Shown in pieces: positions 1-64,000 of a DNA stretch of 64,000 bases. Location: NCBI GenBank assembly GCA_014058105.1, contig JACGCM010000779.1, positions 2,542,001 to 2,606,000 on the forward strand, read 5' to 3'. Made by a program: the position numbers and the translations under genes. Positions within the stretch are counted from its first letter, which is position 1. Each line of letters begins with the position of its first letter. Source of the DNA: Kingdonia uniflora (Eukaryota > Streptophyta > Magnoliopsida > Ranunculales > Circaeasteraceae). The notes beneath the pieces were generated by a model, which saw only the letters and a list, made by a program, of their open reading frames with translations, was not told the origin of the DNA and ran no database searches.

Positions 1-660
1 TCTGAGTTCTAAGGTAGGAGTCCTCTTCAAGCTCTATTAATTCCGGGTTGATGGGGATAGGGAGGAAGAGACGGCGGTGGTGGAGGTGGCGTATGGAAGA
101 TAGATCACTTCCATTGGCCCAATCGTCTTTTCTTTTTATTCTTCCTGCAGGGAAATGAAGGGGAAAGAGGTGTTTGACCTGTTGCAGTCTTGCATTTTTC
201 AAGCTATGGCTGAGATGTATCTGGAAGATCAACATTATCTTGGCAACGAGAAAAGAGCTAGAGACCTATCCTCGTGCTGAAGAAAGTATATGTAATATCG
301 AGCTTCTAAAAGCTTGATTCTGTAATTGTAAAGCAACGCTGCAGGGGTAGTTCTGTAACAAACTTGTTAGATGAAAATCGAGCGTAATAAAAGAATATTT
401 TCTTTTTTACTAGCAGAAATAGTCGACACGTCATCGAACCGAATGGGAGTAAATAGTTGGTGGGATAACATACCTTATCCTACCTCATAAACGACTCGAG
501 ATAAACAGATGTAAAGATAAAGCTAGAACTGTAACCGTTATATAGCTCGATTAAGCACGAAAAGATAATAGTAAGTAGTTTGAACCCGGGAAGAGTGGGT
601 TATAGAAACTGAAATACGTTGCGTATAGTCAATCGAAAAATTAGTCCTGTTAACTGAACA
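1..660. other. non-coding 3' region of E1
   Basis: No gene is recognised here. The stretch near 75-100 (GGAGGAAGAGACGGCGGTGG) resembles the one near 19680-19700 in E2, so this is internal Tat sequence between the antisense gene and the 3' LTR. TATA-like motifs occur at 538-545 and 662-669. Confidence 0.5.
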
Positions 661-661
661 A

Positions 662-669
662 TATAAAAG
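662..669 (+). promoter_or_regulatory. TATA-like motif upstream of E1 antisense gene
   Basis: TATAAAAG lies 35 bases before the first ATG of the antisense gene; another TATA-like motif is at about 538-545. E2 (19844-19852) and E3 (31500-31507) have comparable motifs in the same place, which suggests, but does not prove, that the antisense gene has its own promoter just inside the 3' LTR. Confidence 0.35.
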
Positions 670-703
670 TGTGACTTGTTCTTTAAGAAGGTTATTCATA
701 AAA

Positions 704-1052
704 ATGGTGAAGACAGGCTCTTAGAGGGCTGCTGAAGCGCGTGCGTTGAACGACTTGCGCTTAGCATTCAAGATTGATGAAATAAGGGAAGCTGTTTTTG
801 GGCAGCAAGATTATGATGCGGTTCTACTCGAGACCCGAGCGAACTATGAGGGTATGACTGATACAGAAAGGGGGGAGGAAAAGAACTGCGTATACTTGTC
901 TGAGTCCTTGCGTATCTGTTAGCAGACTATTAAAGATCGCAAAGAGTTCGTCATGATGATGGCAAGGGAGGAGATCATCAATAAGGATAAGGAAATCGCC
1001 ACAGGGCAACTGAAAGCTTGTGGTGTCGAAGGGCATACCGGTTGCTTCAAAT
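704..1052 (+). pseudogene. putative first exon of E1 antisense gene
   Basis: Reading from the ATG at 704 gives a charged, alpha-helix-like peptide of about 115 residues, interrupted by in-frame stops near residues 7 and 72. It ends exactly at a good donor (GTAAGT at 1053). The first plausible acceptor before the main coding part is the TTTGTAG ending at 2320, which implies an intron of about 1.27 kb. E3 has a similar short exon (31569-31845) ending at a donor. The protein is unrecognised, and assignment to the same gene as 2371-6120 is inference from the shared layout. Confidence 0.35.
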
Positions 1053-1534
1053 GTAAGTATCTTGGAGATTGGAGTGATTGACTGTTGAAACTAAAATTTG
1101 AATTGTAACTGCCCGAATTTACTTGAAGAAAACTTTGCTCACAAAAATAGGCTATGACTAGGATTGTTGTTAAAACTAAATTTTTGAATTTGTGTTGCTA
1201 ATTGATATTGACGTTAAAGTCAAGGTGTATAAGTAGGGTAAACAAAGGTTTCTTGAATTTTAAAAGATAATTCAGAATCATGAGTTTGGGGCATTGTGAA
1301 AAGAGTGGGACCAAGAAGCTGAAAGATACTCTAAAGTATAATATTTGGTGTAATGATGGGAAGGTAGTTTCACCGAAGCAGTACGACATGCCTGACAGGT
1401 TCAGACAAACAGACGGCTTGGTTCAAGAATCAAGGATTGTTTATTCAAAAACTCAAAATTGCCAGCGGTTCGGGGAAAGGTGTATAAGAGCATGCACAGC
1501 AGCCTCTATATAATAAGGAGTACTTTTGAGGAGT

Positions 1535-1850
1535 TTCAACCCAACTTTGATGTTGTGGATGTAGCAGACTCCCTACAAAAAGAAGCCACATCATATAATT
1601 AACTACTTAAACCACTTCAAATTAGTTAAGTTTAAAAATAAGAGGCAAAAAATAACCTTTTTGTTTACTTTAAACCTCTAAAGAAACTTTACACGTAATA
1701 TAAGAGTCCTACGTGGCTCACCAAATATTTCTCTAGACTCTCCATACCTAAGGAGAGAGAAAGAGAAAAATAGGGATAAGGAGTCTATAAAAACCATTTT
1801 AATACTTTTTGCCTCCCTAAATTAAGTTTAGGGAGGCTACTATGGATGCT
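1535..1850. mobile_element. possible MITE with imperfect terminal inverted repeats
   Basis: The two ends (GGATGTAGCAGACTCCC near 1556 and GGGAGGCTACTATGGATGC near 1831) are imperfect inverted repeats around an AT-rich, non-coding core. Near the right end, GCCTCCCTAAA (1811-1821) and TTTAGGGAGGC (1827-1837) form a perfect 11-bp hairpin arm pair with a 5-base loop. This resembles small non-autonomous DNA transposons of plants. No clear target-site duplication was found and the superfamily is not assigned. Confidence 0.35.
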
Positions 1851-3792
1851 CTAAGTACTCCCTCTCCTCGCTCTCCGAATACAAAAAACCAGAAATAGAA
1901 AAGAAGGGTTAGGGAGATAGAGATCTCAATTGACGATTTTACTACCGCCGAAGGAGGAAAAGATAAGAGGAAAATAGTGTTTAGGAGTCTCTATTACGAC
2001 AGCGAGAGGAGGCTGAGATCGAGAAAGTTTTGAAGAAGTTGTAGAAATTGAGCAAACTGGTATGGACCAACGCTATAGACTCTTACTCGTGTGTAGAAGG
2101 TAAGTCTATGTTTGTGTTTATGAGAGTTTTTGCATAAAAAGCTTTATTGTGTTGGGATAAGGATGCAATCCCCACCTAAACACAAAAACAAAAATAAAAA
2201 TAATAAGGGGAATAATGACTACGGGGTGAGAAAAATCATTGTGTGATAATTGTGATTGTAGAAGTGATCTTAGTAGTGCGAGCTAACAATTGATATATAT
2301 ATACCTCGACCTATTTGTAGGTTTCGTTGGAAAAGCTTCTTGTATAGTAGATCCCTTACTGTAGATAAGTATGGTTTCGACCTCCAGTTGTGAAAAGGCT
2401 GATGAAGTAGACCTAGTAGGGAATTTATCTCCCGTCATTGGAATAGGGGACGAGGAGGATATTGCAGCAGAATTGGTAGAATGGCCTCGTTTGAAGGATT
2501 CTTGAGTTGAGTACCCTATGGGTTGTAGTCGATTTAGGGAGTTTTGTAAGGCCAAAAGTAGTGTAGATGGGATCTGGGGGTACGCCTTTGGATATAGGGA
2601 CAATTTCTTTAGGACTTGCAGTATCAGACAAGGAGGGGATTACCTATATTTGTTGCCCGATTTGGCTAAAGAAAAGAAGTGCAGGCATTTGGGGGACGAG
2701 GTGTCCTTGGAGTACGTTCAAGGCATGGTAAAGGAGAGCGGGACTGATGGTTTTTGTTGTTATTTAGCCCAGTTCGACTATGGGTTGACGCTGTCTTTGA
2801 GCAATTTGGCTAAGAGTGTTATGAATATGATTGGGGCTTGCCCGGCGCAGCTAAATTACAATTTTTGGGAAGTTATCCTTGTATGCGAAACCATTTATTA
2901 GAGCTTGGCTGCATCTGGTAGTGAGAGTTGGATTACTGCTAAGGATTTTCTCGAGTATTATACTGTGAAGTATGTCACAGCAACTGATGGTGCATATCTT
3001 TTTTCTAGTTCTTCAAGACCATGCTATTTCGACTTGCCTTCAGCAGGGCGAGTGTGGATCGACAACCTTTTATGGGTGTCTGGTGAATGTCTTCAACGGT
3101 CTGATGAGGAACCCCTAGAACTTAATAATATAACTATAACAAAGGGTAAGTATACCATTGAAAATCGGACAATCATTTGTATGGTGAACTATATTTCAAT
3201 AGTTGATTTGTATCTTATGTTGCCTATCTTTTATGGAGGAATTAGCTGTAAAGTTTTGTGGAAGGAATCCTTCAAAGATTATGTTGCCAAGGAGGGCACT
3301 GAGCTCGAGGTCGTGCTTAAAAAGTTAGGGATAAATAGGTTCAAAAGGGTAGCTAGTAAGGACGACAAGGTCAGGAGATCTCAAGTGAAGATGAGAAAGG
3401 CTGGGAAAACTTCAGGCTCTATGGAAGGGAATATGTTAACTCATGAACTTAATACTCCTTTGAAGCTTGCGTGGCTTAACGAAATGCCAGATGGGCCAGT
3501 AGACATGGCCACTGTGCCCAGCACTGTTGTACAGAATCTTGTGAAGAGGAAGACCGTGAAAAGGGGGGCAGCTTCTCGTTCTGCTACGTCGGACAGTGTG
3601 GACGATAGCAGTAAGAGGAGGAAGGTAACTCCTCCCGCAAAGTCACAGGTGGTGTTAGAGGAAAGCGGTAAGATTGCTGAAGGGGTTAACTTGAGGCCGC
3701 GTTATGAGATTGAAACCGGTCTCATGGAGGAACAATGTCGAGCTAAAGCTCGAGAGAAGGTGGTCATTGCTGTTGAAGACAAGTTTAAGAAG

Positions 3793-3857
3793 GTTTATGA
3801 ATATTTGGTTTTTTTTAATTATTTTGTCGTCTCGAGCTGACGTATTTCTTGTTGCAG
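3793..3857 (+). other. predicted 65-bp intron in E1 antisense gene
   Basis: The donor AAG|GTTTAT and acceptor TTGCAG|TTTGCT join phase-0 frames: DKFKK before the intron, FARALRR after it. Reading through the intron instead gives an unrelated FFNYFVV tail and a stop. E2 and E3 have small introns of 74-86 bp in their antisense genes. Confidence 0.55.
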
Positions 3858-4277
3858 TTTGCTCGTGCTCTGAGGAGGGTTCAGCTTGGTCTCCAAGATA
3901 GGTCTATTGAGCTGGAAAGGAGGATCTCCCAGCTCGAGGGAGAGAAAAAATAGTTTGAAGAGAGATTGACTCGAAAGAGAGAAGTTTTTTAGTTGGAGCT
4001 GGAGAAAGAAAGGGAAGCTGCTGCCATAAAGCTGAAGGAGGTTAGGGCCGAAAGTGTAGCTGAAGCAGAGCGATTGGTTTCCGCGTCTGATACTTCTCAG
4101 AACAACCTTACAAGGAAGCTCTACCAGCTGAGGTATACAAAGGCTGAGATTTTGGCATTTAACAAAGGGAATTATGAAGAAAAGGAAATTGTGGATGAAG
4201 AGGAGGTTGAGAAAATGGAGGATGGTCTGAATGTTGCTGAAAAGACCGTTACCGATAATCAGGAAACTATTGATCAG

Positions 4278-4738
4278 GTAGGATGATCGTGTAATGTAAC
4301 ATTGGTTGTGAAACATGAACTCAAGATTTGTACTATTATACTGTTGTTTGATGCCAACAATGTTTCTCTTATGAAACCCCGTATTGTAAGAGATAGAAAA
4401 CTTGTGCCTCAGAGTTGCGGACTTAGAGGGCCTGCATGAAGTGGAGAAAAATTCCTCTGCTGATTTGTAGGTTAGATAATTCAGATAAATTAATAACTAG
4501 ATGAACATGAATTAAATATAAGAAGGGATATGTACCTTGTTAGTTTGTTCGAGTTCAGGATGTTTGTGTATGTACACTCTGCCTTGCGACCAAAGCTTGT
4601 TTCCTGGCCGGTAGGCGAAGGGGGCACTGGCTCTCTTGAGCTTGCAGGTGTTTGTTCTGCAAGATTGTCAGCATGCTTCTGTCGAGCTATTTCCCAATTA
4701 AGTACTGATGTTGTGAGTCCCTGCTAACTGTTACGCAG
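4278..4738 (+). other. predicted 461-bp intron in E1 antisense gene
   Basis: The donor GATCAG|GTAGGA ends a coiled-coil exon (NQETIDQ), and the acceptor TTACGCAG|AAAGAG opens the next coiled-coil exon (KELDVARER) in phase 0. The interior has stops in the exon frame and no recognisable coding potential. Confidence 0.5.
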
Positions 4739-6120
4739 AAAGAGTTAGATGTTGCTAGAGAGAGAGAAGAGCAAACTCTTTTGTATAATGCTGAGTATGC
4801 AGAATAATATGAGGCTTTGATCTCTCAGTATGAAGATCAAATGGATGATAATGTGAAGCTTTCTCTAAAGCTCGAAGAAGCAAAGAGCCAAGTCGAGGAT
4901 AAGACAGCAACACTTATGAGCAAGGATTTGGCTTTGAACCAACTTATCAGTGAATTAGCTGAGTTGAAGGAAAAAGTGGCGTCAGGTTCTCGGCACTATG
5001 CTGAGTTAGACGAATACCGTATTAGAGCATTGAATGACGAGATATCTGATATGAAATATAACATTCGTGCTCTGAACGAGCAGTTGTTAAAGAGTGAGAT
5101 TGACCTGGATACTGCGCGAACTAACTTGGCTGTATCTGAGGCCGATGTTGAAAAATTAAGCAGTAGTATTGTGGGCAAAGATTTAGAATTGAGTAACTCT
5201 GCACAAATACGTGATAGTTTGATCGCTAGGATGGACTGTTTGAAGGCTAATTTGTGTTGTTTAATAAAGAGAGAGGCTCAGAGCAGGGCTGATGTAGCAG
5301 AAGTTCAAGCCAAGAACAAAAATTTGGTGGACGAATTGGCCCACGTCCGCGGAAATGTGTGGAGGGCGGTACAACGTGAAAAGGAGATGAATGAAAGAAT
5401 TAATCAACTCTGTGCTCGAATTACCAAATTGGAGCGGGAATTACGTACACGGGAAATGAAGTATGAGAAGGATCTCAAATTGGAATTGGATAAAAGGGAT
5501 GGTGAAATTGCTTCTGGCGAGGGGAGTTGAGAGATGAAGGAATTCCTTGGTCAAAAAGAAGAGTTAGTAGGGAATATGTGTATTGACCTCATAAATTCTC
5601 AGCATAAGTCGATAGACCTTACGAGGAAGATGAGTGAACGTATTGATCAATTAATAGGGAATTGGCTAAATCGAAAACTCATCGTTTGAGGGAATACAAG
5701 TGTATTGTTGTTACTCACAAATCCTTTAAGAAACTAGTAGTTCATGAGCAAGATAAATATGACGGTGAAGCTTTGCATCAGCGGCAATTAAGCGCATTGG
5801 TTGTATTTTTTGTCGAGGAAATAAAATTTATGCAGGTTAAGGGAGATTTGATGCAAGATTGCTTCTTTGGGAGGACTTGTGTATGTAAACTCGATATCTC
5901 GAGCATAGATCCGATTCGGGTTATGGATCCTGGTATTGGGACTACGACGCCTGAACAGATAGCTCGAGGGAGAAAAATTTTTGCTGAACGAGCTTCAGAA
6001 TACATGGCATCCAGGACTGAAATAGGGGGAAGTTCGAGTGCAGTTTCACCTACTTCTACTGTGGGAGGAAGGTCGACTGCTCTCCCATCAAGAAAATCTA
6101 GCAAAATTAAAAAGAAATAG

Positions 6121-7160
6121 ACTTGAATTCTGATAACGAGTACCGTTGTAATTAGCAGATGTTGATGCTTCAGTAACTGATTGAATTGATCAGTGTTTGC
6201 CAACTGTAGGCCCTTGAGAGGAGCGTTGTAATTTGAAATGTTGATATTAAAACTAACATTTTCTTCAACTGCAGTAGATGTTATTCTCTGGTTTAACCGA
6301 TTGAGTTAAAAGAAGTCCGTGGGTGTAGAAGTGAGTATTATTTGTGCTTCAACCCTTGGACTTGAGGGGGGCTTAGCGGCATCGAGCAAGTTTTTTCCTC
6401 ACTCGTGCTTTAGGCGTGTAATCTTCAGGCTAAGAGATTTGTTATGGCCCCCGCCTTCGGATGTATGATTATCCTCAGGAGTTAGGCTAGTATTATCTAT
6501 GCCATTACCAATATTTGATGTTAGAGCTTATCGGCAGCGAGCAAGTTTTTTCCTCACTCATGCTTTAGGCTTGTTATCTTCAGGCTAAGAGGTTCATTAT
6601 GGCCCCTGCCTTTGGATGTATGAGTATCCTCAGGAGTTAGGCTAGTATTATCTATGCCATTACCAATATTGGATGTTGGTTTTACTTTAGGTATCGAGCC
6701 TGTATAAACTGTGTTTCAACCCTTGGGTGGAGATGGATGGAGATGAAGTAGAACTGTATAGTAGGGATTCTTGTGATAAAAAAGAGATTTCATTGATTGA
6801 AAAGAGTTTGTACATACATTTGAGGTGAAAACTCGAGGTAGATTGGGCGTTGCTGAGCGACGGATGAGCTACTCAGCGTTAATATAACTTTAATCTCCTT
6901 GTATTCCATGGATTTGAAATTTTGTCACAGGCTTCCGTCATGAGATAGTATGAACCCAGACCAGTTCGACCTATGACCATGAAAGGGCCTTCCCAATTTT
7001 TTGCTAGTTTCCCAGCATGTGGATCTTTTCAGTTATCTAGGATTTCTCAAAGGACCCAGTCGTTGATAGAGAACTCCCGAGTGTGAACTCGTTTGTTATA
7101 TGAATTTTCTAGTGTTTGATGATATCAACTAAGATTTGCGATAGCTCAATCTCGTGTCTC
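6121..7160. other. E1 region between antisense gene and integrase end; tandem repeat inside
   Basis: No gene lies here apart from the degenerate C-terminal end of the integrase on the minus strand (about 6840-7160). The middle holds the 155-bp tandem duplication listed separately. Confidence 0.5.
6374..6683. repeat. two tandem ~155-bp repeat units in E1
   Basis: GAGCAAGTTTTTTCCTCACT starts at 6384 and recurs at 6539. The following text (GCTTTAGGC, CTTCAGGCTAAGAG, TTATGGCCCC, CCTCAGGAGTTAGG, ATCTATGCCATTACC) repeats in the same order with few differences. The unit is about 155 bp. It lies between the antisense gene and the pol end, the same position as the 225-bp array of E3 (36200-36873). 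Confidence 0.85.
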
Positions 7161-7166
7161 ATCGAT

Positions 7167-8620
7167 TCAATTGAGGTTGCACGCCAATTGGAACTCATTT
7201 TCTTCGTCTGTGAGCTCGTGGTCTCTTACAGGATGGTAGTACTTTATTGGGATCACTACTTCAATTCCATAGGCAAGTATAAAAGGAAAGCACTGTGTTG
7301 ACTTCCAGGGCATAGTTTGATAAGCCCATAAGACGTGAGGTAATTCACGTATCCAGTTGCCCTTCTTCTGTGATATAAGGAACTTTTTGAGACCATCCAC
7401 GATGATTTTGTTTGTGATCTCCGCCTGTCCGTTTCCCTAGGGGTAGTACGGGTTTGATGGAGAATAGATTATGTTGTGTTTATTGAGAAATGCTACGACC
7501 TTGGCTCCAACGAACTGAAGACCGTTATCGATACGGATCAAATGGGGACAACCGAATCTTGTGATGATATGCTGCCAAATGAAAGAAATGATCTCTTCTT
7601 CTCGAGTTCTGCATAGAGGAACTGTTTCAACCCATTTAGTAAAGTAATCCGTGGCAACAAGGAGAAATTTCTTGTTACCAAGAGTATTGGGGAATTCACC
7701 AACTAGATCAAGTGCCCATCGCTTGAACGGCCAGTACACCTTGCTGGCATGGAGTTCGAGGGCAGGGGCCCGAATTTGATTACCATAACGCTGACATGTG
7801 TCGCATTTCCGTGAGTATTCTTCAGCTTGCTTCTGCATCCCTGGCCAGAACACTCCTTGGGTAATAGCTCTGTTAGCAAGAGTTTGCCCTGTGGTAGAGG
7901 ATCCGCAGGTACCTTCATGTAGATATTGAAGCATCTTGTAGGCAAGTTCCTTAGAGAGGCACTTGAGGTATAAAATAGTAACTGATTGTTTATAGAGATT
8001 TCCGTTTGGTTGGACTGTGTAGCGCCTCAAATTCTCGATGATGTATCTGCGCTGCTGTGGATCATCTAGTAGTGGCCCGTTGCATGAGTAATCCGGACCG
8101 AGATAAATAACGAATGGTTTCCTCCAATCATCTTCCGCCATCTCATCTCTCCCAGTGTTAATCGTATATATTGTAGTACGATTAATATTGGGGCTAGAAA
8201 AAACTTTGATTTGAAGGTGTCTTGATTCTGTACCCAATACTCCGGCTAAGTAAGCCAAGGAGTCGGCATGACAATTCTCTACGCAAGGGAGGTATTCGAG
8301 CGTAACTTTATGAAATTTGTTTAGTTTTTCTACAACCAGAGCTGCATAATCGACCATGATGCCATTCTTCTTGTAATGTTCTGAGTAGTGATGAACGATT
8401 AGAAGAGAGTCTGTGTAGGCCAAAATTTCAGTGATTCCGAGTTTGAGAGCCATATTCAGACAATGAATGAGTGCCTCGTATTCTGTAACATTGTTCGAGG
8501 TTTCGAAGTCGAGACGGATGGATTTCTCGATTTTGTTATTGGTAGGCGTAATGAGAACGATCCCAATTCCTGACCTTACGGGTCCTGCTGAACCATCGGT
8601 AAGGAGCCTTCACCCTTTTT
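7167..8620 (-). pseudogene. E1 pol: second RNase H (aRNH) and integrase
   Basis: Reading leftwards, an RNase H-like domain starts near 8600 (DGSAGPVRSGIGIVL) with YEALIHCL and AYTDSLLIV motifs and ends near 8220. The integrase follows. Its zinc-binding N-terminus keeps the Cys pair (CDTCQ), but the second His expected after CG is replaced (CGSSTTG). The catalytic core shows the first Asp in WALDLVG (about 7710), the second Asp in RIDNG (about 7524) and the Glu in GNGQAE (about 7420). A TAG at 7435-7437 falls just before that Glu block. The C-terminal part continues, with stops, to about 6850. It would carry out integration of the cDNA. The order RT-RNH-aRNH-INT is the Tat arrangement. Confidence 0.85.
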
Positions 8621-8828
8621 GAGATATCTATGATGCTCGATCATCAAAAGATTTAGAGAGTGGAAACTCATCTGTTGCATCTTCGGTGAGATTTGGATCA
8701 TGTTCTTCCCAGTCAGGATCTGAAACTGGAAAGTCTGCTAGGAAATCAACAACTGCTTGACCCTTTTCTGAAATTCGCTGCTCGAATTTGATTTTGTGCT
8801 CCCCCAAACTGACGGACCATTGTTGTAT

Positions 8829-9236
8829 TCATCTAGATTTCTCTTTCTTAGACAATACTTCCCAAAGTGGGTAGTTTGTCATGACTTTGACAGGATGTGC
8901 TTGAAAATAGTGTTTGAGCTTTTCTGCGGTGTAAACGAGAGTTAAAAGTAATTTTTCAATTTTAGAGTACCTCGTTTCTGTCGGAGTAAGTGTTTTGCTG
9001 AGGAAGAAGATCAGTTTCTCAATTTTACCTTTAAGCCGAATGAGAATCGAGCTGAGAGATACATCTGTAACTCTGAGGTAGATAATCAGTTCCTCATTGC
9101 CTATCGGAGTGCTCATGATTGGAGCCCTCCCGAGGTAAGTTTTGAGTTCCTGAAAAGCTACTTTGCGTTCTGGTGTCCAGTTGATATCTTCGTTCTTTAA
9201 CCCATTGCCTCGTTTAGTGAAACCTTTGAGTAGCAT
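8829..9236 (-). pseudogene. E1 pol: RNase H of the reverse transcriptase
   Basis: The open stretch carries the RNase H start (INWTPERKVAFQELK), a degraded active-site block (YLRVTDVSLSSIL, where family members usually have a D-S/T-A-type strand) and the end block SKTLTPTETRYSKIEKLLL. It follows the RT (9318-10067) in the Tat order. A frame interruption separates it from both neighbours, so no polyprotein could be read through. Confidence 0.75.
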
Positions 9237-9317
9237 AAATTACCATCTGCATCGGTCTGAGGATTTGGATAGGAATCGGTTGATTGCTGCAATCTTTCCT
9301 GCGAGCTTTTGTGCATC

Positions 9318-10067
9318 CTACTTTGTTGATGGTAAAGGCATATCCAGAAGAGCTCGAATTTGATCTGGATCTGCTTCTATCCCTTTCTTGCTGATAAGAT
9401 GACCCAAGAACTTGCCCGAGTAAACACCGAACTGACATTTTTTGGGATTAAGCTTCATTCTATAGGATCGTAATATACTGAATACTGTAGAGAGATGAGA
9501 GATGTGATCTTCTTTCTTTAGGCTCTTGCAAAGCATGTCATCAATATAGACTTCGAATGTTTCTCCTAAGTGTTCTTTAAACATACTTGTGACCAGCCTC
9601 TAGTAAGTGGCTCCAACGTTCTTAATGCCGAATGGGATGACCTTGTAACAGTAGAGACCTCTTTCTGTAATAAATGTAGTCTTTTCTTGATCTGGTTCCA
9701 AGAGTGGAATCTGATTGTACCCCGAAGCGGCGTCCATCATGGACAAGAGTTCATGACCTGCTGTAGAGTTGAGGATCTGATGAATGATCGGAAGAGGGAA
9801 ACTGTCTTTTGGCATGTGTTTGTTAAGATCTGTAAAATCCACGCAGACCCGAACCTTCCTATTCTTCTTTCGAACAACATCGATATTAGAAATCCAGTCC
9901 GGGTACTTGGCTTCTCGAATGAAACCGACCTCGATAAGTTTGTCGATCTCCTTGTTCACCTCATCTCGAAGTCTTGGAGATAACCTATGTATCTTCTGCT
10001 TAACTGTTGTGGCACCTTCGCGGATATTTAATATGTGGCAAGACTTTGAGGGGTCTACGCCTGGCAT
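9318..10067 (-). pseudogene. E1 pol: reverse transcriptase
   Basis: Conserved Ty3/gypsy RT blocks occur in order: VRVCVDFTDLNKHMPKDSFP, LSMMDAASGYNQIPL, TTFITERGLYCYKVIPFGIK, then the catalytic YIDDM (about 9535-9550) and LNPKKCQFGV...FLGH. A stop at 9600 (in ...GATY*RLV) splits the domain into two open stretches in one frame, 10067-9600 and 9584-9318. The catalytic Asp pair is intact. It would copy element RNA into cDNA in virus-like particles. Confidence 0.88.
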
Positions 10068-10206
10068 TTCTTGGAAGTTCCATGTGAAAACGTCTTTGTT
10101 GGATTGGAGGAAAGAAATAAAAGCTTCTTTCTCTGTTTGAATTAATTTTGTACCAATATAAGTACCTTGGTTACTCCATCGATCTGGACGTATTCCACGA
10201 GCTCGG

Positions 10207-10680
10207 CTAGAGAAAACTGATCATCGAGGTGATCAGCCTTCTGTGATTGCTATGTAGCAATCTGGTCGAGAACTGGCGAGACTGTATTTTCGCACGCAGA
10301 GAGAGTTTCTGACTTCCTTTGATTTCATAAATACCGTTATTATGTTCGAAACGGAGTGCTTGGTGGAACGTGGACGGGATGGCCTCCATATTGTGCAGCC
10401 AACAGCGTCCTAGTATCCCCAAATACCTTGATTTGGCATTAATGACATAAAAAATAACGTCGATAGTGGTAGGCCCTGCTGTAATCGGGAGAGTAATCTT
10501 CCCAACTCGTACTTCTTTGGACCCATTAAACCCACTGATGTCTGTCTCGGTTTGAACAACCTGATCTTAGAGTCCCATTTGATCAATCGTTCTCTAAAAA
10601 AGGATATCAATCCTATTTCATGTGCCCACCATCATGGTGTGCATTACGAAGTTCCTCATTTTAAGCATAATTACTACTGC
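10207..10680 (-). pseudogene. E1 protease region, active site lost
   Basis: The stretch between gag and RT corresponds to the retropepsin domain. The strand before the active site is visible (AVVIMLKMRNFVMH), but the expected V-D-T-G turn reads MVGT followed by a stop. Compare intact VDTGS in E2 at about 27690. Flap-like and C-terminal parts (GRCWLHNMEAIPSTFHQALRF) are still readable. The broken active site rules out a working protease. Confidence 0.6.
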
Positions 10681-10681
10681 A

Positions 10682-12184
10682 TCATAATGAGGATACTTCA
10701 TATGTCTTGTATCGCAGTCTTCGAAGGAGATTCCCTTTCGACGACTGCTTGACTCTTGGGAGGGGCTTGGCTTCCTTGTCCTGGATGGCAAGGTCACAGC
10801 ACTCACCGAACTTCCTACATTTGACTCTGTTGGAATTCAAAACATGATTGATCTCGATCATATTACTGCAGTAGAGATGATATAGATGCTTCTCCTCTGC
10901 TTGTTTTGTTGCTTGAGTCTCGTCACCTGGTGTCAAATTGATCCAATCTTTATAGCTGGGAAGATAGATTATGTATTCGAGCATCTACCCTTCATTAAAA
11001 ATGATATCCAGGAGCTTCTTCAAACCATAGTAATTTTCGGTGCTGTGGTGTTTAATCTTGTGATATTCGCAATAAGGTCGACCTGCAATTGGATCAAGAG
11101 GTCGAGCTGGACGAAAACATTTATCTTTCTGGAGAACAGGATAGATCACGAAAAGCTTGGCATTCAACTTTGGTATCACTATTCTGGATGGTTTCTGCGA
11201 CCTCTGATTGTCGTCTCTTCCTGGTTCTGTCTTTGCTCGTTTATGATCGCCTTGATCGCTCGGGCTGCGGTTATTGCTGGAATATGTAGAAGGAACCTTG
11301 GTGTTGTGGATTGCCTTTACGGGTTTATTCGGTTCAGGCATCATCCACTCCAGATCGATGTAATTGTTAACTTTCTCGATCATATCTTCGAGAGTCTTGG
11401 GCTTCTTCAGGAAGAGATACTCTTTAGCTTTGCAATTGAACTGCAGTACATTTGTAAATGCGGACACGGCTGTCTTCTGATCTAGACTGTTGACCTTCCG
11501 AGCCAGTTCGAGAAACTTCTTGGAGAACTCCTCGAGCTTTTCCCCTTGTGCTTGTTTGAGACTTATAAGAGAATATACGTTCTCTTCTTTGTCTTTATTG
11601 TGGGCATAAGCCTTGATGAAGATTTTCTGTAACTGCTCGAAGGTATGAATCGAACCTTCCGGTAAAGAGTGGAACCAATGGAGAGATTCGTCCAGGAGAC
11701 TGGTAGCGAAGAGCCGGCAAAGGATGTGATTCAGATTAGAATACAAACCTAATGAATCGCGGAATTGTTGAACGTGCTGGCCGGGATTGGTTCCTTTGTA
11801 TTTGATGATTTTGGGTGTATGAAAACCTGTTGGGACATTCATATCAAATAATTCCTTAGAAATTGGACTACCTTGTAATTTATGCGAGTCATCTTTCGTG
11901 TCTAAAGCCATTTCTTTGATGATCTCCCTGATACGCTGGTCCAAGAGCTCCTGAGAAATATAATGTTGAGGGATATGAGCTGCTGGAACTGCTAGAACTA
12001 CCAGAACTGCTGGAACTGTCAGAACTGTTGGAACCGTTTGACGTATGAGTCTGGGAATGTGGTTATCTATTTCCTCGCTCATATATTCAGGAAGCGGAGC
12101 TCGGTAAGGAGGTCGTAGGACTTCCTCGGGTTGCTTGAAAGGCCTGCGATCTCTGCTGATATCTGTTTGTGCCTCCTGTCCCAA
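10682..12184 (-). pseudogene. E1 gag polyprotein (Tat type)
   Basis: A 399-residue open frame (12184-10985) continues in frame after one stop (10985-10987) to 10682. A proline-rich N-terminus is followed by a retrotransposon gag (capsid) domain at about residues 135-250 (GTNPGQHVQQFRDSLGLYS, LDESLHWFHSLPEGSI, FIKAYAHNKD, LISLKQAQGEKLEEFSKKF). The nucleocapsid end has the Tat-type C-x-Y-H-x(3)-H pattern (CEYHKIKHHSTENYYGL), with the last Cys replaced by Tyr. Gag would form the virus-like particle. This is the best-preserved gag in the window. Confidence 0.85.
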
Positions 12185-12650
12185 ATGAATTGAGACTATC
12201 GGTGTTTGTGGACCCTCAAAATGAATCCTGGAAATGTCTGTACTGCATACCTCATATGGCCCTAACCTCTCATGAACGGAAACCCTTGAGGTCGTTGATA
12301 CTGTCTCGCGTTCTCTCAGGGCAGGTGATGGTTGGCTGCTCTATAATGCTTTCAGAACTGTTTGAAAAGCTAACATCTGAGCTTCTTATTTTTTTGTCTC
12401 CAGACTTCGAGCTTGACGCTCTCGTTCTGACTCCTTCTCACGGAGTTCTTAATCTACCAATAACAGACGCTCGATCTGACTCTGCTTCTCGGCTTTGGCA
12501 ATTAAGCTCGCCTGAAGTTCGGCAACTCAATCAGGCCCCCTTGAACTTTCAGGTTAAGCTTCCGAAGACTAACGTGTTTAAACCATAATTGAATACTGCT
12601 TGACTGATGAGTATTTATTTTAGCTCTTAAGTACGTGGATAAACCGTGCG

Positions 12651-12668
12651 TTCCCACAGGCGGCGCCA
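12651..12668 (-). other. E1 primer-binding site
   Basis: Read on the minus strand this is TGGCGCCGCCTGTGGGAA, two bases after the LTR end (...CCTACA-TT). TGGCGCC is the usual start of the primer site in Tat elements and pairs with a tRNA ending GGCGCCA. The exact tRNA was not determined. Confidence 0.8.
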
Positions 12669-12670
12669 AA

Positions 12671-13265
12671 TGTAGGGACCAGATTTTGCAAAGCTCAAAA
12701 TAACTTGAAATCGATCCTTATACCAAGAACTACTATGATAAGAATTAAATAAGGGATGACACAGAGGATTTAGCGTGGAAAACCTGTAAATAGGTAAAAA
12801 ACCACGACCTCGAGTGGAGGATTTTGTTAAAGTAGTATTATTGCTTGAGAGAGAGAGAGAATCTGATTACAAGAGTTAATCTAAGAAAAGATAGCAAGAG
12901 ATCAGATAATTGTATGTATTGAATTGACTGCTGACCGTCCCTATTTCTTTAGGAGCTCTGCTCTTTTATAGACCCTACTCTCAGCTTGACATCGTGCTTG
13001 AACACGTTCTCTTGAAAGTGGGAGTCATGGGCAGTTGAGTATGTAACTGCTAGCTCGTGGGAGATAGGTGTATGTTGACTTGTTCTGTTTACATCTGTTG
13101 TGGATGACCCACGTTTTGCTTGAGTTCGTGGTCGATATGTAACTGTTGACGTGTATGTAACGTGTTTTTTTATGTGTGAGTCTGATACTGGATAAGATCG
13201 AGTCTTCCATAGCTCGAGGTATTGATGAGATCGAGTGTCCATAGCTCGAGGGATAAGTCCCTACA
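12671..13265 (-). repeat. E1 5' LTR (595 bp)
   Basis: The plus-strand text begins TGTAGGGACC and ends TCCCTACA, a terminal inverted repeat with TG...CA ends. It directly abuts the primer-binding site. A TATA box (TATAAAAG, minus strand, 12963-12970) and the LTR motif CCACGACCTCGAG (about 12807) are present. The base following is GTGTA, the likely target-site duplication; its partner is outside the window. Confidence 0.85.
12963..12970 (-). promoter_or_regulatory. TATA box of E1 LTR
   Basis: TATAAAAG on the minus strand lies inside the LTR, as expected for the promoter driving genomic RNA of the element. Confidence 0.5.
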
Positions 13266-13374
13266 GTGTATGTTCATATCTTCTAGCTTGTTACCTCCAT
13301 AATGGCTGAGCTAGATCGAAGGCCAAGGTTAGGTGTCATTTGTTATATTTTTTGAACTGAATATATCTTGAGTA

Positions 13375-14067
13375 TGTATGGGTATGGGGAGGATGTGATT
13401 CTTGGTTGAGTACAATCGACCTTACACCAAGGTGTTAAGGGCTAAATAAGATAATAAGGGACAATAATTACATGGAGTCCTATGAATAGGGTATTCCACG
13501 ACCTCAGTTGAGCATTTTAATATAGCGTGATTTATGTTTGTGGGATTACAATGTGGTTGAATATTATAGAAGACAAGGTTAAGATAAATTCTTTGAACTT
13601 ATGGGGAGGAATTGTCCACCTCTCTCTATTGCCTCACCTTTTCTATTAATAGGCTATAGGGAGGTAATACCCATAGAATAAAATTACATTAGTATCATTT
13701 GTCTATCTGTTTTTCACTATCTAATATTACAGTTGTTTTCCACAGACATGATGCTCATATGATATGCTCATTCTGGTTAAGTTCAAGATTGACTTTAAAG
13801 TCTAGTCCTTTATCTTTTAATGATAACCTACAAGGTCGATCATACTTATGGTCGATCATTTTGCTCTATTCTTTTGCCTTCAAGTGATGACCTACAAGCT
13901 CAATCATACTCGTGGTTAATCAGTGTGATGTATTCATTTATCTTCTAGTGATGACCTTTATACTCATTGACCATTGTGTTGTACTTTTTTATCTTCGAAT
14001 GATAGGCTTCTAGATCTGGTTCAACCTGGGTAAGTCTAAGGTCAACTAGATCGAGAAGGCTACTACA
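13375..14067 (-). repeat. remnant or solo Tat-type LTR
   Basis: The text shares ordered landmarks with the other Tat LTRs here: AAATAAGATAATAAGGGA (13445), CCACGACCTCAGTTGAG (about 13497) and the end GGCTACTACA (14067). A start at TGTATGGGTATGG (13375) is a guess from spacing. No internal Tat sequence adjoins it, and no clean target-site duplication was found (CTTTC follows the right end). Confidence 0.5.
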
Positions 14068-14243
14068 CTTTCAATGATATAGTTAAAATCTTTGGTGAGG
14101 ATTCTCGCATAATGCCTCTTAGAGCTTAATTGTTAATATTGGATGATTACCCAGATGATGAAGTTAGAGGAAGGGGCATTTCACATATTAAGAATAGAAG
14201 TAAAAGACGAATCAAGGCATGGAATCACAATTAACGAGATATC

Positions 14244-14285
14244 TGTTGGAATTGTGGTAAATTTGGTCATAAGAAAGAAGATTGT
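14244..14285 (+). pseudogene. copia gag zinc knuckle
   Basis: The translation CWNCGKFGHKKEDC fits the CX2CX4HX4C nucleocapsid knuckle exactly and closes with a stop codon two codons later. Nucleocapsid knuckles bind element RNA. The frame is open only from about 14190. Confidence 0.8.
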
Positions 14286-14716
14286 TGATTGGCGAAAAAG
14301 ATAAGATCTATAAAAAGACGTTCGATGACATCTCCAGGGAAGGTAAAAATTCTGATAGTACCTTCAATCTTATTTCTAATGATTTGCGTGATATGACTTG
14401 TGATATTCAGGATAAACAATATAATGTGATTCATGGTATTCATAATGAGTCATGTTCGTTACCTTATGGTATTTGTATAAAGTCGATGATAGACTTTGAT
14501 ACTTTATTGGAAATTACGTTGGGTAAATGCAAATTGTCTAGCTATGATGGGTGTTATCATATAGTAGATAATGGAGATGTTCAGACTGTATTAACGAATG
14601 ATAATTCGTTAAGTTCAGACAAAGTGCACCATGTGTTTAATATGGCTAAAAATGTAATTTTGAGCCAACTATCATATTTGGTTTTTTGGAAGTTTTCAAT
14701 GATGTCAAGATCATGA
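14282..14716 (+). pseudogene. copia gag-pol linker, unrecognised ORF
   Basis: An open stretch of about 140 residues in a frame other than the knuckle. It lies between the knuckle and the gag-pre-integrase block, where the copia protease would be. No D-T/S-G triad was found, so no function is assigned. Confidence 0.3.
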
Positions 14717-14800
14717 AGAAAGCTATAGTTATAGCTTAGTACAAAAGATAAGATATCTTCTTAGGAACTTGTAATGCTAATGATGAGAATGTCAGTGTTG

Positions 14801-14880
14801 TTACTTCGATGGTTGACTCAAAAATATGGCACAAGAAACTTGGTCACGCAAGCAAAGATTGGATGAAAGCATGTTCTTTA
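14801..14880 (+). pseudogene. copia gag-pre-integrase fragment
   Basis: MVDSKIWHKKLGHASKDWMK matches the W-H-x-(R/K)-L-G-H-x-S pattern of the gag-pre-integrase domain that precedes the integrase core in copia pol. The frame closes soon after, and the integrase core is not recognisable downstream. Confidence 0.65.
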
Positions 14881-14939
14881 AGGGAAGACTCGACAAGTTT
14901 AAAATGATTAATTTTCTCTTTTATGAAGACATTATCTTG

Positions 14940-16800
14940 GTGAAGCAAAGGAAGGTCAGGTTTCCTAGAAAGGGAAAAAAATGAAATATGAGATCAATCC
15001 ACTTATGCCATGATGTATGAGAATTACTTAGAGTTAGTTCCAACGGGGGATTTTATGATTTTATTATTATTATTGGTGATTCCACGTAAGAGCATGGTAC
15101 AAATTTCTTGAAGAATGAAGCAGATTGGTTTAATGTTTCGCAAGATGGGAGCTCAGGTTAAGATTGAGATGAGTTTGATGTTGAAGTTTCTTGGGTTTAA
15201 CGGTGGTAGCAATCAATATTTTGGTGATGGGTTTGCCATTAGATAATGCATCTATTGGGATTGGAAGGATTGAGATGATCCCAATAATACCACAAGTGTT
15301 TTGGTCCCTATGGAAACTAAAATGGCATAGAGTACATGATCTATCTTCAAGTTGTCGAAGGGGTTTTGGGCGGATCTAGTACATTTAACGTTTGATGCAA
15401 AGCCTTGTTGTGCATTGCATCTTGCACTATTGAATGAGATTACTTAGACAAAAATATAGGTAATTGATTATGCTTCTCTTGTCTATTTCAAAAGTAGATT
15501 ATTACTAGATTTTGTATCTAGTTTATGCATATTCATTGGATATGTTTGCTATAATTTTGGTGCCCAGTTTAGCGATGCATGGAACTGGAAAATTATTCAA
15601 ATTACTATGTGATATTCAATGATGTTATCTTTTGCAAAGACATGAATAAGCAGACCAAAAAAGTGGATGAATAAAGGTCATGTGAGTAAGGAAAAATCTT
15701 TGCAAAGATTGTATTGGAACCATTCGTTCAAAAGGCTCAATAAAAACCGTATATTTCTTTCATTGTTATAAAAAGGAGAACAAAGGTTTTGAAACCTAAG
15801 ACTCGTTATCGTGATTCCCGACATTGGTGATAACTACAACATGGCTTTACAATGGGAGGTCATAGGAAAATGTGAGCTTGCCATGGATGGTGAAGTGATG
15901 GGTCCTATTACCGATGGTAGGAAGTAATACTATACAAGTTGGTTTAGAAAATAAGTAAAAACAAGTTTGTACAAGAGGTTCAAGGTAACACTTGTAGTAA
16001 CTACTTTAAAAAAAATATGGGTGCTTATGTTAAGATGTTTTGGTTCACCGGTTGTAAAGCTAGTTATATTGCGGTGGCTTTGATTATCAAATTGAGTGAC
16101 ACTTTATACGGAATGAAAACAAATTCATGATTGATCATGTTAAAGATGGGTATGTAAGTCGACTACATGGATACATAGTTACTGGGTGGAGTTGCATTAT
16201 GGAGGCTCATACATAAAAGTTCATATGTGTGTTCATACACCAAAATGATAGGACTCAATGTTAGATATGTTTATATCCTTGGTAGGTTTAAGAAATACCA
16301 TGGAGACCATTGTTGATGTTTTAAATTTAGAAAACTCATGGGTCATCCGTTCTTAAAGAATGGATAATATACTATTGGCATATACAAGTTCTAGCAAGAG
16401 TGAGATTGAAGAGCCGTAAGAATGGTTATCTCAATAAAAGGTTGGACTATAGATTGGCTAATCATTGGCATATGGTATAGTATAAACATGAAGAACTACA
16501 GCTAAAGTTGTTATTAACATGGTACATTGAGACCTGTTGGAGTGTTATTTGGTAAAACATCATTTTTTGTTTACTTCAGACCTGAAATACATGTTTGTTT
16601 GGCAATAAAATGTGATATGAGTTTAGATCGAGCTATGTCTAACTCATTAATAATTTGTTTATTAATGTATGTCATAGTTTTGTTAAGGCTAGAGATTTCT
16701 CATGAAGTGGGAGCTGTGATACGTTGATCATGAATATTATGTATTCGACGAATACTCGATTATAGCTCATAGCTAGGGACTATTTCTTGTTTGTCTTGCA
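14940..16800. other. decayed copia pol, no readable domain
   Basis: By position this should hold integrase and RT. Many stops and frameshifts break it. I recognise no motif with confidence; short open stretches at 15191-15379 and 16527-16727 have no clear family match. Confidence 0.4.
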
Positions 16801-17127
16801 GAGTTTTATATACTTGTGATGGCAGAGTACGTTAGTAACATGGAAAGGGCTTCAATTTTGTGATGTTATACAAAAACTACTTGGGTATCGAGATGGCAAT
16901 GGTTAATTGCATCATTGAATGCAAAGGTACAAGTACAGTATGCCTTTGAAAGTTTACAAGGTACGTTCTTAATTTTTTATTTTTTTTCAAAAGCATTATC
17001 GCATGGTTTTGTGTGGTATGGCAGCTTTTGGCATGAAAAGTTAAGTTTGACATGGTTACAAATGTGGTTACTTTAAAGATGGGTTAAGCTATGGGAACCT
17101 CATATTGCAAATTTCAAGTGGGAGATT

Positions 17128-17900
17128 TGTTGAAGATTGTAAAATTTTGTAAGTGGGTCTTTAAGAAGAATGAAATCTGGGTAGCATGAGCAATTTATTA
17201 TTGAAGATTTAGAGGGTTACGGTAAATTTGATTTCATATAGGTGATTGTTGAGAATGAATTTGAATTGGTGTTCATGGAAGTTCATTATGTTCATAGGGC
17301 GAATAAGGGCCACAAACGAATCTAGAAGAAGAAAAGATGTGATTTTATGCTTTCTCTGAAGTTCCAATTCGAACAGGACCAATCCTATTTGAATAGAGTA
17401 TTGTAGGAAGCGTTCTTTTTGAAAAGAGATTGTCTCTATTTGAACATAAATCAATCTATTCGAATATAACTTTTCTCTATTCGAATAGAACTCGATTTCC
17501 AACTTTTATAAAGTTAAGTATTAATTTTTTGCTTCTCTCGTGATTCATACTTTTGTGCCCTAACTCATGCAATGTCCTCCCAAGTTGTAAATGATAGTTA
17601 GAGTATTATTTATAACATGATGATGATCTAATGTGAGTTTAACTCTAGTGATAGAAAACTAAGGTTTGAATGATTCCATTAAAGCTTTGAGAAAGCTTTT
17701 AAGAGATCATTGTAATCCTGATTAATTCATTGTGGATTGTTCGTTGGGAAGTGGTTTTATACCTGTTAGGGATTTCCACTTCCTTCCTTCGAGTAAATCG
17801 TTGTGTGTGTTTGATTTTGTTATTACTTATTTTCTCAATTTGTACTTTCATGTATCATTCTTGGGCCAGGGATTGGGATTAACTACCCTAACTACTAACA
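17128..17900 (+). repeat. copia 3' LTR (about 773 bp)
   Basis: It starts TGTTGAAGATTG just after the polypurine tract and ends CTACTAACA, where the text switches abruptly to the Athila-type LTR (AATACATCTC, also at 60643). It includes a cluster of TTCGAA-like motifs (about 17371-17500). Confidence 0.6.
17371..17500. repeat. TTCGAA/ATTCGAATAGA motif cluster in copia LTR
   Basis: AATTCGAAC, TATTTGAATAGAG, TATTTGAAC, TATTCGAATA and TATTCGAATAGAAC follow one another at short, uneven spacing. The core TTCGAA is palindromic. Confidence 0.6.
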
Positions 17901-18516
17901 AATACATCTCATGAAAGTTTTTTCTAACTATGAAATATCAATTAGTAACATGCTTTGGAAAAATACAACATTAATACCATTGGGGTAGAAATAATTGCTA
18001 TAACATTTGAAAATTACAAAACTCGAGCTATATCTAAATTTAAAGAGATTATAAGATGGTAATGAATTTCTCATGTCATAGCGATGGGTTTCATTTACAT
18101 TTTCTCATATGTGGTAGAAGAAAATATTAGTTAATATGAAATACTATATGTTAATGGTGGCTTCATCCTCACACCTAGAGATGAATTAGCAGGCTATTAT
18201 AACAACTACAAAATATAAATAATATAATTAGAATGAGAGAAACAAAGACTAAGAGCAAAATAAGATAATTTTATTATAAGAAGCACAACTTAGAAAATAT
18301 ACCAAGTGCTCAAACTTCTCAAGCAATGCTTCCTTCTTACACTCTACTATAATTATCTTAAGATTAGATATTTTTTATGAGCTCGCCACCTCTTCTTTTA
18401 TAGACGAAGGAGAGGTTTCTTACATTTAAATAAGATTGTAACTTATGCCATGAATGTAAATATGAGTGTAACCTGTAGGGGTTATTCTCTAAAATGTAAC
18501 CTCCCTATGTGGGATC
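17901..18516 (-). repeat. Athila-type LTR, part 1 of 2 (left of nested E2)
   Basis: It aligns base for base, with scattered differences, to 60643 through about 61250: AATACATCTCATGAAAG, GTGGCTTCATCCTCAC, CCAAGTGCTCAAACTTCTC, CCATGTGGGA. It stops at GTGGGATC. The homology resumes at 30133 (GACCCATG), so E2 was inserted here. Confidence 0.85.
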
Positions 18517-19061
18517 TATAATGGTGCGTTTTCCCAGATTGTAAGCATCGTCAATACTTCATTAAGGAGGTTGCAAATCTAAGCTAGAACATACTAGATT
18601 TTATCTAGAAACTCAGTAAACCAGAGAAAAACCATAACCTCGAGGAGGGTTGATGGTAAAATCCAGTATATGCTAGTTATTACAATTACTAAATAATATA
18701 ATAGATGTGAATAGCTCAAAATAATAAATTTTTGGATCTCACTTATCATAGGTTCTGCCTGTATTTATAATGGATACTGGCAGTTACAAATAATTAGGCT
18801 CCTATCTTAATGGGAAGTGGGCAAACTTCACGGATCTCTTACAACGACATTATCTGACCTAGTGTAACAGCTACTTTAGATGGTCAAGATCTATAGATGT
18901 GGTCTTGTTTTCTTTTCGAATGGTCATATATTTTTTACTTGATTTTGCTAGCTTCTCCTTATCGAATCTAGGGAGTATGCTACCACAATATCTTATCAAA
19001 TGATTAGAGACCTAACTCTATTTAGTTTATCCTTATCAAATCTGGGGAATATACCACTACA
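18517..19061 (-). repeat. E2 3' LTR
   Basis: It matches the right LTR in order: AAGCTAGAACAT, ACCTCGAGGAGGGTT, TATATGCTAGTTATTACAAT, CTGCCTGTATTTATAATGGAT, GAGTATGCTACCACAATATC, TCTGGGGAATAT. A minus-strand TATA box (TATAAATA) lies at 18762-18769. Confidence 0.88.
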
Positions 19062-20200
19062 ATCACCTAATTCATGACACAATTTCTTTTGGTTGTGTCG
19101 AGAAGAAAATTTAAATTAATGAAGTTTCTCGAACTGCTGTGTACAAACTGTGTGACAGGTGTTAACGTCATTTGTCATTTCCAACGTGGGTTAACGAGGT
19201 TATTTTATGGTTTTAATGCTCATTAATGGAAGATTAGGGAATGTGAAATTGAGGGCTGCGGGCAATAAATTACCTTGGAAAAAGATAGGAAGACACTCAC
19301 GTCTCTCTTATAGTATGGTGATGACGCAAGCTCCAGTTTTTCATGCGATATATGTGAGTTGTGCAAATGCCACGTATTGGGACTTGAATGAGCAATTTTT
19401 TGGCCGGGTGCCCCTATCATCATGGACGCCCTAACCTACTGAGTCGTCATATGAAGGAATGACGGAGTTGGAGGCGGAGCGTGCTGAATCAAATTTCTTC
19501 TTCCGATTCCACAATCACTTTCTGCTGCTGACTATGGCAGAGTACATTAACAGTCTTCGCGAGTTAGCCAATGCGACGGTGGAAGATAAAGATGCTCTAA
19601 CGGGTAGGGCTAGCTGTGGGTGCTATTCTGGCCATTGACATCTTTGAAATCTGTGTGATGTATACGGCAGTGGGAGTTACCGGAGGAAGAGACGGTGGTG
19701 GTGGTTTTAGATTGGAAGTATGCTTCTATCCTTTGGATTTAAAGTATGCATCTCTCTGCTACAACCATCTTCATTTTTTTGTAGAAGTATTTTATGCGGA
19801 AGAAGCTTCTTATGGCGGAGTAGAAGGAATGTTTGATAACTGCTATATAAAGTAACTTGGAGATCGATTGGTAATGTTTATCGATGTAATAAATAGTGAA
19901 TGTTGAATGTAATATTTATCGATATTCGAGTAGTGAGGATAAGTTATCGAATATTTGAAAAAAATTAAGTTTTGAATTATTGTTACAAATATTCCTTAAA
20001 AGTAGGAGGTGGATAAAAAAAGGAAATGTATGATGGTATTTGGTCAAATCTATTGAAAATGGCTAGATGTGTTCTAGTAGGTGATGTATTAAGGTACAAG
20101 GAATTGGGCGTCTAGTCTCTTTTTATTAATGTAAGAGCTGTACTAGGGAAAATAGATAAAATCGAGGATGTAGAGATGTATTTAGATGATTTAGAATGAC
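19062..20200. other. E2 3' internal region upstream of antisense gene
   Basis: No intact gene. Short open stretches (for example MAEYINSLRELANATVEDK at about 19532, plus strand) and a TATA-like TATATAAAG (19844-19852) correspond in position to the antisense-gene promoter region of E1 and E3. Confidence 0.4.
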
Positions 20201-20510
20201 AATGTAACAGTTTGTTGGCTGTAAGGAGACGAAGGGCTCAGGACTTTGAAAAGAGATGTACCAGGCATTATGCTAGGCGAGTAGCTGAAGGAACTCGAAG
20301 GAGTACGATGAATAGTCATGTGGGCCCTATAAATAGCCTCGCAGATGGCGACTGTTCATACTCAATTTTTTCTAAAAATTTATCTGTGTTCTGATTCTTT
20401 GTGCTCATCCCTTGATCCTATTTCCAATATTGGCACGAAAGTGATTAATGTTCTCACTGAGAGAGCCAAAGTCGTGAAGGAGAGAGATAACCAAGTAGCA
20501 AGTCATCAAG
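20200..20510 (+). pseudogene. putative 5' exon of E2 antisense gene
   Basis: A basic open stretch (RRRRAQDFEKR...) in two overlapping frames ends at a donor-like AAG|GTCAGT (20511). A good acceptor, GATTTTCAG, ends at 21238, ten bases before the ATG of the next coding part. The assignment is inference from the E1 and E3 layout. Confidence 0.25.
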
Positions 20511-21248
20511 GTCAGTATTTGTCTATACTTTTCTTATATGCCAAGTGTTGCTTTATTTTTGTAATGAATGATTGAAACTTTTTTTATAGTAGTTGTATAT
20601 ATGTCATTGAGGAAGGAATTTTAGTATGTAGTTGTATTTTTGGAGAAATTTGGGAAAATAGTATTTTAGGGTTTTCTTTCATTTTTGTTTTATGGGTAAA
20701 ATTGGAATGTATTTGATGGGGATAATGTGTCGTATGGGGTATGGGAGGGTGGGGGTTTAAGGTTTGCTCGGATTTGGGAGGATGTGGAAAGAGAATAAAT
20801 TATAGGTACCGCAAGTGTTACGGTGTGGTTTTAGGGGATTTTTGAGAAATTAGAGTTGTGTAAAGTTATGGGATTAAGAGTAAAGTATTTTGCTGAATGT
20901 ACGGCATATATTGCTGGATTTGGCGCCGAAGATAACGGAATTTTCAAAATTTTGCATGGGAGCTCTGTTCTGATGGAAAACTAAAATGTCTTCGAGAAGC
21001 TTTATCCTGTGGAAAAACTTTGAGATAAAGCGTGAGTGTAAAAAAGTGATTAATTATGAAATAGAATTATGTCGGTGTTAAATTTAAATAGCATAGAGAA
21101 GCAAAGATGTCAAAGATAGTAGTAGGTAAAATGATTTGTCAGAGTATAAAACTCAACAAGTGTATGCATACTTTAACAACAAAGAATATATAGTGTATAA
21201 GATATCATACCAACTTAAAAAAGGAATTTGATTTTCAGGTTTATATAA

Positions 21249-23438
21249 ATGGTTGAACCAGTTCAAAATGCTAACTGCCTTAATATTAACTCAGAAGAAA
21301 TTTTCAAAAATCTTGTCGATGAAGAACCATTAATAATGGGTGTTACTTCCTACGTGCAAGGGTTAGGTTGGGAGTACTGAGTGGTAAAATATAGTATAGA
21401 GGTTGCTCATCAGAATCGAGCAGATTTGGAGGTTGAGGATGTTGAGTTTTGTGAGGGGGAGAAAATAAAAGCTGACGTGGAACATGAGCCACAGAAAAGT
21501 GATCGGGAAGAATATGCGGGTGGAGGTGGAGAAGGAGGAGAAGGGGTGGGAGAGATGGATTTTATTGGGGAATATTATGGGGATGCCCCAGAAACAAATA
21601 AAATTCTAAGTTTTAAACAAAAGTATGAAATTCTGGACGATGTGATATTGAAGGAGTATCTGGGGGTGAGGAAGAATCAAGATCTCCCAATTATTGGGAT
21701 TCTCGTATATTGAGCTGACCAGAAGAAATTTTTAAATTCTATGATGTTGCCCCTGGTCAGTTCAATCCTAATGTATACGACCTTTTTAGGGTTGTAGCTT
21801 TGATAAATGGTTGTTTAGAGGAAAGATGGAAGGAAGTGATATCTGTGGATGAATTTAGCTAAGCTTCTTAAGAGATTACTCTTTTATGAGATGGTATCGA
21901 CTGGGGGGTAGTATTTCACCGATAAACTGATGGTCTCGAGGAACTATGAATTTGATCCCAAAGACCCTGGGGAGCCCCTAAAGAGAAAATGTTTTCACTT
22001 AGTTTTGTGTGTAAACTAGAATGTTTATATTGTTGAACTTTCTTTTGCTGTTTAATTGATGATGTTCTAACTCGTGTTGTGTTGTGTTGTGTACAGCATT
22101 AAAGGAGATCGATAGTGAACCTTCGGTGAAGGAAATGTTGTATAACCTGATAGCCAACCATTTTGGGCGAATTGATTTGTTAATCCAAGAACAAGATAAG
22201 GTCTAGGCTTTATTTCAAGAGGCTGGGTTGAAGAGAACCCGAACTAAAGGGTTAGTGATTTTATTGGTTGACTAGAAGATGTCGGCGAAAAATTAGAGGG
22301 CCGCTCGAGCAAGCATTCCCCTCAAGAACACTGCTATGAGTGGGTATACAACTGACTCTAATGCTACAAAGGAAAAAACTCTTCTAATGAGGGTTTTTGG
22401 GAAAAGCAAAAGGAAGAGAGCTACCAGCCCCTGCACAACCATCGAAGATGTTGCTTTGCCAACCTTCAATGGAGCAGAGAGTGAAAAATGAAGGTATGGG
22501 GTTAGGGACTAACAATGTCTCAAAAGGTCGACCATCGAGGGTGGATATTGTTGCGTAGTAGAGAGCTACAGCAAGGAAATGTCAAAGGCTGGGGAACTTT
22601 TGATAGTTCAGTGAGGAAACGCAGTGGACGATTGCGTCTTATGCATCTGGGGCCAATTCTTTAGAACGTGAGTTTTCCAATTGCCTTATTGGGCTGAGAG
22701 TTTATCGACTTTCTTTATTAAAGTTCATCGCACGATGGCCCAGGTAAAAAATTTATACGCATTTATTCATTTAATGACTTTGGTTCCGTCTTTGAGATCT
22801 CATGTTTATGCTATAACGCAGATCAAGAAACTTCTTCTTGACTCCAAGCCTCAAATGATTGGTGGACAGAGCCTCGCCAATGAGCTCCTTGTATCTAAAA
22901 CCATCGAGAATGAGCTCATCAAAGAAAAGGACAAGTTGGTGAGAGAGAAGGAGGATCTGGAGGCCAAGCTTGAGAAGTTTATGCTTGGTACGATTAAAAT
23001 GAAGGAAGCTGCTATTCGGGACATGAAGCAGATGTGTCTGGGGGAGAAGAGGAAGGAGATTGAGAAGATCAGGGCTGATCTAGTAAAGGAGAAAATGATG
23101 TTCATGAGCTGCGAAGGTTGATGGATGCGGAGAAGGCCGAGGCACTTGTCCAAGCCAAATAAGAAACTGATCGCCATCTTCTCGAGCCACTGAGGTAGAT
23201 GATGTCCAACTTTACGACTCAATTTAAGGCCATGGAGGAGAGGAAAGACTTCTACAAGGGTATTGTCGTTGGTGCTAGTCTAACTTTTATAGATTCTGAT
23301 GCTGAAAATGAGATGACAGAGGCTGAAGCTTCGATGCCTGTAGTAGCCAAAGGTGATGTTTAGGACGAAGTGCTCGACTCTCTGACTCCTGGGTTACCCG
23401 TGAAGCTCCCTTCTCTAACTCTTCCCCTTGAGCAATAA
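21249..23438 (+). pseudogene. E2 antisense gene (aORF), coiled-coil C-terminus
   Basis: From the ATG at 21249 an acidic, Gly-rich N-terminal part runs to 21713 with one in-frame TGA (21378). The middle (21714-22600) is badly broken. At 22681-23121 a Lys/Glu-rich coiled coil is readable (ENELIKEKDKLVREKEDLEAKL as a heptad region). Two introns fit: about 22011-22096 and 22744-22821; the latter joins HRTMAQ to IKKLLLDSKP in phase 0. The end near 23438 (LPLEQ, TAA) is Pro/Leu-rich. It is the counterpart of 2371-6120 in E1, with low sequence similarity. Function unknown. Confidence 0.55.
22744..22821 (+). other. predicted 78-bp intron in E2 antisense gene
   Basis: CAG|GTAAAA donor and ATAACGCAG|ATCAAG acceptor, phase 0. 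The intervening text is T-rich with no charged-helix coding pattern, unlike both flanks. Confidence 0.5.
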
Positions 23439-24017
23439 TGATAAAGCAGATTTAATTTATGCTCCTGAATGATTTTTGTTTTGAAAGACTTTTCTGATGT
23501 ACAAGCGATCGATGGGACCGGTAAACTTTAATTTAAAGAACACTTGGTAAATATCTCTTTTTATGTTAATGATTTTTGTTATCAATAATTGTATATATCG
23601 ATATCCAATATCATGAATGAATTTCCCAAGTGTATAATTGGAGATGATAGTATGAGTATAAGATATTAAGCAGTAAGTATGCCAGTTTTACCGGCAACGT
23701 GCCTTTTGGTAATTGGACTCTGACTGGATAATTGAATAACCATGTTATGGTTGTGGTGATTATAAAGGATTGCAAGATGTCTATCCTCTATGGGATATCT
23801 AGTTTTTACAAGACATAACAAGTGATTCTTTGTCCAATGTAGTAATGGTTACAAGTATTTTTTCCTGCAATTACATATATGTTTGTCGAAGAAATGATAC
23901 TTTAAATTGAACAAACCTTTATTAAGTGCAGCCAAAAGAAAGAATGTAGAAGAGATGAAGTATTAATCGGAAAGAAAATTTTCTTTATTTGATGTAATAA
24001 GAAAGAAGGTACACAAT
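23439..24017. other. E2 non-coding gap between antisense gene and integrase
   Basis: No gene or tandem array was seen here, in contrast to the same interval in E1 and E3. Confidence 0.5.
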
Positions 24018-25176
24018 CTATTTGTAGAACATCTTCAGATAGGCTGTGTTCCATGGGAACTCGATTTGTACTTCATTTTCTATCATCAGCCAGTAAGTAC
24101 CACTATCTGTCTTGTCACTGATAATGTATGGCCCTTCCCAATTCTCTGATAAGTTACCAAAAAAATTTGGGCGAATGCTATCTTGAATTCGTCGTAGTAC
24201 GAGATCGCCGATGTCAAATGTACATTTTCGCACTTTCTTGTTATACGTCATTCTTAGGGTGTCATGGTATCGCCCCAAGTATACAATTTCATGATCTCGA
24301 GTTTCTTCAATCCAATTAATATTACAGAGAAGTCCAATTTCATTTTCTTCGTCTGTGATTTGTATTCAAGCAGTCAGAAGGTCGAGGTCAGAGGCGATCA
24401 TAGCTTCAGTTCCAAAGGCCATCATAAAAGGGGTACAGCTTGGGAACATTTGAGGTGTGGTCCTATATGCCTATAAAATACTAAGTAGTTCTTCAGTCCA
24501 TCTGGCCTTCTTTTCATCGAGGTGCGTTCGTAACCCAGACTTGATGCTTTTATTAATAGCTTTAGCTTGGCCATTTCCTTGGGGATAATATGGTGTCCGA
24601 GTAGTCAGCCAGATTTTATATTTGTGGAGGAAATTGAGAACTTTGGTGCTGATAAATTATTTCCCATTATCTGATCTAATCATTTGTGGGTAAGCAAATC
24701 TGGTGATGATGTGTTCCAAGAGGAATTTGATGACTTTGTTTTCATCTGTGTAACAGAGTGGTACAGCTTCAACCCACTTGGTTAAGTAATCTATAGCAAC
24801 AAGAACAAACCTTTGGTTGCCTGATGCTGGGTGGAAGGGAGTAATGATGTCAATTGCCCATCTTTTGAATGGCCAAAGGACATTACTAACATGTAAGTCA
24901 AGTACTAGACTTATGATGTTATGGGCGTGGATCTTGCATTTGTAGCAATTTCTAACAAAATCTTCACAATCTTGTCGCATCTTCGGCAAGTATAAACCTA
25001 GTATAAATCTTCTTTATGCGAGCGACCGTCCTGAAATGTGTGCTGCACAATCCTTTGTAAAGTTCCTGAATTTTGACATGAGCTTGATTTTTTGAGATAC
25101 ATTTTATTAAAGGGCCTCCACCAATAATGCGGTATAGGATTTTACTCTGAATTTTAAATCTGGGACCTTTTGCCAA
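24018..25176 (-). pseudogene. E2 pol: integrase
   Basis: The zinc region keeps CYKCK (about 24940). The catalytic core reads RWAIDIITPF (first Asp, about 24860), AIDYLTKWVEAVPLC and RSDNGK (second Asp, 24665), then a stop. Further left GNGQAK replaces the GNGQAE block, so the catalytic Glu is Lys. The C-terminal domain is readable at 24278-24018 (FDIGDLVLRR...NWEGPY). Several stops break it, and it is inactive. Confidence 0.82.
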
Positions 25177-26040
25177 CAGAGACCGAGCTTCCTCTTTATT
25201 TTCGGGAAAGGTATTAGAGATAAAATAAGTAAGGAATGGCTTTCTCTAATCTTCATGATCTTTATCTTGGACAACGTGAATTTGCATTGTATGACTTATA
25301 TCGAGACTAGAATGTTAAATAGCTTTGATCTCCAATGTTCTCTTCTTACTATCCTCGAGCATGGCGGTGATATATTCTAGTGTTTCGGCATGGCGGTTCT
25401 CGGTTCGAGGTAGTTATGAAATTGTTGTTGTCTTGAAATTTTTCACCTTTTCTTCATCCAGCGCAGCGTAATCAACTATTTTTCTTGATGTTTTGAATGA
25501 TTTGTTATAATGGTTAGTCAATAGCAATGAATCCATCTAGACTGTTATTTCTTCCACTCCAAGTGCCAATGTGAGATCTAGACCATGCAAGATAGCTTCA
25601 AATTTTGTTTCATTGTATGTTGCATAGAACTTGAGTTTGATGGCTTTCTCAATTCGATGATTGGTGGGTGTTACTAGGACGATGCCAATTTCTGACCCTC
25701 GTGGTCCAGCAGAGCCATCTGTAAATAATTTTCATCCTATACTTTTGGACTAAGCATCTTATTTGGCAATTGAGTCATTTGTTAACACTGCTTAGAGCTC
25801 CTCGTATTCTGGGCCTTTTACTGGGAAGTCTACGAAATAGTTTGCTACTACTTTCTCTTTGACTCATAATTGTGGTTCGAAGAAAATATCGTATTCTCCT
25901 AGGAACATAGACCATTGTTGGACCCTTCTGGACTATTCTCTTTTGGAAAGAACTAGTTTAAAGGGGAATTTGGTGATGACTTTGATGGGGTATGCCTGGA
26001 AGTAAGGTCAAAGTTTTTGGGAAGTATACACAAGAGCTAG
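25177..26040 (-). pseudogene. E2 pol: second RNase H (aRNH), decayed
   Basis: By position between RNH and integrase, and by short matches: a G-S-A-G-P-R-G-S-E-I-G-I-V-L block on the minus strand near 25690-25730, followed by an NETK-FEAILHGL-like block near 25600. Many stops. The identity rests on the Tat domain order and on the E1 counterpart. Confidence 0.55.
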
Positions 26041-26043
26041 AAG

Positions 26044-27256
26044 CTATTTTTTAGTGGTGGTGTGTCTTTTTTCTACAGACATGAAAGTATTGCTGATGAA
26101 GTAGATTGGTTTATCCACTCCATTATCTTCTCGAATAAGAATAAAACTGATTGAGTAGTCTGCTGTCGACAAATACATTGTTAATGTTTCAACTTCAACT
26201 GGAGTACTCATTATAGGAGGACGCCCCAAGTATTTTTAGGATCTTTAGAAGACAATTTGTATTCTAGGGTCCAGACAATTTCCTTGGGTAATTTCTTTGT
26301 CATCAGTGATGGATTTCCCTGAAGAAGGAGGTAAAGAAGTTTGCATTGATCAGAAGACTTCGAGATAAACCTGGATAAAGCGACAACCTTTCCGGCAAGT
26401 TTTTAGACATCATTTTTGGTTCGCGGAGATGGCATAGCCATAAGTGCTTTGATTTGTGCTGGGTCAATATCTATTCCTCTCTCGCTAACTAAAAGGCCCA
26501 AAATTGGTTTGCAGAGATGGCATGGCCATAAGTGCTTTGACTTAGGTTGGGTCAATCTTTATTCCACTTTTGCTACCTAGATGGCCCAAAAACTCTCCTG
26601 AAGCAACTCCAAATTGGCATATTTTAGGATTTAGCTTCATGCAGTATGTTCGAAGGATATCGAAGATGGTTTGCAACAATGATCCTCTCATTTTAGGCTC
26701 CTGCAGATCATGCTATTAATGTACACTTCCATGACTTTACCCAAGTAATCGCTAAACATTAATTCTTGTGACGAGTCGGCCGCCGGTATGTGGCTCCTGT
26801 GTTTTTTAAACCAAAGGGCATGACCGTGTAACAGTAAAGGCCCCTTTCTGTTACAAATATTGTCATTTCTTGATCCTCTTCGGAAAGAGGGACTTAGTTA
26901 TATCCTCAAGCTGCATCCATCATTGAAAGAAGTTTGTATCCTACTAAAGAGTCGAGGAGGTGAGGAATTAATGGGAGTGAAAAGTTATCTTTGGCTGTGA
27001 ACTTATTTGGTTTAGTGAAGTCAACACATACTCTAATTTTTCCATTCTTTTTCGAGATTACCACGATGTTCGAGACCCAGTTTGGATATTTAGGTTCTCG
27101 AATGAAGCTTACGCAAAATAACTTGTCAATTTCTTTATTAACTACCTCTCAGAGCCTGTGGACGTGGTTACGAAGCTTTTGTACCACCGCCTTGACGTCT
27201 GACACAAGGTTTAGCTTATGGCATGGAATAGAAGGATCGATTCTAGGCATCTCTTG
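26044..27256 (-). pseudogene. E2 pol: reverse transcriptase and RNase H
   Basis: RT blocks on the minus strand: IRVCVDFTKPNKF (about 27030), LLSMMDAA (26920), TIFVTERGLYCYTVMPFGLK (26860-26800), and RNH text GRPPIMSTPVEVETLTMYL (26229-26160). The catalytic box reads YINSM (26709-26723) instead of YIDDM, so both Asp residues are lost. An 88-bp tandem duplication occurs inside (about 26413-26588). Confidence 0.82.
26413..26588. repeat. 88-bp tandem duplication inside E2 RT/RNH
   Basis: GATGGCATAGCCATAAGTGC (26428) recurs as GATGGCATGGCCATAAGTGC (26516), followed by the same order of words (CTGGGTCAAT/TTGGGTCAAT, TTCC, GCTA, GGCCCAAA). The copies have diverged, so the event is old. Confidence 0.75.
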
Positions 27257-27622
27257 AAAAGACCATACAAAGACGTTAATATTTTTCTCTCAGAACCACT
27301 GAGCTTTAAGGATTTAATTGTTATGCTTTTATGAGTTTTGATGCAGGAGAGTTTGTGGTGGTGTTTTTGCACATTCGTGCCATGGCCTGACCCCTTCTTA
27401 TTTCATAGACACCATAATATGTTAGAAAATGTAATGAAAGATGATATATAGATGGTACTACTTTGATGAAGTGAGGCCAACTTTGCCCTAAGATTCCTAA
27501 GTATTTAGATTCAGCATCGATGACAATGAATTTGACGAAGGTTATCTCCAGTCCATCTTGAACAGGTGAAGTGATTTCTCCAAAGGCCGGTTCCTTTAAA
27601 TCATTGAATCCTGTGATGGTTG

Positions 27623-27874
27623 TTATTGAGGCTTATCTGAATCTTTGAGGCCCAGAACGTCAACCACTCTTTTAAATAGTACATTAGCTGTACTTCCAGT
27701 GTCAACAAGGAGTGTGTATAAATAGTAATGTCCTACTTTAAGCATTATCAGCAATGGATTGTCATGAGGGTATCTGACATGGCTGGTGTCACAATCTTTG
27801 AAGGAATTATGATATGGCCATTTGACATTGCTGAAGCTTGGTATAAGTCTGGCAGATTTTTCTGAAGATGTCAT
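27623..27874 (-). pseudogene. E2 protease
   Basis: The retropepsin active site is intact: LLVDTGSTANVLF, preceded by the strand PLLIMLKVGHYYLYT and followed by VVDVLGL. It would cleave gag-pol into mature proteins. The flanks carry stops, so it cannot be expressed as part of a polyprotein. Confidence 0.8.
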
Positions 27875-27964
27875 CTTGCAACCAGACGTGATTCTGTCAT
27901 CCTTCTTTCGCTTCTTGCCTTTCTAAATTTTGATCATGTAAAGATATCGAGCTTGGCCTTAGCC

Positions 27965-29512
27965 TTACTCTAATTCCACTTCTCTTCTTTTTATTTCTTC
28001 TTCAAGAAACTTTTGGACATCGATCACATACTCGTAGAGCCTTCTTGCCAGTACTAAACAATAGAAAATTTGCATTAAGGAGTAACAGTAATCAGTCGCA
28101 TGGCTATGGACGTTATGATACTGGCACAAAATTTTATTTGGGACGTCTAAAATCTCCTGTGCATCTCGAAAGAATTTATCCCCCCTAAAAATCAGTATGA
28201 TTGCTGACAGGGTGGTCGTCATAGTAGGTAAGACTAGAACAGGTTAATCCTTTTTCCCAACTCTGCGTTTGACGTTATCGTTGAAACGCTCACGCTGCTT
28301 GGCAAGAATATTTATTGTTAGTTTTGAGTGTGGGGGTCAAAACACGTCATTGGAATGTATAACAGAAGAACTTTTTATCTTGTTTTTCTTGAATTATTCG
28401 AGTTTAATGTAGTTATTCACTACATCGATCATTTTTGTGACAGTTTGTAGCTTGTAGAGTGTAAGTTATTCTCAAAGTTTTGAATCAATTTGGAGAGCAG
28501 AGGTGAATACTGGTACGACATTCTTGGGATATAAATTTCCAATATTCCTCATTTCTTACAGGAAACAGTTGTAAAAGTTTGCCAAAGTATTTTTCGCCCG
28601 TTGTTCAAAAAAGAAGAGAGTGTTCACTATTATCTCACTCTATTTGGCATGAGCATAGTTTGACTCAAAATGTTGTTATAATTGGGCAAAGCTGGTTATC
28701 AAACCTTCAAGAATGGTCTGGAGCCACCTAAGAGGATCTTCTTTAAGGCTTATGTTAAATAGACAGTATAGGAAGTGATCGAGTTTAGAGTATAATCCAA
28801 TGACTGCTTTAAAGTGACAGACGTGGGTGAGTGGGTCGATGAGGCTTGCATATAGGTAAAACTTTGAAATGTGGAAGTTGTCTAGAATTGGCATGACTTA
28901 GAGAAGTGAGGAAATTGGGTTAATCTAGATTCTATCTAGAGCGGATCATTGATTTAGATTGTTCGGATGTATGGCTTGAATTTTATTGCTCAAGTCGTCG
29001 AAGGCAATGAATTGTTAAAAAGCGTTTGGTTCAGCTACTACTTGAGGATCAAAATCTCCTTGCTCTTCTAGGCCCAATCGCTCTCTTATTGGCCATCTTA
29101 GAGGTGTGGGGGGGGGTTCTATAACGTGTTCGTCGACTTCTTTAAGTTGCCAATGCTGGCGACGTAAGGCCGAAATATTGAGATGTGAAGATGACATCTC
29201 AATATTTTGGGCCTGTGAAGATGATCCTTATTGACCAGTGAATCGATCTTGTTGCCTTCATAAACTTTCTATTTCTTTTTTATGAGTTCAACTCTATTGT
29301 TTCAGGGCCTTCCTTCTCTCATCCCTCTCAACTTGAAGGGCTTGAGCGTGAATCCTCTGATCCTCCAGTTGCTGGTTTCTATCAGACTCTATCTGCTTTT
29401 GAAGCTCGAATATAGCATTATGGAAATTAACGATATCTGGATGGATGGTGACTGGAATGTCCTCATTGTTTCTCTGAGTATTGGAGAAACTTCTGAGGTT
29501 CATGTTGGTCAT
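27965..29512 (-). pseudogene. E2 gag, decayed
   Basis: Pieces in order: N-terminal helix rich in Gln/Arg (29512-29294), a PPPTPLRWPIRERLG segment (29120), a capsid domain (PLTHVCHFKAVIGLYSKLD at about 28820, EDPLRWLQTILEGLI at about 28730), and a nucleocapsid CQYHNVHSHATDYC (28130-28090) with the Tat C-x2-H spacing. Frequent stops separate them. Confidence 0.75.
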
Positions 29513-29559
29513 GAAAACGATTGGGTAGAATAAGTATTTGGTAAAGAAAAAGTAAATTT

Positions 29560-29576
29560 TCCCACAGACGACGCCA
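29560..29576 (-). other. E2 primer-binding site
   Basis: The minus strand reads TGGCGTCGTCTGTGGGA, two bases after the LTR end (ACA-AT). It differs from the E1 site at one base of the core (TGGCGTC versus TGGCGCC). Confidence 0.75.
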
Positions 29577-29578
29577 AT

Positions 29579-30132
29579 TGTAATGGCGTGTTTTACCTTA
29601 GGGTAAACTTCACCAATACTTTAGTAAGAAGGTTGCAATTCTAAGCTAGAACATGCTAGATGTTATGTAAAAACTTAGTAAACCTAAGATAAACCATGAC
29701 CTCGAGGAGGGTTTGATTGTAAAATCCAATATATGCTAGTTATTACAATTTTTGATAGATAGAATGGATGTGAATAGTTTAAAATAATAGAGTTTTGGGT
29801 CCCTCTTATCATAGGCTCTGCCTGTATTTATAATGGATGTCGGCTGCTATAAATAATTACTCTCCTATCTTAATAGGTAGTTGGCAAACTTTGCGGATCT
29901 CTTGCAATGGCTCTATCTAATTGAGTGTAATAGCTACTGTAGATGGTTGAGATCTATAGACGTGGTCTTAATGCCTTCTCGAATGGTCATGCATTTTTTA
30001 CTTGGTTTTGCTAACTTCTCCTTGCCGAATCTAAGGAGTATGCTACCACAATATCTTCTAGAATGATTAGAGACCTTCGACTTGACTCTATTTAGTTTGT
30101 CCTTATCCAATCTGGGGAATATGCTACTACCA
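29579..30132 (-). repeat. E2 5' LTR (about 554 bp)
   Basis: It begins TGTAATGGCG on the plus strand and ends CTACTACCA. It pairs with 18517-19061. TATA box TATAAATA on the minus strand at 29825-29832. Confidence 0.88.
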
Positions 30133-30333
30133 GACCCATGTTTTTGACAACTATACATCCTTCTCCAGAAATTTATTTTTTGAGCTATAAATCCCTGTAT
30201 TTGCATATATTTGGTAAAAGAGATCCATGTGACATAAAATGCAAAAATTGGTTATATAAGTCATGTTTAATAATAAAATGAAGGATAATAAACATTACGT
30301 CATATAGAAAATGGTCATTTTACATGCCTATCA
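30133..30333 (-). repeat. Athila-type LTR, part 2 of 2 (right of nested E2)
   Basis: It continues the homology to 61250-61448: CATGTTTTTGACAAC, TTTTGAGCTATAAATCC, GCATATATTTGGTAAA, AAGTCATGTTTAATAATAAAAT, GGTCATTTTACATGCC. It ends at ATCA (30333), directly before a polypurine tract. Confidence 0.85.
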
Positions 30334-30352
30334 AATACCCCCAAACTTAAAG
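30334..30352 (-). other. polypurine tract of an Athila-like element
   Basis: On the minus strand AAGTTTGGGGGTATT lies immediately before the LTR start TGATAGGCATG. This G-rich tract is the usual plus-strand primer of Athila elements and marks 17901-30333 as a 3' LTR of a minus-strand element whose body lies to the right. Confidence 0.65.
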
Positions 30353-30586
30353 TTTGCTAGTCCTTGGCCAAAAAAAAAGAATAAAAACATAACTCTTTTG
30401 CAGTTAAGACGATTGTATTTAGCATATGTAGTAAGCCGCTAAACCTATATGTTACCCCTATAGGGCGAGTTTTGTCTCGTAAGGGTTTGTAGTAACTGTA
30501 CCCACAAAACTTAATAAGGGTATTATAGTAGTTTGGAAACTTTTTAGGTCGTTTCATCTAATTACTTGTCAATATTTGATAATGTC
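30353..30586. other. Athila-like 3' untranslated region left of E3
   Basis: No gene. The left target-site duplication copy of E3 (ATGTC, 30582-30586) ends it. Confidence 0.5.
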
Positions 30587-31330
30587 TGTAGAGGCATAAT
30601 CTCGTAAAGGGGAGCTCACGCTCTTATACTCTGGGATTTAGGTTCAACTAGAGGTTTTCACAAATGTATAAGACATAAATAAGATAATATACCGTGTTAA
30701 CATACTTGCGTATAGTCCATGAATTGATACTCTCTACGACCTCTAGCAAGGATTTGAATGGGATGATAGATATATGAATGAGGTTATAGTTCGAATTGAA
30801 CAAAACTTAAATATGCTCGAAGGTTTCTAATCTTATGGGAAGTTTTTGGGTTGAGATTCTCTAACCTCTCCATGATGTCTCTCCTTTCCTATTTATAAGA
30901 GATAAGAAAGAATGAGTCACCATAGAGAGGTCATATTACATGTATACCCTTTTGGGGTAGTTATCCTATACGTGAGGATGGTTCTGAAACTACAGCTGTC
31001 TGGCGGCTTGTTTTACTGTATTGTCTGGTGAGATAGCTGTCATGTTTTTCTACCTTTGACCATACACCAATATGATCAAAATCCTCTTGGAATTTCTGTT
31101 GGGCTCTGTATGTTGTATGACTGCCTTTAGTTTCGAATCATGCAGTAGACTTTGGCTCTTTGGTAAGTTTAGATGTGGCCTTCGAGTGTTCGGTTAGTCT
31201 CGGAAGGCTTCGGGTATATCATATGCCTTCGGCTATTTTATAAGTTCCCTGGGCTTTGAGTGTTTTGTAGGCTTCGATGTAACCTTATAGTATTCAATTA
31301 ATCTAGGAAGGCTGCGAATATGCTGTTACA
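30587..31330 (-). repeat. E3 3' LTR (744 bp)
   Basis: It begins TGTAGAGGCATAATCTCGTA and ends GAATATGCTGTTACA. A polypurine tract AAGGGGTAAA (minus, 31331-31340) abuts it. The TATA box TATAAATAG (minus) is at 30889-30897, and the ACGACCTCTAGC motif is near 30750. Confidence 0.92.
30889..30897 (-). promoter_or_regulatory. TATA box of E3 LTR
   Basis: TATAAATAG on the minus strand inside the LTR; the right LTR has TATAAATAG at the homologous place (about 42859). Confidence 0.5.
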
Positions 31331-31499
31331 TTTACCCCTTCTCAGCTGGTTCCTCAGAAATTATTGTAGATGGCGCGTGCTGAGAAAAACTATTATGTAT
31401 AGGAAGTTGTATGGTTGACTGGGGTTGATGTGCCAAGCTCCAAGGGTAACAATGGTGATTATGCTAATTAAGGGGGTATTAATGCTTCTTTAAACATGG

Positions 31500-31507
31500 T
31501 ATAAATA
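31500..31507 (+). promoter_or_regulatory. TATA-like motif of E3 antisense gene
   Basis: TATAAATA, 62 bases before the ATG at 31569 and 170 bases inside the 3' LTR. The spacing is normal for a plant promoter with a short leader. Confidence 0.4.
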
Positions 31508-31568
31508 GGGTTTGAAGGGAAAATTTTGCTCATCTTCATCTTCAATTTGTTTCCTTAGTAGAAAAGCC

Positions 31569-31845
31569 ATGAAAACTCGTTATCAGCAAAAGGTGGACGA
31601 CAAGGAGGCGCTTGTAGAGTTGAAACATGTTGAGCTAAAGCAAATGTATTTTGGCCGCAGGGACATGGGGTCACCGATGCCAGATTTCGTAGACCTGTAC
31701 TGGGAAAAGTTGACTGGAAGGGAGTGAGAGGAGGCCGAGTCGTTCGCTTTAAGGTAAACGATGTTCCAGTAGTACCTACTGAGCATGACAAAGCGTTCCT
31801 TCACACTGAGGTAGCTGGCGCAGCGATTGGTGGAGACTGAAGCAG
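31569..31845 (+). pseudogene. putative exon 1 of E3 antisense gene
   Basis: The ATG opens a charged peptide (KTRYQQKVDDKEALVELKH...) broken by stops from 31725. The stretch ends at AAGCAG|GTAGGA (31846). An acceptor, GTCTATAG, ends at 33915 just before the main exon, giving an intron of about 2.07 kb that contains the solo LTR. Inference from the pattern shared with E1. Confidence 0.35.
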
Positions 31846-32901
31846 GTAGGAAGAGTTGTCCCTGGTACTAGAGGAACTGCCCTATGTATTAGTAGGGTGG
31901 GGCGTTCTTGATTGTAGTTGGGGATATTATATGCAACTGTTGTTCTGTTTTCATTCTCTCCTTTTTTGTGAAATGAAATAAGAACATAATACTTTGTACT
32001 ACTATCGATGTGTGCAGTTTTATATGAAAATACTTGTAGGTAAATAACTTGACCGATGATAACATAGGCACGGCTAGATTCTTATTTGAAAATAAAACTT
32101 ATGCTCGATGCAAAAATATTGGAAAGATATCGAATAAGAAATTATTTGGTCGAAAATTGTTGGGAGAAAATATGATATTATGCCATGGTCGAAGGTTAAA
32201 AATGTTCGAGGATATGGAATAGGTTGATCATAACAAGATGGTGTGAGATATCAATGAAGGTGTATAAAAGTATCGGTCGTGGCTTATTTCACTTCGAATG
32301 CAAGGACCTGACAGCCGTAATTGCAGAGCTGTCAGATGGGATATTGTACATTAAGCAGTGTATTGAGCAGACAATAATCAAGACATTTTGGCCATGGGGA
32401 GGATGTATATGCCACGTGGCTGTTAAGTAAAGTCCACTTTGCATATGATATAACAGTTTCTCAGCGGTTTGTCGTTGATGGTTATGGGTATTCGAAGATT
32501 ATTGGTAGAGTATACATTTGGACAAATGTGGTATTAAAAGGAAGTTAAGGGTTCGAAAGGTAAAGGGGAAATTCAATAACTAGTAAAGGTGTGGCTATCA
32601 TACATTCATATTTAGTAGGGGTATTTATGTAAAAATACACAGTTAGCTAAAAATGTGGAAAGAAGTGGGAGAGGTAGTGGGGGTAGTAGTTATGATTACA
32701 GTTTGTGGAAACTGGGGCAGTTTAGTGTGTTGTATTTAAGAAGAGAGAAAGAGTTATTGCAAACCTTAATCAAACAAAGAAAATAAAAATAACAAACCAT
32801 TTTTGTTGAGGAGAGGAAGAAAGAAACACCATTGTTACTATAATTTGGACGCCATTATTGCTGTGATTCTTCTTTGGTGCAGTAATCTTCATCGATACAG
32901 G

Positions 32902-33600
32902 TGTAGGGGCTTAGTTTCGTAAAGGGGAAACTTAGCTCTTACACCTTGAAGGTTACCCTTTACTAAGGGTTTTAGACAATATATAAGACCATGAACAACT
33001 AGTTTAATGTGCAAGCATACTTGCATAGAGTCCAGGAATTGGGTTCTCCACGACCTCTAGCGAGGATTTGAATAGAAGATGGTATATATATCGAGTTAGA
33101 TGACAGTTCGAGCTAAGAGAAGGTAACAGGTTATTCGAAGGTAATCGTAAGAAGGTTTTAGGTAAAGTTTTTCTAACCCCTACACAGTGTTTCCTCTATT
33201 TAATTTATAGGAGATAGAAAAAGGGTGAGTCACCGTGTGAGGTCAGATTATATGTATACCCTTGGGGTAATTGTCCTGTGCAATAAGTCAGCTTTGACAC
33301 TGTAGTTGTTTGGCGGCTTGTTTCCACTATTTTGTCTGGTGAGCTGGCTGTCAGGTGTGTCTGCCTTTGACCATGTATTACTATGGTCAAAGTCATTCTG
33401 GAGTCAATGTTGATCGACTATCTTTTGTTTTGGCTTTGACTTACTTTGATAACGCATTCGAGTGCTTGAGTGTTCGATTAATCTCGAAAAACTTCATGGA
33501 ATTCACTGTTAGTCTTGATGGGCTTTGAGTCTCTAGGTAGGCTTCGATGTAGCCTTCGAGTATTCGACTAGTACTGGAAGGCTGCGAGTAGGCTACTACA
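32902..33600 (-). repeat. solo Tat LTR with perfect TSD, nested in E3
   Basis: It starts TGTAGGGGCTTAG and ends GGCTACTACA. It is flanked on both sides by ACAGG (32897-32901 and 33601-33605). It shares the LTR layout of E3 (ACGACCTCTAGCGAGG, GTCTGGTGAGCTGGCTGTCAG, GGAAGGCTGCGA) but is a diverged relative. No internal sequence remains, so the element was lost by LTR-LTR recombination. Confidence 0.95.
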
Positions 33601-34746
33601 ACAGGTAGATCTTTTGACTGTTATATCCTGTCTCTGCTCTCTCTTCTCTCTTTTGTTGTTAAGAGTAAGGCTTATTGTTGTGCCATTAATGGTGTAGCTC
33701 TGGTAGGCTTGAGGGATCGGACTGAAAGATCCCTCAAAGTTAATTTTTTAGGTGGTCGTAGGTATGGGAGTAGACTAGGTGATAGTCAACTGAGAGTACA
33801 ATAGTCAGACTTTGGTATATCCGATGAGTGAAAGTTGCGTAGGTAATTATAACATATAAACTCAAAAGTTTAGTTTCGAATATCTCAAGCTAATTTCTTC
33901 CCTATTCGTCTATAGGGTAAAATACGGCTGATAGATGAGGATGATGATGTTATAAATGAACCGAGGACATCTGGTCGAGGAGGGGTAGTAGTGATGTCAA
34001 AGAGCTACACATCACGACTGATGCACCTCTGGCAGTGATGGAGCCTGACATTAGTTCGGTGAGGTAGAGTCGACGGAGAACTCAGGTAGTTAGGGAGAGT
34101 AACTAAGAGGAGGTTGAGGAGGCTGGGGACGACCGTACAAGGAATGTAGGGGAAAATGGGTATAGGGAGGAGCTGGATGAGGGTGAGGGAAGTAGTGAAG
34201 AGACAAGGGATGAATACACTTTTGTGGGAGAGGTTTCATCGCGGGAGCAAGCGAGGCTTAATCAATTTATATCAAAACATGATCTAGTGGGGAAGGGGAT
34301 CGTTCTGGTTCTATTAGGGTCAAAGTATTTATTTGTGGATATACCCAATGAGGGGATGATGATGTTCAGGGGGCTAATTCGACTGGGAATGCAACTGCCC
34401 TTTCTACAGTTGGTGAAGGAGGTACTAAAATTCTGGGACGTGGAACCATGCCAGATGAATGAGAACTTCTATGAAATGATGAGGGTTATTGAAAACTTAA
34501 ATAAAGATCTGGTATGCGAAGGGAGACCTATCATCGAGTGGTTCGACGTGGTGTTGTTCTACTCAATGAAGAGAAATAAAAAGAGGGGAACGTACCATAT
34601 TCAGTATCACCACGAGAAGCCTTGTTTGTTTGACCTGTGTATGACTTGTCGCGGGTGGAATAAGGATTTAGTGGTAGTGAAGGGTGATTTTGAGTATGCA
34701 AATGGGGAAGTAGATCTTGCTTTGTCCCATATACTGTATAATGGAG

Positions 34747-34820
34747 GTAAGTGTATATTCGAATATCTTGTACTACATTGTTTCGGGCATTGCTTGAATT
34801 TTAGTATGTGCTTGTTACAG
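34747..34820 (+). other. predicted 74-bp intron in E3 antisense gene
   Basis: GGAG|GTAAGT donor and TTGTTACAG|ATCGTG acceptor, both close to plant consensus, with a T-rich interior. Confidence 0.6.
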
Positions 34821-35386
34821 ATCGTGTGAGTAGAACTCTGGCAAACCTTCGGTTCTATATCCTCAATCTGATCGACAAGAGTGAGAAACAAATAAACAAA
34901 GTATTTTAAAAACTGAAGATTTTGAGGAAGAGACCGAAGATGACGGACACTCTGCTGAAAGGAGCTTCAACCGCAACTGGGCCTTCGAAGATGAGATAAA
35001 AGGTTGCCCCTCTTGAAGCAGCAAGCGAGATTGATTACAACACCTTGACAAGGCCGAAGTCTAACTTTGTGTTGAGGACTGGTTGTGGGGTTGTAGTGCA
35101 ACTGGCCGAGGTAAGGGGGTGAGGCTCGAGTTCCTAGGAGGAAGTTCAATAGCTCCAAAATGGTAAGGGAAAAGCCAATGCTGATGGGTCGAATGTTCCG
35201 GTGACGAGGGAGACGCCTCAAAATAGGTCTCATGATCAGATAGAAGAAGGGTTGAACTCAGCCAAAGCCAAGCAACTTGCGGCCAAACATGAGGATGTTG
35301 CTCGAGCTATAGCCAAGTCAATGATGCGTTTGTGTGCTATGAACCCAGAGGAAGCAGGTTGTCAGGCAGAGTTGGTATGGCACCAG

Positions 35387-35471
35387 GTATGTGTTATTGC
35401 TAATCAGGAAATGTTTATTATCGATTTGAAAAAATGTTGTTGCATACTCGAAGTGTTTGTGATCTGTACAG
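35387..35471 (+). other. predicted 85-bp intron in E3 antisense gene
   Basis: CACCAG|GTATGT donor and TCTGTACAG|ATGCAT acceptor. The exons on both sides are helix-like, and the interior is TG-rich. Confidence 0.55.
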
Positions 35472-36199
35472 ATGCATACTTGGATGATCTTTTTTAAGAA
35501 GGCCCAAAAAGAATCTGGCGAGAAGTTGAAAGAGTCAGTTGATGGAGGGGATCTTGCGAAGCGAACCATTATGTCTCTAAACTTCCGAGTTACCAAACTA
35601 GAGTAGGAGATATTGCAAGTTTGAGCTGATGTGGCGAAGGAAACCTGGTTGTGGTCATGCATTGTGAGGTGAAGCTGCGAGAGAATCATACGCGGTTCTA
35701 AGCAGACTTTGACCTAGAGTGCAATTTGACCTCGTCTTTAAAGTAATTCATAGATTAGTTTTTCTATGACCCGAACACCGTTGAATGCTACCCTTCAGAA
35801 GAGCTGAACCCTACCGTTGAAGGTGTGGTAGATACGGAGGGGATGGATCCGATTCCTTCTATCAAAGTAGCCAATGTGGAAAGTGAGGAAGCCGTGCCCG
35901 TCGGGGAGACTCCTAGTACTGCTGAGATTCCTATTTTTGTGGATAACCAAGGTAATCCTGTTGGGTGAGCTATTAAGGGTAGGAAAAAATTGTTTGATCT
36001 TGTTTATTGTGGGTATGGTTTTGTAAGAAACTTTTTGGTAATGGTTGTGTAAATGATACTTTATTATTTGATTTGAACTTGTTGGTGTATGTTGGTATTT
36101 TGTTTGATCGAATAGTGAAGTTGCTTAGATTGCAGAAGTTGCCCTTGGGTATTGTTATCCATGGGGTTTGAGGTTTACCTAAATCGAGGAGGTAATCGA

Positions 36200-36873
36200 G
36201 CTTCGAGGTCGCCCCTCAGTATTTATATCCGTGTGGTGATCCTAAACGAAGCAAGACGTTGTCGGCCCCGATGTCACCCCCGAGTGCTTAGTCTTTCGAC
36301 TATTTATGTCACTCGGGTTTGCCCGAATCGGAACTTTGAAAAACTTCAAGGTCGCCCCAAGTATCAGTCTGGTCGAAGGGTTGATTGGATACTTAGGTTT
36401 GCCCAAATCAAGAAGTTCATTGAGCTTTAAGGTTGCCCCCAGGTATTTCTATCCGTGGGTTTGATCCTGAACAAAACAAAACGTGGTCAGCCCCGATCTC
36501 GCCCCCGAGTATTTAGTCTTTCGTCTATTCATGCCACTCGGGATTGCCGAAATTAAAACTTTGAAAAACTTCGAAGTTGCCCCCAAGTATTTGTCGGGTC
36601 GAAGAGTTGACTGGACACTTTGGTTAGCCCAAATTAAGAAGTTCATTGAGCTTCGAGGTCGCCCCGGGTATTTCTATCCGCGGGTTTGATCCTGAACTAA
36701 GCAGGACATGGTCGACCCCGATGTCACCCTCGAGTGTTTAGTCTTTTGATTATTCATGTCATTTAGGTTTGCCTGAATCGAAACTTTGCAAAACTTTGAG
36801 GTCACCCCCATGCATCAGTCTAGTCGAAGGATTGACATGATACTTAGGTTCGCCCAAATTAAGAAGTTCGTTA
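36200..36873. repeat. three tandem ~225-bp units in E3
   Basis: Units start at about 36200, 36424 and 36650, each with the words GAGCTT(CG/TA)AGGT(C/T)GCC, GTATTT(A/C)TATCCG, GATCCT(A/G)AAC, TTTAGTCTTTCG, AACTTTG(A/C)AAAACTT and AAGAAGTTC(A/G)TT. A partial copy precedes them (about 36135-36199). They lie between the antisense gene and the pol end. Confidence 0.88.
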
Positions 36874-37166
36874 AGATATGATATAATGCGTAAGGTAAAA
36901 TAAATTTGTTTATTGATTACACAGTGGTTATATCAGTGTTGAGAGATTATGGCCGCTGCCTATTATATGAGACTAGCTGCATTGTGTTCCATGGGTTGGG
37001 TAAGGGTTCCTCATCTTTAGTCATAAAGTAATATGATCCTTTATTTGTTTTGTCGTACACCGCATATGGTCCTTCCCAAGATTTGGCTAGCTTATCGGCA
37101 TTGCGTGACTTCGAGGAGGGGGTGAGTCAGCGAAGTACCAAGTTGCCTATATCAAAACTTCATGGT

Positions 37167-38130
37167 CAAACCCTCTTATTGTATGATTTCTGGAGAGAGA
37201 TCTAGAAATGCCTGAGGTTAGCTAAGGCTTGGTCACTAGTTTTATCGATCCATATAATGTTGCATCTGAGTTCGAACTCATTGCCTTCATCTGGCAGGTC
37301 TGGGTCGCGTATTGGGACCTCAAACTGAGTTGGTAATGTTGATTCGGTGCCATTGGCCAAGAGGAAAGGAGTACAACCCGTCGCTTTCTGTGGTGTGGTA
37401 CGTTAAACCCAGAGTACATGTTGTAACTCTTGAACCCAGTGCCCCTTCTTCTTGTCGATGTATTTTTTAAGACCATCAACTATAGTTTTGCCAATTGCTT
37501 CGACCTGTCTATTCCCTTACGGGAAATACTGTGTAGATGGAGAGAGGATGATATATTTTTGAAGAATGTTCGAACCTTGTTCCCGACAAACTATAGTTCA
37601 TTGTCTCATTGAATCAAATGTGGGCAGCCAAAGCATGTGATGATATTTTCCTAGAATAATTTAGTAACCTCTTCTTCTCTAGTTCCGCATAGTGGTACGG
37701 CTTCGAACCATTTCCTAAAATAATCTGTAGTGACTAGGATGTGCTATCTACTTCCTGATACTACCTTTGGGAAGGGGCTTACCAGATCGATGGCCCATCT
37801 TTTAAAGGGCCAGGTGACTTGGCTACAGTGGAGGTCTTGTGAGAGGCTTTTGATATCATGACTGCGACGCTGGTGTTTGCCGCAGTGCTTCGCGTACTCT
37901 TTGATTGTTTCTTCATGTTTGGCCAAAATAAACCTTGCGTTATTGCTCGAAAATCCATAGATCGTCTGATAATGTGGAATCCATAATTCCCTTCGTATAG
38001 CTCGATAATGATAGTGACAGCTTCTAGTTGGGATATGCATCTGAGGTGTACGCCATTTGGTAATTTGCAATGTAAACTGCCTTTGAGAATACTGTACCTT
38101 CAACAATTTTCTAATATGGACCATCGTCGG
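37167..38130 (-). pseudogene. E3 pol: integrase
   Basis: The core shows WPFKRWAIDLVSPF (first Asp, about 37790), TTDYFRKWFEAVPLC, a QxDNE block (about 37610, Glu for Gly after DN) and GNRQVEAIGKTIV (Glu, about 37500). The zinc region is degraded. Frameshifts separate the parts. The C-terminal part is readable in fragments to about 37000. Confidence 0.75.
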
Positions 38131-39430
38131 GATCGAGACTCTCGACCCCAGTATTGATGGTATTAATTTTTATCCGGTCGATACTTGGGCATTCGAGTAC
38201 TTTGATACTGAGTTATCGGGGTTCAGACTTGCCTAGCATTGTTGTGATGTAAGCGAGGGCAACATTGTGCCTACTTTTACCTCGAGAGTAAAGTGTAATA
38301 GAAGATTTTATAGGGAACCGATTCATGCGCTGGCAGACGAGCGCAATAAACTTAGCCATGCGACCGTTCACCTAGTTTTCACGGGTATACTGTCTTTAAA
38401 TGAGCTGGGAGTCGGTGTGACGGCTAGTTTTGGGACTCCCTGGTCGAGGGTTAGGTTGAAACCATGTATCAAAGCTTCTTATTCGGCTTCGTTATTAGTA
38501 CATTTGAGATTAAGTTTGAGTACTTTTTCGATGACGGTGTGACTAGTACTATACCTATCCCCGAACCGTTCGGTCTTGCAGACCTATCTGTAAATAGATG
38601 CCATCCTGTGTTAGGCTTTCAGGGGTTGTTAAGTTCAGATTGGTCTTCGAGGAGGTCATCTTCGTGTTCTTCCCACTCTTTGTCTTTGACCGGGAAGTCA
38701 GCTAGGAAATCGGCGATTGCATAGCCTTTTAGGGATACTTGTTTCTCAAAAGTGATATCATGTTCACCAAGGTAGATGGACCATTACTGTACCCATCAGG
38801 ATTTATCCTTCTTGACGAGGACTTCTCAAAGGGGGTAGCTAGTGATTACACGTATATGGTGTGCTTGGAAGTAGGGCTTAAGCTTTTGAGAAGTGCGGAC
38901 GTGGGTAAGAAGAAGTCTTTTGAGTTTGTTATTTCGTGTTTTGGCTGGTATTATAGTTTAGCTGATGAAGTAGATAGGTTTTTTTATACCTGCTTTTGTT
39001 CAAATAAGTACCGAGCTGACAGATTCATCGGTAACTGCTAGAGAGAGGGAAATTATTTCTCCTTTGACCGGGGTGCTTATGACAAGTGGTTGGCCAAGGT
39101 AAGTCTTAAGTTCGAGGAATGCTTGTTCGCATTTGGGTGTCTAGTCGATGTTGGAGTTTTTCATTTTGGTTTTAAGGGTGCCTTGGTCACGTAACAATGA
39201 AAACAGCCAAACGCAACGGTCAAAGGATTTGGAAATGAATCAGTTAAGGGATGTTATTTTGCCTGTGACCTTCTGAATGTCTTTTTTTGTTCGAGGGGGG
39301 GGGGATATCGATAAGGGATTGAATTTCGGTGGGGTCAACTTCAATACCTTGTTTACTAATGAGGTGGCCAATAAATTTTCAAGCGGAGACACCGAGCTGG
39401 CATTTGTCTGGGTTTAGTTTCATTTGGTAT
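38131..39430 (-). pseudogene. E3 pol: RNase H and aRNH, decayed
   Basis: On the minus strand, fragments of the second RNase H (a GPVGSRTGI-like block near 38570; LNPDEYEALIHGF-like text near 38470) and the first RNase H (LTPNAKKAFLELKTYLG-like text near 39120) are seen with many stops. A run of nine G at about 39295-39303 sits at the RT-RNH junction. Confidence 0.5.
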
Positions 39431-39432
39431 GA

Positions 39433-40010
39433 TCAAAAAATGGAGAAAACTTCAGTCAGGTCCGATATATGGGTATTTTTGTAAAGGCTCCTACAAAGCA
39501 TGTCATCGATGTAGACTTTAATTGACTTGCCATGCAAGGGTTTGAATATTATAGTAACAAGGCGCTGGTAAGCTGTGCCCACATCTTTGTGTCTGAAGGG
39601 TATTACGTTAAAACAGTAGAGCCCTTGTTCGGTAATGAAAGAAGTCTTAAGTTGATCTTCAGGAAGAAGAGGTACCTTATTATAACCAGAGGCCGCATCC
39701 ATCATTGATAGGCATTCATGGCCAACCATGGCATCGAGGAGTACGTAGATGATAGGGAGAGGGAAGCTATCCTTCGGTGTGTGCTTATTGAGATCAGTGA
39801 AGTTAACACAGATTTGGATCTTGCCATTCTTTTTGGGTACAGCGACGATGATCGAGATCCAATTAGCGTACTTGGCCTCGCGTAAAAATCTAGCGGCTAA
39901 GAACTTTTTGACCTCGAGGTTCACTGCGTCTCAAATCCTCAAGGCTAAAGTACATTTTATTTGTTTGACAGTCATTGATTTGGGGATAAGGTCGAGTCGG
40001 TGGCAGGCAA
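39433..40010 (-). pseudogene. E3 pol: reverse transcriptase
   Basis: A 163-residue open frame (39924-39433) carries IQICVNFTDLNKHTPKDSFP, LSMMDAASGYNKVPL, SFITEQGLYCFNVIPF and the intact catalytic VYIDDMLCRSL (about 39490-39520). The upstream region (to 40010) has the AGVDPTLACHRL linker. It is the cleanest RT fragment of E3, though stops flank it. Confidence 0.88.
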
Positions 40011-40212
40011 GGGTGGGGTCGACCCCGGCAATCTCATGGAATGTCAAGGCAAACGCATCTTTATTAGATCGAAGGAAAGTGGCAAGTTAAAGTTTTTCGT
40101 CGGCTGCCACAAAACTGCCAATAAATGTGCCTCAATCGAGGCCATTGAGTTTGATGATCGGGGGATTGGTGGATGGGGTTGACAGATTGGGGAGGGAGGG
40201 TTGCTGTGATTG

Positions 40213-40640
40213 CTATGGTTGGACCAATTTTTGTGTAAGGTCAATTTCCAGATGCTCACAAGATTGAGCTAGTCTCTGGGAGCTTTTCATATCCCATGTT
40301 CCACATGGTGTGGTGAAATGCAGAACTTGGTGATAGGTCAAAGGTATGGCCTTCATGGCGTGGGGCCAGTAGCGGCCCAAAACACTGAGGTATTCTAATT
40401 TTTTGTCGATGACGAAGAAACTGGTTTGTAAGACCATTGGGCCCGTGGTGATGGGAAGACTGATTCTTCCTACGGCGACCTTTGTGGAGCCGTTGAAGCC
40501 TTTCAGATCGACGTTTGAAGGGTAATTAAGTCAGTCTTTTGCATCACTCAGACTGTTTAAAGAAAAAGCATATCGGCTGCACTACTGGTGTCGATGAGCA
40601 TTGTATGGAGAATGAGGTGTTCAACTTTAACCATGATGAC
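40213..40640 (-). pseudogene. E3 protease region
   Basis: The active-site strand reads MLIDTSSAADMLFL (about 40575-40615), with Ser in place of the Gly of D-T-G. Downstream text GRYWPHAMKAIPLTYHQVLHF matches the post-protease segment seen in E1. Frameshifts and stops occur. Confidence 0.7.
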
Positions 40641-40933
40641 TAAGAGGTCAGAATGAGGAAAATTAACATGAGAGATTTCACAGTCGATGAAGGATATACC
40701 TGCGAATCAAGGGTGACGACTGGATTAATTTAAAAGGTCTAGAAATTTTTCTAGTAAGTTAGTTTGCAACATTCATCGACCCTCCTTCGTTTGCTTTAGG
40801 TGTGTCTACTATCGATGTTATTCACTTTGATCATATGAGCTTAAAAGATGTGTACTTCTGCAAGTCTGGCATTTGGGGCGATCTAGGGGTTGAGGAACGA
40901 CCCAACAAGGTAACTAGGGAGATCGACGACATA

Positions 40934-42430
40934 CTAGTGCATGTGGTCTGCTTTGAGTATCATCTCAAGTGCATGTTGTAGCGTGTAACACTTATCAGTA
41001 AAATGACAGTTACACTTATGGTTCTGACAGTATGGTTTGTCTTTTTCGACTTTGATGGGGTAAGGGGTCTGCCAAATAGGGCTGGCCTGGATGATTGGTT
41101 GTAATGTACCAATGGGAACAGTAAGTTTGGGTAGGACTGGCATCGGTCACTTCTTACGAGGCTTAGAGGATTGAGCATCGAAGTAGTCGCGTTTCTGGTT
41201 GTCGGTTTTGCTGCAGACAGGAATGACCATGGTTGTGTTAGGTTCTCGAGGCCTGTTGTGGTTGGTGGTGAAGGTTTGTCCCTGGCAATTAGTTTCACAA
41301 AAACGCTCGAGGTCGATGTTTCCATCCACTTTGGATAGTATCTCTGCAAAGGTTTGGGGCTTTTAGAGGATAATATATTCTTTGACGCAGCTATGGTCGA
41401 GTAGGGCATTTTAGTAAGCTAACACTGCATTTGCATAATCGAAGTTCTCGACTTTGCACTATTCGTTGAGGAAATGCTTGGTAAAGTTCTCGAGTGATTC
41501 GGTGGGTATCTGTTGAAACTAGAAGAGGACATCTACTCGGACTTCGCAGTTTTTGATGAAGGCAAAATGAGAGATGAACAAATTAAATAGTTGTTCGAAG
41601 CTTCGAATTGACCCATTGGGGAGGCTATCGTACCACTTGAGGGGGCTGTCGATAAGGCTGGTAGGGAACATTTTACAGAGGATGTGATCCGCTGAAGAGT
41701 GCAGACTTAACGGATTTTGGAACTCAAGTTTATAGGATTGAGGATCGGTGTTGCAATATTTGTAGATTTTTGGGGTATAGAAGCCCGGAGGCAGCTCGAC
41801 AGTGAGGAGCTTCGGGCAGATTGGTTTGTTAAGGTAACTCCAAGAGTTCGGAGAAGGGTTAGCGCTGCTGGGAATAGCGACGTTGATTTTATGATCAAGC
41901 TCTTATTAGGTGAGATAGGCTTCTCGAGGGGGAGAATGCTGAGGTCGCGAGTGGCAGGGTCCTAGGTTAGGAGTGTGCTTGGCATTGTGTTCTCCTAGGC
42001 ATTCCCAGGCAGGATGCCTTGTGGGATGTCAAGAGGTTCGAAGGGTAGAGTCAGAGGAGTCCTGCGGGTATACTAGTGTGGGGATACATGCGTATCGAAC
42101 CTGCGGGCATACTAGTCAGGGCACCTTCGGTACCATGGTGGACTGGTGGCACTTCAGTATACAGATGGGGGCCAAGGCATGTGTGGGCAGATATGAGTGA
42201 TTGTGCAAGGACTCAGGAATGCATAGGATCATTTTGGTTTTGTACCTGTTTAAGTTCACGAACCGTGTGGCAGAGCTCATCGAGGGATCGGTATTGTCTA
42301 TCATTGTCGCGCAAACGATGCTGCCATTCAGCTTTAAGCTCTTGATGGCGATCTCCATACTCGAGGCGCAATTGGTTTGTGCGATGCTCTTCTGCCTGAG
42401 TAAACTATTGGCTTATGAGAGCTAATTAGG
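40934..42430 (-). pseudogene. E3 gag
   Basis: Capsid text is readable at about 41720-41330 (NPLSLHSSADHILCKMFPTS, LIDSPLKWYDSLPNGSIRSF, NLFISHFAF, then a VDGNIDLERF end). The nucleocapsid CQNHKCNCHFTDKC (41030-40990) keeps C-x2-H spacing. N-terminal parts (41730-42430) are Pro/Arg-rich on the minus strand and broken. Confidence 0.75.
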
Positions 42431-42536
42431 TGATGATACCGTTGGTAGAGGTGCTGACAATGGCAGAGGTGGAACAGAGGGTAGGGGCCATCAGATATGG
42501 GTATAAGGGGAAAGAAAAGGATTGAATACAGTGGGT

Positions 42537-42554
42537 ATAGTATAGACGGTGCCA
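42537..42554 (-). other. E3 primer-binding site
   Basis: The minus strand reads TGGCACCGTCTATACT, two bases (TT) after the LTR. The first bases differ from E1 (TGGCGCC) and E2 (TGGCGTC). Confidence 0.7.
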
Positions 42555-42556
42555 AA

Positions 42557-43300
42557 TGTAGAGGTATAATCTCGTAGAGTGGAGTTCGCGCTCTTATACC
42601 GTAGAATTTAGGTTCGACTAGAGGTTTTCACAAATATATAAGACAGAAATAAGATAATATACCATACTAACATACCTATATAGCATCCATAAATTTGTAT
42701 TCTCTACTACCTCTAGCGAGGATTTGAATGGGATGATGGAGAAATGAATGAAGTTACAGTTCAAATCAAACGGAGCTTGAATATGTTCTAAGGTTTCTAA
42801 TCTTATGTGAAGTTTTTGGGCTGAGATTCTCTAACCTCTCCATGATGTCTCCCCTTTCCTATTTATATGAGATAGGAAAGGATGAGTCACCATAGAGAGG
42901 TGATATTACATGTACAACCTTTTGGAATAGCTATCCTATACGTGAGGTCAATTCTGACATTGTAGCTGTCTAGTGGCTTGTTTTACGATATTGTCTGGTG
43001 AGTTGGGTGTCAGGTTTGTCTGCCTTCGACGATACACCAATATTGTTAAAGTCCTCTTGGAATTTTTCTTGGGCTCTGTATACTGCACGACTGCCTTCGG
43101 CTTCCAATCATGCAATTGACTTCTGCTCTTTGGTAAGTTTGGATGTAGCCTTCGAGGGTTTGGTTAGTCTAGGAAGTTTTCGGGTATATCGTATGGCTTC
43201 GCCTATTTTGTAAGTTCCCTAGGCTTCGAGTCTTTGGTAGGCTTCGACGTAGTCTTCTAGTATTCGATTAGTCTTGGAAGGCTGCGAATACGCTACTACA
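42557..43300 (-). repeat. E3 5' LTR (744 bp)
   Basis: It begins TGTAGAGGTATAATCTCGTA and ends GAATACGCTACTACA. It aligns along its whole length with 30587-31330. The sequence CGCTACTACA recurs right after it (43306-43315) outside the target-site duplication. Confidence 0.92.
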
Positions 43301-43305
43301 ATGTA

Positions 43306-44600
43306 CGCTACTACAATGGAAAAAATATTTAAGACTAAAAACCCCTTAAAAATAATTTCTTTCACAAATATATAACTTGAAGATCCTGGAAAATTATTTA
43401 AAACTAGAGAAATTATTCAATAATTACATGAGATTTCAAATATGTTTTTAATACCCTCAAAAATAGTGAAAATAGTTATTGTATGAACAATTTTGTTTTG
43501 AGGTTCTTGAGTAAATATCCAATCGCCTCGTATTACGTAAAACAAATCCAATGCTCAATTTACTAAGTGTCTTAGTCAATTCGAATCCTTTTATTGATTT
43601 TAATTTTGGGAAATAGCTATAAGCCTTTTTAATTTTAGTACTTGTTTTCCTTAGTAAAGCCTCCATAATATAAGTTTTCCGTCGAAAAACCTGACCAGTT
43701 GCCAGGGTTTGGTGCCCCTTCATGACCTAGACTTTCTACTCTCACAAGTAAACTTGTTTCCCTGCTCTTTTCACATAGTTCATGGTTATACTCCATATTG
43801 ATGATAATTCTTCCTCTTTCAGTTCTAAATCTTGCGAGTATCCTTGCATTATAAAAGTTTTTAGAGCTATTTTGGCTTATAGAAATCCTTACTTTATTAT
43901 TTTAGGACCAAATTTATTCTTAAGCAGTTGTTTCCTTTATAGTGGAACATTTCTACCTGAAATACTAGATTCCCTTAGATTGGTAAAAGTTCAAGCAAAA
44001 GTAATAAATGCAATACTACCGTGAAGTACATTTTTTCTCGAGAAATATCAGTCAACTTGAAATTTCTAATTAAAGAATTGTATATGTAGCTTAAGATAGT
44101 GCTTTAATAGTTTTTAAGCATATATTCGGTAAGAAAATTAAATTTTATAGATTTTAAGATCAAATACTTCTAATTGTGTAGAAATTTGCCAAAGAATCTT
44201 GAATATTACCAAAATAACTTTTTTTCTTTCAAAAGGGGAAAAAATGTGTGCAATGTTTTACCACCCCCAAGCTAGAAAGAAGCATTGTTCCCATTCACAT
44301 TTTTGTATTTTTCAAGTACTCGGCTCCTCAAACTCAACTGCCCCATGTGGACATACTATTTTAGTAATAAGAGTCCCGACCCATCGTGATCGGAGTCTGT
44401 CAAGAAATAAATGCAATCTAGTGGAGAACAGCAAGTCTTTTTATTTTTGAGATGAAATGTTTATGCACTCCTTATAAGTCTTTGCTGAATGGTATGCCTC
44501 ATTCTGTAATTCTTCTAACTCATTGAGTTGAAGCTTGCGATATAAACCGGCCTTCCCAATGTCAAAATTCAAGGTCTTTATTGCCCAATAGGCTCGGTGT
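43306..44600. other. Athila-like element, region 3' of pol
   Basis: No gene is recognised. Short open stretches on both strands have no family signal. By the nesting model this is the 3' end region (where Athila elements may carry an env-like gene), interrupted by E3. Confidence 0.4.
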
Positions 44601-44609
44601 TCTAGTGTT

Positions 44610-45450
44610 CTAACTCAACCGTGAGGTAACACGTCTTCCATATACAAGTCGGTAAGTAAATATTCTAATAGGTATCTTAAAAGTAGTACAATAAGCCCAA
44701 AAAGCATTATTTAGCCGAGTTGACCTATCTTTGCGGTTTAGTCTTTCCGTTTTGTGAAGAATATTTTTGATTTCACGATTAGAAGCCTCCAATTGCCACT
44801 AGTCTGGGGATGGTAGAGTGTATCAACCTTGTGTACTCCAAATTTTTCATTAAGTTTGCAAGCATTCGACTGTTGAAATATGACCCCCCATCACTAATTA
44901 TCGCCCTCAGCATTCCAAAACGGGAGAAAATGTTCTCCTTAATAAATTTGATAACAACCGAACTATCATTGGTTATGGTAAGAAAATTTTCGACCGACAT
45001 AGTCATATAGTCAATGGTTAAAGGATGTACGTGAATCCAGAAAATTGGGTGAAGGTACCTATAAAGTCTATGCCCCAAACATCGAAGGGTTCAATGATCA
45101 AAATTAGGTTTATAGGGGCATCATACTCCTAAGAGTAAAGGTTCACATTCTCTAACATCTATCACAAGCCTTGCAAAATTTGTGAACATCACAAAAGGTA
45201 GGCCAATAAAATCAATATTATAAACTTTTTACAGAGGTCTTTTTGGAACTGAAGTGACCACCGCAAGCTTGGGAGTGAAAGAATTTTATGATTTTGGTAT
45301 ACTCAAAATCTATGACATATTTCCTAATGATTTTATGGGAGCAATATTTGAACAAGTACGGGTCATCCCAGAAGAACTGTCGGACCTCACTAAGAAGTAT
45401 ATTTTTATCTGGCTTGGTACAAAAACTAGGAAGGTGCCATGTGGAAGACA
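44610..45450 (-). pseudogene. E5 pol: integrase
   Basis: The N-terminal zinc region keeps HSQACGGHFSSKKT (45260). The core shows WGIDFIG (about 45080), LTIDYMTMSVE, AIISDGGSYF (about 44900) and [11 protein letters not shown] where family members have HPQTNGQ-E, then [11 protein letters not shown] (Glu present). Breaks occur between 45078 and 45250. C-terminal [17 protein letters not shown] (44700) is typical of Athila integrase. Confidence 0.8.
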
Positions 45451-46276
45451 TTGAGCGAATAGAAATGAGTTGGGAGAGGACTCATTATTAGGTAATGACC
45501 TATCAAGAGAATCATTATCTATTCAAGAAAGGTGGTCAACTACCAAATTCTCAGCACCTTTTTATCTAGAAATACGATATCAAACTTTTGAAGTAATAAT
45601 ATCCACTGGATTAAGCGTTGTTTTGTGTCCTTCTTGGATAGAAGATGTTTGATACCAGCATGATCCGTATAGACTATTACTTTAAAACTTATGAGATAAG
45701 AACAAAAAATTTCTTGAGAAAAGACTATTGTTAGAAGCTCTTTCTATGTAGTTGTGTAATTGAGTTACGCATCATTAAGAGTTTTACTGGCATAATAAAT
45801 GCAACGCGGAAGGTTATAAATGTTTTGTGCCAAAACTGTGCCATTGACATAGTCAGATGTATCATACATCAACTCGAAAGGTTTGTTCTAATTATGAGGT
45901 TGGATGATGGGTAAAGATGTTAGACGTGTCCTGAGATTCTCAAAAGCTTTAAAGCATGGATCATTGAATAAGAAGGTAGTATCCTTGGCGAAGAGATTGT
46001 TGAGGAGCCGAACGATTTTGCTAAACTCAAGAATAAAACGTCAGTAAAATCTTGCATGCCCCAAGAATAAATGAACGTCCTTGACTATTTGATGGGGCGG
46101 GAGACTAGATATGACATTTATCTAGGCTTTAACTACTTTGATTCCCTTAGCTAATATAACATGTCCTAATACTATACCTAACAAAAACAATAGATAAGTG
46201 GTTAAGACATTGGTCAAATGAATCTCCAAAGAGAGACAAGTCATCCATAAAAATCTCAAGGAAATTCTCAGCCATG
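45451..46276 (-). pseudogene. E5 pol: end of RT and RNase H, decayed
   Basis: Fragments on the minus strand: EIFMDDLSLFGDSFDQCLNH (about 46260-46200, catalytic FMDD), then RNase H remnants ending in [11 protein letters not shown] (about 45520). Most of the stretch is broken by stops. Confidence 0.6.
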
Positions 46277-46873
46277 TCAGAGAAGATGCCAACATATATT
46301 GCTAAAATATTGCCAGAGCATTGCATAACCTAAAGGGAATGTGGCGATAAGCAAAAGTACCATAAGGATAAGTGAATGTAATTTATTCTTGGTCATCTGG
46401 AACGATGGGTATTTGATTGTACCCAGAATACCCATCAAGAAAATAATAGTATTCATAATCGGTGAGATGTTCAAGCATTTAATCCATGAATGGCAAGGGG
46501 AAGTGATCTTTCTGAGTGACCGAATTGAGCTTCTGCAGTGAATACACACTTGCCACCCAATGGTCATACGAGTGGGAACAAGGTCATTGTGATCATTCTT
46601 CACAAGAGTGATTCCAAACTTTTTAGGAACAACATGAATTAGGCTCACCCATGGGCTATCATAAATAGGATAAATGATCCTAGCGTCAAACAATTTCAAA
46701 AAAAAAAATCTCACAATCTCAGCCATAGTTGGGTTAAGCTTTCGTTGTCCTCCTCGAGACTTCTTGGCATTATCCTTGAGTTTTATCTTGTGCATGCACA
46801 TAAAAGAACTAATACCCTTAATATCTAAGATGTTCTTTCCTAGAGTTTTTATGCTTTCCTTTAATTCATGCAT
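46277..46873 (-). pseudogene. E5 pol: reverse transcriptase (Athila type)
   Basis: A 198-residue open frame reads GISSFMCMHKIKLKDNAKKS, RKLNPTMAEIVR, ARIIYPIYDSPWVSLIHVVP, LVKNDHNDLVPTRMTIGWQV and FPLGYAMLW. This order (the M-C-M-H-K block, then P-K-K-x-G-I-T, then V-P-T-R) is diagnostic of Athila RT. The C-terminal half is in another frame. Confidence 0.88.
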
Positions 46874-46882
46874 TAATTTTTC

Positions 46883-47620
46883 TTAATTCTCCGATTCTAG
46901 GTTGGATGTTATGATGGCAGAAAGAGTCTCATTAGGACCTAGATACACATATTTAAAAATTTTAGAGAAAGGCTTAAGCTCTAACTTAACGAGTGCTTCC
47001 TCCACTTCTAGAACATGATCTTTTACTTTCAGCATTTCAACATTATCATTATTATCCAAAATGGGAACATAATCTAACAAGGCTTTGACCTCATTCATGA
47101 GGACATCCACGTCTAAATCCTCTCCAAAATGTGCATGATAAGCTTCTAATGTATCTCTAACTGTGAAACATACTATTTATAACAGTATCAAGCATATTGT
47201 ATTCATCGGGTTCATCTTCAAATGGAGCATGAGTTACATTGAAGATATTCAAGTCAATAGTCTTATTCCCATAAGTTAACTTCATAGCTCAACTCCAACA
47301 GTTTATCAACGCATTAACGATAGCCAATAAAGGTCGGCCAAGGATCACTGGTATCTCACTATTTAGGTCTTTTACCAGATTTATGTCAAGGACCACAAAG
47401 TCCACATGATAGAAAAAATATCAACCTGGATAAGTGCATGCATTACAACTCCCCTTGGAATTTAAATTGATCGATCGACTAGTTGTAAGCTTATGTGTGT
47501 CAATTTTAGCCCTTCTAGACCTAACTGTTCATATACTGAATAAGGGATCAAGTTGATACTAGTGCCTAAATCAAATAAGGCTTTCCCTATATGATTTGTC
47601 CCTATGAAGCAAGAAATTAT
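46883..47620 (-). pseudogene. E5 protease and linker
   Basis: DLGTSINLIPYSVYEQLGL (about 47580-47520) is the Athila-type protease active site (D-L-G-x-S), followed by LQLVDRSI, then VPVILGRPLLAI-like text near 47345. An open frame (47110-46883) continues as the PR-RT linker. It would process the polyprotein. Confidence 0.7.
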
Positions 47621-47626
47621 TGGCAT

Positions 47627-48106
47627 TCATAGATCTTTATATTTCAAGGGTGTTTTATTCAAGATTATAGAGTTAAGCTGAGCATCCAATTCAATAACAT
47701 TTTCATTGTCATAGAGCCTTCGTGGAAACATATATACGTTTCTTAAACATATAGAGGTTCTTAAGATGTTTTGCATAGGAAGGAATCTGTCGTAACGCAT
47801 CAAGGAAAGGAATAATGATCTTAAGATTCTTGAACATCTCCTTAACCTCTTCATCGGTAATACTCTTCTTATTGATTGTAAGCCGCTGGGGAAAAGGTGC
47901 CCTAGGAACTCAAGGCGGATCATTTTCGATAATCTTCTCGATTGGCAAGACCTGGTGGTCTCTTCCTCGACAAAAGGGTTTTCTTCAGTCATGGGTTTTC
48001 CACCTTCAACAACTTTCTCAATACTAGGATTAGGACTTTCACATAGTTTGTCCTCATACATCCTAACTTTGTTATCTACAATCTTTCCACTTCTAAAAGC
48101 AAACAC
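47627..48106 (-). pseudogene. E5 gag-pol linker
   Basis: An open frame of 159 residues begins FAFRSGKIVDNK, which corresponds to the A-F/T-T-L-R-S-G-R block that follows gag in Athila elements, and ends LNSIILNKTPLKYKDL, which precedes the protease. A frameshift lies inside (after about 47940). Confidence 0.65.
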
Positions 48107-48529
48107 CGCATTCGCATGATCGTGGTGTGAACTCTTTGTTTGATCCTTCGGATTGGGTTAGGTCTGACTTAAAATTGTACATTTGTCTCTAGTACTTAAC
48201 CCAGATGTCAGTTGAGCAATTGATGTTTCTATTCGAGTCATGGATTGTTGATTCATTTGCATGAATTGTTGCACCAACTGGTTATTGGATTGCAATAGGG
48301 CTTGGATGCCTTCATCTTAAATTGGTTTTCTATTCTGAGGAAGAACATAAGGATTATTTTACTGAAAAGGTTGGTGATTGGGATGAAAGGTTCCACCACC
48401 TAAATTTTGATTGGAATTACTCCCTTGGTAATATGGTCTACCAGAATAGATATTCAAATTATTTATCCTTCAAAGCATCCCTTAATGGTATGACTGGTTA
48501 AAAGGAAAAGAGGAAGACTTTTGAAGAAA

Positions 48530-49169
48530 CATATTAACTTAATCCATCTTAGTTTCCCTAATTTTGTGAATCAAAGGGCAATCCTGAGTATAGTGTCAAA
48601 TATCATCACACGCAGCACATGCTGGCATATCGGCACGAAAAATTGGTGCTTTAGTAGACATTATGTTTCCCCTTATTTCTAATAACTCTATCTTACATAT
48701 GATGGTCGTCAACGTAGCTTCTAAATTGGAGTTATATCTAACTCACAAGGTATTGCCCCCCTTTTCTTGAATATCAGTTTCTCTCATGGTTTCCCAGGTT
48801 TGTAATTTTTTAGCCATCTCTTCTAAAAAGTCTAGGCCCTTTACATCATACTTATTAGTAAATTTCCCTAAGCAAAAGGATTTCACAGTTTTCTTGGTTT
48901 TGATATCTAATCCATTATAAAGATTTCTAGTTAGGACCCATGATTCGATGTTGTGATAAGAACACTCATGGATTACTCCCTTATATCTCTCAATATAATC
49001 CTGTAAGCTCTCTCCATGAAGTTGGGTAATCCTAAGAATGGCCCTACGTATGGAGGGTCTCTATTTTCTCAAGAAAGAAAAACATTTTGTAAAAGGCTTT
49101 TGTTTTCACCTCAAAACTTGTGATTAATTTTGGTCGTAGAGCTTGAAGCCATCTTTATAGGTGTGGTCT
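48530..49169 (-). pseudogene. E5 gag, C-terminal part
   Basis: RWLQALRPKLITSFE (49150), QLHGESLQDYIERYKGVIHE (about 49020), LEEMAKKLQTWETMRE (about 48815) and a degenerate nucleocapsid CAACDDIxHYTQDC (about 48600) are in Athila gag order. The left part of the interrupted gag resumes right at the end of the hAT-like insertion. Confidence 0.75.
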
Positions 49170-49398
49170 TATACGAGTAAGGATGGCAATTTGCCCAGCC
49201 CTGTTTAGAGAGGATTTGGGATGACTATATCAGGTATGGGGGCGGGTCTGGGCCAAGTTTGGTTAAATCCGTCGGGGATTGGGGCGAATTTGAGACTGAG
49301 CTTGGTTAAATTCGTTATCCGCCCTGCCCTGCCCTATATAATACTTTTACTTTAATACCCCTGTATATATATTAGAATTAAGAAATGAAAACCCTAAT

Positions 49399-49400
<2 letters not shown>

Positions 49401-49436
<36 letters not shown>

Positions 49437-49440
49437 CTCT
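49401..49440. repeat. (CAACTCT)n short tandem repeat
   Basis: CAACTCT is repeated about five times in the probable captured 5' untranslated leader, just upstream of the coatomer fragment. Confidence 0.85.
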
Positions 49441-49697
49441 CAGCTCTGAAACCTATCTCTCCCTAAACCAAACCCGAGTACCCAACAATTCTTCAGATGC
49501 AATTCAAAATCAAAGAATTAGAAAAATCAATGAATTTGAGAAATTAAAGAATTATTTCTTGGTTACTCCCATCCCACTATATACAAAGAAAAAACACACC
49601 AACATTTTCGAGCTTTGTTTCTCCGATTTCATACCAAAATCCCAAATTCTCGTCTCCTTATCAAAACAAGTCAGTTTCTCTTGATTTCTTAATCGAA

Positions 49698-49958
49698 ATG
49701 GTAAGATTTCATTGCCAGATCTGGTGAAATTATGCTTTAATTTGAATCGAATTTTGATATGTTTTTCTCTAAATTGTTGCATGTTGTGATGATGAAATAA
49801 CCTCTGAGACTTGAAATCAAGGTATTTGGATCTTAATCTCTTTGAATTGTTGTAATGTGATTGATTGGTAACCCTTTTGTTTTGATTTGGATCAGAGGAA
49901 ACTTGCTCAAAGATCTGAAAGAGTGAAATCTGTGGATCTTCACCCGACGGAGCCATGG
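49698..49958 (+). pseudogene. captured coatomer subunit beta-prime 5' exons
   Basis: The exon at 49896-49958 encodes RKLAQRSERVKSVDLHPTEP followed by Trp, the near-invariant N-terminal WD40 start of the COPI coat subunit beta-prime (COPB2/SEC27). It is preceded by an intron-like stretch with donor ATG|GTAAGA (49698-49701) and acceptor GGATCAG (49895), and followed by a donor ATG|GTATTT. The usual residues between the first Met and RKLA are missing. The upstream stretch 49330-49690 looks like its leader (ACCCTAATTC, CTCTCC-rich). In the cell the parent protein coats Golgi-ER vesicles; this copy is only a fragment. Confidence 0.85.
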
Positions 49959-50035
49959 TATTTTTACTTGATTAGATCACATTAGAAGAGTAAATGTGTT
50001 GTCACTTGTTATGTGTAATTTGTGCTCAACTTTGT

Positions 50036-50420
50036 TTGGGGCAAGATCCTTACGAGTCTTTATTCAGTGAGTTCCAAGACATATTTGATGTTGATCATTT
50101 CATTACATCCTTGAGAGATCAAGTACGGATATTGAAAGAGTTGTCACCAAGGCTCAAGAGAAGAGTTGAGCTCGGAATGTTCTATTCAATGCCACCCATT
50201 AGTTGGTCAGATATTTCTTACTACCTTCATCAGGTTCATTTCCTACTACTGCTTGGAATGCTTTCATTTTATTTCTCCACTCACCCATTCTTAAATGACT
50301 TCTGAATTGTTTTGCAATCAGATTATTCCTTTGATACAAAAGTTTAAGATCGTTCATTTGAATAAAACTGATGCCCGACTCGCTAATAATGGGTCCTGAC
50401 AAATACTTACGGTAGGATTA
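50036..50420 (+). pseudogene. captured O-fucosyltransferase family exons
   Basis: Exon a (about 50045-50233) encodes [40 protein letters not shown] and [14 protein letters not shown]. Intron 50234-50321 has GT...CAG ends. Exon b (50322-50391) gives [20 protein letters not shown] then ANNG. Joining over 50392-50415 continues as LPDIK, so an intron there has shrunk to about 24 bp. The text matches plant GDP-fucose protein O-fucosyltransferase-family proteins, which act in the Golgi. Only a small internal part of the gene is present. Confidence 0.82.
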
Positions 50421-51052
50421 CCTGATATTAAAGTATTGTTACCAATGACTTTAATATACTCATTAAGTGCCTATTTTAGAGTTTCTATTTCTTTAGTCTC
50501 TTTGATACATCTGAACTCCCAGCTAATTTGGCTTCCGCTGAAAGTCTACTCTCTCCTGAAGTTTGTTAATGTAAGATTACTTTGTTTGGTGGTTGTACAT
50601 AAAAGCAATATAGATGCTAATATAGATCTGTGTAGAAGCCAGCTCACCAACTTGATCTTCTTACTTTCATGTTCACTTGGCTCTGAAGTTTGAAGTATCC
50701 AATATCTATCAATGTATAGTCTAAAGAAGGGATCTTTTTGGACTGTAATTATGTGCTGACGTTGTATACTGCATAGTTGCTGTTAAACGTTCTAGATAGC
50801 AAGATATTGGCTTTGTATTTGAGTTGTAATATGCTGAGTTTGCGTATTCTAGATAGCAAGAAATGGTACCTCTAGTGGAGTTTTTGTTATTATCAATGTT
50901 CTAGTTACTTTTGAGTCAATAGAAATGTTATAGGGGGAATAGAACATGCTACTTAGGATTTTTTGGTGTTGCTATTTGTTGGTCAAAATTCAGTAGAAAT
51001 GCTAGATGAAGTTGTGATCAGACTAAAAATATCTGCTTCCTGTGTCCTGCAG

Positions 51053-51239
51053 CATAATAATAACCGCATTTGTGGGGATGGCGATAGCGTTTGGTTGCTT
51101 CTCAGCAGCAGCCATGTTGGCAAAGCGTCGGGAATACCTTTACTTGGGAGACCTGCTTTCATCTGGGTTCTCCATCCTCTTTTGGTTGTACTTCGCTTCC
51201 TCCATTTTTGGAGGATCTGCTGCTACGTTCAAGTTTGAG
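51053..51239 (+). pseudogene. captured Bax inhibitor-1 exon
   Basis: The acceptor TCCTGCAG (51052) and donor GAG|GTGAGG (51240) bound an open exon encoding ITAFVGMAIAFGCFSAAAML, AKRREYLYLGDLLSSGFSIL and ASSIFGGSAATFKFE. This is the hallmark central exon of plant Bax inhibitor-1 (LIFEGUARD/TMBIM6 family), an ER membrane cell-death suppressor; the helices are hydrophobic as expected. The following exons are absent. Differences from the usual family text (GGLL to GDLL) fit neutral drift. Confidence 0.9.
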
Positions 51240-51976
51240 GTGAGGGTGGCAGAAGTGATATGCAGTATAGTGATAATCCATATCAAGGCTACTTTCGCTA
51301 CTACGAGTTATGGCTGCAGACCAGATTTCGGAGGTAAGTACATATCCTACTATTTGTAGATTGTACTACTTGACGAACATTCATTTTTATTTGTCTGATT
51401 TAACCAGGAAATATTTGTTTCCTTTGTCCAGAAATTTTTGATAGTGTCTGTGAGAGTTGGGGCCATGTAGACGTGGGTGTGATTGTTTGCGGTCCTCAAA
51501 GCATTGAATCAAGTGTTTGCTAAAGAGTTCAGGTCAAAGAACATAAGGGGTGGAAAGAATGAGGCTTATTTTTACTTCAACTGCCATAGTTTTGATTTGT
51601 AAATTAATGCCCAGATTGAGTCCATCCAATATCCATATATGAATGTAAGCAATAGTTGAGTTTACATAGATAGAAATTTACAAGGTTGAAGTAAAATGTC
51701 ATTGACAGTCTGTAATGAATAGTTAAAGGAATAAAGCTTTGGCTGCCATAGTTTTGTACAATGTACATAACCATTCATTTCTTCTTATTTTCTTCTTCCT
51801 TCTTTTTGAATTCTGAATTATGCTTTCTAAATGTTTTTTTGCAAGGTGGGGTGGATTCGGGGATCCCCGTTTAACTTAAAAGGGTATTGGGACGGGAATG
51901 GGGGGTTGAAGCCTAAGTGGGGATGGGATTAGCTCCCCCACCCCAAATCCGTCTCATTGCCATCTCTACATAGAGT

Positions 51977-52360
51977 TTCATGGCCTCCATATGAGCCATT
52001 TACTCTCATATGAGCCCATCACCCTCATATGAGCATCTTGCTCTCATATGATCCTTTTGCTCTCATATGTGCCCTTAGTCTCATATGAGCACCTCGCTCT
52101 TAGACGAGCCTCTTGCTCTTATATGAGCCCTTAGTCTCATATAAGCACCTTGATCTCATATGAGCCCATCACTCTTATATAACACATTTGCTCTCATATG
52201 AGCCCCATACTCTCACATGAATACTTCTCTCATATGAGCCCCTTGTTTATGTGCCCTTTGCTCTCATATGAGCCCTTTACTCTTATATGAACGTCTTGCT
52301 CTTATATGAGCCCTTTGCTCTTTTATGAGCCTCATGCTCGTATACAAGCCACTAGTCACT
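51977..52360. repeat. minisatellite with CTCATATGAG palindrome cores
   Basis: About 18 degenerate units of roughly 20 bp follow the pattern TTTGCTCTCATATGAGCCC. The centre CTCATATGAG is a perfect 10-bp palindrome in many units. Variants include CTTATATGAG and CTCATATAAG. The array lies inside the interrupted E5 gag. Confidence 0.88.
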
Positions 52361-52610
52361 TTGTGTTTGTCCGCGTGGAGGGGTATTGGTAGGAACCCTT
52401 TAAGAGCAGTTTGGTCATATCCTAGGTTGTGTGAGACTAACACTAGATAATGGCCACCCTAGAGGAGATCATTTTTTCCAAATTCTCCTCTTTCGTCTGC
52501 TAAACCCCAGTAGCTCTAGAGGAAGAGGGAGAAGAGACCTAGAGAGAGTTGAGTGGTGCCCTCCTCTGGTGAGACGTGTCATGCCCCAAGCAATATTTCA
52601 CGTATTGCTG
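52361..52610. other. insert between gag halves, no gene seen
   Basis: Sequence between the minisatellite and the E5 gag start does not match gag coding text and holds no recognised ORF. Together with the minisatellite it forms an extra block inside gag. Confidence 0.4.
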
Positions 52611-52844
52611 TCCCCTTGAGAAATCTAGGAGAATACACCTATACTTTTGGATGAACATTATGTCATCAAAATCCCTAACATGAAGATATGGGTTCTCATC
52701 GTCTCTTTCTGAAAATTTTGGCAATGAATTAATGAGCGCATTCCTAAGTTTAAATTGGCTAGTGGTACGAGGTAAAATAATATACGAGGCACAATTTGTC
52801 ATTTTTGAGAACATATGATCCTTAAGTGGATTCGCATAGGTCAC
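52611..52844 (-). pseudogene. E5 gag, N-terminal part
   Basis: The frame from 52844 reads MTYANPLKDHMFSKM, then FKLRNALINSLPKFSERDDE, NPYLHVRDFDDIMFIQ. This is the Athila gag start (N-P-L-x-D and the L-P-x-F-x(5,8)-E-N/D-P-Y block). Coding similarity ends near 52620, where the extra block begins, and resumes at 49169. Confidence 0.75.
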
Positions 52845-54211
52845 TAGCCATTCTCATTATCATTGGCATCTCCTATCTCAATTAATTAGGGTAGAAATCT
52901 AAGCAAAGTGAGTGAAGAATTGGACTCGGATTGAGTCCTAATGGAGAGACGGGGAAAGCAAAAAGTTTCTAACTCACCTTCAGCATGGAAGAGTTCTCTA
53001 CATGTAAGATTTGTACGATCTTTCATATCAATGGAGATTGGAATCTCCAGTTGGGCTGACACTCCTACCTCGAAGTGGATTAAAATATCTATCAAATCAG
53101 ATTCTCGAGGCCTCTCAAAATGACACTTAGGCACTCAAAACTATTCTTTCATACACTAATAGATGTGCACACTATGACGATCATACAAGAATGAGGTGCG
53201 CAAAAATAAACACAACAACCTTTTAAGATGAGCCTTAATTAAGGTTAAGTTGTGAACACAGTCTCACAGTTCGGTTGCCCCTATAGATCGATTTGCACGT
53301 TGAGTTGTGTATAATCACTTTAGCAATAACTTGCATGCAATTCTAGTCACCTAGAAGCACCTATACTGGAAGGTGGGCCAAATCACTTATAATCACTTTT
53401 CCACACTAGTTATGCTAGGGAACGTACATCCTCCAAACAAGCGTTGCCACTATTAAGGGTCATAATGAGCGCGATCCTAATGCTCCCAGTCCAAGCTCTA
53501 TAAGCATATTTTTCTATATATCTATTTTATGGTTTAATCTTGATTTCTTATAAATCAAAGTCTTGTTCCAAAAAATATTAAACAGAGTCGTAACCTCCCG
53601 CGGTCCTAGTGTGTGGTGCAACACATCGGTGATGAAATCTCATTCTTTGTTAGCCCTTTTGCTAATGTTAAATTTTAAATTGAACAAACATCAGACACAT
53701 GAACAAACATTTACCGCTTCGCATGAGGGTGCTGTAGGAGAGTGTACCTACGGGGCGGCCTTTGTAGAGGCTCGTTGTTTACCCCGGTAAAACCATTGAA
53801 ATGGCAGACCTGGGCTTTTTGGCTCAAGTAGGCATTGTAGATAGGTCATTCCTGGATGTGGGTTCCAATATAACCCTTGTACGAAAAGTTACATTATCCT
53901 CACTTTAATGACACACATAAAACTTAAAAGTACAAGATGTTCCTCACTACAAGCCACTCAAAGAGGAGAGACAAGATAAGTACTACTCTAATTTTTATTT
54001 ATTTTTATAATATTCCTAATGTATATCGTCAACCAAATTATAAGAGGAACTGATAAACAAAGTTGCACAAAACTTCATGACCTTTTCTTTTGGTTTGGCT
54101 ACCAACACTTCAGTCTTTGACTTCAACACTAAAGTTGTTAATACCTTGGTGATATAAGTTCCACATATACAAATTTAAACCATGGGGTGGTGCATTTATG
54201 ATATTGCCAAC
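52845..54211. other. probable E5 5' leader, no gene recognised
   Basis: Short open stretches in both directions (for example 53563-53790) have no family signal. The region ends at the target-site duplication of E4. Confidence 0.4.
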
Positions 54212-54216
54212 TTAAA
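54212..54216. other. left target-site duplication of E4 (TTAAA)
   Basis: TTAAA is found here and at 59877-59881, directly outside the two E4 LTRs. Confidence 0.85.
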
Positions 54217-54773
54217 TAATCCACAATCCGATTGAGAAGCTTTAATTAGTAAAAAGAACGAAGAATACTAATTAGATTTGGAAAAATAGAGATTCGATTA
54301 CTTAAACTTGAAGTAATTATAATAAAAACTTTCAAACCCTAGGCTTCTCTCAGAAATCCCTTTAGATTTAACATAACCTAAAAAATAACCTAAGTTCCTT
54401 TTATATACTAGGGAACTCAAAATTATAAAATAGAACGCATCTCGAGGCAAAACAATGTCTAAGAATCAAAATACTACTAGAGTCGTTCGAACGAACCAGG
54501 TAGTCGTTCGAACGACTTTATGACTAATTGGTCTAAACCCTAAAAAAGTTGTCTGGTAGTTCTAACGAAACCCAACTCGTTCGAACGAAATATGGCTCAG
54601 GGCCAAAATTCTAGAGGACATGACAACTCGTTCGAACAACACACAACTTCGCTCGAGCGAAATATGGCTCTGGGCCAAAATTCTAGAGGACATGACAACT
54701 TGTTTGAACGGCACTCAACTTCGTTCGAACGACTTTGATAAATCTTCAAATAAATCTAGATCCTCCTGGATAA
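54217..54773 (-). repeat. E4 3' LTR (557 bp)
   Basis: It starts TAATCCACAATCCG and ends TCCTGGATAA; a polypurine tract (AAAGGGGGGAGCCA, minus) follows at about 54774-54787. It is 93 bp longer than its partner: a 72-bp tandem unit (starts 54586 and 54658) and a 21-bp repeat of TCGTTCGAACGA text (about 54484-54515) are single in the right LTR. Confidence 0.93.
54586..54729. repeat. 72-bp tandem duplication inside E4 3' LTR
   Basis: CGAAATATGGCTC begins at 54586 and again at 54658, followed both times by GGGCCAAAATTCTAGAGGAC and ATGACAACT. The right LTR has one copy (about 59762). Confidence 0.9.
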
Positions 54774-54859
54774 TGGCTCCCCCCTTTAGGAGCCTTGAGC
54801 TCCTGCTCAAGCTAGAACTGGAGATGTGAGAACGCGACGATGCCCATTTCCCTACTGTA

Positions 54860-55900
54860 CTACTTCGACTTACTCGGTAGCAGACCCTTCTTCCTAACTC
54901 GGAACAAATCAATAGCACCCCGTCTTGTAGTATGAACCTTCCGCTCTATAATACCATCCTCCGGCAACGGATCTTCTCTTTCCATCCATAAGTCATCAAC
55001 TGATGGTAGGTGAGTACCGATTGCAAAGTCTTCATCCAAAAGAGACGGCTCAAACAACTTCAAATGTTTGGCATTAATCACCGAATACATCTTCATGAAA
55101 GGTGGAAAATCCAACTGGAATGTATTGTCACTAATCTCCTTGAGTATAAAAAATGGACCATAACATAGAGGTTTGAGCTTCTTACCTTCCCCCTTAAATC
55201 GTTCCTTACCCAAATGTAACCAAACGAGTCGCCCTCAAGAAAAGTACACTTAACCCTATGCTTGTCGTAGCGAGCCTTATACTTTGCTTGAGTCTTCTTC
55301 AACTGAGCTCTAACCACCTTATGAACCTTACTGATCTTCTCAATGAAACGCTGAGCTTTAACCTGCTCCTCTTCCTCCTTCCCTAACACTATCTTGTCGC
55401 CAAGATTAAACGCCAAATAAAAAGGGCTTTGCGGCAACTACCCCAAACAAACTTCAAAAGGAGACTTCAACGTGGAACCATGAATAACCCAGTTAAACGC
55501 AAACTGAAGATATGGTATACTCTTATCCCAAGTCTTAGGATGCTTAGAATAGAATCCCCGTAATAAATGTACCAAAGTGAGGTTAACGACCTCTGTTTAC
55601 CTGTCTGTCTGCGGATGAAAAACGGTACTTCTCTTCAACATAGTGTCCATCATCCCCCATAACGATCTCCAGAAATACCTCAAAAAGCGGCTATCCCTAT
55701 CAGAAATAATAGAAGAAGGGAGCCCGAAATACCTCCAGACGTCTTTGAAAAACACTCGCGCTGCTCCTTCCCTTGTGACCATCTTCTGGCATGAAATAAG
55801 AACAATCATCTTGCTGAATCGATCTACCACCACAAAAAAAAGTCATTCTTACACCTGGTCATGGGTAAACCACCCATAAAATCCATCAAAATACTCTCCA
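54860..55900 (-). pseudogene. E4 pol: integrase with chromodomain-like tail
   Basis: The core: ILMDFMGGLP (first Asp, about 55880), VVDRFSKMIVLISCQKMVT, ISDRDSRFLRYFW (second Asp, about 55700), HPQTDR, stop, TEVVNL (Glu, about 55590). A frameshift lies near 55440. The C-terminal part (55213-54860) reads GPFFILKEISDNTFQLDFP, VINAKHLKLF, then a chromodomain-like DGIIERKVHTTRRGAIDLFR and GLLPSKSK. Chromodomains of such elements steer insertion into heterochromatin. The final Trp-containing helix is degraded. Confidence 0.85.
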
Positions 55901-56101
55901 AAGGTCAACTAGGAACTGGCAATGGTAAACATTGTCCTATCTTCCTATTGGAAGATTTCGATGTGTTGCATAACACGCAACCACGAACCACACGAGCAAC
56001 ATCCACCTGCATCTTCAACCAATAGACATAACGCCGCATATTCAAAAGAGTTTCTCAACCCCGAAATGACCTGCCACCCAAGAACAATGTACCTCTCGAA
56101 T

Positions 56102-56752
56102 CTACTGTAAACGGTCTCCACCCTCAGGAATACATAGTAGACTGCCCTTATAAATCAAACCATCCTTCAGAACATACTCGCACGTATTTCCCTGCAACAA
56201 CTTTTCATGAATCAAACTGAGCTCCTTGTCATCCCCTGAAACGTACTCAGAAGGAACAATCGGCTGGATCTGCAAATCTACCAACAAAGTAGAAATAGTT
56301 GACAATGGGGGTTGAGATAACATATCAGCCATCTTGTTATCCACTTCTTTCTTATACTTGATCAATAAGGTAAACTGTTGAAGGTACGTCATCCACTTAA
56401 TATAGCGAGCTTGCTGAAGCTTGGATTGCGTAGATAAGAATTGTAGCGGTTTGTTATCAGAATGTATCACCACCTCCTTTCCTAATAAGTAACTTTGCCA
56501 ATGCTTAACTGATTGATATAGCGTGTTGAACTCCTTATCGTAGGTAGAATAGTTACATACTACTCCTGTAAACATCTCAGAATGGTAATCAGCCGGCTTC
56601 CCATCTTGTAAAAGGATTGCCCCTAATGCATAGTCTGACGTATCTATCTCGACCTCAAAAGGCCACTGCAAATTAGGGAATGCTAACACTGGTGCATCCG
56701 TAATCTTCTGCTTCAGTAACAGAAAAGTGACCTCATGGTGCTCTTCCCACAT
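56102..56752 (-). pseudogene. E4 pol: RNase H and integrase zinc start
   Basis: A 216-residue open frame carries EEHHEVTFLLLKQKITDAPV, FEVEIDTSDYALGAILLQDG (Asp of the RNase H centre), YDKEFNTLYQSVKHWQSYLL, VVIHSDNKPLQFLSTQSKLQ and KMADMLSQP. The tail (GLIYKGSLLCIPEGGDRLQ) leads into the integrase zinc region. It removes RNA from the RNA-DNA hybrid during reverse transcription. Confidence 0.9.
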
Positions 56753-56759
56753 AAACTGT

Positions 56760-57608
56760 ACCCCAATCTTTGGGAAAATGCCAAATAAATTTCTATAAGT
56801 ACTGACAAGAACCCATAAAATTCCTCACTTCCTTCACTGTGCGGGGTCGAGGCCAATTTCTAATGGCCGAGACCTTCTTTGGATCGACCTTAAGCTCGCC
56901 ACCACCAAGCAGAAAACCCAAATAGACTAGCTCCCATTTCCCAAACTTAAACTTCTTCCCGTTTCAAAAAAGTTGTTGCGATCTTAACACGCCCAACACT
57001 TTGCGTAAATGCCCAAGATGCTCCTTCCATGTACGACTATATATCAAGATATCATCCAAATATACAAGCTCAAAATCATTAATAAACGCACGAAGTACCT
57101 CATTCATTAGCCACATAAACATCGTCGGAGCATTGCATAACCCAAAAGGCATCACTAACCACTCAAATAAGCCCTGTTTGGTTTTGAACGCTGTCTTCTA
57201 AGTATCATCCTCCCATATTCAAACTTGATGGTAACCCGACTTAAGATCTAACTTTGTGAAAAATTGAGCTATATGCAACTCATCTAAAAGCTCGTCAATC
57301 TGTGGATGCTGATAACGATTCTTCACCGTGATCATGTTAAACGCCTGATAATCCACACACATCCTCCACAACCCATCCTTCTTCGGCACCAATAACACCG
57401 GCGAACCACAAGGTGAGCAACTTGGATAAATAAATCCTTATTTCAAGAGTTCATGTACCTATTTCTTGATCTCATCAGACTCTGTAACAGAAGTCCGATA
57501 TAGCCTAATATTGGGTAGTGGCTCACCATTCACCAAGGTGATATCATGCTCCACATCCCTCTTACGTGGCATCCCCTCTATGCCCAAAAACAAGTCTTCA
57601 TACTCCTC
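56760..57608 (-). pseudogene. E4 pol: reverse transcriptase
   Basis: RT blocks in order on the minus strand: SCSPCGSPVLLVPKKDGLWR, MCVDYQAFNMITVKNRYQHP (about 57345), FTKLDLKSGYHQV, MPFGLCNAPTMFMWLMNEVL (57155-57095), and intact catalytic YLDDILIYSRTW (about 57060). A stop (57469-57471 region) and frameshifts at about 57200 and 56960 break it. Confidence 0.87.
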
Positions 57609-58250
57609 TTATAACTCTCCCATATCGGTTTGTTGCTTAGGAGACATTGCCAAAGTAGACAATACTGTAGTCGATTGACCCTCTTGAACTGGTCGCACCA
57701 ACAACAAAACAAATTTTCTACTCGCATTAACCAACCTCTTCGCCTGAGTCACCGTTACCAAATTACTGGTAGTGATATGTTCCTTGTACGTATTAATATG
57801 AAACTCAGTCTCATCCTTCACCAAACGATACTTGTAAGCACGATGGTAAAGGATTGCATCTCGGTCCCAAAGATAAGGGCTACCCAAGATGACTTGACAC
57901 ACGTCCAACGGAACTACCTCACATTTCACTTCATCAATTAACTTCTCAATAATCGCAAACTTGAATGTATACTGCTTAGTGATCTTCAACTTTGCATCTT
58001 TCTGAATCCAACTCAAACCATACGGCTTAGGATGAGCCACAGTAGCCAAACCCATCTTCTTCACCACCGCCTCAGAAATTAAATTTTTCTGACTACCCGG
58101 ATCAATGATGGCCTTGACTAAGCTTTGCTTAACCTGAATGCTGACAAATAAAAGCTCTTCCCGACTCGCCTCGTCGATAGCTAGAGGTTGCTTAAAGATT
58201 AGAGTACGCTTAGGATTTGGCTTATCTAAATTTGGAAGATTCACAATCAC
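57609..58250 (-). pseudogene. E4 protease and linker
   Basis: A 213-residue open frame: the protease strand VKAIIDPGSQKNLISEAVVK has D-P-G-S at the active site (canonical D-T/S-G), then IILGSP-like VCQVILGSPYLWDRDAIL typical of the retropepsin C-terminal part. It is in frame with the knuckle region (58317-58526) after one stop. Confidence 0.8.
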
Positions 58251-58316
58251 TGCGGCTAGTGCACGTTTCTCTTTCTTGCCCTTCTCCTCCTTCTGCTGAA
58301 GCTCTGGGTAAAGTTT

Positions 58317-59372
58317 TTAACATTTATCAGAATTGTGCCCATTAGCCTTGTAATGACTACAGATAGTCCCCTTGAACGAAGACCTCTCTCCTTTAGACTC
58401 CCCTTTCTGATCAAATTTCCAATTAGCCTTGCACCTCGACTTGTTCTTATCGCCTTTCTTGTCGCTCTTCAAGTACTTGCCTTCAATGGAAATTGCTTTA
58501 ACGATAGCGTCCTCGATATTCTCCACTTTGAAAAGTTTTAATTCTCTTCAAATGGACTCCGATAAACCCCCCTGTATACTTCATAAATATGTCGTACTCA
58601 TCCACGTCAATATCCAAAACCAACGCTTGGTTATGAAATTCCGTAGTGAATTATTGTACGGATTGCCCAAACCTTTGGCGCAAATTATGTTATTTGTACC
58701 ATCGCTCATATTCATACCCAATCGGATATAATTGCTTCCTCACCAAGACCTTGAATTCCTTCCAACTTAGACTTCCGACATCATGTCGTTTCCTGTAGGA
58801 TTTCCACTACGAAAGTGAGTAACTTGTAAATTTCAAAGTAGATAAGCAAATCTTCTAAGCGTTGGAATATTCATCCATGAAAAAATAGGTCTCCAACCTA
58901 TCTAACTAATTATCTAATTTCTTGGCATCGACGGAACCATCAAAACCGGAATCTCAATCTTAAAGCCAATACGAAGATTACGCATAGGATTCGTTGACTT
59001 ACCAAAACCTGGGCGCTCCTTGACAGAATCGGCATAACTAGAATCACTATCTTTTTCCTTATTAACCTCGTCTCCATCCACCTCCAAAACCCCTTTCTTC
59101 TTCGATCGGCGTCGCCGTTAAGAGCGGCCTTGCCGATTTGCCAAAATGGAACCCAACGCGAGGTTTGTGAGACGCAATTATTTGGCTAACTCACCTACAG
59201 TAGAAGTTAGGGAAGAAACAGTCATTTCCAAAGTCGTGAGTCGATCGTTGGAATCGCCCATCTCCAAGTCGTCCTTCTTCTTCGAAGTAGGTTTGCGATG
59301 GATCTTCAACGGACTTACTAGCTTCCCCTTCGTTTGCTTAAGATGGTCACGTATAAAGACCATAAACCACAA
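58317..59372 (-). pseudogene. E4 gag
   Basis: The N-terminal part (59372-59178) is a Lys-rich start plus a coiled-coil (DSNDRLTTLEMTVSSLTSTV). The capsid region (58530-59170) is broken by many stops. The knuckle region (58526-58317) ends in CSHYKANGHNSDKC, a CX2CX4HX4C knuckle whose second Cys is Tyr, consistent with a single-base change. Confidence 0.75.
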
Positions 59373-59398
59373 TCAATCCCTCGAGAATCGAAACTGGA

Positions 59399-59410
59399 GC
59401 TCTGACACCA
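59399..59410 (-). other. E4 primer-binding site
   Basis: The minus strand reads TGGTGTCAGAGC, one base from the usual TGGTATCAGAGC that pairs with initiator methionine tRNA. It lies two bases after the LTR end. Confidence 0.85.
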
Positions 59411-59412
59411 CA

Positions 59413-59876
59413 TAATCCATAATCCGATTGAGAAGCTTTAGTTAGTATAAAGAACGAAGAATACTAATTAGATTTGGAAAAATAGATATTCGATTATTTA
59501 AACTTGAAGTAATTACAATGAAAACTCTCAGACCCTAGGCTTCTCTCAGAACTCTCTTCAGATCTAACATAACCTAGAAAATAACCTAAGTTCCCTTTAT
59601 ATTCTAGAGAACTCGAAATTACAAAATAGAACGCATCTCGAGGCTAAACAATGCCTGAGAATCTAAACACCGCCAGAGTCGTTCGAATGACTTTACGACT
59701 AATTGGTTTAAACCTTAGAAAAGTTGCCTGATCGTTCGAACAAAACCCAACTCGTTCGAACAAAATATGGCTCTGGGCCAAAATTCCAGAGGACATGACA
59801 ACTAGTTCGAACGACACTCAACTTCGTTCGAACGAGCTTGACAAATCTTCAAATAACTCTAGATCTTCCTGGATCA
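59413..59876 (-). repeat. E4 5' LTR (464 bp)
   Basis: It begins TAATCCATAATCCG and ends CTGGATCA. TTCGAA palindromes are scattered through its right half (59690-59845). It pairs with 54217-54773. Confidence 0.93.
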
Positions 59877-59881
59877 TTAAA
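59877..59881. other. right target-site duplication of E4 (TTAAA)
   Basis: It matches 54212-54216 exactly. Confidence 0.85.
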
Positions 59882-59885
59882 TGAT

Positions 59886-60192
59886 ATTTATCTCACCACT
59901 CACCAAGTTGGTAACGTGTATGGCTCTTTTGTAATTGTTGCACCTTCTTCTCCTGCCACAAAATTTGAAACATAAAAGTCTTTAGCTATAATTGCTCCCT
60001 GTACTTGTTGTTTTGAATCTTTTGATGAGTTAGGCCGTTACAAAACAATTAACACTCCAACATAAATGCAATTTAAATTGAGCTAATGGCTGCAACTAAA
60101 AATGTATTTATACATACCTTAGACTTGAGTTCAAATACTTTGTTATGTGGTTCAGCAACACAATGCTCTTGAATTCTTTCTCGACCTTCTGT
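59886..60192 (-). pseudogene. unidentified exon pair on minus strand
   Basis: Exon-like stretches with canonical splice signals: about 60191-60120 (preceded by GTTTTACAG, followed by AAG|GTATGT), reading GRERIQEHCVAEPHNKVFEL then KSK, and about 59958-59886 (preceded by TTGTGGCAG), reading EKKVQQLQKSHTRYQLGEW then a stop. They lie next to the E4 insertion, so a gene or transposon may have been interrupted. I do not recognise the protein. Text left of E4 (54000-54200, minus) may be its continuation (VLKSKTEVLVAKPKEKV). Confidence 0.35.
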
Positions 60193-60642
60193 AAAACAAG
60201 AACACAGGCACTATACCTCAAATGCAAGAGAAAGTAAATAAATTAAAGCAAAGTGACTAACTATAAAACAAAATAAACAGCGAAAACCTTTTTCTATATA
60301 CCATTTAAAACTAGCAACTGTGTCATTTTTGATAACGGTCAAAATCTGGTCTTGTAGACAATGTTGAAATCGAGTGTCGTTCACTTCTGAATGGGACTAG
60401 AAATTAGTTTGGTTTTGTATTTTCGTAATCTAAGGTTGTACAACCGCAAAAATCAATGATCGTGTTTATCAAGAAAAAAAATCTAGGGGTTTCGGAATTT
60501 ACCACTATCGGCACATAATATTAACATAATTTTGCATTATTTTTCCTAAAAGATTTAAAAGAAATAGAGAACTCATATCAATGTAACCCATGCATAAAAA
60601 ATAATAAGCAAATTATATTGTATTAACTATGTACATACCAAA
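60193..60642. other. no gene seen
   Basis: AT-rich sequence without open frames. No primer-binding site was found immediately left of the LTR at 60643. Confidence 0.5.
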
Positions 60643-61448
60643 AATACATCTCATGAAAGTTTATATTAACTATGAAATGTTAATTGGTAACATGTTTTGG
60701 AAAAATGCAATATTAATACCATTTGGGTAAAAATAATAATTATGACATTTGAGAATTACAAAACTCAACCTATATCTCTATTTAAAGAGATCATAAGATG
60801 ATAATGAATTGCTCATATCATAGTGATGATTTACATTTGCTCATATATGGTAGGAGAAAATAATACATAATATGTGACATTATATGCTAATGGTGGCTTC
60901 ATCCTCACCCCTAGAATTAGCCAGCCATTATAACAGCTTTGAAATCTAAATAATATAATGAAAATGAGAGAAACATAGGCTAAGAACAAAATAAATGAAT
61001 TTTATTATGAGAAACACAACTTACAAAATATACCAAGTGCTCAAACTTCTCCAACAATGTTTTCTTCTTGCACCCTACTTCAATTCTCTCAAGATTGGAT
61101 TTTTTTTTATGAGCTTACCACCTCTCATTTTTTAAATAAAAGAGAGGTTTCTTACATTTAAATATGAGATTGTAGCATATGCCATGAATGTACATAAAAG
61201 TGTAACCTCGAAGAGTTATCCCCTAAAATGTAACTTCCCCATGTGGGACTCATGTGTTTGGCAACATTGCATCATTCTCCAACAATTCATCTTTTGAGCT
61301 ATAAATTCCGGTATTTGCATATATTTGGTAAATGAGTTTTATGTGACCTAAAATACAAAAAATGGTTTTATAAGTCATGTTTAATAATAAAATTAAGGAT
61401 AATAAACATTAAGTCATATAGACAAATGGTCATTTTACATGCCCATCA
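60643..61448 (-). repeat. Athila-type LTR, uninterrupted second copy
   Basis: Same text and order as 17901-18516 plus 30133-30333, about 806 bp, with no insertion. It ends GCCCATCA, then ACAAC. It is either the 5' LTR of E5 or an independent solo copy; no primer site was seen on its left, and its left end could extend beyond 60643, because the other copy is cut there by the copia element. Confidence 0.8.
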
Positions 61449-61532
61449 ACAACCATTTTGCATCAACTCTGATGGTAGAAGTATGTTTTTTTTATCCTTT
61501 TTCAAACTTAGTTGGAGATCATATATAGCAAG

Positions 61533-61638
61533 CATGAGATTGTGTCCTGTGGAAATCTCAATTCTAATTCTTATTCCAGTTCTAACATGAGATTATGTCC
61601 TGTGGAAATCCCAATTCTAATTTTTATTCTAGTTCAAA
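61533..61638. repeat. two 53-bp tandem units
   Basis: CATGAGATTGTGTCCTGTGG starts at 61533 and CATGAGATTATGTCCTGTGG at 61586. The following text (AAATC(T/C)CAATTCTAATT, TTATTC(C/T)AGTTC) repeats with few changes. Confidence 0.9.
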
Positions 61639-61749
61639 TTATTAGAACTGGAGAGAGGAGAGCTCAACACGTGGACAAATATTTGGGTGACGCGGAGTAG
61701 TACGTGGGCTTACGTGGGCTGTTGGGCTCGACATGTGAAAGAAATGCCC

Positions 61750-61879
61750 GCTCTGATACCATATTAGAAGTGGAGATTTTATCTCAAAACCAATTGACTA
61801 TGAGAGAAGTAGCCCCAAGATCTTATATTTTGAGGTGCAAGGCTCTATTTTTCCAATGTGGGGACTATATATCTCAACA
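61750..61879 (-). mobile_element. short LTR with initiator-tRNA primer site, retroelement remnant
   Basis: On the minus strand a short LTR (61879-61763, TGTTGAGATATATAG... to ...CTTCTAATA) is followed by TGGTATCAGAGC (61761-61750), a perfect initiator methionine tRNA site. To the left, the leader text (GGGCATTTCTTTCACATGTC on the minus strand) belongs to a copia or TRIM-type element; its body is missing. Confidence 0.65.
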
Positions 61880-62300
61880 CTAATATTCTGTTTCGATCTA
61901 AAAGCAAATTATGTACACATCGATATGTGTTTAAACATCCAACAGTGACTAATTTTAGAATGTATTTGTTTGCACTCTCGAATACACTGTAAGTCCTAAT
62001 ATTTTTTGGAGGAAAATGAGTTGAATTTATTCTCATGAAAAACACGCCTATAATTCGATACTTAAACCCCAAAATAAAAAATCTATGGTAATAGGAGTTT
62101 TCCAGGAAAAACATACCTATAATTCGATATTTAAACCCCACAATAAAGTCGAAGATATTATAGGTATCGCATGAAAAACATGCCAAGATATCTTCTTTTC
62201 TGCGGTTCAGAATTTACGTAAATTTGCTACTCCCGAGTATCGGATGCACAATATAACTTGACCTTGGTTTTGGAAAAAACGGTACTGGCCCAGACGCCCG
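61880..62300. other. intergenic, includes a local near-duplicate
   Basis: ATGAAAAACACGCCTATAAT (62036) and GGAAAAACATACCTATAATT (62104) begin two near copies of an about 68-bp stretch containing TCGATA(C/T)TTAAACCCCA and AATAAA. No gene. Confidence 0.5.
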
Positions 62301-62310
62301 GTACTGTAAG

Positions 62311-62320
62311 TTATATATAG
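62311..62320 (+). promoter_or_regulatory. TATA box of the purine permease-like gene
   Basis: TTATATATAG lies about 40-48 bases before the ATG at 62359. Spacing and orientation fit a plant core promoter with a very short leader. Confidence 0.55.
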
Positions 62321-63114
62321 AGTTGAGGTCTGAAAAAGAATCATAAACTGAAGCAAGTATGGATAAGGAGAGCCAAGTGAATGTGCAACATGACCTACTC
62401 GACAGAGAAACAAAGAGAAAAAATAATCTGCAGGGATCATTCCTGTTTTTCAATTGTGCATTATTGGGCGTTGGAAGCATCGTGGCACCGCTACTTGTAC
62501 GCCTCTATTTTGTTCGAGGGGGTGCAAGGATTTGGTTGTCGAGTTGGTTGCAGACCGCCGGGTTCCGATATTGTTTCTCTCTATTCTACTCTCTTACTTC
62601 TATCGACGTAAAAATAGTCCAGAAGGGTAAGGTCAAACCTTACTTTTTTACAAGGCGTCTCTTCATAACAAGCGCAATTATTGGAGTTCTCGGAGAGGTC
62701 GCCAGCTATTTATATGCTTCTGGTGCTGGCAAAGTGCCAGTTTCGACATCTACTCTATTACTTTCTACTCAGTTGGCTTTCGTAGCAGATTTCACTTTTA
62801 TCATCGTTAAGCAAAAGGTTACATCTTACTCATTAAACTCCGTTGTTTTGTTGACTGTGGCTTCTTTGATTCTGGGTCTTCATGCTAATGGTGATCGACC
62901 CAATCACGAGTCCGACAAGATGTACTATGCTGGATTTTCTATGACTTTGGGAGCCGCTGCACTCGTTGGGTTCAATTTCCCGTTGATCGAGCTTATGTAC
63001 ATGAAAGCAAAGCAAAAGGTAACTTATTATTTAGTGATGGAGATGCAGCTTGTGATATGTATATTTGCTACTGCTTTCAGCACTGTGGGGATGCTTGTGA
63101 ACAAGGACTTCCAA

Positions 63115-63117
63115 GTA

Positions 63118-63152
<35 letters not shown>

Positions 63153-63891
63153 TTTCATGTTCTTCAGCTCCTTGTTTTAATTTGATGGCTTTGCATCCCG
63201 AAACTACATTTTACATGTTTCATAAAAATAAACAAATCCCAAACCTTTCCATATTACAAGTTCCCATTATATCTACTGTAATCTGCAATCTGCAATCATT
63301 TATGCTACTCTATTGTAACAATGTCTCTCTTAAAAAATTCCACAAATTTCTATCCATAGGTTCATCTGGATGAAATGAGACTAATCTTTCAAAGAGGGTT
63401 AGTGAAACTACGAATAAGAATGATGATCTCTCGTTGGATATCTCTTGTTATAAAAAGGAATCTGAACTTTACAACCCCGCTTAATTGTATTTTTTTTTTC
63501 CTTTTTCTTAAAATGATGACCTCTTGGTTTCCCGAGCCAGTAGCCCTACAAACTGAGAAAGCCCTGGTAGCACTTGATAATTTTGCACTTCTTATGAAGC
63601 CACTGAATCAATTATTGGAGTGGAAAACAAAATCTCCAGTTTTACTTTCTTAACCTATACCCCTAGAAAATATGATTTAACATTAAGTGATAGGCCATAT
63701 GGCAATAATTAATCTACCTTAAAGGAGAGGATTCAGACTTGAAATTGGAAAAAACAAACATGGGTTGATACGTTATTCCCTTGATGCGCAATGGATTTTT
63801 TTGTTCGACCAATGATGGGAAGAATTGACAAATTTGGACTGTCGTAAAAGCATGTTTCAAGATATTTACTTACAAGCTTGATTTGTTGTAG
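63115..63891 (+). other. intron of the purine permease-like gene
   Basis: About 777 bp, GT...TAG, AT-rich, no retained family motif. A (TC)14 microsatellite begins seven bases inside it. Confidence 0.75.
63121..63149. repeat. (TC)14 microsatellite
   Basis: An uninterrupted run of TC dinucleotides directly after the exon 1 donor region. Confidence 0.95.
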
Positions 63892-64000
63892 GCTATACCA
63901 AAAGAAGCAAGATAGTATGAGATTGGAAAAGCCAAGTATTATTTGGTTCTAGTGGTGACTGCAGTTCTTCAGTGTTCCAATTTAGGAGCAGCAGGAATCA

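Follow-up and report, generated by a model that had tools for sequence, protein, structure and literature searches.

Introduction

In maize, two Ds2 and nine Ds-l4 elements carry gene fragments according to the available part of PMC3260210, in which gene capture by hAT transposons is called rare. Maize also contains Pack-hAT elements, and the Pack-TYPE elements of this species commonly draw on two or more loci (PMC8903248, available part). The Hatvine-6 hAT family of grapevine has a 13-bp TIR and, in a table of the accessible text, a 9-bp TSD (PMC2528002). Among animal Pack-TIRs, 208 of 370 belong to hAT in the excerpt at hand. How cut-and-paste transposons gain genes is unsettled, with gap repair, template switching and tandem insertion as the alternatives.

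Kingdonia uniflora (Ranunculales, Circaeasteraceae) is an early-branching eudicot. The stretch of its DNA analysed here (hereafter the window) is 64,000 nucleotides long and corresponds to positions 2542001-2606000 of contig C1349 in a genome of 1.00 Gb and 2693 contigs. It contains an element that is very probably a non-autonomous, Ac-like hAT transposon (Pack-hAT), built stepwise from a transposase-bearing element of its family by the copying of host-gene DNA.

Like maize Ds2 and Ds-l4, the family to which this element belongs is an Ac-type hAT with short TIRs, an 8-bp TSD and captured exons with introns, and one maize Ds capture element is annotated as a gene, as is the window copy; unlike here, a four-gene array and a transposase-bearing series of intermediates are not described in the accessible part of PMC3260210. 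The Pack-hAT elements of PMC8903248 are likewise TIR elements with genic cargo, but come from other species, and the part consulted proposes tandem insertion, a trace of which is absent from the junctions displayed in our analysis. Hatvine-6, likened to the present family by description only, shares transposase and TIRs among members with variable genic and non-genic cargo; it differs in its TSD, and a stepwise order is not described in the available text of PMC2528002. Maize Helitrons also gained several gene fragments successively, but are rolling-circle elements with TC and CTRR ends and a 3' hairpin (PMC3288121, available part).

A sequence-only reading of the window had presented capture by a hAT-type element, with fragments of three genes, as less commonly described. 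This overrated its novelty, as capture by hAT elements has been published for maize Ds (PMC3260210), Hatvine-6 (PMC2528002) and Pack-hAT (PMC8903248). Pack-hAT is already known, and the Kingdonia family adds an unusually complete series of steps; gene capture by hAT elements is rarely seen with so many steps preserved. No report of the Kingdonia family or of a stepwise multi-gene hAT series was found in the texts, in part accessible, of one open library.

Extent and ends of the element

The coordinates of the element and its parts are compiled in Table 1. The end positions proposed by the sequence-only reading proved exact. The two ends of the window copy are inverted relative to each other at 11 of 13 bases; taken alone, they are weak evidence because they represent one of 29 inverted pairs reported within 4 kb. 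We nevertheless accept them as real because sister copies have the same ends together with 8-bp duplications. A clean 8-bp TSD was not found at the window copy: the flanking 8-mers match at three of eight positions without gaps and are separated by an edit distance of 2; of 20,000 random pairs, 1.8% come as close. The TSD that the earlier reading had proposed to look for is thus unclean here but present in sister copies. Of the characteristics of the Ac/Ds-like hAT superfamily, short TIRs were found at the window copy and the 8-bp TSD at the level of the family; the assignment of the window copy to hAT rests on its sisters. We take the ends of the family to be of the Ac type, partly from general knowledge of the Ac TIR.

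Table 1. Features of the Pack-hAT locus (positions in the window)
Feature	Position	Strand	Remark
Retrotransposon gag remnant beside left end, outside element	48743..49154	-	
Left flank at expected 8-bp TSD position, TATACGAG	49170..49177		TSD decayed or absent
Whole Pack-hAT element, 2791 bp	49178..51968	+	Sister copies with same ends
5' TIR, TAAGGATGGCAAT	49178-49190	+	12/13 to family TIR TAGGGATGGCAAT
hAT left end, G+C-rich start	49178..49549	+	
Coatomer beta-prime (COPB2) fragment	49550..50064	+	Parent-like locus L023
Annotated chimeric gene GIB67_005663, 227 aa	49994..51524	+	Four exons, GT-AG introns
O-fucosyltransferase (O-FucT, RRT1-like) fragment	50065..50392	+	Parent-like locus L030
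Filler GTCC, 4 bases, O-FucT/BI-1 junction	50393..50396	+	
Bax inhibitor-1 (BI-1) fragment	50397..51256	+	Parent-like locus L016
Filler GATA, 4 bases, BI-1/FRO junction	51257..51260	+	
Ferric reduction oxidase (FRO, FRO6/7-like) fragment	51261..51724	+	Parent-like loci L032-L034
hAT right end	51725..51968	+	
3' TIR, TAGAGATGGCAAT	51956-51968	-	12/13 to family TIR TAGGGATGGCAAT
Right flank at expected 8-bp TSD position, CATAGAGT	51969..51976		

A minisatellite with a unit of ~19 bases (CTCATATGAGC..., 51990-52360) directly adjoins the element on its right side, where no continuation of the gag remnant was seen. This arrangement may have caused the loss of the TSD at the window copy. Self-comparison of the window revealed neither a second copy of the element nor a repeat of its flanks usable as an empty site.

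Several other features were noted in the window. Direct repeats at 54216-54774 and 59412-59877, 86-89% identical and ~5.2 kb apart, enclose protease and RNase H domains on the minus strand and delimit a candidate LTR retrotransposon. A Ty3-type retroelement with gag, RT, RNase H and integrase domains occupies 7437-12340 on the minus strand. The stretches 30587-31330 and 42557-43300 form a direct repeat of 84% identity, with a third copy (~71%) at 32902-33402. Finally, a plus-strand open frame at 62347-63120 encodes a purine permease domain (PUNUT, E 1.1e-58) and is probably an ordinary host gene.

Captured gene fragments and their parent-like loci

The cargo of the window copy consists of fragments of four genes, all in sense orientation and with introns kept; copying was therefore from DNA. 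The COPB2, O-FucT and BI-1 identities, already recognized in the sequence-only reading, were confirmed by homologues (PDB, Pfam and protein matches) and by alignments with other loci in this genome. Unrelated host genes are indeed combined, but their number is four rather than three, FRO having been missed. The COPB2 piece, previously taken for a single N-terminal exon, comprises exons 1-3 and the start of exon 4 (best PDB match, E 1.5e-8). It begins 148 bp upstream of the ATG (49698-49700); exon 2 (49801-49821) is now preceded by an AA acceptor, and exon 3 (49896-49957) is followed by the start of exon 4, the acceptor of which has likewise changed from AG to AA. The O-FucT piece contains an exon (50068-50233), an intron and a second exon starting at 50322 (Pfam, 33.4 bits against a cut-off of 31.5). 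The earlier impression that splice sites are still visible thus holds in part: the two COPB2 acceptors are mutated, and it was the junction that created the donor following the second O-FucT exon, the parent exon continuing at this point.

In the BI-1 piece, an intron (50397-51052) precedes an exon (51053-51239) with the native donor at 51240; its Pfam score of 34.0 bits is just below the cut-off of 34.1. The FRO piece contains the end of the penultimate exon (up to 51333), an intron, the last exon (51432-51602) and part of the 3'UTR, and its frame is broken by an 8-bp deletion and a 1-bp insertion. The Pfam match to NAD_binding_6 is below cut-off (19 against 22.2 bits), and the best two of 15 protein matches are Kingdonia proteins with 85% identity. 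A fifth gene at ~50500-50560 was considered and rejected: the stretch has no PDB match and aligns as BI-1 intron.

A search for the parent genes, suggested in the sequence-only reading, located parent-like loci of all four fragments in the same genome on separate contigs (C1563, C1146, C1794 and others, C2437 and others). As in Pack-TYPE elements, host coding DNA has been copied between TIRs and the source genes are still in the genome. The O-FucT locus L030, the BI-1 locus L016 and the FRO loci L033 and L034 lie on the contigs of the annotated genes GIB67_001784, GIB67_012477, GIB67_043104 and GIB67_035875, respectively. Because the BI-1 fragment is equally close to L015, L016 and L017 (4.4-4.6%), its source may be any of these three. 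The FRO loci L032, L033 and L034 (C2676, C2666 and C2437) are near-identical, and two of them are on contigs shorter than 50 kb; they may be assembly duplicates, possibly unmerged haplotypes. Their treatment as independent parents was rejected, the compared stretches being identical or nearly so. C>T/G>A changes are the largest class in BI-1 (14 of 37) and FRO (16 of 39), are level with transversions in COPB2 (10 of 23) and are not the largest class in O-FucT (3 of 11), a pattern that gives, at most, a faint indication of methylation and decay.

Copies of the family

A genome search with the whole element yielded 55 matches, with 40 of 1328 candidates scored, and hence represents a sample. Because of this proportion, more copies are likely to exist in the genome and could alter the series described below. 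All places among the matches listed were compared and are denoted by L-numbers. At least 26 loci besides the window carry element ends or cargo, the rest of the matches listed being parent-like gene loci. L009 (C1716:47500-53300) is duplicated together with its flanks as L013 (C1716:123000-129000) on the same contig, where the left end, COPB2, O-FucT and part of BI-1 were lost by deletion. One Pack-hAT insertion with near-identical flanks occupies three assembly places, L026 and L027 on C540 and L042 on C2294, apparently through segmental or assembly duplication. Subtraction of the duplicates L013, L027 and L042 from the 27 loci left 24 independent insertions, including the window copy. Further copies with the same ends and different cargo, as the sequence-only reading had proposed to seek, are thus present in the same genome.

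The left end is constant over ~230-330 bp among family members, including those with other cargo. The right end is constant over ~130-240 bp, with the last ~130 bp common to nearly all members compared and the rest to many. In the other 23 independent loci, 36 of the 43 ends located match the family TIR at 12-13 of 13 bases. TSDs were scored in the 21 insertions with both ends (L020, L024 and L035 are without one). A perfect 8/8 TSD was found in eight of them (L011, L014, L018, L019, L025, L037, L038 and L040) and a 7/8 TSD in four (L021, L031, L036 and L041); three more score 6/8 (L009, L028 and L029), which is little above chance, and the match is poor in the remaining six (window, L010, L012, L022, L026 and L039).

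Eight open frames from four same-ended loci were scanned for transposase domains, and six of these frames matched. Dimer_Tnp_hAT was found in L025, L036 and L041, hAT-like_RNase-H in L025 and L041, and zf-BED in L040 (one frame scanned, zf-BED only) and, just below cut-off, in L036; the DNA of L040 matches the transposase region of L041 at 92%. Elements with the same ends thus contain hAT transposase, in frames broken into pieces, and no intact autonomous copy was identified among the loci compared. The L041 transposase region has no match in the window copy, which, as a non-autonomous Pack-TYPE element, is without transposase. COPB2-bearing copies occur at six places that share no flank match of ≥100 bp (for L018, a right flank of 506 bp only). 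The element has therefore probably moved with its cargo, and among the COPB2-bearing copies L018 and L019 have an 8/8 TSD. Collectively, sister ends, 8-bp TSDs and transposase domains support the proposal of the sequence-only reading that a hAT element combined unrelated host-gene fragments.

Stepwise growth of the cargo

The 24 insertions fall into a graded series. Seven (L035-L041) are without FRO, and six of these contain transposase DNA; for L035, no right end was found within 11 kb of the left one. FRO is the only cargo gene in another seven (L021, L022, L024, L025, L028, L029 and L031), the transposase region being largely retained in L025 and L024 and reduced to remnants in L022 and L028. 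O-FucT, BI-1 and FRO occur together in L011, L012 and L014, in L011 along with an internally deleted transposase region, and L020 contains BI-1 and FRO but lacks its left side. All four genes are present in the window copy, L009 and L010. The remaining three (L018, L019 and L026) carry COPB2 and O-FucT but have lost BI-1 and retain only 32 bp of FRO.

The breakpoints within the parent sequences are nested. In five FRO-only copies (L022, L024, L025, L029, in pieces, and L031) FRO starts at parent position 4046, in the FRO-only copies L021 and L028 at 4176, and in eight of eight loci with BI-1 ahead of FRO at 4264. O-FucT starts at 1922 in L011, 1945 in L014 and 2630 in L012 (trimmed), and at 1974 behind COPB2 in L018, L019 and L026. 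The window copy, L009 and L010 have a later deletion in common, which joined COPB2 near 3760 to O-FucT 2582. Such nested breakpoints fit the expectation for stepwise growth, and the cargo thus grew step by step on its 5' side. Among the 24 insertions compared, none with BI-1 could be shown to lack O-FucT, so that BI-1 and O-FucT may have arrived jointly or in either order.

In the tree of FRO and the right end, the eight BI-1-bearing rows (including L013) are united at 100/100 in a set that excludes both the FRO genes and the FRO-only copies, with the weakly placed L029 attached beside it. Within this set the tree is a star, and the COPB2-bearing copies are not one clade (three label changes). 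The left-end tree is mostly unresolved, and in it too the COPB2-bearing copies are not one clade (five label changes). Divergence from the respective gene, measured in 14 of the 24 insertions, is 5.7-9.5% for FRO (11 copies) and 2.6-6.4% for COPB2, O-FucT and BI-1; in L010 the gap is small (BI-1 6.4% vs FRO 7.1%). With gene-specific rates uncontrolled, the higher divergence of FRO is in line with its having been captured first.

Three stretches of other sequence were seen in FRO-only copies (two in L025, one in L028); their translations are non-genic by eye.

Mechanism of capture

The following course explains these data best. A transposase-bearing element of the same hAT family took up copies of host-gene DNA, most likely by switching to gene templates while an excision gap or a broken replication fork was being repaired. 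The series began with the 3' end of a FRO gene, joined behind the transposase gene; BI-1 and O-FucT pieces, in whichever mutual order, were then added on the 5' side of FRO; and finally, with the transposase gone, the 5' part of COPB2 was joined. As judged from the six places with unrelated flanks, the whole COPB2-bearing unit would then have transposed, and in the lineage of the window copy part of COPB2 and O-FucT was lost via an internal deletion. The resulting sense array behind the element's own leader could give rise to a chimeric transcript, yet is most likely a decaying passenger. The junctions displayed, a subset of those in all copies, are direct joins or fillers of ~4 bases, and no terminal-repeat remnants were found at them. 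Because these joins have short fillers and no terminal remnants, we infer template switching in repair, at an excision gap or a broken fork, as the most likely mechanism.

The same junctions bear on the main rival, in which family members inserted in tandem around genes and the cargo was remobilized by the outer ends. For Pack-TYPE elements of maize and rice, the available part of PMC8903248 favours such tandem insertion, and its examples of CACTA and hAT acquisition are compatible with it. In the present family, however, the displayed subset of junctions lacks any terminal repeat, and the window copy has a single TIR-like match in its interior, at 51073-51085, which belongs to the BI-1 exon and is aligned to sequence of the parent locus. 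We consider this route unlikely and prefer the copying of genes during repair.

The annotated chimeric gene

The TATA-like motif (49335-49343) and the CT-rich leader (49399-49447) noted previously do precede COPB2, but both lie inside the hAT left end and are the element's own, common to copies without COPB2. An origin from COPB2 was rejected, as transposase-bearing copies such as L025 share the leader. Transcription of a chimera from this leader is possible, and the public annotation places the gene GIB67_005663 downstream of it. Its exons (49994-50233, 50322-50392, 51053-51333 and 51432-51524) reproduce the annotated protein exactly, and the public protein is 100% identical to the O-FucT and BI-1 stretches of the window copy. 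The model starts in a COPB2 intron, takes COPB2 exon 4 out of frame, does not splice at the native donor of BI-1 and terminates shortly past the FRO frameshift.

A reading of GIB67_005663 as a new, functional gene that the element has produced would be in keeping with its annotation, with the four exons whose GT-AG introns give a full protein, with the sense leader upstream, and with a splice through all four genes that is open for 224 codons when COPB2 exon 2 is skipped. Against this, the copies do not share an open frame. L009 and L010 alone among the other copies compared have this structure, and in each of them the frame runs into a stop at codon 6 and into others within the BI-1 exon. Compared with the annotated Kingdonia proteins, the O-FucT and BI-1 pieces show eight residue differences, two of them at positions invariant in 118 of 118 other aligned homologues; at O-FucT position 49 it is the present gene that departs from the common residue, which the captured copy retains. 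No change is seen in the 29 FRO residues ahead of the frameshift, and the protein terminates at the frameshift. Because stops break the frame in both sister copies, a selected function appears unlikely; the functional-gene reading has only a slim chance of being right, and the chimera is most likely a decaying passenger.

Helitron and ordinary-gene readings

Several fragments in the same orientation and with introns are reminiscent of multi-gene Helitrons, and stepwise capture has been published for maize Helitrons (PMC3288121, available part). A Helitron might thus have gathered the gene pieces, the hAT-like ends being coincidental or a later envelope. However, a hairpin followed by CTRR was not found: a loose scan of 49100-52200 gave none on either strand and a stricter scan was empty too, while the same loose scan yields 15 and 9 positions across the whole window. 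Moreover, in same-ended copies 8-bp TSDs abut the TIRs and hAT transposase domains occur, and the TSDs in particular largely refute a Helitron, which we regard as highly improbable. That the cargo represents four adjacent normal exons without any transposon finds its sole support in the annotation as a gene and is practically eliminated, the parent-like loci being on different contigs and the array recurring with unrelated flanks. The findings that the sequence-only reading had named as contrary to its proposal were thus looked for and not encountered: sister copies keep inverted ends, Helitron ends are absent, and the parent-like loci are dispersed.

Implications

All four pieces are oriented like the transposase. 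Because the chance of this is 1 in 16, it only hints at polarity, and we put forward as a long shot that capture is polar, new pieces being copied in the transposase sense and joined 5' of earlier cargo to yield ordered sense exon arrays under the element's own leader. If true, arrays with a gene start in front and a gene end behind would amount to directional exon assembly, no description of which was found for TIR transposons in the accessible parts of the literature searched.

Taken together, a database-annotated gene of Kingdonia is a chimera made by a transposon, with its frame broken in sister copies. One genome holds cargo-free, transposase-bearing, one-, three- and four-gene relatives with common breakpoints, and because these relatives share breakpoints, the order and the junctions of capture can be read directly.
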